From: SAR202 cluster bacterium
GTDB taxonomy: Bacteria; Chloroflexota; Dehalococcoidia; Lucifugimonadales; Lucifugimonadaceae
Reading direction: 5' to 3'
Assembly (NCBI GenBank): GCA_008373165.1
Contig: RQOU01000122.1
Location: 1-55,615, forward strand
DNA length: 55,615 nt
A program made the position numbers and the translations under genes. Shown one piece after another: positions 1-55,615 of the stretch. Numbering within the stretch: position 1 is the first letter of the stretch; each line of letters starts with the position of its first letter. The notes under the pieces were generated by a model. The model saw nothing but the letters and a program-made list of their open reading frames with translations. It was not told the DNA's origin and searched no databases.

Positions 1-66
1 CAAAACGCGAAAATATCGCGAAGGTACAAAGCAAAACAGGCACAATAATATGGCTGATAAACAACT

Positions 67-867
67 TTAAATCGACGAAAGTATTTTATGTGCCTTAACA
101 GGCCAATCAACTGTCGTGCCAGCAGCCCCTGATTTATACGCACGTTTCAAGGCTTGCATAGAGTTACCTATACCCCAAGTTCTAACAGACAGCCCGGATT
201 CGTTAGCGATGTCTATTTGGTGTTTGGTTACGTTCATTGCATTTGGATAAATACCTGAAAGCCCTAGATCCACTGCAACTCTTAGTGAACTCTTGTCAAT
301 TTTCTGAAGCAACCAACCGTGTGCAATTTCAGGCATTAGTGCAATGGAACTTTTAAGCTGTTCGACATGAAACGATGAGATAGTGATCCCGGGCGATAGG
401 TAATTACCTGTGTGTTGACCAATAAAGCCCCAATTTCTCAAAGATTCCATGACTTTGACAGGCAACTCAGGCTGGGTAGATTTTAATTCAAGATGAGCAT
501 GGATTTGTTTTTGATAACGCTCTAAAAATTCATCTAAGGTGGGCACGAAAGCGTCAGGATATGCAAGTGGACCTGTGGACCCAGCACCATCATCTGGTCC
601 CTCGAACCAAAGACCAGCATTCAGTGATTTAATTTTGGCTATGCTCGTCTCGGCAACAAGGCCTTGAATACCAGTGGTTCGATCCAAGAATTCATCATGA
701 ATTAAAATACAACGTCCATCACTGGACAATTGGATATCTGTCTCAATATTGTCAAACCCCATTTCCAGTGCAAGGTCAAATGCTTCAAAGGTATTCTCAG
801 GAGCATCGTATGCTCCTCCCCTATGAGCAATTAGGGTGAATTGTTTTTCGCTCTTTTTTATTGGCAC
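67..867 (-). CDS. Glycerophosphodiester phosphodiesterase (GDPD family)
   Basis: The 266-residue protein has the GDPD signature near its N-terminus: IAHRGGAYDAPENT (residues ~13-26), followed by IETDIQLSSDG and ILIHDEFLDRTT. These supply the His, Glu and Asp residues that bind metal and catalyse hydrolysis of glycerophosphodiesters to sn-glycerol 3-phosphate and an alcohol. TIM-barrel strands ending in HLELKST and a C-terminal VRTWGIGN / GTTVDWP stretch match the family, and the length is typical of cytoplasmic UgpQ-like enzymes. No signal peptide is visible. The gene is transcribed away from ffh, and the 169-bp gap between them must hold both promoters. The exact substrate cannot be told from sequence. 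Confidence 0.9.
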   Translation of the reverse strand: MPIKKSEKQFTLIAHRGGAYDAPENTFEAFDLALEMGFDNIETDIQLSSDGRCILIHDEFLDRTTGIQGLVAETSIAKIKSLNAGLWFEGPDDGAGSTGPLAYPDAFVPTLDEFLERYQKQIHAHLELKSTQPELPVKVMESLRNWGFIGQHTGNYLSPGITISSFHVEQLKSSIALMPEIAHGWLLQKIDKSSLRVAVDLGLSGIYPNAMNVTKHQIDIANESGLSVRTWGIGNSMQALKRAYKSGAAGTTVDWPVKAHKILSSI

Positions 868-1036
868 AAAATTAACCCTACTTCATCATTCAATATCCAC
901 CATTAATTGTTCTAAGTGTAAATTACAGGTTGTACAAATCTTGATTCAATTTTTCAAAGTAAAAAAATATTAATTATTCTTCAATTAGAAAGTTCATACT
1001 TATAAAGTTGCTACCCAATACATGTAAACTCTAATC

Positions 1037-2374
1037 ATGTTTGAATCACTTTCCGACAAGCTTAATGGAGTCTTTGGCAAACTAACAAATAGCGGCAAAC
1101 TATCGGAAAAAAATATAGATGATGCCCTACGTGAAGTACGACTATCTTTGCTCGAAGCCGACGTAGATTTCAAAGTCACACGCCAATTTGTAAAAAACGT
1201 TAAACAAAGAGCAAGTGGCGATAAAGTCTATAACTCTTTAACTCCCGGACAAACAGTAATTAGAATTGTCCGAGAAGAGTTGATAAACATCCTCGGTGGA
1301 GAAACCGTTGAATTAGAAAGAGCTAACCAGCCACCAAGTGTAATTATGCTGGCGGGCTTACAGGGATCCGGCAAGACTACATCCGCCGCCAAATTAGCTC
1401 TCCATCTGCGTAAACAAAAACACTCGGTAATGATGGCCGCATGTGACCTGCAGCGACCAGCGGCTATCGAACAACTTAAACAATTAGGTCTACAGCTCGA
1501 TCTCGATGTTCACGCAGAACAATCACCTAACTCCACACCATTAACTGTTGCTAAAGCTGCAGTTAATAAAGCTGCCAAAGACCGCGTGCACTACCTAATC
1601 CTTGATACTGCTGGTCGACTCGCTGTAAATGATGAATTAATGAGCGAACTCGAAGAAATACGAAATGCTACATCACCAGTGGAAACACTTCTTGTTGTTG
1701 ACGCCATGACTGGGCAGGATGCGGTGAATTCGGGCAGTACATTCAATTCAAAGATAGGAATAACAGGAATAATTTTAACGAAGATGGATGGAGACGCCCG
1801 TGGGGGTGCTGCACTCTCAATGCGGTCAGTGACTGGCGTTCCGATCAAATACATAACTGTTGGAGAAAGACCGGATCAATTAGAGGTTTACCACCCTGAT
1901 CGAATTGCTTCGAGAATCCTCGGAATGGGTGATGTCGAATCTCTTATTGAAAAAGCTGAAACCCAATTCGATACGGAGCAAGCCGTTGCACTCGAAAATA
2001 AAATCCGCAAAAATCAATTTGACCTCGACGACATGCTCGAACAATTTAAAACGATCAAAAAAATGGGCTCTATCAGTGACATTCTAGGCATGATGCCTGG
2101 TGTTGGTGCCCTAAAAGGAAAAATAAACTCCAAAGATCTTGACGAAGGTCAGATATCACGAGTCGAAGCTATTATCCACTCGATGACACCAAGTGAAAGA
2201 CGGGAACCTACAATCATTAATGGTTCGAGGCGTAAACGAATCGCTGTAGGCTCTGGAACGTCCATCACACAAGTAAACCAACTACTATCCCAGTTTAAAC
2301 AAATGCAAAAGATGATGAAAAAATTATCCGGCCCTGGCGGTAAGCGAGCCCTAATGGGAATGATGAAGCGATAA
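1037..2374 (+). CDS. ffh: Signal recognition particle protein Ffh (SRP54)
   Basis: This is the GTPase that binds 4.5S RNA and signal sequences of nascent membrane proteins and delivers ribosomes to FtsY. Order of domains: N helical bundle (residues 1-~95), G domain with P-loop GLQGSGKTT (~105-113), DLQRPAAIEQL, LDTAGRL, TKMDGDARGG, and a C-terminal Met-rich M domain with GMMPGVGALKGK, SRRKRIAVGSG and QMQKMMKKL. At 445 residues it has normal length. Codons on this strand are A/C-rich, unlike the G/T-rich plus-strand genes after 5.8 kb. The SRP RNA gene was not found in the window. Single gene with its own upstream AT-rich region. Confidence 0.97.
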   Translation: MFESLSDKLNGVFGKLTNSGKLSEKNIDDALREVRLSLLEADVDFKVTRQFVKNVKQRASGDKVYNSLTPGQTVIRIVREELINILGGETVELERANQPPSVIMLAGLQGSGKTTSAAKLALHLRKQKHSVMMAACDLQRPAAIEQLKQLGLQLDLDVHAEQSPNSTPLTVAKAAVNKAAKDRVHYLILDTAGRLAVNDELMSELEEIRNATSPVETLLVVDAMTGQDAVNSGSTFNSKIGITGIILTKMDGDARGGAALSMRSVTGVPIKYITVGERPDQLEVYHPDRIASRILGMGDVESLIEKAETQFDTEQAVALENKIRKNQFDLDDMLEQFKTIKKMGSISDILGMMPGVGALKGKINSKDLDEGQISRVEAIIHSMTPSERREPTIINGSRRKRIAVGSGTSITQVNQLLSQFKQMQKMMKKLSGPGGKRALMGMMKR

Positions 2375-2504
2375 TAATTGCATCACAAAAGATTTATAAA
2401 TTCCTAAACACTAGATTTAAATAACAAAATGCCGGCAGCATGAAATCACTCTAATCATTCCATTACCGTTAACCCATGAATACATTACGGAGACAACCTG
2501 ACCA

Positions 2505-2798
2505 ATGACCATCGCACACTTGCGTACCTACACCATCAATAAAGGCCAACTTGATAGTTGGCTTGAACTTTTTCCAAAGCTAATTACGTTAATGGAAGAG
2601 GCAAATATTAAAGTTGAATGTTCATGGGTCAACGAAGAACGAACCCAGTTTATTTGGATTCGTTCATATGGAGATTCAGTAGAAAACATTGCCAAATATG
2701 AAGCACAGTTCTACGGTAGTGATTGGTGGTTAGCTAACGTTGACCACGTCCGAAGTCATATCGCCCACCGAGAAATCGTTCAAATTGAAACCACATAA
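2505..2798 (+). CDS. NIPSNAP-like small protein
   Basis: A 97-residue protein with the pattern of a single NIPSNAP / dimeric alpha-beta-barrel (ferredoxin-like) domain: an initial strand LRTYTINKG, a helix around LDSWLELFPKLITLME, then a strand pair IKVECSWVNEERTQFIWIRSY and a second helix ending at FYGSDWW. Conserved Trp and Tyr positions (FIWIRSYGD, GSDWWL) fit NIPSNAP rather than a heme-degrading monooxygenase. No biochemical role is established for such short bacterial members. It lies alone between ffh and the convergent fmt, 11 bp from the fmt stop codon. Family assignment is by pattern only. Confidence 0.6.
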   Translation: MTIAHLRTYTINKGQLDSWLELFPKLITLMEEANIKVECSWVNEERTQFIWIRSYGDSVENIAKYEAQFYGSDWWLANVDHVRSHIAHREIVQIETT

Positions 2799-2809
2799 GA
2801 TTTGCATGG

Positions 2810-3742
2810 TTAATCACCCAAAATCACTCCATTGATTTCAGGGTAACCACGCACAAAATCAGTTGCCATGGTCACCTGACGTCCTTCCAATTGCAGTTGA
2901 CTGATTTCAAGCAATCCATCACCAGTACCAACACTTAAATGTCCATCACTAAGCACAACTTCACCTGGATTTGCTGTAGGACCAGCAATCAATTGAGATT
3001 CAAGAATTTTGACGTTTTTTCCGTGCCATCGAGTGAAAGTACCTGGCCAAATGTCATAAGCGCGTACCATACGCTCGATATATGCAGCCGATTTCGTCCA
3101 ATCAATTTCACCATCTGACCGACGCAACAATTGAGTGATAGATGCTGCGGCATCGTCCTGAATAACAGGGGCGATGGTTCCCAACTGAAGTTTTGTGAGG
3201 GTGGCCAAGAGTAACGGTTCGGATTCTTTAAAAAGGCGTGTCTGCAATTCACTCCGCCGCTCACGTCCTGACAAATTAATCGGAAGAGACTGTGCGAGAA
3301 TCGGACCGGTGTCCATTCCTTCATCCAATAGCATCACTGAAACCCCCGTATGTGATTGTCCATCGAGAATCGCAGCCGCCACAGGGCTAGGACCACGATA
3401 TAAAGGCAGTAAAGAGGGGTGAACATTAATGACACCAAGCGATGGTATTCCAAGAACTTTTATTGGCAGGATACGGCCATATGCAACAACAACAAATACA
3501 TCTGCCGCAATATTTGACATACGCGTAAACTCAACTTCATCGTCACGAAGATTTACAGGGGTAAACGTATCCAAACCGCATTGCTCGGAAAAAATTTTTA
3601 CAGCCGTCGCCTGTTTTACACGACCCCTACCAACTCGACGATCAGGCTGAGTGTACACCGCTACAATGTCATGACCTGCAGTAATTAATGACCCCAATAA
3701 ATGAACAGCGTCATCAGGTGATCCAAAAAAAATAATTCTCAT
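2810..3742 (-). CDS. fmt: Methionyl-tRNA formyltransferase
   Basis: Transfers a formyl group from 10-formyl-THF to initiator Met-tRNA. The 310-residue protein begins MRIIFFGSPDDAV and carries the THF-transferase signature GVINVHPSLLPLYRGPSP (residues ~102-119) with the catalytic Asn-His pair, followed by LLDEGMDTGPIL with the catalytic Asp. The C-terminal OB-like domain (from ~205, SDGEIDW) is present with DIWPGTF. Length is standard. It is transcribed towards ffh and diverges from dnaA, with a 320-bp gap between. Its coding strand is strongly G-rich relative to C. Confidence 0.97.
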   Translation of the reverse strand: MRIIFFGSPDDAVHLLGSLITAGHDIVAVYTQPDRRVGRGRVKQATAVKIFSEQCGLDTFTPVNLRDDEVEFTRMSNIAADVFVVVAYGRILPIKVLGIPSLGVINVHPSLLPLYRGPSPVAAAILDGQSHTGVSVMLLDEGMDTGPILAQSLPINLSGRERRSELQTRLFKESEPLLLATLTKLQLGTIAPVIQDDAAASITQLLRRSDGEIDWTKSAAYIERMVRAYDIWPGTFTRWHGKNVKILESQLIAGPTANPGEVVLSDGHLSVGTGDGLLEISQLQLEGRQVTMATDFVRGYPEINGVILGD

Positions 3743-4062
3743 ATAACAACTTTACAAATGTCGCGACACAAGACGCTTGCCAAAATCCGCTGTGCGGTCC
3801 CGGCGCGCCAAAGCTCTTAAAAGGCAATTATGAAGGTTGTCCAAACTGAGTCGTGAACGTTGTCACAATATTGCTGGGAAATTAATGCCAAATCTGGGCA
3901 AAATAGACCGCCCAAGGGGTTGCAAGCCCCTCCCTGATGCATGGTACGGTTGCCCTTAGGTCAACACCACCTCAGGTAACGTCCAGTTACCGATTTCGTT
4001 GGTCTATGTTTTCCACATATTGGTCGATTTTTGATTATCCGGCAGGTCCGGTCTAGGGCTTC
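3743..4062. promoter_or_regulatory. fmt-dnaA divergent intergenic region with DnaA-box-like sites
   Basis: This 320-bp gap lies between the divergent fmt and dnaA genes. It contains TTTTCCACA at 4009-4017, one mismatch from the DnaA box TTATCCACA, and a weaker TTATCCGGC at 4034-4042, just upstream of the dnaA start. Autoregulation of dnaA by DnaA binding is common and would fit. A small GC stem-loop, GGGGTTGCAAGCCCC, lies at 3916-3930 but has no T-tract, so it is not a standard terminator. No RNA gene was recognised here. Confidence 0.4.
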
Positions 4063-5457
4063 TTGTGCCTAATTTATAGTGAGGGTTCGGAAACGATTAA
4101 CGCAAGAAAAATTTGGTTAGCTGCTCTAGGTCAACTCCAATTAGAAATACCTCGACCGAATTATGAAACGTGGTTAAAGCCAACTACTCCAAGTAGTCTA
4201 GAAAACGACACTCTCATAATTTCAACCCCAAGCCCTTTTGCTGCTGAAATGCTTGAAAAACGACTCTCCGGAACTATCCATCGTACTGTGTCACGCGTAG
4301 CTGGGCGTGATCTTACAGTCGAATTCACAGTACAAGGATCAACCAGTGCTGAAACCGTTAAACAACAGCAAAAACCTATTTCCGAACACGTAAAGTCGGA
4401 AATGATTGAACAAAACGGAACAATAGATTACGCACGATCCTATTCCTTAAAAAATTCATTCACGTTTGACACATTCATAGTCGGCCCATCCAATCGTCTT
4501 GCACAGGCAGCAGCCATCAAGATCACAGAAGCACCAGGAAAAATTTATAACCCCCTTTATATCTATTCGGAAGTTGGTCTTGGCAAAACACACCTTCTAC
4601 ACGCCATTGGACATGCCTTTAAACAACGTCAACTGAAAGTCATGTACGTAAGCAGTGAACGCTTCACAAATGAATACATCAACGCCATTCGAGAAGGGTC
4701 TGCCAATCATTTCCGAGAGAGATACCGTAATACAGACGTACTATTAGTAGACGACATTCAATTCATAACATCAAAGCCACAAACCCAAGAAGGTTTCTTC
4801 CATACCTTCAACGAACTACACATGGCCGGCAAACAAATCGTAATTAGTGGAGACGAGCCAGCAAGTAAAAGTATGCTCCAGGAAAGAATTCAATCTAGGT
4901 TAGCTGGAGGATTAGAAGTCGATCTTCAGGCACCAGATTACGAATCACGTTATGCAATTCTGCAAAGTAAAATGCCTGGCCTTAATCCAGATGTGCTTAA
5001 TGAAATTGCACAGCGCCCTCATCGAAATGTTCGTGAATTAGAGGGAGCACTTAACAGGGTTATTGCCTACTCCCAACTCGTTGATGAGCCTATAACCATG
5101 CAACTTGCCAATCAGGCTTTAAAAAGTTTATTGGCAGAAACACCAGCTGATGTCATATCAATAGATCAAGTATTGTCAGCCGTTTCAGAACACACAGGAA
5201 TTTCCATTGATCGAATTATTGGTAAACGGCGTGATCAAGCAACTGCAGAAGCTAGACGAATAGCAATGTATATGCTCCGAGAAGATGCCCATTTGACCTC
5301 GACACGAATAGGCCAAGCTATAGGTGGTAAAGATCACTCCACTGTTTTATACGCCCATAAGCGTTTTGAACAGCTGATGGAAATAGATAATTCAAAGCGT
5401 GATCATTTAGCTGCAATTAGAAATATATTGACTCGATCACGTCGAGTCCCTACTTAA
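4063..5457 (+). CDS. dnaA: Chromosomal replication initiator protein DnaA
   Basis: The AAA+ initiator that binds DnaA boxes and melts oriC. The 464-residue protein has domain I (IWLAALGQLQLEIPRPNYETWL), a short linker, then the AAA+ domain beginning SYSLKNSFTFDTFIVGPSNR with Walker A SEVGLGKTH (~169-177), Walker B VLLVDDIQF, and sensor/arginine-finger region QERIQSRLAGGLEVDL. Domain IV at the C-terminus carries the DNA-binding signature GQAIGGKDHSTVLYAHKR. The start is uncertain: TTG at 4063 is the only ATG/GTG/TTG codon in frame after an upstream stop at 4054, and no convincing Shine-Dalgarno sequence precedes it. It is followed by the candidate origin. Confidence 0.95.
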   Translation: MCLIYSEGSETINARKIWLAALGQLQLEIPRPNYETWLKPTTPSSLENDTLIISTPSPFAAEMLEKRLSGTIHRTVSRVAGRDLTVEFTVQGSTSAETVKQQQKPISEHVKSEMIEQNGTIDYARSYSLKNSFTFDTFIVGPSNRLAQAAAIKITEAPGKIYNPLYIYSEVGLGKTHLLHAIGHAFKQRQLKVMYVSSERFTNEYINAIREGSANHFRERYRNTDVLLVDDIQFITSKPQTQEGFFHTFNELHMAGKQIVISGDEPASKSMLQERIQSRLAGGLEVDLQAPDYESRYAILQSKMPGLNPDVLNEIAQRPHRNVRELEGALNRVIAYSQLVDEPITMQLANQALKSLLAETPADVISIDQVLSAVSEHTGISIDRIIGKRRDQATAEARRIAMYMLREDAHLTSTRIGQAIGGKDHSTVLYAHKRFEQLMEIDNSKRDHLAAIRNILTRSRRVPT

Positions 5458-5832
5458 GTACATTATTTTTTCTGAAGCAAAACACCATCTAGATTTTTGA
5501 ACTATGATCGCTGTGTTACTACACGATTAACAGCAAACTGAATCTATGACTTTTAACTCATTAAATTAACTGTTAATAACCATGTTAGTTCTTATAAATA
5601 ACTATTCATTATTTCTGAACAACTTTATAAATCCAAAAGTGTTTGATCAGCAGCATTGAAAGTTTTACACAAAAAAAAGACCTTTTTATTACATATCCAC
5701 TTAATTCCCTAATTTTCCTCATCTAATTCACAAATAATTTTGTAGTTACAGTATGAAAGATATACACATTTCAACATTCCTTATTGTTATTACAATTAAA
5801 TAACAGAAGATTAAAACGATTTTATTTTTCAC
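5458..5832. other. Candidate replication origin (oriC) between dnaA and obgE
   Basis: This 375-bp gene-free, very AT-rich gap lies directly downstream of dnaA. Four sites match the relaxed DnaA box TTATNCACA at 8 of 9 positions, all in the same orientation: TTTTACACA 5663-5671, TAATTCACA 5724-5732, ATATACACA 5760-5768 and TTTTTCACA 5825-5833. A perfect palindrome ATTAAC-T-GTTAAT sits at 5565-5577, and ATTAACAG at 5526-5533 is the inverted partner of its right half. Plus-strand genes upstream (ffh, dnaA) are A/C-rich while those downstream (obgE, nadD, pyrE) are G/T-rich, as expected where leading and lagging strands swap. Skew was judged by eye on sample lines. In an AT-rich sequence some of the boxes could arise by chance. 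Confidence 0.5.
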
Positions 5833-7119
5833 ATGATTGATTCAACAGTAATAGAAGTACGCTCGGGTAATGGAGGTCATGGAATGGTCTCTTTTATAAG
5901 AGAGGCTCTTTTACCTCGTGGTGGACCAGGTGGTGGTGATGGAGGACATGGTGGCAACATTGTGCTAGTTGCTGATTCTTCAATTAACACACTTACAAAA
6001 TTTCATTGGCAACCACATTTCATTGCAAGAAATGGTTCAAATGGTCAAGGGCATAATAAAAATGGAGCTAATGGTGAAACTGTTGAAGTTTCTGTACCAG
6101 TAGGTACAGAAGTTTGGGTTTGGGAAGACAGTAAAGATAAGGAGTTAATAGGTGAACTTATTCATGAGGGGGATCAAATAATTGTTGCTCAAGGAGGAAG
6201 AGGGGGCTGGGGAAATGCTCATTTTGTAAGTGCTACTCATCAAGAACCTCTCCTGGCTGAAGCTGGAGCGGATGGTGAAGTTCGTCGCATACGCCTGAAT
6301 CTTAAACTTTTGGCAGATATAGGTCTTATCGGTATGCCTAATGCTGGAAAATCCAGCATATTAACTGCAATTAGTGCCGCTCGACCGAAAATTGCTGATT
6401 ATCCATTTACCACGATTGAACCTGTTTTAGGAGTTGTAAATTACAGGCATAAAAGTTTCGTGGCTGTAGATATTCCAGGATTAATAAAAGGAGCCCATCA
6501 AGGTGTAGGTTTAGGGGATGAATTTTTAAAACATATACAAAGAACTCGTGTTCTTGTACATGTTGTAGATGGTAGTGAAAATAACATTGTTGAACGAATA
6601 ATAAGTATTAATGATGAAATATCACGTTTTGATGCCGAACTTTCTAAAAAGCCTCAAATACTTGTTATTAATAAATTTGATCTGGACGAAGTTTCAGTCT
6701 TGGCAAGCGAAATTACAGAATCAGTTGAATCTGTTAAAGGCTTACATTCAAAAATCATATTTGTTTCAGCTGCAACATATGCAGGTATAGACGAACTTAA
6801 ACATGCTATGTCTGATTATTTAGAGCAAAAACATCAAGAAAAACCAGCGTTTGCAGTTTTAAATAACGACGCTGTCATAATAAAACCTAAGGTAAAAAAA
6901 CCTGAAAAAATAATTGTGCGTAATCAAAATGGTTCATGGCGTATAGTTCATCAAAAAGCTGTTCGTTTGGCTCGAGGTAGTAATCTTGAAACCTGGGAAG
7001 CTCGGATTCAATTTCAACACCGATTAGAACAGTTAAAAGTAACCAAAGCACTGCGTGATGCCGGTATTGAAATCGGTGACACGGTTATGGTCGGAGATTG
7101 GGAATTTAACTGGGATTAA
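5833..7119 (+). CDS. obgE: GTPase ObgE/CgtA
   Basis: Essential ribosome-associated GTPase of 50S assembly and stress response. The N-terminal glycine-rich Obg fold is clear (RGGPGGGDGGHGGNIVLV, residues ~32-49; GGRGGWGNAHF at ~120). The G domain has P-loop GMPNAGKSS (~168), switch DYPFTTIEPVLGVV, DIPGLIKGAHQGVGLGDEF and NKFD. A C-terminal OCT domain of about 75 residues ends the protein (RLEQLKVTKALRDAGIEIGDTV). Length 428 is normal. It heads an obgE-nadD-pyrE series on the plus strand; nadD starts one base after the obgE stop codon. The ATG at 5833 overlaps the end of a DnaA-box-like site. Confidence 0.97.
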   Translation: MIDSTVIEVRSGNGGHGMVSFIREALLPRGGPGGGDGGHGGNIVLVADSSINTLTKFHWQPHFIARNGSNGQGHNKNGANGETVEVSVPVGTEVWVWEDSKDKELIGELIHEGDQIIVAQGGRGGWGNAHFVSATHQEPLLAEAGADGEVRRIRLNLKLLADIGLIGMPNAGKSSILTAISAARPKIADYPFTTIEPVLGVVNYRHKSFVAVDIPGLIKGAHQGVGLGDEFLKHIQRTRVLVHVVDGSENNIVERIISINDEISRFDAELSKKPQILVINKFDLDEVSVLASEITESVESVKGLHSKIIFVSAATYAGIDELKHAMSDYLEQKHQEKPAFAVLNNDAVIIKPKVKKPEKIIVRNQNGSWRIVHQKAVRLARGSNLETWEARIQFQHRLEQLKVTKALRDAGIEIGDTVMVGDWEFNWD

Positions 7120-7120
7120 T

Positions 7121-7738
7121 ATGACTCCACCAACCGAAAGTGAAAAAATCGGAGTTTTTGGTGGTACATTCGATCCTATTCATAATGGTCACTTAGCAAT
7201 AGCAGAATTTGTGCGCCTTAAATTGAGTTTGGACAAAGTTATCTTTGTTGTAGCTAGTGATCAATGGTTAAGAAAACACCCTCCAGAAGCATTATCTGCT
7301 GATCGATTTAAGATGGTTGAATTAGCGATAAAAAGCAGGCCGTATTTTTTGGCTTCCGATGTGGATATTGTTCGCCAAGGGCATACTTATACTATCGACA
7401 CACTGAGAGATTTACGTGTGCAATTAGGTGATTCAGTTGCTCTGAAACTGATCATAGGTGCAGATGCAGCCAATTTATTTCATAAATGGAAATATGCTGA
7501 AAAAATTCACTCCTATGCGACAGTTGTAGTTGTCGGCCGTCCTACCATGAAAATTAAAACACCTTTACTTGGTGGTGATTTAAATACTGATATAGAAGTG
7601 AAGTACCTTGAGGGACCCATGGTGGATGTATCGGCAACTATGATCCGTAATCTTAATAAGTCCGAAAAACAAATTGAAGAATTTACGCCTGAAGCCGTTA
7701 GCGATTACATCAAATCAAAACAGCTTTATCGTAAATAG
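7121..7738 (+). CDS. nadD: Nicotinate-nucleotide adenylyltransferase NadD
   Basis: Adenylates nicotinate mononucleotide to deamido-NAD in NAD synthesis. The 205-residue protein begins MTPPTESEKIG and has the nucleotidyltransferase motif VFGGTFDPIHNGH near residue 14 and the C-terminal SATMIRN (equivalent to the ISxTxxR motif). The ATG at 7121 was chosen over an in-frame start 66 bases upstream because it begins just after the obgE stop and gives a normal N-terminus; the longer form would overlap obgE. Probably translationally coupled to obgE. Confidence 0.95.
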   Translation: MTPPTESEKIGVFGGTFDPIHNGHLAIAEFVRLKLSLDKVIFVVASDQWLRKHPPEALSADRFKMVELAIKSRPYFLASDVDIVRQGHTYTIDTLRDLRVQLGDSVALKLIIGADAANLFHKWKYAEKIHSYATVVVVGRPTMKIKTPLLGGDLNTDIEVKYLEGPMVDVSATMIRNLNKSEKQIEEFTPEAVSDYIKSKQLYRK

Positions 7739-7746
7739 GAGTAGGC

Positions 7747-8325
7747 ATGAGTCAAAGACCCGATCTCAATAAGATTGCTACACGCTTATATGAAAGAGCG
7801 CTTGAACTGGATTCACTGAAATTTGGAGAATTCGTTCTGTCTTCAGGGCAGAAAAGTTCTTATTATTTTGACGGACGTATGCTTTCTACAGATCCTGAAG
7901 GTGCAGATTTGATATCCAGGGCTTTTAGCTTTGTAATAGATGAATCTCATGTTGATGCATTCGGTGGTCCCAGTGTTGCAGCTGTACCAATTGTTGGTTC
8001 GCTAGCTCTTCGTTTTCATTTAGAACGAAAAACTACTACTGGTTTTTTTGTACGGCCTGAAGCAAAAGAACATGGTGTTGGTAAACAGATTGAAGGCAAT
8101 TTGAAACCAGGGATGAGGGTAGCGGTATTTGATGATACTGTTTCTACCGGTGGTAGCCTGTTCAAGGCGATTGATGCTGTACAAGATTTTGGTTGTACTG
8201 TAGTAACTGTGATGGCTGTTTTAGATCGACATCAGGGCGGTGGGGATGAGTTGGAGCGTCGAGGGATACCGTTTTTCAAGCTTTGGGAATCGACGTCTCA
8301 AGGGAAAATCACTGTAGTAGTGTGA
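7747..8325 (+). CDS. pyrE: Orotate phosphoribosyltransferase
   Basis: Converts orotate and PRPP to OMP in pyrimidine synthesis. The 192-residue protein has the N-terminal LKFGEFVLSSGQKSSYYFDG region, FFVRPEAKEHGVGKQIEG (the flexible loop with catalytic Lys) and the PRPP-binding motif VAVFDDTVSTGGSL at ~125-138. A Shine-Dalgarno-like TAGGAG sits just upstream of the ATG, 8 bases after nadD, so it is likely the last gene of the obgE-nadD-pyrE operon. It converges on gyrB with a 41-bp gap. Confidence 0.94.
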   Translation: MSQRPDLNKIATRLYERALELDSLKFGEFVLSSGQKSSYYFDGRMLSTDPEGADLISRAFSFVIDESHVDAFGGPSVAAVPIVGSLALRFHLERKTTTGFFVRPEAKEHGVGKQIEGNLKPGMRVAVFDDTVSTGGSLFKAIDAVQDFGCTVVTVMAVLDRHQGGGDELERRGIPFFKLWESTSQGKITVVV

Positions 8326-8366
8326 ATCTTTGACCTGTATTTCGATTGTTAATTGTAGTTTGTTAG

Positions 8367-10850
8367 CTAAACATCAAGATTTTTGACTTCTAATGCGTTC
8401 GCTCGAATGAAGTTTCGCCGTGGTTCGACATCGTCTCCCATAAGGGTTCGGAACATGTCGTCGGCAGCCATAGCATCATCAGCGGTCACACGTAGCATGA
8501 CTCTTTCATTGGGATCCATGGTTGTCTCCCACAGTTGTTCAGGATTCATTTCACCGAGACCCTTGTACCTCTGTACGTGAACCCCGGATCTGTCAGAGTT
8601 ATTATCTAACGTTGCAGGAAGCTGATGCCATTGAACATTCTCAGCAACTACGTTATCGCCCTTTGTAATAGTTAGCGCTCCGGCCTCAAGAACTTGTTGA
8701 ATAGCCGGATATAACGAGTGTAGTCGTCGGACAGCAGGATTGTTGAAGATGTCTTTGGTTAGGGTGTAGCCATCGATGTCGAATGTTTTGTCTGGAAGAA
8801 TTACCGGTTCTATCTCTTCAATAACCTGGCTTGGTAATTCATCGGATTCATCGAATAGGGAAACTTGCTCCGCTTCTGAAACAATTTCATGTTCTGTTTT
8901 TACAGGTTGTTCAGGCCTAAAGTCTAGCGAAGCGTATTCAGGGTCTTTTGTAAGTTTTTCAATAACATTTTCTGGAATATTTAAAACTCTCGCCACTTCA
9001 AGGGAGTCGATGTATTCACGTAGGGGTGTCAGTACTCGTCCTATTTTTGCACTTTTTAAAGTCAGGCTAGGATCAGACTCACACGTAATTTTTATGGTTC
9101 CGTATAAGCGATTTGCGGTCCATTCGTCTAGCTCGCCGTCAGAGTAAAGCCATTTTGCCGAACGTCCTCTAGAAGCACGGTATAAAGGAGGTTGTGCTAT
9201 GTAAAGATGTCCGTTGCCTATGATTTGTGGCATATTTCGGAAGAAGAATGTGAGCAGCAGTGTTCTTATGTGAGCTCCATCAACGTCCGCATCAGTCATT
9301 ATGATGACGCGGTGGTATCGCAACTTCTCTTCGTCATAATCTTCACCTAGCCCGGCGCCAAGCGCAGTGATTAATGCAGCGATTTCTTCGTGTGCTAGCA
9401 TTCGTTCCGGACGGGCTTTTTCAACGTTCAGAATCTTGCCACGTAATGGCAATATTGCTTGGAACTGCCTATCTCTTCCTTGTTTTGCAGATCCACCAGC
9501 AGATTCACCTTCCACGATATATATCTCTGAACTGGTCGGATCTTTTTCTGTGCAGTCTGCAAGTTTGCCCGGCAGTGATCCTCCGTCCATAGCATTTTTG
9601 CGAATGACGAGATCACGTGCTTTCTTAGCTGCGGCGCGGGCACGTGCGGCAGTTGTCGATTTATTGATGATTGATGCGCCATCTCCAGGATTGTCCTCAA
9701 GAAATTCTGTCAGTTGGCGTCCGACTATTTGCTCTACTGCCCCTTTAACTTCAGGGTTGCCAAGGCGGCCTTTTGTTTGGCCTTCGAATTGGGGGTCCTT
9801 AACTTTGACGCTTATAACGGCCATCAAGCCTTCTCGCACGTCTTCACCTGATAGGTTTTTTATGTCGTCTTTTCCTACTCCGAATACGTTGTTCTTACGT
9901 GCGTAGTCGTTGAGGACGCGAGTAAGGGCTGAGCGAAATCCTGTAACGTGAGATCCTCCGTCACCTGTTCGAATCACGTTTGCAAAAGACAGACAATTTT
10001 CTATGAAAGAATCGTTATATTGAAGCGCTACTTCCACTACGATTTCATCGACGGTTTCCTGTGCATACATAACATTTGGATGGACGGAACCACGTTGTCG
10101 ATTTAATGATCTAACAAAGCTTTGAACACCACCATCGAACATATAAGTTACGTCGTTAAATGGCCAAACATTGTCATGCCAGTGCGACTTAAGGTGAATA
10201 GTTAAACCCTGGTTTAAATATGCCATCTCTTTGAATCGTGCCGCAATGATGTCCCAATCGTAGTTGATTTCTGGGAATATCTCGCTGTCTGGCATCCATG
10301 ACACGCTTGTACCAGTGCCTGGCAGATCCTCGCTTGTCGACTCACGAACATCCATATCCCCTATGGTTTTTCCACGCTCGTACATCTGGGTGCTGATCTT
10401 GCCGTCCCGCCGCACCTCGACTTTTGTCCACTCTGACAAAGCATTTACAACCGACGCGCCAACACCATGCAATCCGCCTGACACCTGGTAGCCTTTGTCA
10501 CCGAACTTTCCCCCTGCGTGGAGAGTGGTCATTACTGTTTCGAGAGCAGAAAGGCCAGTTTTTTTATGTTTATCTACTGGTATCCCTCGGCCATCATCAA
10601 CTACTGTTACAGATCCATCTTTATGAATCGTTATGTCTATTCTGCTAGCAAAGCCGGCCATAGCCTCGTCGACGCTGTTATCGACGATCTCCCTGATTAG
10701 GTGAAATACGCCTTCTGTACCCGTTGTGCCTATGTACATGCCGGGGCGCTTTCGTACGGCTTCAAGGCCTTCCATCACCGTTATATCTTCAGCGCTATAT
10801 TCGGATGAGCCACCGGTGATGCTGGATGCACCGTTTTTTCGCTTTGCCAT
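8367..10850 (-). CDS. gyrB: DNA gyrase subunit B
   Basis: ATPase subunit of DNA gyrase. The 827-residue protein carries the GHKL ATPase motifs ([32 protein letters not shown]), the transducer domain, the TOPRIM signature [15 protein letters not shown] and [13 protein letters not shown], and the C-terminal [21 protein letters not shown] stretch of roughly 190 residues, with an acidic segment ([15 protein letters not shown]), separates [10 protein letters not shown] from [10 protein letters not shown]. This resembles the long insert of enterobacterial GyrB and is longer than in many Gram-positive enzymes. It faces pyrE and diverges from the DUF1294 gene. gyrA is not in the window. Confidence 0.97.
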
Positions 10851-11118
10851 TCGTCGTCCTTACCCTGTCGTTCATAACAGGAGCTTAGATTTAGCCCAAA
10901 CCATTTGATTTGCTTTGAGGAGCGCAACTCAAACTTTTGTAAAACATGAACAAGGGCTAGGAGAATAGGGGTGAATCATATTAGATTCACAGGCATTTAC
11001 TTAAGTCGTAAATGAGGTCCTAATAATACCATTTTCTTGACTTGGTTGATGAGTTTAGTTTCAGTATAAAAGGCTGTATGGATTTTTTTATAAAGAATAT
11101 TTTTTTATTATCAGTACT

Positions 11119-11439
11119 ATGTTTGATGTTTTTGTGAATTTTTATTTTATGAATTTGTGTTTGTTAATATTTGTAGTTTTAAACACTGCTTCTGCTGTGG
11201 TCATTTGGCTTGATAAGCGAAATGCACAGAATGGAAAAAAACGTATATCTGAACATACGCTCTTAGTTTGGGCTCTAGTTGGAGGGTGGCTAGGAGGTGT
11301 TTGTGCTATGTATGCATTAAGACATAAGACTTCTAAACGTTTATTTTTAGTCAAATATTGGCTAATGGCTGCAATTTATATTTCAGCGTTATTTCTGCTT
11401 GGATACGCGATGATTCAACAAATGAGCCTCCTACAATGA
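11119..11439 (+). CDS. DUF1294 family membrane protein
   Basis: A 106-residue protein with predicted membrane helices at about 11-29 (LCLLIFVVLNTASAVVIWL), 46-66 (LLVWALVGGWLGGVCAMYAL) and 78-100. The pattern WLDKRNAQNGKKRISE, then GGWLGGVCAMYALRHKTSK, is characteristic of DUF1294, a family of small inner-membrane proteins without established function. The stretch before it is very T-rich. A later ATG at 11149 is another possible start. It precedes the aco operon by about 160 bp and is probably not part of it. Confidence 0.72.
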   Translation: MFDVFVNFYFMNLCLLIFVVLNTASAVVIWLDKRNAQNGKKRISEHTLLVWALVGGWLGGVCAMYALRHKTSKRLFLVKYWLMAAIYISALFLLGYAMIQQMSLLQ

Positions 11440-11480
11440 CCACCGGCTTGTGCTTATCGGTCTATAATCCCGGCATCTCA

Positions 11481-11504
11481 TTCAGGGTTATCTATTCCCC
11501 TGAA
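11481..11504. repeat. 7-bp inverted repeat upstream of acoA
   Basis: TTCAGGG (11481-11487) and CCCTGAA (11498-11504) form a perfect 7-bp inverted repeat with a 10-base spacer, about 95 bp before the acoA start. There is no T-tract, so an operator or mRNA leader hairpin is more likely than a terminator. No regulator is assigned. Confidence 0.3.
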
Positions 11505-11597
11505 CAAGTTGTTTCCCCAGAAATGGTGATTGATGGTTGCAAAAAGATGACTTCTGCTATTTGAATAGCTTATCTCGAGAGGTTCTAGAGGAAAAAA

Positions 11598-12587
11598 ATG
11601 GATATTGACCGCGATCTTTTGTTGTTAATGCTGCGACGCATGTGGATGATTCGAAATTTCGAATTAAAAGTAATGGAAGTGCACTCTGCTGGTGAATTTG
11701 CTGGTGGTGCCCATCCATACATAGGTGAAGAAGCTGTGGCAGTTGGTGCCTGTGCAGCATTAGAGGACACTGATTATATTGCCGGGAATCATCGTTCACA
11801 CGGACATCCCATTGCCAAAGGTGGTCGAGTGGACAAGGCTATGGCCGAACTCTACGGACGGACAGACGGATATTGCAAAGGGAAGGGAGGGTCGATGCAT
11901 CTGGCTGATTATTCAATCGGAATTTTGGGAGAATCCGGAATTCTTGGATCATCTGTACCCGTGGCAGTGGGTGCGGCTCTTGCAGCCAGTATCAAAGGAG
12001 AAAAATTCGTCTCTCTTGCTTTTTTTGGCGATGGAGCCTCAAATCAAGGAGCACTACATGAGTCTATGAACTTAGCGTCAGTGTGGAGCTTGCCGATTAT
12101 ATTCATATGTGAAAACAACCAATACGCAGTGACAACTTCCTATGCTGAAACGGTTGCCGTTGAACATGTTTCGGATAGAGCGTCGGCTTATAACATGCCT
12201 GGAATCCTTGTTGATGGTCAGGATGCTATTGCCATGTATGAAGCAACGGCTGCAGCTGTAAGCCGGGCGCGTGCAGGTGACGGTCCAAGTCTTATTGAAG
12301 GGCTAACTTATAGGTTTGAGGAGCACTCCTTGGGCCTTGGCCGCGTACGTCGAGGTGAATATAGGACACAAGAAGAAATTGATACTTGGCGCAAGCGTGA
12401 CCCACTGGATATTCTTGAGCAAAATATAATTGCTCAGGGTGTAGCAACTCGCGAAGAATGTGATGACATCAATGCAGAAACGGCGGAAGAGGTTGAGAAG
12501 GCTACAGAGTTTGCTCGAAATAGTCCGTTCCCGGAACCATCGGATTTGTTCGATGATATGTGGGCTGATCCGATAGCGTTTCCATAA
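11598..12587 (+). CDS. acoA: Thiamine-dependent dehydrogenase E1 component, alpha subunit (acetoin/pyruvate type)
   Basis: Alpha subunit of a TPP-dependent 2-oxo-acid or acetoin dehydrogenase. The thiamine diphosphate motif spans FFGDGASNQGALHESMNLA to ENNQYAVTTS (residues ~140-180), the standard GDG-x(~26)-NN pattern. NHRSHGHPIAKGG and GKGGSMHLAD (residues ~61-100) are typical E1-alpha segments. At 329 residues it is the short form found in acetoin dehydrogenase and Gram-positive PDH. An AGAGG sequence precedes the ATG. It is followed by acoB after 56 bp. The symbol is suggested because acoX lies downstream; pyruvate is an equally possible substrate. Confidence 0.85.
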   Translation: MDIDRDLLLLMLRRMWMIRNFELKVMEVHSAGEFAGGAHPYIGEEAVAVGACAALEDTDYIAGNHRSHGHPIAKGGRVDKAMAELYGRTDGYCKGKGGSMHLADYSIGILGESGILGSSVPVAVGAALAASIKGEKFVSLAFFGDGASNQGALHESMNLASVWSLPIIFICENNQYAVTTSYAETVAVEHVSDRASAYNMPGILVDGQDAIAMYEATAAAVSRARAGDGPSLIEGLTYRFEEHSLGLGRVRRGEYRTQEEIDTWRKRDPLDILEQNIIAQGVATREECDDINAETAEEVEKATEFARNSPFPEPSDLFDDMWADPIAFP

Positions 12588-12643
12588 TAGATTGAGTGTG
12601 ACACTTTTTTAGCAATTCCTTACTCCGCAGGTAAAAGATAGCC

Positions 12644-13630
12644 ATGGCCCAGACAGTATTTATAGAAGCAATTAATCAGGCAATTATTGAAGAAATGAGA
12701 CGCGATGAAAATGTCTTCATGATGGGTGAAGATATTCGACGATCTGTTTACGGAGCAACAGCGAATCTCCTTAGTGAATTCGGCGAAAAACGAGTTTTAG
12801 ATACTCCGCTTTCAGAAAATGGCTTTTTTGGAGCCGCAATCGGGGCATCTCTTGTAGGCATGCGTCCCATAGTCGAAACCCTTACTAGTTTCATGTGGGT
12901 TGGGATGGACCAGTTGATTAGTCAGGCTGCCAAAATGCGGTATATGTTTGGAGGTCAGGCAACGCTTCCTGTTGTTTATCGCGCAAGTATGTTTTATGGC
13001 GGCGGATCCGCCGCTCACCATTCAGATCGCTCTTACCCTATGTTTATGAACATGCCTGGCATTAAGATTATTGTTCCATCCAATCCTGCGGATATGAAAG
13101 GTCTTCTTAAGTCCGCAGTTCGGGATAATGATCCATGTATTGTTTTTGAAGATGGCACCTTGGCCGGGATGCGCGGTGAAGTTCCTGAAAATGAAGATCT
13201 TCCTGAGAATGAGCTAGTTGTACCATTCGGGCAAGCCCAAATGGTACGTGAAGGAACTGATTGCACAATAGTTGGGGTTGCTGGCGGTGTGAACATAGCG
13301 GCTTCTGTTTCTGATCAACTTGCACAAGAAGGAATATCCGTAGAAGTTATCGATCCCAGAACTTTAGTTCCGTTGGACAAGAAAATGATTTTAAGTTCTG
13401 TAGAAAAAACAGGTCGGCTTGTAATTACAGATCCTGCTCATAAAGTTTGTAGTGCTGCTTCAGAGATTGCGTCTATAGTTGCAGAAGAGGGTTTCTGGTC
13501 ACTTCAGGCGCCAATTCAAAAGGTTGCTTCTGAACAAGTACATATTCCTTATACTCCAGCACTTGAACCACATGTGTATCCAGACGTCGAAAAGGTTACT
13601 GCTGCTGTAAGACGCACACTTGAGAGCTGA
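12644..13630 (+). CDS. acoB: Thiamine-dependent dehydrogenase E1 component, beta subunit
   Basis: Beta subunit partner of the preceding E1-alpha. The 328-residue protein begins MAQTVFIEAINQAIIEEM and has the transketolase-like pyrimidine-binding domain (MMGEDI, DTPLSENGFFGAAIGA) and the C-terminal transketolase domain (VEVIDPRTLVPLDKKMILSSV). The helix with YMFGGQATLPVVYR and GGSAAHHSDRSYP is typical of E1-beta of PDH/acetoin dehydrogenase. It forms an alpha2-beta2 E1 that decarboxylates its substrate and reductively acylates the lipoyl domain of E2. It is in the same orientation as the E1-alpha and E2 genes. Confidence 0.88.
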   Translation: MAQTVFIEAINQAIIEEMRRDENVFMMGEDIRRSVYGATANLLSEFGEKRVLDTPLSENGFFGAAIGASLVGMRPIVETLTSFMWVGMDQLISQAAKMRYMFGGQATLPVVYRASMFYGGGSAAHHSDRSYPMFMNMPGIKIIVPSNPADMKGLLKSAVRDNDPCIVFEDGTLAGMRGEVPENEDLPENELVVPFGQAQMVREGTDCTIVGVAGGVNIAASVSDQLAQEGISVEVIDPRTLVPLDKKMILSSVEKTGRLVITDPAHKVCSAASEIASIVAEEGFWSLQAPIQKVASEQVHIPYTPALEPHVYPDVEKVTAAVRRTLES

Positions 13631-13750
13631 GATTTCTCGGTTTTTACAGGCTGAACATTTTAATTGCAAAAGCGGGTTTTGTGCTCTGATAAAGACCGGC
13701 CAATTTAACAAGTGACAACGTTTGATTAGAGCATAAGTGAGATAGATTTA

Positions 13751-14458
13751 GTGCTAAATCCGGTATTTAAAAACTGTAAAGCCCTTACTTTTGACTTATT
13801 CGGTACGGTTCTCGATTTGGGCGGATCTCTTACGCCTCATTTAAAGATTTTTCTAGATGGCCATGGATCGGAGATTAATCCTGACAAAATGTGGCAGCAA
13901 CTCCGTTACAGGCAGAGGATAGAGCAGTACCAAGACACGCTTCTTGAGTTAGGTCATTCGGGGTACCTAGAAACGGTACAAAAGGCATTTGTGTATGTAG
14001 CTCGAGCGAACAAGCTAGATCCGCGAATTGAGGAGATTAGTCGTTTTATGGAAGGGTGGCAGTTGCTGTCGCCATTTACTGAATGTATGGCTGCCCTGCA
14101 TAAATTGAGTGAACATTACAAGCTGGTGGCACTTTCTAATGGCAATCCTTTGTTCCTTGATCATCTCGTAGAAAATCGAATTCAGTTTGATTTTGATGAT
14201 GTTATATCGGTTGAGCAGGCAGGCTTTTTTAAACCTAAATCAGGGGTTTACCGCCGTGCCGCTCGAAACTTGCAACTGGAGCCTGGAGAGATAATTATGG
14301 TTTCGGCAAACTCTTTTGATGTTATGGGTGCTCGAAGTTGTGGTTTTCGTGGCGTATATGTGAATCGATATGACTTGCCATTCGAAGATACCCATGAAAT
14401 ATATGAACCTGATTTAACCGTTGCAGATTTCGCGCAATTATCATTTGAACTTACGTAG
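13751..14458 (+). CDS. HAD-superfamily hydrolase (haloacid-dehalogenase type II-like)
   Basis: A 235-residue HAD protein with motif I FDLFGTVLD (residues ~14-22, nucleophile Asp), motif II LVALSNGNP (~131), motif III Lys in KPKSGVYRRAA and motif IV in MVSANSFDVMGARSCGFRG. The cap is an inserted helical C1 domain, and the pattern (SNG, SANSFDVMGA) is closest to L-2-haloacid dehalogenases, though phosphatase activity is equally possible. The start is GTG at 13751. It sits between acoB and acoC in the same orientation, which is unusual for an E1-E2 operon and may mean co-transcription, but the flanking gaps of about 120 and 170 bp leave room for separate promoters. Confidence 0.8.
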   Translation: MLNPVFKNCKALTFDLFGTVLDLGGSLTPHLKIFLDGHGSEINPDKMWQQLRYRQRIEQYQDTLLELGHSGYLETVQKAFVYVARANKLDPRIEEISRFMEGWQLLSPFTECMAALHKLSEHYKLVALSNGNPLFLDHLVENRIQFDFDDVISVEQAGFFKPKSGVYRRAARNLQLEPGEIIMVSANSFDVMGARSCGFRGVYVNRYDLPFEDTHEIYEPDLTVADFAQLSFELT

Positions 14459-14629
14459 GTTCATTATCATTCAAGTGTATGATCGGCCTCCGATTTACCT
14501 TCTATCTGCGCTAAGATAGCCGGCGACGCTAATTTTGATCATATATTCAGAGCCCAAACAGTTTGCAATCATGCGACTGGGCATTGCCAAAGTACGTTGC
14601 GTCCGTTATTTGGCCCGAGAATAGTAATT

Positions 14630-15850
14630 ATGCCTGTACCAATCATCCTTCCTCAGTGGGGCATGGGGATGAACGATGGCGAGATCATAAAATGGCTAAA
14701 AGCTGTCGGCGACCCCGTTGCTAACGGCGATCAACTTGTTGAAATAGAATCTGCCAAAGTTAATGCTGAAGTTGAATCCACCGCCGATGGAACGCTCGGA
14801 AGGATCGACGTAGAAGCAGGCCGGATAGTCGATGTTGGAACCGTACTGGGATACGTTCTAGAGGCTGGAGATTCAGAATCGGATCTTCCAGATGTTGCAC
14901 CGGTAGTTGGCTCTGCATCCACACCTGCACCAGTTGTTGCCGCTAAATCGCCCTCTGCGCCCTCTACGCCTTCTGCAACTCCGAAAGGCGGCAAACAGGT
15001 TGTCACCCCTCGAGCACGTCGACTGGCTAAAGAAATCGGAGTTGATTTAGCAAACGTTACGGGGACTGGACCAAGCGGACGGGTAACGGAAGATGATGTG
15101 AAATCTGCATCCGAAAGCACTGACTCGGCCGGAGCGAAGAGTGCTTTGGTGGAATCATCTGTCCCTGTTAGGGAGACTATTAAATTGTCGGGTTTGCGGG
15201 GTACGATTGCTCGTCGGATGTCGGAGAGTGCCAATGTTCCTACAGTCACACTGTCGACGACGGCTGACGTTACTGACTTGATCGGGTATCAGCGTGAGTT
15301 AGTCGCAGATTGGCGACCTCATAAGATACGACCTCAGTATCAGGACCTGGTTATTGCAGCGACAGCCAGGGCACTTAAAGATGCTCCTAAAGCTAATGCG
15401 CATTTGATTGGTGACGAGGTTCGAATACTGGATGAAATCAATGTCGGTGTTGCGATGGCTGTATCTGAAGGCCTCCTAGTTCCGGTTGTTAAGAATGCAG
15501 ACGAGAAATCACTATTGGAAATAGCACAAAACATTCGTGATTTAGCGAGAAAAGCTAAAGCGAATAAACTTTCGATTGATGAGATGACAAGTGGGACCTT
15601 TTCGATCACTAACTTAAATTCTTACGGGATTGATACGTTTAATCCGTTGTTAAACCCGCCCGAGATAGGAATACTCGGTGTCGGAGCTATACAAGAGACT
15701 GCTGTTGTAATTGATGGAGAAATTGTGGTTCGTTCCATTGCAAACCTGAACCTGAGTTTTGATCATAGAGCGTGGGATGGAGCTCCTGCTGCGGAATTCA
15801 TACAATCGATAGCCAGATTGTTGAGTGACCCCGGCTGGATGAGGGATTAA
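14630..15850 (+). CDS. acoC: Dihydrolipoamide acyltransferase (E2)
   Basis: E2 core of a 2-oxo-acid/acetoin dehydrogenase. The N-terminal lipoyl domain has the modified Lys in EIESAKVNAEVES (around residue 43), followed by a Pro/Ala/Ser/Thr-rich hinge (~90-125), a peripheral subunit-binding domain (TPRARRLAKEIGVDLANVTG) and a C-terminal catalytic domain with SFDHRAWDGAPAAEF, the His-Asp active-site motif. I use the ATG at 14630, which gives MPVPIILPQWGMGMNDGEI, rather than a TTG 33 bases upstream. One lipoyl domain is present. An E3 (lpdA) is encoded at 43.8-45.2 kb, not in this operon. Confidence 0.92.
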   Translation: MPVPIILPQWGMGMNDGEIIKWLKAVGDPVANGDQLVEIESAKVNAEVESTADGTLGRIDVEAGRIVDVGTVLGYVLEAGDSESDLPDVAPVVGSASTPAPVVAAKSPSAPSTPSATPKGGKQVVTPRARRLAKEIGVDLANVTGTGPSGRVTEDDVKSASESTDSAGAKSALVESSVPVRETIKLSGLRGTIARRMSESANVPTVTLSTTADVTDLIGYQRELVADWRPHKIRPQYQDLVIAATARALKDAPKANAHLIGDEVRILDEINVGVAMAVSEGLLVPVVKNADEKSLLEIAQNIRDLARKAKANKLSIDEMTSGTFSITNLNSYGIDTFNPLLNPPEIGILGVGAIQETAVVIDGEIVVRSIANLNLSFDHRAWDGAPAAEFIQSIARLLSDPGWMRD

Positions 15851-15880
15851 GCGTTACTCAATGCTGGAGGAATTGGTTAA

Positions 15881-16858
15881 TTGAGTACCGTCGGAATTAT
15901 CGCTAACCCGGCGGCGGGGAAAGACATACGTCGACTCGTCGCACACGGTCGAGTAGTTTCTAATCAAGAAAAAGCAAATATTCTTCGTCGTGTTTTTGCT
16001 GGGATTGTTTCTACAGGTACTGATCAAATCTTGATAATGCCAGACCACTCTGGATTGGCGCGTCCGGCAACTGCAGATGTTGAGGGCGAAATCGAAATAG
16101 ATTTTGTCGATATGCCTACTGCGGACCATCAAGGGGCTTCAACGAATGCTGCAAGGGCGATGGTTGAACAGGGTGTGGATTGCATAGTTACACTCGGAGG
16201 TGATGGAACTAACAGAGTTGTTGCTAAAGGATGCCTTGAGGTTCCATTGGTTCCTATTTCGACTGGAACAAACAATGTTTTTCCTGCCAACACAGAAGGA
16301 ACACTTGCGGGTATTGCAGCAGGTTCAGTAGCTACACAGAGATTGACACGTGATGACGCATGTCGTCGTTCTAAGAGGATCGATATTTACATAGATAATG
16401 AGCTATGTGACGATGCACTAGTGGATGCTGCTGTTTCCACTCAAATGTTTGTCGGTGCTCGCGCTGTTTGGGATACAAGCACTTTGCATGCTATGTTTTT
16501 GACACGGGCAGAGCCTGCAAGCATTGGGCTCTCTTCTATAGGTTCAAGGCTTGAGCCGATTGCTATTGACGATCCGTTCGGTCTTTATATACGGATGGAT
16601 GGTGAGCCGGGTTCAACCGCTACTACAGTTCGAGCTCCGATTGCGCCTGGCGCAGTATCCGATGTCGATATCATGGACTGGCGCAGGATAATGCCGGGTG
16701 AGCAAATTTCGATTGATTTGCACCCCGGGACGATTGCTTTAGATGGTGAACGTGAAGTTGAGCTTTTGCCCAATCAAAAAGTTCATGCCATGTTGAACCT
16801 TGATGGTCCCTGGGTAGTTGATGTTCCGCACACAATGATGTTGTTGGCAAATCGTTAG
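15881..16858 (+). CDS. acoX: ATP-NAD kinase-like protein AcoX
   Basis: A 325-residue protein with an NAD-kinase-like fold: VGIIANPAAGKDIRRLVAHG at the N-terminus and VTLGGDGTNRVVAKG (~105-120), followed by PISTGTNNVFP. This combination is typical of AcoX, encoded in acetoin dehydrogenase operons; its exact role is not settled in the literature I know. The start is TTG at 15881, supported by a strong GGAGG 10 bases upstream. It follows the E2 gene by 30 bp. Its presence is the main reason to call the cluster acetoin-type. NADP synthesis or lipid kinase activity cannot be excluded. Confidence 0.78.
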   Translation: MSTVGIIANPAAGKDIRRLVAHGRVVSNQEKANILRRVFAGIVSTGTDQILIMPDHSGLARPATADVEGEIEIDFVDMPTADHQGASTNAARAMVEQGVDCIVTLGGDGTNRVVAKGCLEVPLVPISTGTNNVFPANTEGTLAGIAAGSVATQRLTRDDACRRSKRIDIYIDNELCDDALVDAAVSTQMFVGARAVWDTSTLHAMFLTRAEPASIGLSSIGSRLEPIAIDDPFGLYIRMDGEPGSTATTVRAPIAPGAVSDVDIMDWRRIMPGEQISIDLHPGTIALDGEREVELLPNQKVHAMLNLDGPWVVDVPHTMMLLANR

Positions 16859-16875
16859 CCGGATCGATTTCATCT

Positions 16876-17685
16876 TTGAATTCTGAAAAGTACACACACG
16901 GTCATCATCGATCAGTTACAAGAGCTCATTCAATTAGGAGGGCCAGTGATTCCGCCTCATTTGTTTTGCCACGACTTAAATCACCGATGCGGCTGTTAGA
17001 TTTCGGCTGTGGCCCAGGGACAATTACCATAGATCTCGCCGAGCACCTACTTCCAAATGGTTCAGTAGTGGGTATAGACAACTCAAGTACGGTAATTGAT
17101 CAGGCTCGTGTTCGATTAGATCAAAAGGGCACACAGAATGTTAGTTTCGAGGTCCGAAGTATCTATGAGACAGGTTATGGCGCTAAAACATTTGATGCCG
17201 TTTATGCTCACCAAGTTTTGCAGCATCTTTCCGAACCAGTCATGGCATTATCTGAGGCTAAGCGAGTTTTAAAACCGAGAGGAATTTGTGCCGTAAGGGA
17301 AGTGGACTGGGGGGCTTCTGCACTGTGGCCACCCGATGAACGGCTTCTTGCATTCTTAGATGTTTATAGCCGTGTTGCCGCATGTAACGGAGGTAATGCT
17401 AGCGCGGGTCGGCAATTGAAAGAATGGTTTATGCAGGCCGAGTTTTCGGATTTGGAGGTCACAACTTCAAATTGGTCGTTTTCAGACCAAAATGGGTTGA
17501 AATGGTGGGGCGAGCAATGGTCTGAGCGTATTTTGCATTCTGAACTTGGTAAGCGTGCAATAGATTACGGAATATCCACAAATCATGACCTTGAGGAAAT
17601 TTCACAAGGTTGGCTTGATTGGGTTAATACTCCGGGCGCGTTCTTTGCGTTTATTCAAGTAGAAGTTATCGGAGTTTCTGGTTAA
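16876..17685 (+). CDS. Class I SAM-dependent methyltransferase
   Basis: A 269-residue methyltransferase with motif I LLDFGCGPGTI (residues ~40-50), acidic motif II VVGIDNSS, and the later FDAVYAHQVLQHL and EAKRVLKPRG segments typical of the UbiE/COQ5-type Methyltransf_11/25 fold. The substrate is unknown. The start used is TTG at 16876, 17 bp after acoX, with only a weak GGA upstream; no better start is available without losing the conserved N-terminal helix. It may be the last gene of the aco series. It converges on the next gene with one base between stop codons. Confidence 0.82.
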   Translation: MNSEKYTHGHHRSVTRAHSIRRASDSASFVLPRLKSPMRLLDFGCGPGTITIDLAEHLLPNGSVVGIDNSSTVIDQARVRLDQKGTQNVSFEVRSIYETGYGAKTFDAVYAHQVLQHLSEPVMALSEAKRVLKPRGICAVREVDWGASALWPPDERLLAFLDVYSRVAACNGGNASAGRQLKEWFMQAEFSDLEVTTSNWSFSDQNGLKWWGEQWSERILHSELGKRAIDYGISTNHDLEEISQGWLDWVNTPGAFFAFIQVEVIGVSG

Positions 17686-17686
17686 A

Positions 17687-17986
17687 TTAATTAGATATCT
17701 CGAAGATTTCTGTGTTGTGAGTTTTGGCTAAAAGTGGATATATCTGGTCAAATACCGAGGTTATTTCCGGGGTTTTTCTTACTGTGACTCTCGACAGTTC
17801 ATAATCGCTAATTGAATCCCATAATTGTTCTGTTTGTAGAGCCCCGTGTGATCCATGCCATGCTTTATATAAGGTTGGCTTGTTGAATCCTGCCTCTTGC
17901 ATGGCGTCACACGCCTGTTTTACAAGGGTGTTTAACTTTCCGCCGGTTCCTGGTTTTGGAAGATATGTTCGTCGTACTGCAATCAT
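17687..17986 (-). CDS. Small NIPSNAP/dimeric-alpha-beta-barrel-like protein
   Basis: A 99-residue protein with an N-terminal strand MIAVRRTYLPKPGTGGKL, a helix (NTLVKQACDAMQEAGF), and a second strand-helix unit, consistent with a ferredoxin-like dimeric alpha-beta barrel. No catalytic motif is recognisable. I chose the ATG at 17986; a longer TTG-started reading from 18037 would overlap the upstream flavoprotein gene by 32 bases. It follows that gene immediately on the minus strand, so it may be co-expressed with it. Function unknown. Confidence 0.5.
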   Translation of the reverse strand: MIAVRRTYLPKPGTGGKLNTLVKQACDAMQEAGFNKPTLYKAWHGSHGALQTEQLWDSISDYELSRVTVRKTPEITSVFDQIYPLLAKTHNTEIFEISN

Positions 17987-18005
17987 TGGAATTGTTCCCG
18001 TTTCA

Positions 18006-19154
18006 TTAAATTTTAAAGTTGCGCCAATCTCGTTCAAATCGATCTTTGTGTTTCTTTCCTGAGACGGTTGGATCGCTCAGTGTGGTTTCGGGGCCTGAAT
18101 CAGTTAGGAACTTCCCTCCAACCATCGCTGAGCGACCGCCTGAATATGATAGGTAGCATAGCCCGATACCATCGTAAGGATCAGGAATGTCTGACTGGTT
18201 GATTCGGCTGGAGATGATTTCCCCAACCTTTCTTCCTTGCCCCGACGCAAATACTCCAGCCTTTGGTATTGCGAATTCTCCCGATGGAACTATGTTTACA
18301 TCGCCAATAGCGAAAATGTTTTCGCTAGAGGTTTCTAGAGTTTTTGAATTAACCGGAACCCATGGTTTCCCTTTTGAAATACCAGAATCGGCGACAACGT
18401 CTGGAATTTTGTGAACTGGAATTGTTGAAATTACGTCGGCAAATGTCGATGAGCCGTCTGCAAACGAAGCTTCACGCCCGTTGGGAGATACTTCTACAAC
18501 TCCCGCTTGGGTTATTAGTTCTATTCCGCGTTGTTCAAGCGCGTTTCTGACTCGTGTTGATGCTTCTTTACCTGCAACTCCTAGAGGGCCTGGTTCAGGT
18601 ATATATACTGAGATTTCGATGTTTTTGCGTATTCCTTTTTTTCGAGCCCACCAGTTAAGGATCATGGCCGTTTCAAAAGGCGCGGGAGGACACTTGTACG
18701 GTGGCTTTGCAGCGGCAAGTACGATTTTGCCGCGCTTTAAACGACTTAAACGACGACGCATGCGGCGTGCATAATCGAAATCATAGAAAGAATAAGCATC
18801 TTTGGACCCAGGGACTGCATTCCAGTCATATTGTGCACCTAGCGCTATAACAAGATAGTCATAATCCAAGGTTTGGGCTGATGTAATTACTTTTTGGTCT
18901 TGAGTGTTAATGGAATTGACATGCGCCTCCAAGAACTTCACGCCTCGGTTCGACAACCTGCCAAGTGACCTTCCGGTTTTGTTGGCATCTTGTTCCCCTA
19001 CTATCAGCAAAGGGTTCATTCCACACAGGTGTGTGATTCGATGCTGGTCAATGATTGTGACTTCATGTCTTGAATCGAGGGCAGCGCGGGTGGTTATTGC
19101 TGCTTGTACCCCTCCGAAACCCCCACCCAGAACCAAAACTTTGCTACCCACCAT
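18006..19154 (-). CDS. Sulfide:quinone oxidoreductase-like FAD/NAD(P) oxidoreductase
   Basis: A 382-residue two-dinucleotide-domain flavoprotein. The FAD-binding site is VLVLGGGFGGVQAA at the N-terminus; ALGAQYDW and the C-terminal IFAIGDVNIV (second FAD motif) follow. The segment KPPYKCPPAPFETAM, with a Cys in the CPPAPFE motif, is characteristic of the SQR / flavocytochrome c sulfide dehydrogenase / NDH-2-like group. Whether it oxidises sulfide is uncertain because not all redox Cys of true SQRs are visible. I chose the ATG at 19154, preceded by AGGAG, over a start 78 bases upstream. No TAT or Sec signal is seen. Co-directional with the small gene after it. Confidence 0.75.
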   Translation of the reverse strand: MVGSKVLVLGGGFGGVQAAITTRAALDSRHEVTIIDQHRITHLCGMNPLLIVGEQDANKTGRSLGRLSNRGVKFLEAHVNSINTQDQKVITSAQTLDYDYLVIALGAQYDWNAVPGSKDAYSFYDFDYARRMRRRLSRLKRGKIVLAAAKPPYKCPPAPFETAMILNWWARKKGIRKNIEISVYIPEPGPLGVAGKEASTRVRNALEQRGIELITQAGVVEVSPNGREASFADGSSTFADVISTIPVHKIPDVVADSGISKGKPWVPVNSKTLETSSENIFAIGDVNIVPSGEFAIPKAGVFASGQGRKVGEIISSRINQSDIPDPYDGIGLCYLSYSGGRSAMVGGKFLTDSGPETTLSDPTVSGKKHKDRFERDWRNFKI

Positions 19155-19450
19155 GTAAATTTGCTCCTGGCATTTCTCGATAAATAAACATTTGGAAAAG
19201 CTTACCGATTTTTCAGGTTGTTGGCGGATCAAAAACTATTTGTAACTTAAATAAATTTTATGAGTTTTGAGCTTCTAACATAACGACCATTGGGCTTATC
19301 TGATTCTTAGTGATCTGCCTGAATTTACAACCGGGTGGACAGCATAGGGTGTTACTTAATTTGTAGTAGTGATTAATTCGGGCCCAAACGTGTATGGTTT
19401 AGTTGCTATTAGTGCTCTTATCAATCCAGAAAGATATTGAGGGGATTAAA

Positions 19451-20788
19451 GTGGACGCCCGAAAGATTTCTTTACCCGGAAGTGCTCGTTGGCTTGAATC
19501 GTGTGACACGATGGTTGCGCTCGGTAGCGCAACTCGCGAGCGCAATACGGTTTTCGCAAAAAACAGCGATCGCCCACAGGAAGAGGCACAGCCACTAGTA
19601 ATGGTTGCGGGCTCTGATCATTCAGGTGGATATTCCGGCACACAATTTGTTGATGTCCCACAGATTGGCCATACCTATCGCCACGTAGGATCAAAGCCAT
19701 ATTGGTGCGCAGGTTATGAGCATGGCTTCAATGAGCACCAAGTGGTCATTGGAAACGAAGCATTACCCTCGAAACTGAAGGAGGCTAAGACACCCAAACT
19801 CGTGGGTATGGAAATTCTTAGAATAGGTCTTGAACGTTCAAGGTCAGCCGAAGAGGCGGTAGATGTCATAACAGATATTGTTTCCAAGTTTGGTCAGGGT
19901 AAATTTGTAAATTCGGATGGTGTTAGAACGTATGACAACATATATTTGATAGCTGATCCCATTTCTGCGTATGTGGTCGAGTGTGTTGGGCATGAATGGG
20001 CAGTGAGCCAAGTTAGAAACCTAAGATCGATCTCTAACGTTTCTCAAATTGGAGATGATGGCGAAAGAGTTTCCCCCGGAGCTCAACTGCAAGCTGTTGA
20101 TCAGGGGCTATTCAATAGCGGTATTGAAAGCCAATTTAGTTTTTCACGCGTATTTGGGGATCCAAATGATTCTGCTAGTGGAATTAAAAGGCAATGCCGT
20201 TCTGAGTCAATGTTGAGCCGTGGATATGGCAAGTTAGACGTTAGGTCAATGATGGAGGTATTGTCTGATCACTCAGACTGCGAAGACTCCGAGGAATTAC
20301 CAGTTTTAGATATAAAAGGTGATGTTTCCATTTGTTTACACCGAACCTCAGGAGAGGTAATGGGATCTTCAACGGCCAGTTTGATTGCGGATCTGTGTGC
20401 TACTGGGGAGCGGTTGCCGGTTTATTGGACAGGGATGTATTCACCCTGCATGACGGTTTTTATGCCGATGTTCATTGAGGGTGATCTGCCACCTATGCTT
20501 GCCGTTGGTGGACCACTCGAAACTTATGAGAGCCCTTGGTGGGATTTTTATAGACTGACGCACTATGGATTGCAAGCTGGTGTCGAAGTCAGGATGGCAA
20601 TTCGATCTGAACTGAGCTCGTTGCAGACCGAGCTATTTGAATCAGCCTACGAAATTGCTCAACAAGGCCGTGACTTGGCTGTAAATGGAGATATTGCGGC
20701 ACTGAGAGTTTTGCTCACGAATTACATGTCTGAAAATGCAAAAAGTGTGATTTCAAAAGTAAAATCTATGATCCCTGTGAATGTATAG
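19451..20788 (+). CDS. Secernin / C69-type peptidase
   Basis: A 445-residue N-terminal-nucleophile-type protein. The signature CDTMVALGSATRERNTVFAK, then NSDRPQEEAQPLV, close to the N-terminus is diagnostic of secernins and related C69 dipeptidases, with Cys as nucleophile at about residue 18. A GTG at 19451 with GAGGGG seven bases upstream fits the start better than the TTG-type start 48 bases earlier. Unlike processed C69 dipeptidases there is no long propeptide. Substrate unknown; hydrolysis of peptide or amide bonds is expected from the family. It is the first gene of a plus-strand series with the IMPase-like, SMP-30 and VOC genes. Confidence 0.78.
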   Translation: MDARKISLPGSARWLESCDTMVALGSATRERNTVFAKNSDRPQEEAQPLVMVAGSDHSGGYSGTQFVDVPQIGHTYRHVGSKPYWCAGYEHGFNEHQVVIGNEALPSKLKEAKTPKLVGMEILRIGLERSRSAEEAVDVITDIVSKFGQGKFVNSDGVRTYDNIYLIADPISAYVVECVGHEWAVSQVRNLRSISNVSQIGDDGERVSPGAQLQAVDQGLFNSGIESQFSFSRVFGDPNDSASGIKRQCRSESMLSRGYGKLDVRSMMEVLSDHSDCEDSEELPVLDIKGDVSICLHRTSGEVMGSSTASLIADLCATGERLPVYWTGMYSPCMTVFMPMFIEGDLPPMLAVGGPLETYESPWWDFYRLTHYGLQAGVEVRMAIRSELSSLQTELFESAYEIAQQGRDLAVNGDIAALRVLLTNYMSENAKSVISKVKSMIPVNV

Positions 20789-20830
20789 TTTCTATATTCC
20801 ATAGATGGCCAAGAATTATGGGTTTTTTAC

Positions 20831-21643
20831 TTGAACAAACAGAATGAGATTGACCTTCATAAGATTCTGGTCGCTGCTGATTCCGCAACAGCGGCGGCAG
20901 CAAAAGCCTTACTTGATCGATTTAGACCTGAAAATATCGACTCACTAGAGGCGTTTTACAAATCATCTAATGCTTTGGTGACTGGTGCAGACCTTGCCAG
21001 CGATAAGTCGATTATAAGAATTTTAAAAGCTGCTGGCGTACCTGGTCGGATTCTGTCCGAGGAGAGTGAAACTAGCCTTTCTTCTGATCAATCACTTACC
21101 TGGCTTGTGGATCCTTTATGTGGAACCGTGCCATTTAGTACGGGTATGGATCACTGGGGCGTAAGTGTTGCTCTGAGGCGACATCGGGATTTGATTGCTG
21201 CATCGGTTGTATTACCCTCTTTGGGTGAGCATCTCTCAGGAATAAAAGGGGGAGGAGTCATTGTTAACGGTAGTCCATTTTCCTCTGCTTCACCTCGCGA
21301 AAAGTTATCTGAATCTACCGTTGGGCTTGAGATAGATGGGCCAGACGAGTGGAGGCGGAAATTGGCATCAGGCCTCGAGTGGATACCTTCTGTCAGTCAA
21401 ATCAACACGTTTGCTTCGGCTGCATATCCACTTTCCTTGGTTTGTTTGGGTCGTTTACCTGCTGCTGTGTTTTACGGGATTGAGCCGGTTCACTTGGCAG
21501 GTGGTGCTTTGATTGCGTCCGAGCTGGGAATAAGAGTCACGGATGAAAATGGAGAGGCAATAGATTGGTCCACAGATATGGAATTACCGGCAGTAGTTGT
21601 AGGATGGCCGAAGATTCACGATCAGCTGATCGCTGCCATGTAA
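20831..21643 (+). CDS. Inositol-monophosphatase-like protein with altered metal ligands
   Basis: A 270-residue protein with IMPase/FBPase fold features: a first Glu site in RILSEESE (~75) and the metal motif region WLVDPLCGTVPF (~94-105). The family motif is DPxDGT, where the second Asp binds metal; here it is Cys. Near the C-terminus the usual WDxAAG is VHLAGG, so the third-site Asp is His. Two of the usual metal-binding Asp residues are thus replaced while the fold is otherwise intact. It could be a divergent enzyme using Cys/His metal binding, or a non-catalytic homologue. The start is TTG at 20831, 42 bp after the secernin gene. Confidence 0.7.
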   Translation: MNKQNEIDLHKILVAADSATAAAAKALLDRFRPENIDSLEAFYKSSNALVTGADLASDKSIIRILKAAGVPGRILSEESETSLSSDQSLTWLVDPLCGTVPFSTGMDHWGVSVALRRHRDLIAASVVLPSLGEHLSGIKGGGVIVNGSPFSSASPREKLSESTVGLEIDGPDEWRRKLASGLEWIPSVSQINTFASAAYPLSLVCLGRLPAAVFYGIEPVHLAGGALIASELGIRVTDENGEAIDWSTDMELPAVVVGWPKIHDQLIAAM

Positions 21644-21685
21644 TTGAGTTCAATCTATTTTGTTTTTAGATGCTCTTAAAAGATC

Positions 21686-22558
21686 ATGAAAACCATCAAA
21701 TCACTTTTCACATCTACAAAACCAGAGTTACTTGTAACCGGGTTTGTTTTTACGGAAGGGCCGTTATGGCATCCTGATGGCATTTTGTACGTATCGGACG
21801 TTGACGCGCAGGTACATTACAAGGTTCGACTTGAACAGAAGGTAATTACAGAAGTTATAAGGGATGGTTCAGGTGGTGCCAACGGGGCCGTTTTCGATAA
21901 AGATGGGTGCTTAGTAATTTGCGAGCAAGATGCACGTAGAGTAGTCAGATATGAACCGGATGGTTCTATTACGGTTTTAGTCGACAAATATGGCGACAAA
22001 CGCCTTAACCGTTCTAATGACATTATTCTTCATCCTGATGGCTCGCTTTATTTTACTGATCCCGATAAAAAAGGCCTTGAGGAATCCGACAAAGAGCTTG
22101 GATTCGCTTCCATATTCCGAATCAACCTTGACGGGGATTTAGTGTTGTTGGCAAAAGATATGAATCATCCCAACGGATTAGGGTTTTCAGTTGATGGGAA
22201 GACCTTGTATGTGTCAAACAGTAGACCTGACCCCCATCTTCATGCATATTCAGTCGATAACAGCGGCATGTTGAATGATTCCAGAATTGTTGCCGAGATG
22301 CCATATGGCAATCTAGGGGAGCTTAGTGGAGTTCCCGATGGCCTTAAACTGGATGCAGAGGGCAATATTTACGTTACTGGTCCGGGTGGAATATGGGTAT
22401 GGGATAAATATGAAGAATTCCTTGGAGTGATTGAACTCCCGGAATTACCGGCCAACATCGGCTGGGGCGGAATTGATAACTGCACCATGTTCGTAACGGC
22501 AAGGACGTCTGTATATACGTTTAAAATGACAAGACCCGGTATTCCAAAACAGTTTTGA
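21686..22558 (+). CDS. SMP-30/gluconolactonase-like protein
   Basis: A 290-residue six-bladed beta-propeller with the SMP-30 pattern: FVFTEGPLWHPDGILYVSDV (metal-binding Glu), LVICEQDARRVVRYEPDG, RSNDIILHPDGSLYFTDP (Asn ligand) and NHPNGLGFSVDGKTLYVSNS, then VPDGLKLDAEGNIYVTGPGG with the Asp ligand. Such enzymes hydrolyse aldonolactones or related esters. It lies 42 bp after the IMPase-like gene and 107 bp before a VOC gene, all on the plus strand. The substrate is not known; a sugar-acid lactone would fit the enolase-superfamily and RpiB-like genes nearby. Confidence 0.85.
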   Translation: MKTIKSLFTSTKPELLVTGFVFTEGPLWHPDGILYVSDVDAQVHYKVRLEQKVITEVIRDGSGGANGAVFDKDGCLVICEQDARRVVRYEPDGSITVLVDKYGDKRLNRSNDIILHPDGSLYFTDPDKKGLEESDKELGFASIFRINLDGDLVLLAKDMNHPNGLGFSVDGKTLYVSNSRPDPHLHAYSVDNSGMLNDSRIVAEMPYGNLGELSGVPDGLKLDAEGNIYVTGPGGIWVWDKYEEFLGVIELPELPANIGWGGIDNCTMFVTARTSVYTFKMTRPGIPKQF

Positions 22559-22665
22559 AATAGCTTGAGGCCTTAGGTGTTTGACGAGTACGGTGTTTAT
22601 AAGTAGCCTCAACGAGCAATTCTTCGACGATATATTGACGAACCAATTACAGTGCGAGAGAAACA

Positions 22666-23055
22666 ATGCCATTTAATGTAAATCACATTCACCTGAAATC
22701 CACCGATCCTAAAAAGACTGCCGATTGGTTTGTTGAAGCTTTCAATGTTGAGATAACCTCAGATAGCGTTCGTCCTGTTGGGGATCGATTTATTACGACC
22801 ATGACTGAGGGCGGTCTGGCTATAAATATTTCTTCCGAGAGGGCCGATGAAAAACTGGGGCCTGCCGATGCTGATCCCCATTATGGGCTTGAGCATTTTG
22901 GGTTTGATACTGATGATATGAACAGTGATATTGCTCGGCTAGAAAGCATGGGTGCTGTTCTTAAGGAAGGCCCCATTAACAATGGGGGTGGCGTAACCAT
23001 TGCATTCATTGCCGCTCCGGGTGATATACGAATTGAATTGATTCACCGAGAGTAG
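22666..23055 (+). CDS. VOC-family (glyoxalase/dioxygenase-like) protein
   Basis: A 129-residue single VOC module with paired beta-alpha-beta-beta-beta units: FNVNHIHLKSTDPKKTADWF at the N-terminus (His likely metal ligand) and GLEHFGFDTDDMNSDIARLE in the second half, ending DIRIELIHRE with the metal-binding Glu. The substrate cannot be assigned. GAGAG lies upstream of the ATG. It is the last plus-strand gene before the convergent D-aminoacylase-like gene. Confidence 0.82.
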   Translation: MPFNVNHIHLKSTDPKKTADWFVEAFNVEITSDSVRPVGDRFITTMTEGGLAINISSERADEKLGPADADPHYGLEHFGFDTDDMNSDIARLESMGAVLKEGPINNGGGVTIAFIAAPGDIRIELIHRE

Positions 23056-23090
23056 TCGTTACTGTTAAGTTTCTGTGTCTTGATGGTGGA

Positions 23091-24683
23091 TTATGGAATT
23101 GCATACCCAGCTAATATGCCGGTTACAGATTCGTTTTCAACCGCTATCTCACCGTTAACTATCACATAGGGCACGCCTTCTGGATGTACGTTGGGATCCT
23201 CGAATGAGGATCTGTCGTTCACTTTTTTTTCATCGAATACGACGAGATCCGCGAATTTGTCTTTTTTGATTACCCCGCGATCTGTTAGGCCAAATCTTTC
23301 CGCAGGATTTTGGGTCATTCGTTGGACTACTTGCTCTAATGGGTAGTTGTATCTTCGACGTAATCTTCCAACCAGTCGAACAAAGCAACCATAAGCACGT
23401 GGATGCGGCATTCCACCAACTGGGATTGAGTCAGATCCTACCATGTAGTCCGTACGTGCCATTAAATTCATTACGTCTTCTTCTACCTGCCTCCACAATC
23501 GAACGTTACCAGGAGGGGCAACTCGCATTCCGCAAGAGAGAGATGTTTCAACCATCATTCGACACATCATTTCTTCTACGCTTACATTCCATTCTTCAGC
23601 AACATCTTCAAATAGCCACCCCTCAAATCTTTGGTCTCCCTTGTCTCCTATATGCGTCCAGACGTTTTCTCTTGGGTCTGAATAGTCGATTTCGCTCATT
23701 TTGTCGATTAATATTTTTCGATCCTCTGTATCAGTGAGAATTTTTATCATTGCTTCCGGTCCGCCTTCATGGAAATAGCCAGGGAAGAATGCTTGTGGAA
23801 ATGATGAACCAACCGGATACGGGTATGTTTCGAGAGTGATATCAACTCCTGATGATTTAGCTTCGTCGATAGGTTCCATGAGCTTGTCTATTTGCCCTGC
23901 TGAATCAGTGGTAGTTCGGTAGTGTTCGAAATGGAGTTTAGTATCGGTTCGTCGGGCGATTTCTATTGCTTCTGGTATTCCACCACCACCATATGCCCTC
24001 TCCATATTGTGGTTTCGCAGGTGAATAGACATAGGTCGATCGAACTCTTTTGTAATGCTCATTAATTCACAGAGTTCGTCGGTGTTGGACCAGCTGTTCG
24101 GGTAATAAGAGAGGCCGGTGGAGAATCCAACAGCGCCCTGCTCAAGAGATTCTCTCAATAAAATTTTAGCGGTCTCTAATTCCTCATCGATCAATGGGAC
24201 ATCATTCATACCGGCAGATTCGAGTCTTATAGGGCCGTGACCAGCGAATGTCGCAACGTTGCATGAGGTTTTACGGTGGTAATGCTTTTTTGACATTTCA
24301 ATGGAAGACATATCAAGTTGCTCTGGAGCGAGCCCCAGAATTCCTGATAAATACCACCTGTACATTTCGTAGTTTTTCTTTGACAGTGGAGCGAGAGATA
24401 ATCCGTCAGGACAAATAACTTCCGTCGTGACTCCCTGGCGGATACCGTTGCTGTGTTGGCCATCATTTAAAAGCGCAGCATCTGCATGAGAATGGACGTC
24501 TATGAAACCGGGTGAAATATGGAGGCCTGAGGCGTCTATTGTTTTCGTGGAGTCGGTGCTCGAATCTGGAATGACGTCGAGAGCTTTAATGCGATCGCCA
24601 ATTATTCCGATATCTTTACGTATGGGAGGGGCTCCAGTTCCGTCAACAACTGTTCCACCTTTAATAACTAGATCAAATGCCAC
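23091..24683 (-). CDS. N-acyl-D-amino-acid deacylase family amidohydrolase
   Basis: A 530-residue amidohydrolase-superfamily protein. Motifs: DLVIKGGTVVDGTG, the metal-binding HxH in FIDVHSHADAALL (~64-68), TTEVICPDG with the metal-binding Cys, SIHLRNH, LHFEHYR, and the C-terminal GSDSIPVGGMPHPRAYG with the catalytic Asp. These are the marks of D-aminoacylase / DAN. It removes an acyl group from an N-acyl-D-amino acid or opens a related cyclic amide. No signal peptide is seen. The start is GTG at 24683. It lies between VOC and SDR genes, convergent with the former and divergent from the latter. Confidence 0.85.
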   Translation of the reverse strand: MAFDLVIKGGTVVDGTGAPPIRKDIGIIGDRIKALDVIPDSSTDSTKTIDASGLHISPGFIDVHSHADAALLNDGQHSNGIRQGVTTEVICPDGLSLAPLSKKNYEMYRWYLSGILGLAPEQLDMSSIEMSKKHYHRKTSCNVATFAGHGPIRLESAGMNDVPLIDEELETAKILLRESLEQGAVGFSTGLSYYPNSWSNTDELCELMSITKEFDRPMSIHLRNHNMERAYGGGGIPEAIEIARRTDTKLHFEHYRTTTDSAGQIDKLMEPIDEAKSSGVDITLETYPYPVGSSFPQAFFPGYFHEGGPEAMIKILTDTEDRKILIDKMSEIDYSDPRENVWTHIGDKGDQRFEGWLFEDVAEEWNVSVEEMMCRMMVETSLSCGMRVAPPGNVRLWRQVEEDVMNLMARTDYMVGSDSIPVGGMPHPRAYGCFVRLVGRLRRRYNYPLEQVVQRMTQNPAERFGLTDRGVIKKDKFADLVVFDEKKVNDRSSFEDPNVHPEGVPYVIVNGEIAVENESVTGILAGYAIP

Positions 24684-24859
24684 TAGAATTCATCTTTCAC
24701 TTGATAGCAGATTCCAATTGAGGTTGGCCACGACGGATCTGAGTCTGCAACGGGTTTTGTCCGGGTATTATATGGCGGTTGTTACCCCTCAAGTTATGTA
24801 TTTGCATTCGGTTCAGTAGATAGTGGGTATTTCAAAAATTTAGTAGCGAGGCAAAATTC

Positions 24860-25801
24860 ATGGGAAGGTTTGATGATCGAGCTGCGATTGTAACTGGTGG
24901 CGCGCTGGGTATTGGTGGTGGATGTGCGCGACGTTTAGCAGGTGATGGCGCCAGCGTCTTGATTGTTGATATTAATGAAGAATCAGGACTGGAAACAGTC
25001 AAAGAAATTCGTGCGGCAGGCGGCAAAGTCGAGCTGATGATTGGTGATGTCGCTAACGAGTCAGTGGCTTTTGACATGGTTGAAAAATCTATGTCCTTGT
25101 TTGGACGGCTAGATCTGCTGATACAGAATGCATACGGAGGTGGTTCAGACACTGCCGGCTCTGCGGTAGATGTCACCCAGCAGGCGTGGAGTAAAGGGAT
25201 GGATCTTCTCGTGGGGGCTTTGTATCTCGGAGCAAAGTTTGGTGTGCCTGCAATGGAAGAATCAGGAGCCGATCCGAATTTTGAACCTCCTGTGTGGGGA
25301 GGTGCTGGCCGCCGGCATGGGGCGAGACCAAGAGAGAATGTCGGCCGAATAGTAAATATGTCGTCTGTTCACGGTTTGTTGAACGCACCTCGCTCTTTGA
25401 TATACGAGTCTGGAAAAGCTGCAGTCATAGGCCTCACTCGACAGATGGCTGTCGATTTTGGCCCTATGGGTATTACGGTTAACGCCATAGCACCCGGGCA
25501 TATTGTCACCGAGAGAGGTGATGAGATGTGGAATGAGGTCGGAAACGATGCCGGGTTCAAGTTATTTGAAATTCAATATCCTGTTCGGCGTACAGGTATT
25601 CCGGCTGATATCGCCAATGCTGTTGGCTTTCTTTGTTCGAATGAAGCATCGTTTATCAATGGTCAAATCTTAGCGGTCGATGGTGGGTTGTCGATCCAAT
25701 TACAAGAAGACATTGTGATGGATACTAAAGACTATATTGTGTCTAACCCACATCTACGTACCCATTTTGACAATAAACCTGAAAAGAGCGATCGCTGGTA
25801 A
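24860..25801 (+). CDS. Short-chain dehydrogenase/reductase
   Basis: A 313-residue SDR with the NAD(P)-binding TGGALGIGGG (residues ~12-21), acidic VDINEE suggesting NAD preference, NAYGG in place of the NAG motif, the catalytic Ser in NMSSVHG and YESGK (YxxxK). It is longer than the usual ~250 residues: an inserted Gly/Arg-rich segment precedes the catalytic Ser (WGGAGRRHGARPRENVG), and about 35 residues follow the usual end (after LAVDGGLSIQLQ). A GCGAGG sequence precedes the ATG. Substrate unknown. Confidence 0.87.
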   Translation: MGRFDDRAAIVTGGALGIGGGCARRLAGDGASVLIVDINEESGLETVKEIRAAGGKVELMIGDVANESVAFDMVEKSMSLFGRLDLLIQNAYGGGSDTAGSAVDVTQQAWSKGMDLLVGALYLGAKFGVPAMEESGADPNFEPPVWGGAGRRHGARPRENVGRIVNMSSVHGLLNAPRSLIYESGKAAVIGLTRQMAVDFGPMGITVNAIAPGHIVTERGDEMWNEVGNDAGFKLFEIQYPVRRTGIPADIANAVGFLCSNEASFINGQILAVDGGLSIQLQEDIVMDTKDYIVSNPHLRTHFDNKPEKSDRW

Positions 25802-25877
25802 CTTATATATAACTTTTGAGTTCTAAGGCATCTATCGATATTCGAAGCACAATACATATATACATTCGATTATCAAT

Positions 25878-26693
25878 TTGGTTTGGTTTTATCTTTTGAC
25901 GAAAAACATATCTAAAGTAATTGAGTTATATCGGCATCCAGTGAAATCGTTCACGCCAGAGCGTCGCGATGAACTGCGGGTATCAAATGGAAAAATTGAA
26001 GGTGACAGGGTTCTAGCTTTCCGTTTTGCTGACAAAGGCGCACCGGATGATTTTTCGTGGCAAAAGAAACATAATTTCGTTGCTTTGGTAAACACTCCTG
26101 GAATATCACGACTTGAGATGATATTTGATACAGATTCCAGGATCCTTTCATTGAAACTTGGGCGTGAACTTTTGGTGTCTGGGTCAATTGATTTAGAGGA
26201 GGACCGATCAGATCTCAGTCAAGGAGTGAGTGAGTTCGTCTCTTCTCTCGAAATAAACCCTCTCGTTGGGCATCCGGAGAGACTCCCGTTAAATCTGATA
26301 GGAGATGGACGCCAGGCCTTGTTTCATGATTCGGAAATAGGGGGCGTCACACTCTACAGTTCAGAGTCATTAGCTGCGCTACAAGCATCTGTCGGTACGG
26401 ATTTAGATGGTCGCAGGTTTCGTACTAATGTTGTAATCAGTGGTGTCGAGGCCTGGGAGGAACTTTCTTGGAATGGTCGTTTGATTATAGGGGACGGTGA
26501 ATATGAAATTGAGAAAACCGTTACGAGATGCCTCGCTACGCACGTTAACCCGGTAGATGGTTATCGTGATCATGAAATCATGAAGAGTTTGATTGAAGCT
26601 AATCAACTCAAACTACCGACGTTTGCTATTCGTATGAAGCCGTTAAATGACGATACTGTGATTCGTATTGGTGATGTTGTTTCTCCTATGTAG
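25878..26693 (+). CDS. MOSC-domain protein
   Basis: A 271-residue protein with an N-terminal MOSC beta-barrel (VIELYRHPVKSF, IEGDRVLAFRF) and the MOSC domain proper, with the conserved Cys in TVTRCLATHVNPVDGYRD near residue 215. MOSC proteins handle sulfur or molybdenum-cofactor chemistry, as in MOCOS C-terminal domains and mARC. The start is uncertain: TTG at 25878 or at 25896; conserved sequence begins around residue 13. No partner gene for molybdopterin synthesis is nearby. Confidence 0.78.
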   Translation: MVWFYLLTKNISKVIELYRHPVKSFTPERRDELRVSNGKIEGDRVLAFRFADKGAPDDFSWQKKHNFVALVNTPGISRLEMIFDTDSRILSLKLGRELLVSGSIDLEEDRSDLSQGVSEFVSSLEINPLVGHPERLPLNLIGDGRQALFHDSEIGGVTLYSSESLAALQASVGTDLDGRRFRTNVVISGVEAWEELSWNGRLIIGDGEYEIEKTVTRCLATHVNPVDGYRDHEIMKSLIEANQLKLPTFAIRMKPLNDDTVIRIGDVVSPM

Positions 26694-26828
26694 ACTGCTG
26701 TATTCACCAATCGAAGTATTGGTACAGATGGGATAAGGTCTGACTAAATAAATTGAGTATTAGCTTGTCATTTATATGGTTCACTTATACAAGTAATTCA
26801 TAGAACGAGAACGAGAATTAGAAAACAT

Positions 26829-28031
26829 ATGAAAATCGAAAAAATCCGTATCCGACATCTATTTGGAACAATAAAGACAAACGGTCCTTTTTGGGAAGAG
26901 CGTCTGGTAATGCCGCTTGACGTGTACTCAGAGTTTCGCGAGAGCGACAATCGAGTTAAATGGAGTGATCAGACCGCCGATGACCACATGCCTCATGACG
27001 CATATTTTGTTCAAATCGAAACAGACGAAGGAGTTGTCGGAATTGGTGGTCCGATGGATATGTCGGTTGCATTTATTGTTCAGACCGAGCTTGCTCATTA
27101 TTTAATAGGTCGCGATCCTTTAGCTACGGAATTTATCTGGGATATATTGCACCGCGCAATGGTTCATGGCCGTCAGGGCAATACGATGATCGCGATCAGT
27201 GCGATAGACAATGCACTCTGGGACCTTAAGGGGCGTTATCTAGGAGTGCCTGTTTATTCGATTATTGGTGGCCCGACCCGATCAGAAATTCCCGCATATG
27301 CTTCTATGCTTGGTTTCAGTGTCCTTGATATTGGCTTGGTTAAGGAACGCGCTAAGCAATATCAAGAGCTTGGATATACCGCTCAGAAATGGTTTTTCCG
27401 ACACGGACCAATGTCCGGTTCCGAAGGGTTAAAGAAAAACGTTGAAATGGTTGAGGCACTGCGTAATACCCTGGGGGATGATGATGACATCATGCTCGAT
27501 TGCTGGCAGTCCATGGACGTGAACTATGTCATTAGATTGGCTGAAGAGATTGAAGAATTTAATCCTCGCTGGCTTGAAGAGTGTGCAATGCCAGATCGTA
27601 TCGATTCTTACAGGAAAATTCGTGAATCTACAAACATTCCCTTGTCTGGTGCTGAGCACCACTACACACGTTGGGGTATGAAGGAATTTATAGATGCAGA
27701 AGCTTTGGATATTCTGCAGCCTGATATTTATTGGGCGGGCGGGTTGTCTGAGGTTTTGAAAATAGCCGCGGTTGCTACAACCGCTGATCTCATTACCATT
27801 CCACATGGTCACTCAACCAATGCAGGCATTCATTTTTCTGTAAGCCAGTCTCCTATTCACACTCCGTATCAAGAGTATTTGATCAAGTGGAATACAGTTC
27901 ATCAGCATTTTCTAAAAGATCCGGTTAAACCTGAAAAAGGTTTTATAAATTTGCCTTTAACCCCTGGAATGGCTATGGACCTTGATGCTGACAAAATTGA
28001 GCGAGAAGAGGAACCAAACTTCGGGACCTGA
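26829..28031 (+). CDS. Enolase-superfamily (mandelate racemase/muconate lactonizing type) enzyme
   Basis: A 400-residue enolase-superfamily enzyme with an N-terminal capping domain and a C-terminal barrel. The capping region includes AISAIDNALWDLKGRYLGVP. Barrel metal ligands are visible as DIMLDCWQSMD (Asp), RWLEECAMPD (Glu) and LSGAEHHY (Glu), with YTAQKWFFRHG at the position of the catalytic Lys and a C-terminal HGHSTNAGIHF. This suggests abstraction of an alpha proton from a carboxylate such as a sugar acid, followed by dehydration or racemisation. Substrate unassigned. A second superfamily member lies at the window end. It stands alone between MOSC and the convergent rpiB-like gene. Confidence 0.85.
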   Translation: MKIEKIRIRHLFGTIKTNGPFWEERLVMPLDVYSEFRESDNRVKWSDQTADDHMPHDAYFVQIETDEGVVGIGGPMDMSVAFIVQTELAHYLIGRDPLATEFIWDILHRAMVHGRQGNTMIAISAIDNALWDLKGRYLGVPVYSIIGGPTRSEIPAYASMLGFSVLDIGLVKERAKQYQELGYTAQKWFFRHGPMSGSEGLKKNVEMVEALRNTLGDDDDIMLDCWQSMDVNYVIRLAEEIEEFNPRWLEECAMPDRIDSYRKIRESTNIPLSGAEHHYTRWGMKEFIDAEALDILQPDIYWAGGLSEVLKIAAVATTADLITIPHGHSTNAGIHFSVSQSPIHTPYQEYLIKWNTVHQHFLKDPVKPEKGFINLPLTPGMAMDLDADKIEREEEPNFGT

Positions 28032-28080
28032 GCGATATGTTGCAAGTAATTTGCATCTTGATTGCTCGCTATTTCATTAA

Positions 28081-28551
28081 CTAGCCTTTACTCAGCAGTT
28101 TTTTCGCGTATTTAAGCTCCATTTGGCTAAGCTTACTGACTCTGCGTTTGAAGTTGGGATCACTTGAAAACTTAGCGTTTAGGAAAGCGTCCAGCACTTC
28201 TTTTGCCACCGACAACCCTATGATCCAGGCACCCATACATATCAAGTTGACATCATCATGCTCAACGCCTTGGTGGGCACAGTAGGTGTCATGGGTTACA
28301 GCTGCCCTGATTCCGGGGACTTTATTTCCTGCAATCGCAGCTCCTACTCCTGTTCCGCAAACAAGGATGCCACGCTTTACCTTGTTGGAGAGTATTGCTG
28401 AAGTTACCTGCTCGGTGATATCCGGAAAATCTACCGGGTCTTCAGAATATGTCCCGTAATCTATAACCTCGTGACCTTTCGACTGCAGATATTCAATAAC
28501 AGGGCCTTTCATAGAGAACCCTGCATGGTCACCCCCTACAGCTAACCTCAT
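28081..28551 (-). CDS. rpiB: Ribose 5-phosphate isomerase B / LacAB family sugar-phosphate isomerase
   Basis: A 156-residue RpiB/LacA/LacB-type isomerase. MRLAVGGDHAGFSMKG is the family start, and GILVCGTGVGAAIAGNKV (~65-82) holds the catalytic Cys and anion-binding loop; AAVTHDTYCAHQGVEHDDVN follows. It interconverts ribose 5-phosphate and ribulose 5-phosphate or a related sugar phosphate. An AGGAGA sits 8 bases before the ATG. It follows the hotdog gene on the minus strand by about 40 bp. The C-terminal 30 residues (FKRRVSKLSQMELKYAKKL) are a basic helix. Confidence 0.85.
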   Translation of the reverse strand: MRLAVGGDHAGFSMKGPVIEYLQSKGHEVIDYGTYSEDPVDFPDITEQVTSAILSNKVKRGILVCGTGVGAAIAGNKVPGIRAAVTHDTYCAHQGVEHDDVNLICMGAWIIGLSVAKEVLDAFLNAKFSSDPNFKRRVSKLSQMELKYAKKLLSKG

Positions 28552-28593
28552 TTCGCTTTCTCCTGCGTATAAATTAGTGAAAAGATAATTTGA

Positions 28594-29103
28594 CTACTTG
28601 ATATTGTCAAAAAGTCCTTTTGGGTCAGTCCATCTATCAGGAACTCTTAGCGATAACACGGTCGCATCGCACGTCAACTCGCCCCTGTGCGATAACAGGT
28701 CAACACGTATAAGTGACTTCTTGCTCGTCTTCTCTGTTAATCGTGCTCGGGCAGTTATGGGGCCATCAATTGGTGTTGGCTTACGATAGTTCACCGTTAA
28801 TGACGCTGTGGCATACCAAATTTTTTTACCTTCACCAATATCTCTTCCTTCTGTTTTGTATGCCTCTGCGATTGAGGTGCAGACACCATGGCAATCTATA
28901 ACAGCCGCAATGGTTCCACCGTTCATGACATCTGGAGGCATCGCAGCGTGATGCGGTTCTGGCTGGAAAGTGCATACAGCTTCGTCGCCGTCCCAGTATG
29001 ACTTAATACGTAGTCCTTGATCATTCCATGCTCCGCAACCGTAGCAGTGATTATCGTGAAGTCCGTCTTGAAAATACGTGCGCTTAAGTTCACTTTGGCT
29101 CAT
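28594..29103 (-). CDS. PaaI-like hotdog thioesterase
   Basis: A 169-residue single hotdog domain protein. NHCYGCGAWNDQGLRIKSYW at the N-terminus, the central helix region MNGGTIAAVIDCHG and the following strands (TASLTVNYRKPTPIDGPITA) match PaaI/YbgC-like acyl-CoA thioesterases; the Gly-Gly-x-Ile/Ala pattern is the conserved catalytic loop. Two closely spaced Cys (CYGCG) could bind metal but this is not established. GAGGAG lies upstream of the ATG. Acyl substrate unknown. Confidence 0.8.
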   Translation of the reverse strand: MSQSELKRTYFQDGLHDNHCYGCGAWNDQGLRIKSYWDGDEAVCTFQPEPHHAAMPPDVMNGGTIAAVIDCHGVCTSIAEAYKTEGRDIGEGKKIWYATASLTVNYRKPTPIDGPITARARLTEKTSKKSLIRVDLLSHRGELTCDATVLSLRVPDRWTDPKGLFDNIK

Positions 29104-29237
29104 ACTGCTCCTCGAACATCATTTATTGACTCTTAGGTATTTAACCACACCACACGATAAGGCTTTCGGATCATGGTGCAAGTGATTTGAATGAGGTTGG
29201 CGGCATGGTTTATTTTGATTCGCGTACATAACACTTA

Positions 29238-30458
29238 ATGAGCATGATAAAACCTCGATCAAAACAGATTGCACTTTTGCTGGTGACAGTCGCCACGTTG
29301 TTATCACTTTCTGTTTGGTTTTCTACAAATGCGGTATCAACCGCACTGGAAATCGAAAAATCGATTGATCAATCTTCTATGGCTGTTCTCACTATTGCAG
29401 TTCAAATTGGATTTGTGTTTGGAACCCTGTTTATATCTTTTACTAATTTGTCCGACCTTATAAATGCTAGAACACTTTTTGTTGTTTCATCAATACTGGC
29501 GGCTATAGCAAATCTTTTGGTCATCCCTTTGGATTCGACTGATGCTTTGGTGGTTACACGATTTGCTACAGGGGCATTTTTAGGTGGCGTTTATCCAATG
29601 GGTATGAAAGTTATATCTGGCTGGTATGTTTCAGGGCGAGGATTTGCAATTGGAACACTGGTTGGTGCCGTCACACTAGGTTCGGGAACGCCTCATATTT
29701 TGATGTCGGTATTCAGTGAAAACTGGCAAATGGTAATTATTTTAAGTTCGATATTGACTATCACGGGAGGAGTCATACTCAAGGCATTTGTTAGTGATGG
29801 CCCACATAATGTTCCAGGTGCGAGATTCAATCCTCGATACCTTATTTCGGCATTATCTGAGCGCGGTCCTAGGCTGGCATTGATTGGATATCTTGGTCAT
29901 AACTGGGAGCTTTACGCGATGTGGGCTTGGATCGGAAGTTTTATGTCTTATGTATTGGAGGAACGATCACTTTTTGGTGATGGGGTTCAACTTGCCAGTT
30001 TAATAACATTTCTTGTTTTTGCTGTAGGTGCGGTAGCCAGTTCTCTTGCTGGTGCTTGGTCTGAAAAAATAGGTAGAACAGCTGTGGCGACTATTGCAAT
30101 GGTTATTAGTGGTTGTGTTGCACTATTTATTGGGTTTATACCTGTCCAATGGAGCGTATTGATCGTTATTTTTGTGTTGATTTGGGGTGCGTCGGTTATT
30201 GCAGATTCTGCTCAATTTTCAACTGCGATAACGGAGCTCAGCGATCCTGTTTATCGTGGGACAATGCTCACATTTCAAATAGGGGTAGGATTTGCCATTA
30301 CCGCTGGATCAATTTGGCTTTTACCTATTGTTAAAGACCTGTCCGGGTGGGGTTGGGCTTTTGCAATTCTTGCATTGGGACCAGCAGTAGGAATTACCGC
30401 TATGCTCCGTTTACGTTCGCTTCCTGAATCTAGAAATCTTGCTGGTGGAAAGCGTTAA
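29238..30458 (+). CDS. Major facilitator superfamily transporter
   Basis: A 406-residue membrane protein with about 12 hydrophobic segments; helix 1 is around 10-30 (IALLLVTVATLLSLSVWFST). The GxxxD-type loop after helix 2 is weak, but GAWSEKIGRTAVATIAM near 270-286 is a clear second-half MFS motif, and RFATGAFLGGVYPMGMKVIS is a typical helix-4/5 segment. Substrate unknown. It starts at an ATG at 29238, with another ATG two codons later. It diverges from the hotdog/rpiB pair and converges on uvrA. Confidence 0.85.
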   Translation: MSMIKPRSKQIALLLVTVATLLSLSVWFSTNAVSTALEIEKSIDQSSMAVLTIAVQIGFVFGTLFISFTNLSDLINARTLFVVSSILAAIANLLVIPLDSTDALVVTRFATGAFLGGVYPMGMKVISGWYVSGRGFAIGTLVGAVTLGSGTPHILMSVFSENWQMVIILSSILTITGGVILKAFVSDGPHNVPGARFNPRYLISALSERGPRLALIGYLGHNWELYAMWAWIGSFMSYVLEERSLFGDGVQLASLITFLVFAVGAVASSLAGAWSEKIGRTAVATIAMVISGCVALFIGFIPVQWSVLIVIFVLIWGASVIADSAQFSTAITELSDPVYRGTMLTFQIGVGFAITAGSIWLLPIVKDLSGWGWAFAILALGPAVGITAMLRLRSLPESRNLAGGKR

Positions 30459-30500
30459 TAACTTCTTTCTTGCTCGGTGCTTAACTTTCATTTAGAGGTT

Positions 30501-33500
30501 TCAGGTTGACGCTATTGCAGACCGACGCCTGCGGCGGAATCTCCGTGAGCGCTTTCGCGATTTACTGGCACCATTCAATGAACTTGCAGGTCTTTCTGGT
30601 AAAGAGAAAAAATCGTCTTGGGTTTGCTTTTTAGACGACTTAAATTTTCTAGATTTGGTAGTTCCTGGTGACTTTGAATTGGGTGTGATGCCTTGTATTT
30701 TGGCTAGGTATTGCCCTGTATGTGAGGTTTTTACGGATGAAACGTATTCCGGCGTCCCTTCTGCGACAAGGTGTCCGCCTTGTTCGCCTGCTTCAGGGCC
30801 TAAATCAATAATCCAATCAGCATTTTTGATCAGATCTAAATGATGTTCAATCAAAATGACTGAATTTCCAGCTTCTGTTAAACGGTGAAGAACCAACATC
30901 AATTTGGAGGCATCATCAAAGGAAAGTCCAGTGGTTGGTTCGTCCAGGATGTACACGGTTTTTCCTGTTGATCGTTTCGATAATTCAGATGCTAGCTTGA
31001 TGCGTTGGGCTTCACCTCCTGACAAAGTTGTCGCTGGCTGTCCAAGATGAACATAGCCGAGACCTACGTCATTAAGTGTTTTCATTCGATTAGCGATCGC
31101 AGGTATGTTTTCGAATAATTTACTCGCCTCTGAAACAGTCATATCGAGTACTTCAGCGATGGATTTGCTTTTAAATTTTATTTCAAGTGCTTCCCGGTTA
31201 TAGCGGGCACCGAGGCATATCTCGCAGGGCACGGTGACGTCTGGCAGGAACTGCATTTCGATTTGGACGTAACCGGCGCCACTGCATGCTTCGCAACGAC
31301 CACCTTTGACGTTGAATGAAAAGCGGCCGGCTTTGTAACCGCGAGCTTTAGCTTCTGGCATTGAAGCAAAAATTTCTCGTATGTTTGTAAAAACGCCTGT
31401 GTATGTCGCAGGATTGGATCGTGGTGTTCGTCCAATCGGCGATTGATCAATATTTATGACTTTATCGATGTTTTCAAGACCTGTTATCTCTTCGTGATCT
31501 CCGGGACGATCTTTTGCTCGATAAAAATATTGCGCAAGCTTTTTGGAAAGTATTTCGTTAACCAAAGTACTTTTGCCAGAGCCTGAAACTCCTGTGATGC
31601 AGGTCAGAATTCCTAATGGTATGGCGACTGAAATATTCTTTAGGTTGTTAGCCTTTGCGCCAATGATCCTTATTTCATTTCCATTTCCTGTACGCCGCTT
31701 CTTGGGAACAGGAATTGATTTTCTTCCACTTAAATATGCGCCAGTTAGGGATTGTTTGTTTTTAAGTACCGTTTCAATTGAGCCCTCAACAACCACATTT
31801 CCACCAAGTTCTCCCGCGAGCGGACCCAGATCAACAATATGATCAGCTGCCCGCATAACGGCTTCGTCATGCTCAACGATCAGGACGGTGTTTCCAACAT
31901 CTCGTAGATTCTTGAGAGTTTCGATTAGTCGGTCGTTATCTGATGGATGTAGTCCAACAGATGGTTCATCGCATACGTATAAGACTCCCATTAATCCTGA
32001 ACCAATTTGAGTAGCGAGTCTAATGCGTTGTCCCTCTCCTCCCGAAAGCGTTGACGCGGCTCTGTCCAGTGTCAAATAACCCAGACCTACTCGTGACAGG
32101 AAGCCTAACCTTGCTTCAACTTCTTTCAATATTTGGGTCGCAATAGTTTGCTCCCGATTGTTGAGTGGGTCTTCTGCTTGCAGTTTTTTGTCAGGCCAAA
32201 TACCGGTTCGACAAGCTTCAACCCACTTTAATGCGTTTTCCACAGACAGGCCAGTGACTTCTATAATATTCATTCCAAGGACAGTGACTGCCAATACTTC
32301 CGGCTTTAATCGCGCACCTTCACAGGTCACGCATGGTTGCTGGGTCATATATCTGGCGATATCTTCTCGTACGCTGTCAGATTCTGTGTCTACGTGTCTA
32401 CGCTCCATGTTTGGTATGACACCGTCAAAAGCGGTGTGCCATCCATATACACGTCCTTTTTGAGTTTGATGTGAAATTTCTAGTTTTTTTCCGCCGGTAC
32501 CGTACAAAATGACACTTAAATGCGATTGATCTATATCCCGAATGGGGATTTCCATTGAAAACCCAAAGTGCTTGGAGAGTGATTGCAGGGTTGAGTGATA
32601 CCAAGGGGAGTTCGAACCAGATCTAGCCCAGGGAGTAATTGCTCCATCATTTAGGCTCAAAGACTTATCTTGAATTACAAGGTTTGGGTCGACTTCAAGT
32701 TTGTATCCGAGGCCGGTGCAGGTTGAGCAGGCACCGAATGGGGTGTTAAAAGAGAAATTGCGTGGTTCAAGTTCTGATATCGAAAGATCACAGTGAACAC
32801 AGGCAAAGTGCTCAGAATAAACAATATCTGTGTCTTTACCGCCGTTTCCACCGAGTTTGGACGCAATGAGATTGCCTCCAGTAAGGCGTAGTGCTGTTTC
32901 AACAGACTCAGTTAGCCGACCTGGGTCTGTTTCATCACGAACGATTATTCGATCCACTACAACTTCAATGTCATGCCATTTGGTTTTTGCCAACTTGAAT
33001 TCTTCTGAAAGATCATGCGTTTCTCCATCGATTCGCACGCGCACGAAACCATCTCTTCGCGCTGCCTCAAACACTTGGGCATGCTCACCTTTCATGTGTG
33101 TGACCATCGGGGCGAGAATTTGTAATCGAGTTTCATTTTCCATCGAAAGAATCGAGTCGACGATCTGTTGAATCGTTTGGCGTTGAACTGGTCGACCGCA
33201 ATTATGGCAATGTGGTCTTCCGGCCCTGGCGAATAACAAACGCAGGTAATCGTAAATTTCTGTGACGGTTCCGACGGTGGATCGGGGATTTTTCGAAACC
33301 CCTTTTTGATCTATAGATATTGATGGACTTAATCCTTCGATGTGATCCACATCCGGTTTTTCCATGCGACCCAAGAATTGCCGTGCATACGCAGAAAGGG
33401 ATTCAACATATCGTCTTTGTCCTTCGGCAAATATCGTGTCGAACGCAAGACTACTTTTACCTGAACCTGAAACCCCTGTAATCACAGTTAGGGTATCTCT

Positions 33501-33572
33501 TGGTATGCGGAGGTTGAAGTTTTTTAGGTTGTGCTCGCGTGCGCCGCGAATGACGATATCTGCGTCCGGCAT
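30501..33572 (-). CDS. uvrA: Excinuclease ABC subunit A
   Basis: Damage-recognition ATPase of nucleotide excision repair. Two ABC cassettes are present: Walker A GVSGSGKSSLAF (residues ~34) and GVSGSGKSTLVN (~655), signature LSGGEGQRIRLA and LSGGEAQRIKLA, and Walker B in CDEPSVGL and LDEPTTGL. Zinc-binding Cys pairs are CVHCDLS, CSTCTGL and CEACSGAG / CEICLGAR. After SHTGQYLAKI, where most UvrA proteins end, about 60 extra residues follow with a very basic tail (SRKRSRRFRRRRRS). Length 1023 compared with about 940-950 usually. uvrB and uvrC are not in the window. Confidence 0.97.
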   Translation of the reverse strand: MPDADIVIRGAREHNLKNFNLRIPRDTLTVITGVSGSGKSSLAFDTIFAEGQRRYVESLSAYARQFLGRMEKPDVDHIEGLSPSISIDQKGVSKNPRSTVGTVTEIYDYLRLLFARAGRPHCHNCGRPVQRQTIQQIVDSILSMENETRLQILAPMVTHMKGEHAQVFEAARRDGFVRVRIDGETHDLSEEFKLAKTKWHDIEVVVDRIIVRDETDPGRLTESVETALRLTGGNLIASKLGGNGGKDTDIVYSEHFACVHCDLSISELEPRNFSFNTPFGACSTCTGLGYKLEVDPNLVIQDKSLSLNDGAITPWARSGSNSPWYHSTLQSLSKHFGFSMEIPIRDIDQSHLSVILYGTGGKKLEISHQTQKGRVYGWHTAFDGVIPNMERRHVDTESDSVREDIARYMTQQPCVTCEGARLKPEVLAVTVLGMNIIEVTGLSVENALKWVEACRTGIWPDKKLQAEDPLNNREQTIATQILKEVEARLGFLSRVGLGYLTLDRAASTLSGGEGQRIRLATQIGSGLMGVLYVCDEPSVGLHPSDNDRLIETLKNLRDVGNTVLIVEHDEAVMRAADHIVDLGPLAGELGGNVVVEGSIETVLKNKQSLTGAYLSGRKSIPVPKKRRTGNGNEIRIIGAKANNLKNISVAIPLGILTCITGVSGSGKSTLVNEILSKKLAQYFYRAKDRPGDHEEITGLENIDKVINIDQSPIGRTPRSNPATYTGVFTNIREIFASMPEAKARGYKAGRFSFNVKGGRCEACSGAGYVQIEMQFLPDVTVPCEICLGARYNREALEIKFKSKSIAEVLDMTVSEASKLFENIPAIANRMKTLNDVGLGYVHLGQPATTLSGGEAQRIKLASELSKRSTGKTVYILDEPTTGLSFDDASKLMLVLHRLTEAGNSVILIEHHLDLIKNADWIIDLGPEAGEQGGHLVAEGTPEYVSSVKTSHTGQYLAKIQGITPNSKSPGTTKSRKFKSSKKQTQDDFFSLPERPASSLNGASKSRKRSRRFRRRRRSAIAST

Positions 33573-33716
33573 ATTTCAGATTGTTGAACCGTGCTTGACT
33601 AAGGATGTACTTACTGTATAGCGATCAATGCTTTTCAACGCAACTTCAATCGAGTGTAACAATCTCTGGCGGATTCTTAGGTTTTTATGGCACTAATGTG
33701 AGTCTGAACGCTCATT

Positions 33717-34508
33717 TTATTTACTTATCTGGTTACTGTTATGGCGAGTACGAACCTCGTCCATGAATGGCTCGGATCTTAATCGTCGATCAAGCACATG
33801 GTGGATTTGTTCTCGCAATATCCTTGAAAGTTGTCGAATATCACTTTCCTTAGCTTTCAGATTTCCCGCTTGCGTTATATCGGTTTTAGACAGGAACCGT
33901 AATAATTTTATTGTGTTCAAGCTCGCTGGCAGGACTGCGGCTTCCCCCGACGATTGATAATTATTGTGAATGAGGCCACCTCGATCTGGTGAATAGAAAT
34001 GATTATTTGGCTCCAGTTCAACCCCAGTCTCTACACATTTAGAAAGCTCAGGAGCGAAACCGTTAAGTTGCAAGAGTCTCATTTCAAAGAAGCGAACAAC
34101 CATTTCTTGGTTTGTAGTTGTTTCTAGTGATTCCAATACATTTATGAGTAATTGGAATAATGGTCTGTTTGCACCGCTCTCAACGGAAAAACGTTCTGAT
34201 AATTCTGAAACGTATGCAGCATGCGAAAATCGTTGTAGATTGTCGCGTAAACCCCGGAAGCCATTCACTGTCGAAACTTGACTTAAACCATGGAGGGAGC
34301 GAGTTTCGCGAATAGAAACAATTACATGTCTGAAAAGGTCTAGATGACCTCCGAGTTTTGAATTAGGTTTTCGGGCAGATTTTGCAACACCTCGTATTAA
34401 TCCATGAACGGGTGCGATGAGGGTCACGATCCGATCTGCTTCTCCAAGATTGCTTATTCGCAGCACAACAGCGTCGGTTGTGTATGTGAATGGGCGCTTG
34501 GATGTCAT
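33717..34508 (-). CDS. recO: DNA repair protein RecO
   Basis: Recombination mediator that anneals ssDNA and loads RecA with RecR. The 263-residue protein starts with the RecO OB-fold (FTYTTDAVVLRISNLGEADR, IVTLIAPVHGLIRGVAKSARK) and a helical C-terminal domain with FFEMRLLQLNGFAPEL. The usual four-Cys zinc motif is not evident; only one Cys (KCVETG) follows that helix. It is 144 bp upstream of uvrA on the minus strand, with recR further upstream, giving a repair-gene cluster. Confidence 0.9.
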   Translation of the reverse strand: MTSKRPFTYTTDAVVLRISNLGEADRIVTLIAPVHGLIRGVAKSARKPNSKLGGHLDLFRHVIVSIRETRSLHGLSQVSTVNGFRGLRDNLQRFSHAAYVSELSERFSVESGANRPLFQLLINVLESLETTTNQEMVVRFFEMRLLQLNGFAPELSKCVETGVELEPNNHFYSPDRGGLIHNNYQSSGEAAVLPASLNTIKLLRFLSKTDITQAGNLKAKESDIRQLSRILREQIHHVLDRRLRSEPFMDEVRTRHNSNQISK

Positions 34509-34718
34509 TTCATCTCGTCGTCGTGATTTTTAATATTTTTCTGATAATTATTTGATTGTAAATATCATATTTATTCTTACACGGTTAGAGGTATTTGTTT
34601 TCCGTGTAGCCTCAGGCTTAGAGGTCATACCAGCTAGTGTTAGCGTGTATTCAGCATCAAATTTCTAGTGCATTTTACGAATTGCGATACCGTGTAATAA
34701 ACCTATATTTGCTGCAGC

Positions 34719-35363
34719 TTAGTCAGACTGATCGCTTGGGCTTTGAGGTATTTCCGTCCTACTTTCTAGGGCATGCGCTAATGTGGAATCATCTGCATAT
34801 TCGATGTCTGAACCGCTTGGAAGCCCGCGTGCAAGTCGGGTGATAGATATTCCCGAAGGGCCGATTAACTTTTGTATATACATAGCAGTCGCGTCACCCT
34901 CTAGGTTGGGGCTGGTTGCGATGATGATCTCTTCGACGTTTCCATTTTGTAATCTTGAAATCAGTTCTCGTAATTTTAAGTCTTTTGGTCCGATGCCGTT
35001 AACAGGCGAGATTATTCCATGTAGTACGTGGTATTGGCCAGAGTAAACATTTGCTCTTTCAATAGCGATGACATCAAGTGGCTCTTCGACCACGCAGATA
35101 CGAGTTTGATCTCGTTGTAGATCACTGCATATTGCACATTCTTCACCCTCAGAGATGTTGGCACATATATTGCATAGGACAATTTTTTCTTTGACGCCAA
35201 GAATTGCAGATGCAAACTCATTAGCTTCTTCTTCGGGCATTCGAATTAGGTGATACGTTAATCGCTGTGCGCTCTTGGGACCGATTCCTGGCAAACGGTG
35301 AAAAGCCTCGATTAATCGGGCGATAGGAGGTGCAGCCGATCGTGCGATATTCGAAGAAGGCAT
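34719..35363 (-). CDS. recR: Recombination protein RecR
   Basis: A 214-residue RecR. The N-terminal helix-hairpin-helix is FHRLPGIGPKSAQRLTYH, followed by the four-Cys zinc finger VLCNICANISEGEECAICSD (residues ~56-75) and a TOPRIM domain starting ICVVEEPLDVIAIER. RecR works with RecO (and RecF elsewhere) in gap repair. It begins two bases after the ybaB stop codon, the usual ybaB-recR arrangement, and dnaX is upstream in the same direction. Confidence 0.96.
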   Translation of the reverse strand: MPSSNIARSAAPPIARLIEAFHRLPGIGPKSAQRLTYHLIRMPEEEANEFASAILGVKEKIVLCNICANISEGEECAICSDLQRDQTRICVVEEPLDVIAIERANVYSGQYHVLHGIISPVNGIGPKDLKLRELISRLQNGNVEEIIIATSPNLEGDATAMYIQKLIGPSGISITRLARGLPSGSDIEYADDSTLAHALESRTEIPQSPSDQSD

Positions 35364-35365
35364 GA

Positions 35366-35674
35366 TTATGTCAGGCCAGGAATGTTCATTCCGCCTGTGA
35401 TTGCAGCCATTTTTTCCGAAGCTAATTTTTGTGCTGTATCCATGGCCTCGTTGACGGCTGCAAGGATTAGGTCCTCAAGCATCTCTACGTCTTCAGGATC
35501 GACGACTTCTTGGTCAATAGTTATTGATTCGATCTTTGAGCCGCCGATTACGCAAACTTTGACTACTCCGCCACCGGATGTGGCTTCTGTTCGTGCTAGT
35601 GAAATTTCTTCTTGTACAGCGGCAAGTCGAGCCTGCATTTGCTGAGCTTGCTTGATCATATTCCGATTCATCAT
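35366..35674 (-). CDS. ybaB: YbaB/EbfC nucleoid-associated protein
   Basis: A 102-residue member of the YbaB/EbfC DNA-binding family: an N-terminal helix IKQAQQMQARLAAVQEEI, glycine turn SGGGVVKV, strand IESITIDQEVV and a C-terminal helix DLILAAVNEAMDTAQKLASE. It forms a dimer that binds DNA. The dnaX-ybaB-recR order is widely conserved in bacteria, and here the gap to recR is two bases. Confidence 0.95.
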   Translation of the reverse strand: MMNRNMIKQAQQMQARLAAVQEEISLARTEATSGGGVVKVCVIGGSKIESITIDQEVVDPEDVEMLEDLILAAVNEAMDTAQKLASEKMAAITGGMNIPGLT

Positions 35675-35836
35675 TAAAAGGTGATCCTAGTTACCTTGGT
35701 TGATTGTCCAGAGTTCCGAATAAAACAGGACTCGATAATCATACGTCGTTACCAGTGAGCTTGAAATCTTTAATTGGTGATTGGAATTTAATACTGGCAA
35801 GTGGGATTAATTTTTTTACGACGCTTGAATGTAATA

Positions 35837-37489
35837 TCAACTTTCTTCTTGATTTTCATTGATAATGGTTCCGCCTACTGCCATCGCAGCTCGAACCATT
35901 GCACTTTCTCGTTCCTGTGAAACTGATCGTTCGTTTTCGGAATCTATCGTGGAGTTAGTGTTTGTATTATTCGTTTTATCTACTTCGCGAGGCGAAATAA
36001 TTACCAATTCAAGCTCTGTTCCGTAAGTGTCAGTGATAGCAGCTTTCAGTGCGTCTTTGGAACGTTTATCATCCATTTCTTCCATGAAGTTGTTTTTGAG
36101 GGCATTGCTTTTGAAGCGCAGTGAAATCTTTCCCTCAACCGGTTCTGGCACCTGTATGTTTCGTAATAGCGGACCAACGGCAAAACGACGGTTTTTGGTG
36201 CGTCTCGTTTTTTGAATGACTTTGTCCCACTTTTCTTCGGCCGGAGTTCTGTCGCGTCGCTGAGTCGGTTTTTCAAATTCCGAATCACCTATAGTCGGTT
36301 TAACAGAAACCTGAGCTTGAGGATTAACTGGTTGTGGCTGATTTGCTGCAGGCTCAGTATTTCTTCTTGAATCGACGTTATTAGTAGCAGGATTAGTAGT
36401 TGCTTGTAGTACTGCGAGTTCTAATGGCAAAGGGGATGATGAACTAACTTTCATGTCAGCTTTTCCCAGTGAAGTAAGAATATGCAAAATCTGGTTTAGC
36501 TTTGCTGGTCGTGCCGCTGCAGACATCGTTGTAGCGAATTCCGAACCTTCACTGATCGAATCTTCCACTCCGGCTTTGAGTAGAAGTGCGACGCGCAATG
36601 CATCGACTGTGCCTGAATGCAATGCTCTTAGATCTGCACCTCGTTGGGCTTCCCGGTTTATGACTGTTAAAGCTTGAGCGGCATCTTTGGCAAGAAGGGC
36701 TGTCGCAAGCTCAGTACTTATGGCTGTATCTCCAAGACCTAAAAGCTCACGTGCTTGTGATTCCGTTATTTCAGAGGGTTCTCCATTCTCACCAGATTGA
36801 CCGTATGAAACGAATAATTGCTCAAGAAGATTCTCTGCATCACGTAAGCTACCCCAAGCGGATCGTGCAATCATTTCTAGAACTGCAGGCTCGGTTTCGA
36901 TCTCTTCAGCGTCGCAGACTTCGATTAGTCTATTGATGACGTCCTCGTTGGATAACCGCTTAAAGTCGAAACGTTGGCATCTGCTGACAACTGTGGCTGG
37001 GAGCCTGTGAGCGTCTGTAGTGGCCAGGATCATCACAATGTTTGGCGGTGGCTCTTCGAGTGTTTTGAGCAAAGCGTTGAATGCTTCTGTCGTAAGCATG
37101 TGTACTTCATCAATGATGTACACCTTGTATTTACCCGAGACTGGTCTGAATTCTGTCTTTTTTTGTAGTTCTCTAATATCGTCAATTCGACGGTTTGATG
37201 CTGCGTCGATCTCAATTAGATCCATATAACGACCTTCGTCGATCGCAATAGAAACATCTGAATCTACGACAGGTTCACCTTCTTCTGTGATTTCAGAGTT
37301 GAGTGCTTTTGCCAGAATTCTTGCAGTAGAAGTTTTGCCAACGCCGCGCGGTCCGTTGAAAAGGTATGCGTGTGCAACGCGATCTGAGACCACAGCACGT
37401 TTGAGAGTTTTGGTGATGTGGTCTTGACCTGCAACCTCTTCGAAACGAGTCGGCCGCCATTTTCTATAAAAAACTTGATTATCAGTCAC
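35837..37489 (-). CDS. dnaX: DNA polymerase III subunit gamma/tau
   Basis: Clamp-loader ATPase. The 550-residue protein has RPTRFEEVAGQDHITKTL, Walker A GPRGVGKTST (~46), Walker B IIDEVHML, and LEEPPPNIVMILATTD, followed by SRCQRFDF (sensor and arginine finger). The zinc module normally between Walker A and IEIDAASN (ALNC, then EPCxxCxxC) has lost all four Cys: here it reads ALNSEITEEGEPVVDSDVS. The C-terminal third is a Pro/Gln/Asn-rich linker plus a tau-like end domain. The start is GTG at 37489. ybeY lies upstream; ybaB and recR downstream. Confidence 0.95.
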   Translation of the reverse strand: MTDNQVFYRKWRPTRFEEVAGQDHITKTLKRAVVSDRVAHAYLFNGPRGVGKTSTARILAKALNSEITEEGEPVVDSDVSIAIDEGRYMDLIEIDAASNRRIDDIRELQKKTEFRPVSGKYKVYIIDEVHMLTTEAFNALLKTLEEPPPNIVMILATTDAHRLPATVVSRCQRFDFKRLSNEDVINRLIEVCDAEEIETEPAVLEMIARSAWGSLRDAENLLEQLFVSYGQSGENGEPSEITESQARELLGLGDTAISTELATALLAKDAAQALTVINREAQRGADLRALHSGTVDALRVALLLKAGVEDSISEGSEFATTMSAAARPAKLNQILHILTSLGKADMKVSSSSPLPLELAVLQATTNPATNNVDSRRNTEPAANQPQPVNPQAQVSVKPTIGDSEFEKPTQRRDRTPAEEKWDKVIQKTRRTKNRRFAVGPLLRNIQVPEPVEGKISLRFKSNALKNNFMEEMDDKRSKDALKAAITDTYGTELELVIISPREVDKTNNTNTNSTIDSENERSVSQERESAMVRAAMAVGGTIINENQEES

Positions 37490-37520
37490 TGGAATAATTT
37501 CAGTTTTGGAGAATGTGGGA

Positions 37521-38054
37521 TCACTGATTAAAAACCTCTGACAAAATTACTTCAGTTTTACCAAACATGACAGTCTCTTCTTGAGGACTGCGATGATCAT
37601 AACCTAGTAGATGCAAAACTCCGTGGATTGTTAACATGGCCAACTCATTATCCGTGGCATTTCCGTTTTCTTTTGCTTGACGGGCTACCTGTGGAAGAGA
37701 GATTGCAATATCACCGAGTTGTTCTTGATTGACTTGACTTCCAATAGCGGAATCAGCGAAATCAGGCCATGCATCCTCATGCGTATTTTCATCTTTGGTG
37801 TAAGGGTTGAATGCAAGCACGTCGGTAATTTCATCCTCACCCTTGAATTTACGGTTTAACTTTCGGATTTGCTCATCGTTAGTAATCATAACCGTTACAT
37901 CGATAGGCCCAGCCTTATGTTCAGCCTGAAGGGCAGATTCAGCGGCTTTCTTTACCATGGAAATTGTCGGAGAGGAAACGGGTTCCATATCGCATATAAC
38001 TTCTACATGGTCATTTCTAATATGAGATTGATTTGTGTTGGATGAAGGTGTCAC
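37521..38054 (-). CDS. ybeY: Endoribonuclease YbeY
   Basis: 16S rRNA processing and ribosome quality-control endoribonuclease. The 177-residue protein has the zinc motif HGVLHLLGYDH near residue 145 (three metal-binding His) and NRKFKGEDEITDVLAFNPY in the middle, both diagnostic. The GTG start at 38054 adds about 15 residues before the conserved strand (VEVICDMEP). It is followed by dnaX after 31 bp, probably in one operon. Confidence 0.95.
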   Translation of the reverse strand: MTPSSNTNQSHIRNDHVEVICDMEPVSSPTISMVKKAAESALQAEHKAGPIDVTVMITNDEQIRKLNRKFKGEDEITDVLAFNPYTKDENTHEDAWPDFADSAIGSQVNQEQLGDIAISLPQVARQAKENGNATDNELAMLTIHGVLHLLGYDHRSPQEETVMFGKTEVILSEVFNQ

Positions 38055-38100
38055 TGTACCGCCATCCTAGCATGGGTTGAGGCAAAATCGAGCTTTAGCG

Positions 38101-38433
38101 TCAGCTTATTCTAGAGGCGGTGTCGGCTTCTTCTGCAAGTACGCGTATTTTGGAATAAAGAGGTGCATATCTTGAGTCTGTGTCTGCGAGTTTTCCGGCT
38201 TCAGATCGTGCACTTAAGATGCCAAGTCGTATTTCGGGGGAAGATAGCTGTCCGACTTCTATATATGTACGTGCGGCGTATAGGCTTGGAATTAATTTGT
38301 CACTTATGGCGCGAGCAACCCATCGTTCTGCTGGTGGTGCGGAAACTTCTTCTGCCATCTGTACGGCCTCATCCAGCGTATTTAGGACGTCTTGTCCCAA
38401 CGGCCAGAGATCTTCAGCTTCTTTGATTACCAT
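38101..38433 (-). CDS. Small helical protein of unknown function
   Basis: A 110-residue, almost entirely helical, mildly acidic protein (DVLNTLDEAVQMAEEV, AERWVARAISDKLIPSLYAA). No motif, signal peptide or membrane segment is recognised. The ATG at 38433 overlaps the last 20 bases of the vanZ-like gene upstream in the same direction, suggesting translational coupling. It lies between vanZ-like and ybeY. I cannot assign it to a family. Confidence 0.5.
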   Translation of the reverse strand: MVIKEAEDLWPLGQDVLNTLDEAVQMAEEVSAPPAERWVARAISDKLIPSLYAARTYIEVGQLSSPEIRLGILSARSEAGKLADTDSRYAPLYSKIRVLAEEADTASRIS

Positions 38434-38860
38434 TTTTTTGTGTTTTTGAGGGAAATTTTTTGAGCAGAAGCCAAAATATCACAATAAGGACTGATCCGAA
38501 AATATCCGCTACGACGTCAATGGCCTCAGATGCACGGCCTTCTATGCTCGATTGGTGCATTTCGTCCAGAATCCCGTACGTCAAGGCTACAAATATCGTT
38601 AAATAGGCTGTCAGTGGTTCGGAAACCAATCGTGACAAGACAAGCGTGCGGAGAACGAATACGCTTAGCACCATGAACAGTCCGATATGAACTAGCGAAT
38701 TGGCAAATGGCAACCATGTAACGATGTTTCTGGTGCTGTCGAAGTCTTTGGCTGGCATGTCTGACAACGTGTAAATGAGAGCCATCCACCCGATGGTCAA
38801 GGACCCCCATAGCCAGGGTTGGTCAACATGTTTTATAGAGAGTTTTCCTAGTTGAACCAT
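38414..38860 (-). CDS. VanZ-like membrane protein
   Basis: A 148-residue membrane protein with four hydrophobic segments (LWGSLTIGWMALIYTLSD, LVHIGLFMVLSVFVLRTL, PLTAYLTIFVALTYGILDEM, IDVVADIFGSVLIVIFWLLL). The DEMHQSSIEGRASEAIDVVA region matches the VanZ signature (DExxQ...GR...DvxxN/D). VanZ-type proteins are small membrane proteins linked in some bacteria to glycopeptide resistance; most have no known role. I use the ATG at 38860, leaving a 13-base overlap with the upstream mutarotase gene; the upstream alternative at 38896 overlaps more. Confidence 0.8.
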   Translation of the reverse strand: MVQLGKLSIKHVDQPWLWGSLTIGWMALIYTLSDMPAKDFDSTRNIVTWLPFANSLVHIGLFMVLSVFVLRTLVLSRLVSEPLTAYLTIFVALTYGILDEMHQSSIEGRASEAIDVVADIFGSVLIVIFWLLLKKFPSKTQKNGNQRS

Positions 38861-39192
38861 TGTGAATCGAATGCTAGCGACATTGGGCACCACCAATCGG
38901 TTTCTGTTGCTTCAGGGACTTTTTGTTGGAAAGTAGACATTAGATCGTTCCATTCTTCAGCTCGCTTTGATTCTGTGTAGCCCTGGAAATCTCTACGAGG
39001 ATCGAATTCGTCTGGAACCGTGCAATACATGAATAGGTGGTTGCCGCTTCGGAAAATCTCCATTCGTTCAATTCCGATTCCTTTTAGTGCGTCAATAACT
39101 TCTGGCCAGACGTTGCGATGGTATTCCTCGTATTTGGCAATTATTTCGGGGTCATCTTTTAGATCCAGCACCTGAGCTATTGATTTTGACAT
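38848..39192 (-). CDS. L-rhamnose mutarotase-like protein (first copy)
   Basis: A 114-residue single-domain protein of the RhaM/RhaU (L-rhamnose mutarotase) family: LKDDPEIIAKYEEYHRNVWPEVIDAL, IERMEIFRSGNHLFMYCTV, and a C-terminal WWCPM. The ExYxxxHxxxWPE pattern is diagnostic. It would interconvert alpha and beta anomers of a 6-deoxyhexose or a similar sugar. The ATG at 39192 is preceded by GGAGAG and beats the ATG 15 bases upstream. A second family member is encoded divergently at 39.3 kb. It overlaps the vanZ-like gene slightly. Confidence 0.8.
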   Translation of the reverse strand: MSKSIAQVLDLKDDPEIIAKYEEYHRNVWPEVIDALKGIGIERMEIFRSGNHLFMYCTVPDEFDPRRDFQGYTESKRAEEWNDLMSTFQQKVPEATETDWWCPMSLAFDSQWFN

Positions 39193-39316
39193 TTGTTTTC
39201 TCTCCACTTCAAAAGTGATGGGTGTGTTGTATTAGGCTGATTTCGATCGGCGCATGCCCTACACTCTGCAGCATATGAAATATTGGCCAATTGTAAGCCT
39301 GTAAAGGATGAATGTT

Positions 39317-39640
39317 ATGCAACGTGTGGGATTCGAGATGAAAATCCACCCCGAAATGGTAGAAGAGTACAAACAGCGTCACGATGATATATGGCCTGAA
39401 ATGTCAGCCGCTCTGGTCCGTACGGGATGGCGAAACTATACGATTTTCTTTAAAGAAGACGGGACACTATTCGGATACGTTGAATGTGAAGATTCATTTG
39501 AAGTGTCACTGGACGGAATGTCTAGGGAGGAAGTGAATCAGAAATGGCAAGACGACATGTCACCTTTTTTTCAACTTCCCAAAGGGGCTCATCCTGATAA
39601 AAACATGATCCAATGGCGAGAAGTTTTTCATGCCGATTAG
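39317..39640 (+). CDS. L-rhamnose mutarotase-like protein (second copy)
   Basis: A 107-residue protein of the same family: MQRVGFEMKIHPEMVEEYKQ, RHDDIWPEMSAALVRTGWRN and YTIFFKEDGTLFGYVEC, closer to E. coli RhaM than the first copy. It lies back to back with the first copy, so the two share a 124-bp intergenic region. I use the ATG at 39317 because it aligns with the E. coli start and has AAGGA about nine bases upstream; an earlier ATG at 39308 is too close to that site. No rhamnose transport or kinase gene is adjacent. Confidence 0.82.
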   Translation: MQRVGFEMKIHPEMVEEYKQRHDDIWPEMSAALVRTGWRNYTIFFKEDGTLFGYVECEDSFEVSLDGMSREEVNQKWQDDMSPFFQLPKGAHPDKNMIQWREVFHAD

Positions 39641-39668
39641 TCAATAATGCTAGATAAACTTCGATTCT

Positions 39669-40706
39669 ATGAATAAACCAATACGTCTCCACTCCGAATT
39701 AATAGAAGCGCCAGGCCCGCTTGAAGCTATTGAGATTTACTTCAATAAAGGTTGGTCGGACGGGCTTCCTGTTGTACCACCTACACCTGAATCGGTATCG
39801 GCAATACTTGAAACGGCTAACTTGTCTCCCGAGGCGATACTCGGGATAGAGCCTGTAAAAGGTGCTGTGATCACAGCTGAAAAAGCGGCGATCAATGCAG
39901 TGATGGCTGGTTGTAAGCCGGAGTATATGCCGGTAATCGTTGCTGCGGTTGATGCAATTACAAAACCAGAGTTTAATCTCCATGGAATCACGGTTTCCAC
40001 GATGGGGGCCGCGATAATGATTATTGTCAATGGTCCCATCACCAAAGAACTTGATATCAATTCGGGAGTTTCGGCATTTGGCCCAGGCTATAGAGCTAAT
40101 GCAACCATTGGTCGTGCTATTAGGTTAATTGTTATGAATGTGCTTGGAACCCGCAGTAAAGATGGACTCGATAAGGCGACTCTTGGCCACCCTGGAAAGT
40201 ACACGTGGTGCGTCGCTGAGAACGAAGAATTCTTACCTGCTGCATGGGAGTCGTTGAGTGTAACTAGAGGTATTGTCGAAACAGAAAGTGCCGTAACTGT
40301 AGTTTCCGGGCTAAGCGCAACCCAGTTTGGCGAACATGAAGCCAATACACCCGAAGCAATCCTTGATGCATTTGCTGAGCGCCTTTATCCAATGGGTCCA
40401 GGAGTCGAGGAGGTTGTTTTGGCCATCTGTCCCGAGCATATCGCTCACTTCGATAAGGCGGGTTGGAGTAAACAACAAGTCGGGCAGTATTTATTCGAAA
40501 ATGCACGTAAATCAGGTTCGGATTGGGCTGCTATGGGTCTTCCTGCTGGCTACGAAGACCAGCCAACAAGTGTTCTGGCTTCACCTGAATCGGCAATTCC
40601 TATTGTTATTGGCGGTGGAGGAGGGGCTTGGAGTGCGGTTATACCATCCTGGTCACTAGGAATGCGATCCAAAGTTGTTACGCGCTCCATCATCACAAAC
40701 GGGTAA
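39669..40706 (+). CDS. Conserved protein with GWSDGLPVVPPT motif, upstream of the UGSC selenoprotein
   Basis: A 345-residue soluble protein with a highly conserved-looking N-terminal motif, NKGWSDGLPVVPPTPESV (residues ~27-44), followed by AAINAVMAGCKPEYMPVIVA, FNLHGITVSTMGAA, NSGVSAFGPGYRANATIGRA and TLGHPGKYTWCVAENEE. It has no known catalytic motif that I can name. I recall this kind of protein next to UGSC-family proteins, so a joint function is plausible, but that memory could not be checked here. It ends 22 bp before the selenoprotein gene and is probably co-transcribed. Two Cys (AGCKPEY and TWCVAE) and many Gly are notable. Confidence 0.6.
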   Translation: MNKPIRLHSELIEAPGPLEAIEIYFNKGWSDGLPVVPPTPESVSAILETANLSPEAILGIEPVKGAVITAEKAAINAVMAGCKPEYMPVIVAAVDAITKPEFNLHGITVSTMGAAIMIIVNGPITKELDINSGVSAFGPGYRANATIGRAIRLIVMNVLGTRSKDGLDKATLGHPGKYTWCVAENEEFLPAAWESLSVTRGIVETESAVTVVSGLSATQFGEHEANTPEAILDAFAERLYPMGPGVEEVVLAICPEHIAHFDKAGWSKQQVGQYLFENARKSGSDWAAMGLPAGYEDQPTSVLASPESAIPIVIGGGGGAWSAVIPSWSLGMRSKVVTRSIITNG

Positions 40707-40728
40707 TATGGCATTATAGGAGTCGAAA

Positions 40729-41274
40729 ATGGCAGAAGAAAAATCATTCCAAGTCTTAGATCCGACAGCAACGCCGTCTGTAGCTACTGCTGGCATGGCT
40801 GATCGGCCCAATTCTCTTGCGGGTATGCGCATTGGACTCTTGCGCAATGATAAATTGAACTCAGAATCACTTTTGGATGCTATTTATGATGTTCTCTCAG
40901 AACGTTTTGAATTCGCAAACGCGTATCGAGTAAATAAAGGTGATGCATCTCGTCCAGCAGATCCTGATTTTCTATCTGATTTTTCTAATGAAGTTGATGT
41001 TGCACTCCTGGCAAATGGGGACTGAGGAAGCTGTTCGTCGTCCAGTGTGTACGACTCACTCAAGCTAGAAGCACTAGGTGTACCTGCGATCGCAATTTGT
41101 ACCGAGCCATTTGAATCCGGCGCTCAAGCTATGGCGAATCTGGGTGGAATACCGGACTATCCATTTGTAATAATTCAGCATCCGATTGGCAGTCTAACAC
41201 CTGAACAAATCAGAGAACGAGCTATTGAAGCTGCACCGCAGATCATACAATCTTTGATAGCTCGTAGAGTGTAG
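40729..41274 (+). CDS. UGSC-family selenoprotein (TGA at 41023-41025 read as selenocysteine)
   Basis: The frame opens at an ATG with AGGAG seven bases upstream. At codon 99 it meets TGA, then continues open for 82 more codons to TAG at 41272. Read through, the junction is ANGD-U-GSCSSSSVYDSLKLE. Sec-Gly-Ser-Cys is the defining motif of UGSC-family (seleno)proteins, and the sequence on both sides (LLRNDKLNSESLLDAI before; VPAIAICTEPF, IIQHPIGSLTPEQ after) keeps the family pattern. The UxxC arrangement suggests thiol/selenol redox chemistry; substrate unknown. Without readthrough it would be a 98-residue fragment. The selenocysteine machinery (selA, selB, selC, selD) is not in this window. The full protein is 181 residues. 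Confidence 0.88.
41029..41066 (+). promoter_or_regulatory. Candidate bacterial SECIS hairpin after the UGA codon
   Basis: Just after the in-frame TGA, GTCGT (41037-41041) can pair with ACGAC (41051-41055) around a 9-base loop. The loop begins 16 bases after the TGA, near the short end of the spacing known for bacterial SECIS elements. A lower AGCT/AGCT pairing (41029-41032 with 41063-41066) could extend it. A shifted register, TCGT (41035-41038) with ACGA (41051-41054), puts a G in the second loop position, as preferred by SelB. The fold was done by eye. Confidence 0.4.
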
Positions 41275-41327
41275 TCGGTGCAACTGTTGATGACTATCCG
41301 TTAGAAAACGCCGAGGAAACCTATTCA

Positions 41328-42233
41328 GTGATCCCTCCATTCATAGATACGCACCACCATCTCTGGGACCTTGAGAACAACCCCTATCCGTGGCTTGTCG
41401 AACCCATTGATCATTTTGTCGGCGACTACTCGGCCATTCGCAAATCATGGCTTGTTAGCGACCTTCACGAGGGAGCGAAAAACGTGCCGCTTATAAAGTC
41501 CGTTCACGTTCAGGCTGAATGGGACCATAACCTAGATCCAGTTGGTGAAACTATCTGGTTGCAGTCTGTAGCTGACGATCCTGGCTCGCGTGGTATGCCA
41601 AACGCTATCATCGGATTTGCAGATCTCTCGGATCCCGATGTTGAAGCGACTCTTGAAAGGCATGCTGATAATGCCAACTGGCGTGGTATCCGCCATATGC
41701 TCAATTGGTCTGACGATAAGGTGAACTTTCGATTCGCCGGATCTGGCGGATTGATGTCGGATAGTCAATGGAGGGAAGGGTTTAAATTAATCGGAAAATT
41801 TAACGGCTCATTCGATCTGCAAATTTGGCCTTGGCAACTTGAGGAGGCAGCCAGACTCGGGAATGACATTCCTGAAGTACCCATTATCCTCAACCATACC
41901 GCAATGCCCATCGGCCGATCTCCTGGTGAGCTACGGGAGTGGCGTAAAGGGTTAGAGTCACTGGGTGAAGCGCCCAACGTATCTGCCAAGATATCCGCTT
42001 TAGGAATGCTGGATCAGACTTGGGATGCTGAATCGATTGCTCCGTTTGTATTAGACATCATCGATATTTTAGGTGTGGATCGTTGTATGTTCGGGTCTAA
42101 TTTTCCAGTGGACAGTCTTTTTAGTGACTACGAGACAGTCTGGAAGGCATACGACGAAATAACGTGTGACTTTACAGACTCTGAACGTGCCAAACTCTTT
42201 TGTACAAACGCCGAAAAGTACTATCGCATTTAA
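41328..42233 (+). CDS. Amidohydrolase-family TIM-barrel hydrolase (COG3618 type)
   Basis: A 301-residue metal-dependent hydrolase. FIDTHHHLWDLENNPYPWL is the typical start, followed by SVHVQAEW, IILNHTAMP and RCMFGSNFPVDSLF with the catalytic Asp/Asn region near the C-terminus. Family members include L-fuconolactonase, 2-pyrone-4,6-dicarboxylate lactonase and related enzymes that hydrolyse lactones of sugar or aromatic acids. A lactone of a 6-deoxy sugar would fit the mutarotase-like genes upstream, but this is speculative. The start is GTG at 41328 with GAGGAA about nine bases upstream, 53 bp after the selenoprotein gene. Confidence 0.82.
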   Translation: MIPPFIDTHHHLWDLENNPYPWLVEPIDHFVGDYSAIRKSWLVSDLHEGAKNVPLIKSVHVQAEWDHNLDPVGETIWLQSVADDPGSRGMPNAIIGFADLSDPDVEATLERHADNANWRGIRHMLNWSDDKVNFRFAGSGGLMSDSQWREGFKLIGKFNGSFDLQIWPWQLEEAARLGNDIPEVPIILNHTAMPIGRSPGELREWRKGLESLGEAPNVSAKISALGMLDQTWDAESIAPFVLDIIDILGVDRCMFGSNFPVDSLFSDYETVWKAYDEITCDFTDSERAKLFCTNAEKYYRI

Positions 42234-42235
42234 TA

Positions 42236-42715
42236 ATGCCAGTAGTTCAAAGTATCTATCACACAGGCTTTATTGTTGAAAACCTTGACAGGGCTCTTGA
42301 GTTTTATACACAGGTTTTGGGGATGGATATCGAACGGGAGCCTACCCTTTCTGATACCCCCTGGTTATCTGAGGTAGTGGGCTATCCAGATGTAATCATG
42401 CGTCAGGCATATGTAGGTGTCGGAGATGGACACTCAATAGAGCTCATCGAATATATCCACCCAAGGGGCGAAGTTAGATCCGATCAGATTGATCGCAATA
42501 GGCCCGGATCGGCACACGCAGCCATGGTGGTTGACGATGTCCCGGCATGGCGGGAACGGATTGAGGCATTAGGAATCAAGGTTTTTGGCCCTAAATACGA
42601 ACGAGATCTTGGGTATCCATGGGCAAGGTATGCAATATATTTTCAGGATCTTGACGGAAATTGGTTAGAAATGGTGTCACGTGATTCCAAGCCCGAAGAT
42701 TCTAAAGCGAACTAG
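42236..42715 (+). CDS. VOC-family (glyoxalase/dioxygenase-like) protein
   Basis: A 159-residue VOC protein: VVQSIYHTGFIVENLDRALE at the N-terminus, HSIELIEYIHPRGEV and SAHAAMVVDDVPAWRERIEA in the middle and DLDGNWLEMVSRD with the metal-binding Glu at the end. The second-half pattern resembles methylmalonyl-CoA epimerase and extradiol dioxygenase relatives. I use the ATG at 42236, two bases after the amidohydrolase stop codon; a longer frame would overlap that gene. It is tightly packed with the amidohydrolase and TPR genes, indicating one operon. Confidence 0.83.
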   Translation: MPVVQSIYHTGFIVENLDRALEFYTQVLGMDIEREPTLSDTPWLSEVVGYPDVIMRQAYVGVGDGHSIELIEYIHPRGEVRSDQIDRNRPGSAHAAMVVDDVPAWRERIEALGIKVFGPKYERDLGYPWARYAIYFQDLDGNWLEMVSRDSKPEDSKAN

Positions 42716-42717
42716 CA

Positions 42718-43251
42718 GTGACTATCCCAAGCTTGCTATCGAAGTTGTTTAACCTAATTGGTTACTCAAAGCCATCATCGGCCGAAAAATCTTTGGGTTT
42801 TTATGAAAAGGGTGTAAAAGCGGCAGGTCAAGGGAAGATGATAGACGCAGTTGAGCATTTCACCGCCGCTATTTATCAGGCTCCAAATGTATCTAAGCTG
42901 TTTCATCACCGCGCTGATGCATATGCCAAAAGCGAACAACATTCTGAAGCGATAATGGACTACGACACAGCTGTGCGTATGAATCCTGACTATCCTGATA
43001 CATATTTAGATCGAGGTAATTCTCGATACGCAATAGGCGATCTTGAAAAAGCAGTGAAAGATTTTTCTGAGGCAATCCGTTTAAATGATTCTTGGGCTGA
43101 AGCGTACGCTAATCGTGCTGTGGTTTATGCAGAACAGGGTGATACCGCGCGATCAGATCAAGATGTGGAAAAAGCCAGGTTGCTTGGGGTCGACCAGAAT
43201 CGACTGGATGAAATGTTAAGTGCAGTTCGTTCTGGTACCGCATCAGGTTGA
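42718..43251 (+). CDS. Tetratricopeptide repeat protein
   Basis: A 177-residue protein with three to four TPR units between about 25 and 165 (FYEKGVKAAGQGKMIDAVEH, LFHHRADAYAKSEQHSEAIM, TYLDRGNSRYAIGDLEKAVK, AEAYANRAVVYAEQGDTARS). It has no signal peptide. TPR proteins mediate protein contacts; the partner is unknown. The GTG start at 42718 lies two bases after the VOC stop codon, so it belongs to the same operon as the UGSC gene set. Confidence 0.8.
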   Translation: MTIPSLLSKLFNLIGYSKPSSAEKSLGFYEKGVKAAGQGKMIDAVEHFTAAIYQAPNVSKLFHHRADAYAKSEQHSEAIMDYDTAVRMNPDYPDTYLDRGNSRYAIGDLEKAVKDFSEAIRLNDSWAEAYANRAVVYAEQGDTARSDQDVEKARLLGVDQNRLDEMLSAVRSGTASG

Positions 43252-43268
43252 TATTTGCACCTAAAAAA

Positions 43269-43616
43269 TTAATCTAAGGTTATAAACATCGAATGTCGTA
43301 TCTTGCCGTCCACGGCACGGCTTATGTGACCTTGGCCCGTAGTGTCTTCTGCTAGGAATACTTCACCTTGCTCGAGTATTCGTTTTTCACCACTTCCCAC
43401 GGTGATTTCTACAGCAGCATCCAGGTTGATAACGTACTGGCGACGTGGCGCTGTATGAAAGTCGTAATCGTAGTCACCGCCAGTCTCTCTAAAAATCACG
43501 CCTGTTGCAGGGAAAATTTCCGAAATGAGGCCCGATTTACTGGGTGCTATGTCAATTTCGATGTCTTCGAAATGTGAGCGATTATCATCCCCAGTATAAA
43601 TTCTAGTTACCTTCAT
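43269..43616 (-). CDS. Cupin-like protein
   Basis: About 115 residues with cupin-like alternation of beta strands: MKVTRIYTGDDNRSHFEDIE, YDYDFHTAPRRQYVINLDAA and EVFLAEDTTGQGHISRAV. The HTAPRRQYV and GQGHISR segments occupy the places of cupin motifs 1 and 2, but only some metal-ligand His are present, so catalysis is uncertain. I chose the ATG at 43616; a TTG at 43625 has an AGAGAGG sequence closer by and is also possible. It converges on the TPR gene. Confidence 0.68.
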   Translation of the reverse strand: MKVTRIYTGDDNRSHFEDIEIDIAPSKSGLISEIFPATGVIFRETGGDYDYDFHTAPRRQYVINLDAAVEITVGSGEKRILEQGEVFLAEDTTGQGHISRAVDGKIRHSMFITLD

Positions 43617-43750
43617 TTTGTTCAAGTCTGCCTCTCTTTCTAATTTAAAATTAAACGCATGTTTTGGCGAATTCAGGAATCGGCAAGACATGACTGCGTG
43701 TGCAACGGAATGGTTGGGTTGCCGCCAAAAATCATCGATGTGCTATCCAT

Positions 43751-45160
43751 TTAGAAATGGATAGCTTCGTTGGATACTGCCGCTCCGGCTTCTTTGACAG
43801 CTTCGGACAATGTCGGGTGCGCATGTGTCATCTTATGCAGTTCAAGGTTTGTGCCCTCAAGTAGCTGTAGCATTCCGATTTCAGCTATTAGTTCAGTAGC
43901 TTCGGGCCCGATGATATGTGCTCCAATTACCTCTCCTGAATCATCATCTGTGATCACTTTTGCGAAACCGTATGGCTCGCCAATTGCTACTGATTTTCCA
44001 GCTACTTGGAACGGAACTTTGCCGATTTTTATATTGATTCCTTGTTCTTTAGCTTGAGCTTCAGTAAGACCGATCGAAGCTATTTGTGGCTGGCAGTACG
44101 TGCATCTGGGCATATTGGTGTAATTGTCAATGGGAGTTGTTTCGTGACCAGCAATTGTTTCTGCCGCCACCACACCTTGATCGAAGGCTACATGCGCTAA
44201 CTGCAGCTTGCCGTTTACGTCTCCTACAGCGTATACGCCACCAACATTGGTTCTCATGTTCCCGTCTACTTCGATATATCCAGCATCGTTTGTTTTGATG
44301 CCCACGTTTTCAAGACCAATTTGATCGGTGTTGGGTTGGACTCCTACACCAAGAAGTACTTTGTCACATATGAATTCTTGTTTTTTGCCTGAGACTTCGT
44401 ATTGAACAGCGAGTCGTCCATCTTTTTTTTCAACTCCTGAAACGCCAGCGGAAGTTGCAAATTCGATTCCCTGTTGGCCGAACTGCCGTTCAAGTTCGAT
44501 AGAAACGTCTTCATCTTCTCTTGGGACAAGATGTTGGAGCATTTCAAACATCATCACATTGACGCCGTACGAGTTGAAGTAGTAAGCGAATTCACAACCT
44601 ATCGCCGAAGCTCCGATAATGGCAACGGCTTCTGGCTTTTCACGAAGTTCAAGGGCATGACGGGAGGTGATGATGTCAGTCCCATCTATTTGCAGGCTTG
44701 GTAGGCTTCGTGCTCGCGCACCGGTCGCGATAACTATATTCTTGGCTGTTAGCGTTTCACCGCCTTCAATGTCGATTTGCGTTGAGGACTTTATAATGCC
44801 TTTACCGGTTATCAACGTGATTTTGTTTTTTTTGAACAAGAATCCGATACCGCTGGTAAGAGATTTGGAGACTTTTCGACTTCGATCAATCGCCTTGCTC
44901 ATGCTAGCGGACCACTCACCGACTTCGATGCCCCAATCTTGTGCGTGGGCCACATGGTTGACTATTTCAGCGTTTTTCAAAAGTGATTTTGATGGGATGC
45001 ATCCCCAGTTTAAGCAGACTCCACCGAGTCCTCCGATTCCTGTGCCATCATCTTTTTCAACTACCGCTACACTTAGCCCCAATTGCGCACCTCTAATAGC
45101 GGCGTGATAGCCACCTGGACCTGCACCTATGACGATGATATCGAAGCTCGTTTCTGACAT
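43751..45160 (-). CDS. lpdA: Dihydrolipoamide dehydrogenase (E3)
   Basis: A 469-residue flavoprotein disulfide reductase. FAD motif VIGAGPGGYHAAIRGAQLG, redox disulfide GGVCLNWGCIPSKSLLKN (CxxxxC, residues ~46-55), NAD-binding AIIGASAIGCEFAYYFNSYG, second FAD motif YAVGDVNG, and C-terminal HAHPTLSEAVKEAG with the active-site His. It reoxidises dihydrolipoyl groups of E2; this is the only E3 in the window and could complete the aco complex at 11.6-15.9 kb. The ATG at 45160, with AGGA eight bases upstream, was chosen over a longer frame to 45199. Confidence 0.95.
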   Translation of the reverse strand: MSETSFDIIVIGAGPGGYHAAIRGAQLGLSVAVVEKDDGTGIGGLGGVCLNWGCIPSKSLLKNAEIVNHVAHAQDWGIEVGEWSASMSKAIDRSRKVSKSLTSGIGFLFKKNKITLITGKGIIKSSTQIDIEGGETLTAKNIVIATGARARSLPSLQIDGTDIITSRHALELREKPEAVAIIGASAIGCEFAYYFNSYGVNVMMFEMLQHLVPREDEDVSIELERQFGQQGIEFATSAGVSGVEKKDGRLAVQYEVSGKKQEFICDKVLLGVGVQPNTDQIGLENVGIKTNDAGYIEVDGNMRTNVGGVYAVGDVNGKLQLAHVAFDQGVVAAETIAGHETTPIDNYTNMPRCTYCQPQIASIGLTEAQAKEQGINIKIGKVPFQVAGKSVAIGEPYGFAKVITDDDSGEVIGAHIIGPEATELIAEIGMLQLLEGTNLELHKMTHAHPTLSEAVKEAGAAVSNEAIHF

Positions 45161-45411
45161 TCGAAATATTCCTACGATTAGCCCGGTCAAGCCAGACAAT
45201 CAATTTAAATGTGTATCTAAGTTGAAGAAATTTACTGGATTATCTATTGAAATTGTTTTGTAAGTTACGAAATCAACCTCGAGATTATACGTTTGAATTC
45301 AACCGGCAAACAATGCCAATCCTAACTTATCGCCCTATCTCTCAAGTCTCAGACAGGGTGTTTAAGTGGAGACCATAAACAAATGCAATTGAATAAAACT
45401 TATTGCGTGAG

Positions 45412-45690
45412 TTAATCGTCCAGTTCGTTATCGCCTGTGTACAACGCTGTGTCAAAAATTTTATACAGTCGAGCTCCGATAACCGCCACTGCTACACCGA
45501 TCGGTGCAATTACTATGAAAATAATTGCTGCTACAACAGCAGATGGGATCCAGCTGTCAGGACATTTTCTGATACCTGAACATAGCCAAACACTAGTCAG
45601 GCCGTAGCCCAATGCAATCATCAAGCCTACCGTTGAGCCCAGAATCAATCCCACTATGGCCGGACGTCTTTTATGAACAAAATTAAACAT
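45412..45690 (-). CDS. Small membrane protein of unknown function
   Basis: A 92-residue protein with two hydrophobic segments (PAIVGLILGSTVGLMIALGY and WIPSAVVAAIIFIVIAPIGV), a Cys-containing loop between them (LCSGIRKCPD) and an acidic C-terminus (TGDNELDD). No family is recognised. It stands alone between lpdA and the aminotransferase gene, with gaps of about 250 and 145 bp. The two loop Cys could form a disulfide outside the cytoplasm. Confidence 0.55.
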   Translation of the reverse strand: MFNFVHKRRPAIVGLILGSTVGLMIALGYGLTSVWLCSGIRKCPDSWIPSAVVAAIIFIVIAPIGVAVAVIGARLYKIFDTALYTGDNELDD

Positions 45691-45835
45691 CGCAATTCAA
45701 CCGTATCGTGAACTTTGCCAAACTGCACCATTTAACTAGTACTTATATTCACTGCAACACTGCTAGCTATATTTCTTTTTTTGATTAACAATCAGTATTC
45801 AAATAATTAAAAGCTTAGACCCGAACTGAAATTTG

Positions 45836-47215
45836 ATGACAATTCCAGCAGCTAACGACCCAAAATCCTTACGCCAAGCCGTACTTGATCACATGCATGT
45901 TGGCATGACCAATCACACTATTCTTGCGGAGGAAGGCGGACCTCTTTTGATGGAGTCGGCCGACGGTATATATGTAACTGATGTTGAAGGCAATAAATTT
46001 ATTGATGGCATATCAGGTATGTACTTTCGCAACGCTGGCCATGGTCGTGAGGAAATTGCTAAAGCTATTTACGACCAGCTATCCAGCGTAAGTATGAATG
46101 TCTATTCAGGTGCCACGCCAAAGACTATCCAGCTTGCTGCCAAGTTATCTGAAATAACTCCGGGTGACCTTACACGCACGTTCTTTTGCCAGGGTGGCTC
46201 AGAGGCCAATGAGTCATCACTTAAAATGGCGCAGGCATATCATGTGCGTAGAGGCGATGCTGGCCGTTACAAAGTGATTTCTCGTCGTGGTTCCTACCAT
46301 GGTTCGACTTATGGAACTATGTGGTTGGGTGGGCACCCCGGATTTCCACGCATCGACTATCAACCTAAACCAGCGAATGTTGTGACCGTTGGACAGCCGC
46401 ATTATTATCACGATGAATATGGAGCTTCATCACCAGAAGAGAATGGCAAGCGCGCTGCAGAGGAAATTGAACAGGCGATTATATTTGAAGGACCTGAGTC
46501 TGTTTCGGCCGTTATTGGAGAGCCTGTATCGCAACCTCTTGGAGGTGTCGTACCGCCGTCCAATTACTGGCCGATGGTACGTGACATATGTGACAAGTAT
46601 GGTGTGTTGTTGATTTTTGATGAGGTGATTACGGGTTTTGGACGCCTTGGTGAATGGTTTGGTGCGGATTTTGTAGGAGTTACTCCTGACATTATGAGCT
46701 TCGCTAAGGGCATCACATCGGGTTACTTCCCTGTGGGCGGTTCGATCTCCACACAGCAGGTGGCTGATGCCTTCGCTGGTGGACCCGAAAAGGTGTGGAG
46801 TCACATGTATACGTATTCAGCTCACCCAGGTGGAGCAGCAGCAGCCTTCGCAAACTTAGCTATAGTTGAGCGAGAGAATTTAGTTGATAACGCCCGTATC
46901 CGAGGTGAGCAAATCTCCGAGAGTTTACTTGCTATGAAAGATAAACATCCAATTATTGGTGATGTACGTGGAGTGGGGCTTATTCAGGGCATTGAATTTG
47001 TGAAAGACCGTCAAACGAAGGAGCATTTTGATTCCTCAGTTGGCGTAAACGCCATGCTCACTGAAGAACTAAGAAAACGCGGGGTTTGGATACGAGTTCC
47101 AGCCTATATTCTGCCGATTGCTCCACCTCTCACAATTACGGCTGATGAGGCTGAGACTCTGTGTAGCGTTATTGACGAATCGCTTGGAGCGGTTGAGCAG
47201 CGGTTGGGCTTGTAG
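45836..47215 (+). CDS. Class III PLP-dependent aminotransferase
   Basis: A 459-residue fold-type I aminotransferase of subgroup III. ISGMYFRNAGHGREEIA, FFCQGGSEANESSLKMA (cofactor-binding loop), LLIFDEVITGFGRLGEWFGA and MSFAKGITSGYFPVGGSI with the PLP-binding Lys are clear. Its likely role is transfer of an omega-amino group from a beta-alanine, GABA, taurine or amine-type donor to pyruvate or another keto acid; the exact donor is unknown. The ATG at 45836 was chosen; the codon before it in frame is TTG. The following gap holds a short direct repeat. Confidence 0.9.
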   Translation: MTIPAANDPKSLRQAVLDHMHVGMTNHTILAEEGGPLLMESADGIYVTDVEGNKFIDGISGMYFRNAGHGREEIAKAIYDQLSSVSMNVYSGATPKTIQLAAKLSEITPGDLTRTFFCQGGSEANESSLKMAQAYHVRRGDAGRYKVISRRGSYHGSTYGTMWLGGHPGFPRIDYQPKPANVVTVGQPHYYHDEYGASSPEENGKRAAEEIEQAIIFEGPESVSAVIGEPVSQPLGGVVPPSNYWPMVRDICDKYGVLLIFDEVITGFGRLGEWFGADFVGVTPDIMSFAKGITSGYFPVGGSISTQQVADAFAGGPEKVWSHMYTYSAHPGGAAAAFANLAIVERENLVDNARIRGEQISESLLAMKDKHPIIGDVRGVGLIQGIEFVKDRQTKEHFDSSVGVNAMLTEELRKRGVWIRVPAYILPIAPPLTITADEAETLCSVIDESLGAVEQRLGL

Positions 47216-47279
47216 ACTGTGTTACTAAGGCATTATTCAGTTGTGATTTTACCTTCATGTAAAGATGGTCAGCCATCTG

Positions 47280-47327
47280 TGCGCTTCATTGTTTGGTTGT
47301 GAACGATTCATGCGCTTCATTGTTTGG
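47280..47327. repeat. Direct repeat upstream of an MFS gene
   Basis: TGCGCTTCATTGTTTGG occurs at 47280-47296 and again at 47311-47327, a 17-bp perfect direct repeat with a 31-bp period, just after a small hairpin AGATGG-TCAG-CCATCT at about 47263-47278. It lies about 50-95 bp before the MFS gene and could be a short tandem duplication or paired regulator sites. Confidence 0.5.
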
Positions 47328-47374
47328 CTGGACATATACCCCGTTCAACTCATTCGTTTATTGCGACGTAAAGT

Positions 47375-48751
47375 TTGTTTGCTGTGACAGAAAACACTTC
47401 TCATACTGCACAGTACGATGGCAGTACTTCCGATAACCAACCTAAAGATTCCGGGGATTTACATCCTTCTGATGATCAAAAACCTACATCGCTTGGCTTG
47501 ATGTATGGGTTGTCTGCAGGTCATGGGATCAAGCATTTTGGTCAAGGCGCGCTATTAGTCATGATTCCGAGCATAAGGGCAACATTAGGACTTTCAGATG
47601 TTGCTGTGGGCGGTATGTCTTCGGCTCAATCGATATCGTCGGGGATCGCAAATATTCCAGCTGGCATTCTTACGGATATGTTTCGTAAAAAAATTGCGTG
47701 GATTCTTTTTGCTTCGATGATGATGGTTGGTGTTGGATATTTTCTGATTGCTATATCACCTGTTTACTGGGCACTCCTGGTTGGAGTGGTGATCGTCGGA
47801 TTCGGGACTTCTATGTGGCATGCGCCTGCGTTTGGCACGTTGGCGGCTAGATATCCTGAGCGTCGCGGTTTTGCTATGGCAGCACACTTAACGGGCGCGC
47901 AGATAGGCAATACTGTTTCTCCATTAATCATCGGATTCTTATTGGCGGGGACGATCGGGTCCTGGGTTATTTTTGGTGGAATAGAGTGGAGATGGATTGC
48001 TGCATTTATATCGGTTCCGATGGTTGTGACCGCTTTAGCGGTTATTTCGAGATTCAAAACTGCAGGTATTGAGGCTAAAGGAGATGTCGCGCTTTCGGAT
48101 TACTTTAGATCCGCAGGGCAAACTGCAGGTATTGAGGCTAAAGAAGATGTCACGCTTTCGGATTACTTTAGATCCGCAGGGCGCCTTGTCAGTAATCGTG
48201 GTGTTTTAGGTATGGCTTTATTGGGTGCCATGCGTGGAGCAGTACACACGTCATTTCAAGTATTTCTCGTTATATACATGCGTGAAGAACTTAGCTACTC
48301 GGATACTTTTGTTGGCTTGCATGTTGCATTGATAACCATGGCGGGAATTATTTCGACACCAATCATGGGTAACGTATCTGATCGGGTGGGACGCCGGCCT
48401 GTAATAGCGTTCGCAATGACTGCGATGACGATCTTGATATTTCTTTTCTTATTATTTGACTCAGGATGGAGCATGACTGCATTAATCGCAGTGCTGGGCC
48501 TCTTTTTCTTTTCAGTAATGCCGATCATAAACGCTGCTGCGATGGATATGATTGATAAAGGATCCGAAGGGTCTGGAACCGCTTTGATGTTCACAGGCGG
48601 AGCAGTTATTGGATCATTGACACCGATTGCAGCTGGTTTTATCAATCAGTCAAATGGATTTCAGGGGGTGGTGATCTTTGCAGGAATTATAGCTGCGGCC
48701 GGAGCGATACTTTCACTAGTTTTACCAATGAAACCCCAAGCTAAGGCTTAG
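47375..48751 (+). CDS. MFS transporter with internal tandem duplication
   Basis: A 458-residue MFS protein with about 12 hydrophobic segments. The helix 2-3 loop GILTDMFRKKIAW and the equivalent second-half motif GNVSDRVGRRPVIAFAM are typical MFS signatures. An N-terminal ~40-residue hydrophilic stretch rich in Ser, Asp and Gln precedes helix 1. In the central cytoplasmic loop between helices 6 and 7 the 21-residue unit TAGIEAKGDVALSDYFRSAG+Q is repeated in tandem (second copy differs at two inner positions), adding 63 bp. The start is TTG at 47375 or GTG at 47384; no clear Shine-Dalgarno sequence. Substrate unknown. Confidence 0.85.
   Translation: MFAVTENTSHTAQYDGSTSDNQPKDSGDLHPSDDQKPTSLGLMYGLSAGHGIKHFGQGALLVMIPSIRATLGLSDVAVGGMSSAQSISSGIANIPAGILTDMFRKKIAWILFASMMMVGVGYFLIAISPVYWALLVGVVIVGFGTSMWHAPAFGTLAARYPERRGFAMAAHLTGAQIGNTVSPLIIGFLLAGTIGSWVIFGGIEWRWIAAFISVPMVVTALAVISRFKTAGIEAKGDVALSDYFRSAGQTAGIEAKEDVTLSDYFRSAGRLVSNRGVLGMALLGAMRGAVHTSFQVFLVIYMREELSYSDTFVGLHVALITMAGIISTPIMGNVSDRVGRRPVIAFAMTAMTILIFLFLLFDSGWSMTALIAVLGLFFFSVMPIINAAAMDMIDKGSEGSGTALMFTGGAVIGSLTPIAAGFINQSNGFQGVVIFAGIIAAAGAILSLVLPMKPQAKA
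48058..48183 (+). repeat. 63-bp in-frame tandem duplication inside the MFS gene
   Basis: Unit 1 is 48058-48120 and unit 2 is 48121-48183. They differ at three positions by eye, so the duplication is recent or held by exchange. It keeps the frame and adds 21 residues (TAGIEAK, then DVALSDYF against DVTLSDYF) to the central loop of the transporter. Confidence 0.9.
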
Positions 48752-48860
48752 GTGCCTTTTTTGCTCAAGTGAACGTAATTTAATACCTATTTGTCGACGT
48801 AATGGTTAAAAAGTTTTACTTTTCTAAGCGGAAGAAAATTAGTCTTATCAGGATTTATTT

Positions 48861-49703
48861 ATGAAAGCCATCGATATACATGCTCATATTCCTCGAATGC
48901 CGGGTCTTTCTGAATACGGTATTGAGCCAGGTCTGCGTCAAATGTTCCGTATGGCTGATGAGTCAATAAGTATTGAGAAGATGGTTGAGACCTATCGTGC
49001 TATCGATACTAAGGCTGTGATTTTTTCTGTTGATGCCGAAACTGAAACAGGAGATTTACCCGATCCGAACGATTATGTGGCCCAGACAGTAGATTCCTAT
49101 CCGGATGTGTTCATTGGATTTTGTAGCGTGGATCCTCGCAAGGGCAAAGCAGCGGTTGAAGAATTGGAACGTTCGGTACTATCTCTCGGGTTACGGGGTT
49201 TGAAACTTCATCCGATTCATCAAGCTTTTTTTCCTGATGACCCTGCGTTTATCCCATTATTTGCTAAAGCTGAAGAACTTGGAATACCTGTACTTATGCA
49301 TTCGGGGTACGCTGCAGCAGGCGCCAACGCGCCAGGTGGAGGAGGCTTTGAACTTGCATACTCACGCCCTATACCGCATGTCGATTCACTGGCGGCACGA
49401 CATCCTAACTTAACGATTATCATGGCTCATCCGGCATGGCCGTGGATCCAGGAGCAGGTCGCAGTTGCATTACACAAATCAAATGTTTTCATAGATCTCT
49501 CAGGTTGGGCTCCACGTTATATACCGAAAGAATTGATCTCAGAAGCTAGCGGTCGATTAAGAAAAAAGATTTTATTTGGGTCTGACTATCCGTATATCTC
49601 ACCGGTTACTTGGTTGGAGCAGTTTCAGGAGCTAGATATTCGTGATGAGTCTCGTCCACTTATACTTCATGACAATGCTGCCAGAATACTGAATTTGGCT
49701 TAG
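48861..49703 (+). CDS. Amidohydrolase family protein (COG2159-like)
   Basis: A 280-residue TIM-barrel metal hydrolase/decarboxylase-like protein. The N-terminal AIDIHAHIPRMPG gives the HxH pair; GLKLHPIHQAFFPDD, VLMHSGYAAAGAN, MAHPAWPWIQEQ and LFGSDYPYISPVTW (catalytic Asp) follow. Such proteins include aminocarboxymuconate-semialdehyde decarboxylase and related enzymes, so decarboxylation and hydrolysis are both possible. ATG at 48861 follows an AT-rich stretch. A strong inverted repeat lies just downstream. Confidence 0.82.
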   Translation: MKAIDIHAHIPRMPGLSEYGIEPGLRQMFRMADESISIEKMVETYRAIDTKAVIFSVDAETETGDLPDPNDYVAQTVDSYPDVFIGFCSVDPRKGKAAVEELERSVLSLGLRGLKLHPIHQAFFPDDPAFIPLFAKAEELGIPVLMHSGYAAAGANAPGGGGFELAYSRPIPHVDSLAARHPNLTIIMAHPAWPWIQEQVAVALHKSNVFIDLSGWAPRYIPKELISEASGRLRKKILFGSDYPYISPVTWLEQFQELDIRDESRPLILHDNAARILNLA

Positions 49704-49740
49704 ATTGCCGTCTTACATGTGTTTATGGTGTCTTAACTTA

Positions 49741-49776
49741 ATGCGCCCCTCCGGAGGCGTAATTGGAGGGGCGCAT
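49741..49776. terminator. 12-bp inverted repeat after the amidohydrolase gene
   Basis: ATGCGCCCCTCC (49741-49752) and GGAGGGGCGCAT (49765-49776) form a perfect 12-bp stem with a 12-base loop, GC-rich, 37 bases after the stop codon. No T-tract follows on either strand, so it is not a standard intrinsic terminator; it may stabilise mRNA ends or work with Rho. Confidence 0.5.
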
Positions 49777-49954
49777 GGGCTCTTAGCGGAGACTGTGTAA
49801 GTAATTTTTGAGCCATAAAATTACTCACGGCGTGAGGGTTGTGTGTCCGCACAAACCTCAGCATTTCATTGTTTTGTCTCTACGCGATATCTGGTTTTGT
49901 CGTTGATCTCCCTATGTGATGTAGTGGGGTTGGCTTTAGTTTGTACTAGGTTTG

Positions 49955-50863
49955 CTACACACGTATTTCAGTGGGTGTCGACAATTGTTGAGGCACAGCT
50001 GTTGTTGCTGCCATGCCTCCATTGAGAGTCATGAGTGCCGACTTCAACCGGCTATCTAGAATTCTTAGGCTGCTGATTAGTTTCAAACGTCGGTATTCAG
50101 GGATAACTTGTAATTGCAGCGCGTCTAATTCACCAGCGATTTTTAATACGGCATTTTCAATTAGGGCTGTATCTGCTTCGACAGGTCTTGCCCTTTGAAA
50201 TACCGGAGTTGGTTCTGGGTCAGCTTCAGCCGCTCGCTTACCATTCACGACTTCTTCAATAATGTCTTCGATTGAGAGAGTACTTGAAGTTTTAGCTCGC
50301 CCAACAATTCTTTCGACATGAACACTAGAGAGACGACCTTCGATGAACGGCTGAGCTATTTCTCGTTGTCGGGCATGATCTTCGATATCCGCGATAGAGC
50401 GTGCTTCTTTGAAGGTCAGTTCTCCAGTATTCACCTTTTCGCCTAGACCTGGATCTAATGTTCGTATCAGGCTTTCGTAGTGGTGAATGGTGCCAGGTGT
50501 GATTCCTGTCCGGCGAGCAAGCTCTTGCTGTGTGACACTGTGAGAATCTCTGTATTCCATGAACGCCTTGCCCAGTTCCATCGCAGGCACAAGTGATGAG
50601 TGGTACTGTTCAGCCAGTGAGAATTCCCAACGCTCTTGCGCTGTAACTTCTTCTTTAACAGTGCATTCAACTGTTAATTCGCCAGCCTCTTTTGCGGCAG
50701 TGAGTTTTCGCTGGCCTGATAAGAGCAAGTATCCATTGTCTTTGAATAAAACTACCGGATCACGCTTTGAGCGGACAGATCGAGTGCTTTCCCGTCTTGT
50801 ATTTTGGGTTTTTGATTGTGGAAGGTCTGGGTCCGGGAAGATCTGATCTATAGGAATCTTCAA
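49955..50863 (-). CDS. ParB-like DNA-binding protein (orphan)
   Basis: A 302-residue protein with an N-terminal ParB/Srx domain (IPIDQIFPDPDLPQSKTQN, DPVVLFKDNGYLLLSGQRKL, where GQRKL replaces the usual GxRR box) and a helix-turn-helix region VTQQELARRTGITPGTIHHY (residues ~119-138). The C-terminal third has a charged linker and a helical end (LKLISSLRILDSRLKSALM). No parA gene is in the window. It starts at TTG 50863, with AGGA about seven bases upstream, and diverges from a DUF5343 gene across a repeat cluster. It may be a nucleoid-occlusion/CTPase-type ParB relative or a transcription factor. Confidence 0.75.
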   Translation of the reverse strand: MKIPIDQIFPDPDLPQSKTQNTRRESTRSVRSKRDPVVLFKDNGYLLLSGQRKLTAAKEAGELTVECTVKEEVTAQERWEFSLAEQYHSSLVPAMELGKAFMEYRDSHSVTQQELARRTGITPGTIHHYESLIRTLDPGLGEKVNTGELTFKEARSIADIEDHARQREIAQPFIEGRLSSVHVERIVGRAKTSSTLSIEDIIEEVVNGKRAAEADPEPTPVFQRARPVEADTALIENAVLKIAGELDALQLQVIPEYRRLKLISSLRILDSRLKSALMTLNGGMAATTAVPQQLSTPTEIRV

Positions 50864-50958
50864 TTTGTTGTCCTATTCTTGTAGTACTGACGGGTGAATT
50901 ATTGATTTTGAAAGCCGCTCAGAAATTATTGATGCACTAACGAATACTGTTCATATTT

Positions 50959-51189
50959 CATTCCAAAACGCTGAAGAGTATTCTCCGCGTTCCAAAAAGA
51001 AGTTTCATAAACTGTCCCCGCCGGGGAAACGGCATTCCAAAATATATTTGACTTTGGAATTGCTGGGAGATACCTTAGTCGTAGGATAAGCTTGGAATGT
51101 ATAAATGTGAGTTCAAATGACACCTCAAGAACAAACTCCCGCGATTCCCCCGTACGTCCCCTATCGTACGTTCCAAACTTTTTTGGAAT
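50959..51189. repeat. Cluster of ATTCCAAA-type repeats between the ParB-like and DUF5343 genes
   Basis: The core TTCCAAA or its complement appears seven times: CATTCCAAAA 50959-50968, CGTTCCAAAA 50988-50997, CATTCCAAAA 51033-51042, TTTGGAAT 51053-51060 and TTGGAATG 51092-51099 (reverse orientation), CGTTCCAAA 51169-51177 and TTTTGGAAT 51181-51189. The last two form a hairpin. One reverse copy overlaps the last base of a candidate -35 TTGACT (51048-51053); the -10 is weak (TACCTT 51071-51076). The pattern looks like sites for one DNA-binding protein, possibly the divergent ParB-like protein. Spacing is irregular, so they are not classical iterons. Confidence 0.55.
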
Positions 51190-51878
51190 TTCTACTTGAA
51201 GAGGGTATTCCTGGAAGAATCGATAAAACAGTTTGGGGCCCGAGGTTTTCAGGTAGCTCAGGTACTCAATTGATGACCGCTTTGAAAGTTCTTGAGTTGG
51301 TTGATTCTGAAGCTCATCCTGACGATAAGCTTGATCGGCTCGTACATGCCGAAGGTGAAGAACGGCGAGCATTACTGCGCAATATTCTCGAGGGGTTTTA
51401 CACGCCAGTTTTCGAACTAGATTTGTCTCGTGCGAGCAAAGGCCAATTTCGTGATGCATTTAGAAGGTTTGGAACGAAAGAAGGCGTATTGACGAAATGC
51501 GAAGCCTTTTTTATACGTGCTGCACAGGCGGCTGGCATAAAGCTTTCACAGCGAATTCTCGCTGGTCGCCATGGAGCTGGAAAATTACGTAATTCAGCGA
51601 CTGCTGCTCGTTCGCGTGCAGTGACAGCACAGCCTGTTAATACAGGAAAAAATGAACGGCTGGAAGATGCTGATTCTGCCTCACCAGAGCTATCGACACA
51701 ATTGGAGCTAGCTGATCGCATTCTAGCGAAATATCCTGATTTTGATCCATCTTGGGATCCATCTGTGCAGACCAGGTGGCTTGAAGGTATGACTCGTTTG
51801 TACGAAGGTTTGTCTGTTGGCGGATCGGATCGCTTGAGCGATCGTGAAGTAGTTGATGGAGATATTCCCTTAACGTGA
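51117..51878 (+). CDS. DUF5343 family protein
   Basis: A 253-residue protein whose first ~130 residues fit DUF5343: PYVPYRTFQTFLEFLLEEGI, PGRIDKTVWGPRFSGSSG, LMTALKVLELVDSEAHPDDK and ILEGFYTPVFELDLSRAS. It looks like a winged-helix-containing helical domain and may bind DNA or another protein. The C-terminal ~90 residues are low-complexity (RNSATAARSRAVTAQPVNTG) followed by an acidic helix (STQLELADRILAKYPDFDP). Function unknown. It ends at a strong bidirectional terminator and faces groEL. Confidence 0.7.
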   Translation: MTPQEQTPAIPPYVPYRTFQTFLEFLLEEGIPGRIDKTVWGPRFSGSSGTQLMTALKVLELVDSEAHPDDKLDRLVHAEGEERRALLRNILEGFYTPVFELDLSRASKGQFRDAFRRFGTKEGVLTKCEAFFIRAAQAAGIKLSQRILAGRHGAGKLRNSATAARSRAVTAQPVNTGKNERLEDADSASPELSTQLELADRILAKYPDFDPSWDPSVQTRWLEGMTRLYEGLSVGGSDRLSDREVVDGDIPLT

Positions 51879-51897
51879 TTGAGTTGGTTTTTGAGAA

Positions 51898-51930
51898 AAA
51901 AAGGCCGCTCCAAATCGGAGCGGCCTTTTT
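51898..51930. terminator. Strong bidirectional intrinsic terminator
   Basis: AAAAAGGCCGCTCC (51898-51911) pairs with GGAGCGGCCTTTTT (51917-51930) around AAATC. This 14-bp stem has a T-tract on both strands, so it can end both the DUF5343 transcript (+) and the groES-groEL transcript (-). Confidence 0.92.
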
Positions 51931-51951
51931 AAATACCTTTGAAAGGAGAGG

Positions 51952-54066
51952 CTAGAAGCCCATGTCTCCTCCGGGAGGTCCGCCTGGCATTGGTGGCATA
52001 GGCGGTTCGTCTTGTTCACTGATAAGAGCCTCAGTTGTGAGGATCATTCCAGCGACAGAGACTGCATTTTCGACGGCTGCACGAGTTACCTTGGCAGGAT
52101 CAACAATGCCCATCTCTACCATGTCACCGTACTCACCCTTGTGGGCGTCGAAACCGTAGTTGCTAGAATCGTTATCAGCGACGTTGTTCAAGATGACAGC
52201 ACCTTCGTGACCGGAGTTGGCGGCTATGACCCTGATTGGTTCCAAAAGCGAGCGTTGGAGCACTTCGATACCAGTCTGTTCGTCATTATTGTCTGACTTC
52301 ACTTCACTGAGTGATCCAGATGCTTTGATTAAGACTGTTCCGCCACCTGGAACGATTCCTTCTTCGACTGCTGCCCGTGTGGCTGAAAGAGCATCTTCCA
52401 TCCGTTGCTTTTTCTCTTTCATCTCGATTTCGGTTGCTGCACCTACTTTGAGGATTGCAACTCCACCAGAAAGCTTAGCTAAGCGTTCTTGGAGCTTCTC
52501 ACGGTCATAGTCAGATGATGTGTCGGCTATCTGTGTTTCGATCTCGGCTTTTCGGCCATTGAGAGCATCAACTGAACCATCACCATCAACGAAAGTTGTT
52601 TCGTCTTTGCTTACTACGATCTGTTTACACTTACCGAGGTCATCCAGAGTCACAGTCTCTAATTTGCGACCTATCTCTTCTGAAATAACCGTGCCGCCAG
52701 TGAGAATAGCGATATCTTCCAGCATAGCTTTTCGTCGGTCACCGAAGCCAGGAGCCTTGACGGCCGCAACGTTAAGTGTCCCGCGGAGCTTGTTCACTAC
52801 CAGAGTCGCAAGCGCCTCACCTTCTACGTCTTCGGCAATCACCAAAACATTCTTGTTGGTTTGGAGAACCTTTTCAAGAACTGGTAGAAGGTCTGAAATC
52901 GCAGAAATCTTCTGTGAAGTGATTAAGACGTAAGGATCAGCGAGGACAGATTCCTGTCGTTCTGAGTTAGTTACAAAGTAAGGGGAAAGATATCCACGAT
53001 CTATCTGCATTCCCTCAACGAACTCGGTCTCATAGGAGAGAGACTTTGATTCATCAACGGTGATAACTCCGTCCTTGCCAACCTTGTCCATGACGTCGGA
53101 TATGAGGCTGCCCATCTCGTCATCATGGGATGACAGGATTGCAACACTTTCAATTTGATCTTTCGAATCAACCGGGGTTGATTGGCCGGCTATCGATTCA
53201 CGAACAGCTGCCATTCCAATGTCCATGCCGCGCTTCAATGCCATTGGGTCGGTACCTGCTGCAACGTTCTTAAAACCTTCGGCAATGATTGCCTGTGCGA
53301 GAACAGTTGAAGTAGTTGCAATTACCAAAACGTTCTTATTGGTTTGAAGAACCTTTTCAAGAACTGGTAGGAGATCCGAAATCGCAGAAATCTTCTGTGA
53401 AGTGATTAAGACGTAAGGATCGGCGAGGACAGATTCCTGTCGTTCCGAGTTAGTTACGAAGTAAGGGGAAAGAAATCCACGATCTATTTGCATTCCCTCA
53501 ACGAATTCAGTTTCGTACGAAAGAGACTTTGATTCATCAACGGTGATAACACCGTCTTTACCAACCTTGTCCATAACGTCGGATATGAGGCTGCCCATCT
53601 CGTCATCATGCGATGAGAGGATTGCAACACTTTCGATTTGATCTTTCGAATCAACCGGGGTTGATTGGCCTGCTATCGATTCACGAACAGCTGCCATCCC
53701 GATGTCCATACCGCGCTTCAATGCCATTGGGTCGGTACCTGCTGCAACGTTCTTGAAACCTTCGGCGATGATTGCCTGTGCGAGAACAGTTGAAGTAGTT
53801 GTGCCATCACCAGCGTCGTCGTTTGTCTTTTTTGAGACTTCTTTGAGTAGCTGTGCACCCATGTTTTCGAACGGATCCTCGAGGTCGATCTCTTTCGCGA
53901 TGGTTACACCATCAGAGTTGACCTGTGGAGGACCAAATTTTTTGTCGACGATAATGTTTCGACCACGTGGGCCGAGCGTCGGCTTAAGAGTGTCAGCGAG
54001 AACGTCGATGCCTGCTTTAAGGCGAGATCGAGCATCATCGCTGAACTTGAGTTCTTTTGCTGCCAT
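51952..54066 (-). CDS. groEL: Chaperonin GroEL with internal 161-residue tandem duplication
   Basis: Chaperonin subunit of 704 residues instead of about 543. [44 protein letters not shown] and [13 protein letters not shown] (catalytic Asp of ATP hydrolysis at about 87) are intact. Residues 90-250 (TTSTVLAQ to NVLVIA) are repeated as 251-411. Removing one copy restores a standard GroEL, which continues with [20 protein letters not shown]. The duplicated part covers the end of the first equatorial segment, the intermediate domain and part of the apical domain, so the product as written is unlikely to fold into a normal ring. The C-terminus is [19 protein letters not shown]. The stop codon lies next to the terminator. 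Confidence 0.92.
52834..53799 (-). repeat. 483-bp tandem duplication inside groEL
   Basis: Copy 1 is 53317-53799 (residues 90-250) and copy 2 is 52834-53316 (residues 251-411), back to back and in frame. By eye the copies differ at about 31 of 483 bases (roughly 93-94 percent identity), yet the proteins differ at one position only (Phe197 in RGFLSPYF versus Tyr358 in RGYLSPYF). The join reads [13 protein letters not shown]. Confidence 0.93.
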
Positions 54067-54108
54067 TAGGTATTTATCTCCAATATTAGACGGCTAGTTT
54101 CAAATCAA

Positions 54109-54405
54109 CTAGCCAACAATTGCAAGAATGTCGCTCTCGCGAACGATCAGATAATCTGTTCCGTCTTCTGCATATTCAGTACCTGCGTACTTCGAGTAGA
54201 TAACGGTTTGACCTATTTTGACCGGCATGTCGATGACTTTACCTTCGTCAGTCGTTCGACCTGGGCCAGCTGCTACTACAGAACCCTGTTGGGGTTTCTC
54301 TTTCGCAGTATCGGGAATGATGATCCCGCCAGATGAGGTTGATGCCTCTTCGTCAGCGGGCTCGATGATTACCCTGTCACCGAGCGGTGTGAGGTTCAGT
54401 GCCAC
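54109..54405 (-). CDS. groES: Co-chaperonin GroES
   Basis: Lid subunit of the chaperonin. The 98-residue protein starts VALNLTPLGDRVIIEPADEE with a GTG start, and has GGIIIPDTAKEKPQQGSVVA in the mobile-loop region, then YSKYAGTEYAEDGTDYLI and a C-terminal ESDILAIVG. I chose the GTG at 54405, which has an AAGGAG ten bases upstream and gives the standard length; a longer frame to 54474 adds 23 residues without family support. It is the first gene of the groES-groEL operon; groEL starts 42 bp after its stop codon. Confidence 0.93.
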   Translation of the reverse strand: MALNLTPLGDRVIIEPADEEASTSSGGIIIPDTAKEKPQQGSVVAAGPGRTTDEGKVIDMPVKIGQTVIYSKYAGTEYAEDGTDYLIVRESDILAIVG

Positions 54406-54531
54406 TGAATATCTTCTCCTTAGTAGTGACTTGAGCGTTCGGTCATTTGACTGTTTAATGAATGATGCGGACACACCAAATCAAGATCAAATTAAACCGA
54501 ATTTATTATTAGCATCCGACCATTTCAACTG

Positions 54532-54558
54532 CTAGCAGTCGAAAGGCTAGAGTGCTAG
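54532..54558 (-). promoter_or_regulatory. CIRCE element (HrcA operator)
   Basis: CTAGCAGTC-N9-GAGTGCTAG matches the CIRCE consensus TTAGCACTC-N9-GAGTGCTAA with two mismatches in one half and one in the other. It lies just downstream of the -10 box, about 130 bp before groES, where the heat-shock repressor HrcA would block transcription. Confidence 0.88.
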
Positions 54559-54566
54559 TTAGGGAA

Positions 54567-54595
54567 ATTTTATTAACCGTTTCACCTTGCGTCAA
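54567..54595 (-). promoter_or_regulatory. Promoter of the groES-groEL operon
   Basis: On the minus strand TTGACG (54590-54595) and TAAAAT (54567-54572) form -35 and -10 boxes separated by exactly 17 bases, a near-consensus housekeeping-sigma promoter, directly followed by the CIRCE element. Confidence 0.85.
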
Positions 54596-54640
54596 CTGTT
54601 AGTGACGGGACATATGGTGAATACATGCTGAATTAGAGAT

Positions 54641-55615
54641 CTAAGGTTGTGATGACTTGTATAGTGTTTGACCATCGATTTCAATGTTAACTGAACGCTG
54701 ATATTTTCTAATAGCTTCCAGGTTTACATTGACTCCAAGGCCCGGAGCATCAGATGCTTGAACAAAGCCTTCAGGATCTCTAAAAATCCCCGATGGTGCA
54801 GTGAGATCGAGAATCAACGGGGAATCTCCAGCAGGGTATTCGATAATATCGAAACTTCTAAAGCCTGCAAAAACATGTATTGATGCAGCGATAGACAAAT
54901 GACTTTTAAAAGTGTGATTTACGTACTGAATACCCAGTGTTTTTGCGCGATCTGCAACTCGTTTGGCTTCAGTAATACCTCCAATACGCCCAACATCGAT
55001 TTGGACATAATCAAGTCCACCATTAGTCATCATATCGTCGGCTGATCGATAAAAATCTGCGCCCTCTCCACCAGCAATGCCGATGTTTATGTTATTTGCC
55101 TTGATTCGGTCGCTTAATTGTTTGTAAGCATTAACCTCTTCGGTTTTCAGAGGTTCTTCAAGCCAAGTTACTCCTAGATCAGCGAATTTCACTGCTCGTT
55201 CATATGCAGCGTCGACGTCATCACCCCAAATGACGCCTGCATCAACCATTAATTTTGTAGTGGGCCCTAACCCATCACGTGCAGCTTCAACTAGCGCCAC
55301 ATCATCAGCGAGTGATCCATGTCCCATTGGCCCCCATCCGAATTTGGCAGCCTGAAAATTACGCTCGACAATAGAAGTTGCAATCGCATGTGTTTCATCA
55401 GGGTCGTTACCGAATAACACACTTGCATACGGGAGTTTTTTGTGTGATGTGGAATGGCCAATTAATTTCCACACTGGCTCATTTAGGTACTTACCCAGTA
55501 CATCCCACATCGCTATATCCGCACCCGATACGGCGTGATCTAACTGTTGGATATCGAGACCGTACGTACCAGCCTTGTTCCTTAGGTGTATAAGATCTTT
55601 GGGTGAATTGAGCGT
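54641..55615 (-). CDS. Enolase-superfamily enzyme, partial at window end
   Basis: The frame is open from the window edge (55615) to a stop at 54641, so the N-terminal capping domain is missing. The visible part starts with DHAVSGADIAMWDVLGKYL, the conserved helix before the barrel. Metal ligands are in LMVDAGVIWG (Asp), WLEEPLKTEE (Glu) and IAGGEGADF (Glu); QAAKFGWGP holds the Lys region and QYVNHTFKSHLSIA a His that could serve as the opposite base. A sugar-acid dehydratase or racemase role is likely but unassigned. It lies upstream of and co-directional with groES-groEL, with about 165 bp and the gro promoter between. Confidence 0.85.
   Translation of the reverse strand, partial: TLNSPKDLIHLRNKAGTYGLDIQQLDHAVSGADIAMWDVLGKYLNEPVWKLIGHSTSHKKLPYASVLFGNDPDETHAIATSIVERNFQAAKFGWGPMGHGSLADDVALVEAARDGLGPTTKLMVDAGVIWGDDVDAAYERAVKFADLGVTWLEEPLKTEEVNAYKQLSDRIKANNINIGIAGGEGADFYRSADDMMTNGGLDYVQIDVGRIGGITEAKRVADRAKTLGIQYVNHTFKSHLSIAASIHVFAGFRSFDIIEYPAGDSPLILDLTAPSGIFRDPEGFVQASDAPGLGVNVNLEAIRKYQRSVNIEIDGQTLYKSSQP

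Follow-up and report, generated by a model that had tools for sequence, protein, structure and literature searches.

Selenoproteins of the UGSC family are among the most common in seawater: the GOS survey counts 255 genes (PMC2398784), and the family makes up 8.2% of marine selenoprotein genes (PMC9402790). The sequence-only reading of the DNA studied here called their biochemical function undescribed, and the literature searched, 18 years after the family's description, indeed gives none. Among the closest described systems are GrdB of glycine reductase and PrdB of D-proline reductase. The selenocysteine (Sec) of GrdB-type proteins is believed to attack, as a nucleophile, the carbon adjacent to a carboxylate, the leaving group being an amine or, as proposed, fluoride (PMC10838667). 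Most of what is known of such chemistry comes from anaerobic fermenters of amino acids, along with the proposed defluorination of fluoroacetate (PMC10838667), and glycine reductase uses thioredoxin (PMC10298544). Three papers mention both UGSC and GrdB, and in the passages concerned they treat them as separate families.

The window, by which we mean the whole 55,615-nucleotide stretch of SAR202 cluster bacterium DNA analysed, carries a gene that, judged by curated profiles, is a further member of the known UGSC selenoprotein family (Table 1). Its frame runs from the ATG at 40729 to a TAG at 41272-41274 and holds a single UGA, codon 99. The read-through protein scores 180.5 bits against Pfam PF24696 (UGSC; E 3.9e-53, residues 8-176, cut-off 25 bits) and 139.8 bits against NCBIfam NF041046 (UGSC_fam, cut-off 125 bits), with matches covering both sides of the UGA. 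Since the first spans residues 8-176 and the second lies above its cut-off, the two halves are parts of a single conserved family protein. The sequence-only reading had described an in-frame TGA followed at once by Gly-Ser-Cys and a Shine-Dalgarno site ahead of the ATG, and both are there: the motif is GDUGSC, in a frame of 181 residues, and the site reads AGGAG. Its further 82 codons after Gly-Ser-Cys need a correction; the count of 82 is right, as the total after the UGA with Gly-Ser-Cys included. It also foresaw that standard calling would split the gene, and an ordinary ORF list does yield a 98-aa ORF and a separate GTG-started 75-aa ORF. The public record offers a similar case in the UGSC gene of Acidovorax sp. 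T1 plasmid p2-T1, which is labelled a short 'hypothetical protein' while its frame runs on past the UGA. This plasmid is a conjugative IncP plasmid, and its UGA-containing gene (locus L269, about 5992-6700) extends into the start of a partner domain of the kind discussed below.

Table 1. Features of the UGSC locus, with positions counted along the window.
Feature	Position	Strand	Remarks
RhaM-type L-rhamnose mutarotase gene	38848-39207	-	26.5 bits; NCBIfam equivalog cut-off 99.6
RhaM-type L-rhamnose mutarotase gene	39308-39640	+	70.4 bits; NCBIfam equivalog cut-off 99.6
Partner gene, 345 aa	39669..40706	+	Stops 22 nt short of the UGSC start codon; homologous to a UGSC-fused domain elsewhere
Shine-Dalgarno AGGAG	40718..40722	+	6 nt 5' of the ATG
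UGSC-family selenoprotein gene	40729..41274	+	181 aa including Sec99; UGA-as-Sec translation, profile matches
In-frame UGA, Sec99 of the GDUGSC motif	41023..41025	+	UGA in 80/80 loci; Cys in plasmid homologues
Cys102, second residue of the UxxC pair	41032..41034	+	Invariant across the diverse alignment
Bacterial SECIS-type hairpin within the CDS	41037..41055	+	Apical loop GUG; pair 41042-41050 mismatched; family covariation

We propose that the UGSC gene and the partner gene probably encode the two subunits of a thioredoxin-recycled reductase, in which the selenolate would attack a small carboxylate-like substrate on the partner. One line of evidence is a kinship with GrdB and PrdB. The GrdB model TIGR01917 matches 19 of 24 diverse UGSC members (best E 7.7e-7), and the PrdB model TIGR04483 matches 13 of them (best E 4.5e-4). 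Aligned by hhalign with Chloroflexota GrdB-type proteins, several of which have UGSC or UGTC at the Sec site, the UGSC profile scores 44.5 (P 2.7e-8, probability 94%) with the two Sec positions in register; none of 100 column-shuffled profiles scored above 21.3, and reversed rows gave 9.1. Its score against a PrdB-like set is lower, at 25.9. GrdB and PrdB match each other far more strongly (P 4.9e-37) than UGSC matches either, so UGSC is an outlying branch and not a GrdB. Taken alone, the protein encoded in the window reaches 11 bits against GrdB (E 0.14, cut-off 602) and 13.8 bits against PrdB (E 0.029, cut-off 300); being so far below both cut-offs, it is kin to these proteins and not a member of either family. 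The comparison of profiles suggests that the UGSC family is a divergent GrdB/PrdB-type Sec domain, a kinship that rests on the family and not on the single protein. Several SAR202 genomes (loci L081-L090 and L235) also encode PrdB-like selenoproteins with UP[VLN]C motifs; in one (G014, a single contig), such a gene lies about 34 kb from the UGSC gene.

A less favoured explanation, which we judge unlikely, is that UGSC is an ordinary thioredoxin-like thiol/selenol oxidoreductase, reducing disulfides, peroxides or sulfoxides, with the partner as a client or accessory. Zhang and Gladyshev supposed a Trx-like fold in 2008, and the relevant passage of their GOS paper calls it likely (PMC2398784); the UxxC motif and the operons with thioredoxin reductase described below would suit it. 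The closest sequence kin are nevertheless GrdB and PrdB, and Pfam and NCBIfam scans returned no thioredoxin family. The AlphaFold model, built on a 51-sequence alignment (pLDDT 88, pTM 0.82), alternates strands and helices, with strand 91-94 followed by Sec99 and then helix 100-115; the beta-alpha-beta-alpha-beta-beta-alpha order of a thioredoxin fold does not appear in it. Foldseek and VIA comparisons of this model return flavodoxin, PurE, EF-Tu/GTPase folds and a chain of the MCR activation complex (8s7v_H, VIA Z 10.2), rows that support no more than the description 'Rossmann-like', and searches of PDB sequences with the UGSC and partner profiles found no relative. The model leads us to infer a Rossmann-like fold for the UGSC subunit, in which Sec99 and Cys102 lie where a helix begins. 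In Arthrobacter, the UGSC protein (L273, 5998-6813) is extended at its C-terminus by a segment that weakly resembles the C-terminal part of NifU and has a CxxC motif.

Thioredoxin is also where gene context bears on the two-subunit reductase. Of 48 wide loci (40 from Chloroflexota and eight from plasmids), 8 have a trxB gene next to the UGSC pair and on its strand; they come from Actinomycetota, Alphaproteobacteria and Chloroflexota. The order is trxB-trxA-partner-UGSC in Arthrobacter and partner-UGSC-trxB in Roseovarius; in Neorhizobium, a fused partner/UGSC pair is followed by trxB, and five Chloroflexota loci (L276, L305, L306, L310 and L311) have trxB beside the pair. For the five or six TrxB proteins tested, the best family was thioredoxin-disulfide reductase, with two of them above the cut-off. 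No adjacent trxB was found in the SAR202 loci; the genome that contains the window encodes a single TrxR-like protein at another place, which scores under the curated cut-off. Against the proposed reductase, other thioredoxin-dependent chemistry, such as peroxide or disulfide reduction, predicts the same gene context.

The neighbourhoods also offer hints of a substrate. On plasmids, the pair is accompanied by CoA transferases, TRAP or tricarboxylate transporters, phosphosulfolactate synthase and isocitrate lyase/PEP mutase, a context that points to small carboxylates. Within the window, its neighbours are RhaM mutarotases, a glyoxalase and an amidohydrolase distantly like L-fuconolactonase; the RhaM and amidohydrolase genes point to sugar acids, which are used by cultured SAR202 (PMC10444878). 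Neither context is proof, and the amidohydrolase, the glyoxalase and the two RhaM genes are not used here to name a substrate because they are conserved in only part of the loci. The two RhaM-type genes stand head to head just 5' of the UGSC operon. In a haloarchaeon as well as in an actinobacterium (L267 and L273), a gene annotated as phosphosulfolactate synthase occurs near the pair, which possibly hints at sulfonate chemistry.

The partner is a near-obligate companion of UGSC. A member of its family is present in the fetched DNA of 77 of 80 UGSC loci, mostly directly upstream on the same strand, and it is the sole broadly conserved neighbour across the loci compared; all eight plasmid loci, the archaeal ones included, carry it. 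Across 400 Chloroflexota genomes, UGSC and the partner are each found in 42, and 41 genomes have both; in the one genome with UGSC only, the gene lies near a contig end. In many genomes, the two form one fused chain. One example is a second UGSC copy in the window's own genome (contig C32; L058, 1640-3553, minus strand), which has the motif ADUGTC and a partner domain in which Ala replaces the Cys82 conserved in the single-gene form. A UGSC fusion with a domain named 'Unknown_1' appears in the section of the 2008 paper on this family (Zhang and Gladyshev, PMC2398784), and, as far as that section describes it, the partner is in all likelihood this domain. The partner in the window matches no family in Pfam or NCBIfam scans. 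Its profile shows no homology to GrdB and none to GrdE (hhalign P 0.45, probability 0.13%), although it may be related to the latter in structure.

What the partner does is the point on which another reading turns, namely that the pair is a lyase or hydratase whose catalytic part is the partner, with a distant class I fumarase-like fold, and whose Sec subunit does no more than bind, deliver or protect a metal or cofactor. A fold search with the partner does return weak rows for fumarase, chorismate mutase and tubulin-like proteins, none of them counted as evidence here; Foldseek likens it faintly to fumarase alpha domains and Toblerone-fold amide hydrolases, and VIA gives a Z of 5.0 for the M. 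jannaschii fumarase subunit. The TM-scores are nonetheless about 0.3 or less, the Z values near background and no PDB match convincing. The partner also lacks a conserved trio of Cys for an Fe-S cluster, Cys82 being Ala in the fused copy L058 and Cys181 being replaced in Nitrospinota, and the thioredoxin reductase operons would be left unexplained. We regard a lyase as quite unlikely.

Any selenium chemistry of the pair presupposes that the UGA is read as Sec, and by every genomic test available the gene encodes a selenoprotein. The same genome (1.94 Mb, 85% complete), searched for selA, selB, selC and selD, contains selB, a selA truncated where its contig stops, a selD that has an in-frame UGA of its own, and a tRNA-Sec whose anticodon is UCA. 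When GTDB genomes were scanned with the closer of two alignments (A2; the diverse alignment A1 had no sufficiently conserved stretch), 80 UGSC loci emerged in other genomes, mostly of SAR202/Dehalococcoidia but also of Nitrospinota, Alphaproteobacteria and a single bin that bears the label Acidobacteria. At the same codon, UGA is present in all 80, so the TGA at 41023-41025 is not a sequencing error, and the protein is conserved on both sides of it among these relatives from several phyla. Six plasmid homologues, from the haloarchaea Natrinema, Halorientalis and Halalkalicoccus and from Arthrobacter, Roseovarius and Embleya, have Cys at the Sec position, in the motif GDCGSC (ADCGSC in Embleya); with Cys forms in the same motif, the Sec99 position shows the usual Sec/Cys interchange of an active site. 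A tree of Sec and Cys forms shows four changes across many weak forks, on which the number of Sec/Cys switches is not countable and is compatible with one origin. SelB is present in 38 of the 42 UGSC genomes, a co-occurrence that lends weak support because 311 of the 400 Chloroflexota have it. Together, the family cut-offs, the Sec machinery, the CGSC homologues and the conserved UGA vindicate the sequence-only reading in its identification of a UGSC-family selenoprotein.

Some relatives depart from this pattern. A 98%-complete Chloroflexota genome (G398, contig C35, L198) has a UGA-containing fused UGSC gene and no SelB match at E 1e-60, which would reflect either an assembly gap, a divergent SelB or a stranded selenoprotein gene. 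Three Chloroflexota paralogues (L200, L201 and L202) are without Sec, one having Cys without the GSC, one Thr and one Met near the Sec position; judging from these residues, some UGSC copies seem to have lost selenol chemistry.

Comparison of its members shows that the family also retains a covarying hairpin just 3' of the UGA, weak in the gene studied here. The hairpin lies about 15-33 nt downstream, with a loop that is mostly GUN. Among 49 distinct sequences, six of its eight pairs have changed on both sides, and double-changed cells number 25 against 4.3 in shuffles (0/500), with much lower values in slid controls; the rows are related sequences, so that the P values are non-independent and overstate significance. 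When the encoded protein is kept constant, the 45-mer after the UGA is on average more stable in 64 Sec genes than its synonymous versions, with a mean z of -1.20 and negative values in 55 of them. The mean for six Cys genes in the same test is close to zero; one haloarchaeal Cys gene folds into a similar hairpin. The hairpin in the window has a predicted energy of -8.7 kcal/mol (z +0.13 against synonymous versions) and keeps the core stem with one mismatch, and folding of its post-UGA region as a single sequence gives no signal (z -0.21), the hairpin being visible only by family comparison. Apart from this unremarkable hairpin, little favours the view that the UGA is a true stop, or the gene decaying, with the downstream frame a remnant. 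We consider it extremely improbable, given the UGA that all 80 relatives have at this very codon, the conserved sequence before and after it, the Sec machinery and the Cys forms of the motif.

For the two-subunit reductase, a catalytic cycle can be sketched. The partner subunit would hold the substrate, which is probably a small carboxylate or resembles a sugar acid, and the selenolate of Sec99 would attack it, taking or displacing a group. Cys102 would then resolve the selenium adduct to a selenenylsulfide, which thioredoxin and thioredoxin reductase would reduce, regenerating the enzyme. The pyruvoyl/Schiff-base step proposed for glycine reductase is not expected here, since the partner is unrelated in sequence to GrdE. 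More tentatively, the pair may be a further GrdB/PrdB-type branch of selenium reductases, one that operates not in anaerobic fermenters but in marine bacteria that live freely. It would use thioredoxin to remove, reductively, a group adjacent to a carboxylate and would dispense with a pyruvoyl cofactor; we offer this as a possibility on which the balance leans somewhat to the negative. As an enzyme system, the pair is marked by the evidence as a variant in its own right among the glycine/proline reductase selenoproteins, one that has its own partner.

The kinship with GrdB and PrdB, the near-obligate partner and the operons with thioredoxin reductase make UGSC an enzyme that can be put to the test. 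The cultured SAR202 strain Candidatus Lucifugimonas marina JH1073 (L157) carries a close homologue of the partner-UGSC operon, and proteomics and selenium dependence are therefore directly testable. Beyond the sequence-only reading, the analysis adds the partner gene, its fusion with UGSC, the GrdB/PrdB relationship and the thioredoxin reductase operons.

Among known systems, the nearest is the UGSC family itself (Zhang and Gladyshev 2008; NF041046, PF24696), whose cut-offs, UGSC motif and Sec, found in most members, the protein shares, along with the same kind of fusion to an unknown domain as in the relevant part of the 2008 report (PMC2398784). That part of the report differs in having neither a partner operon nor a GrdB/PrdB link and in suggesting a Trx-like fold, whereas here a Rossmann-like fold is predicted for the family, which is linked with a partner gene and, in other taxa, also with thioredoxin reductase. 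PrdB (TIGR04483) and the PrdB-like marine selenoproteins, the latter found in related SAR202 genomes, have a UxxC at the equivalent place, but their motif is UP.C rather than the UG[ST]C of UGSC, and the profile score is below that for GrdB (25.9 versus 44.5). GrdB (TIGR01917/PF07355) is about 430 residues long against 181 for UGSC, which scores far below its cut-off, and comparison of profiles shows no homology between GrdE and the partner encoded upstream of UGSC. Like UGSC, however, GrdB has its Sec in a U-G-S/T-C motif between a strand and a helix, with an E..G-I-P motif after it and a second enzyme gene directly upstream, and thioredoxin is the reductant in the glycine reductase reaction, as proposed for UGSC.
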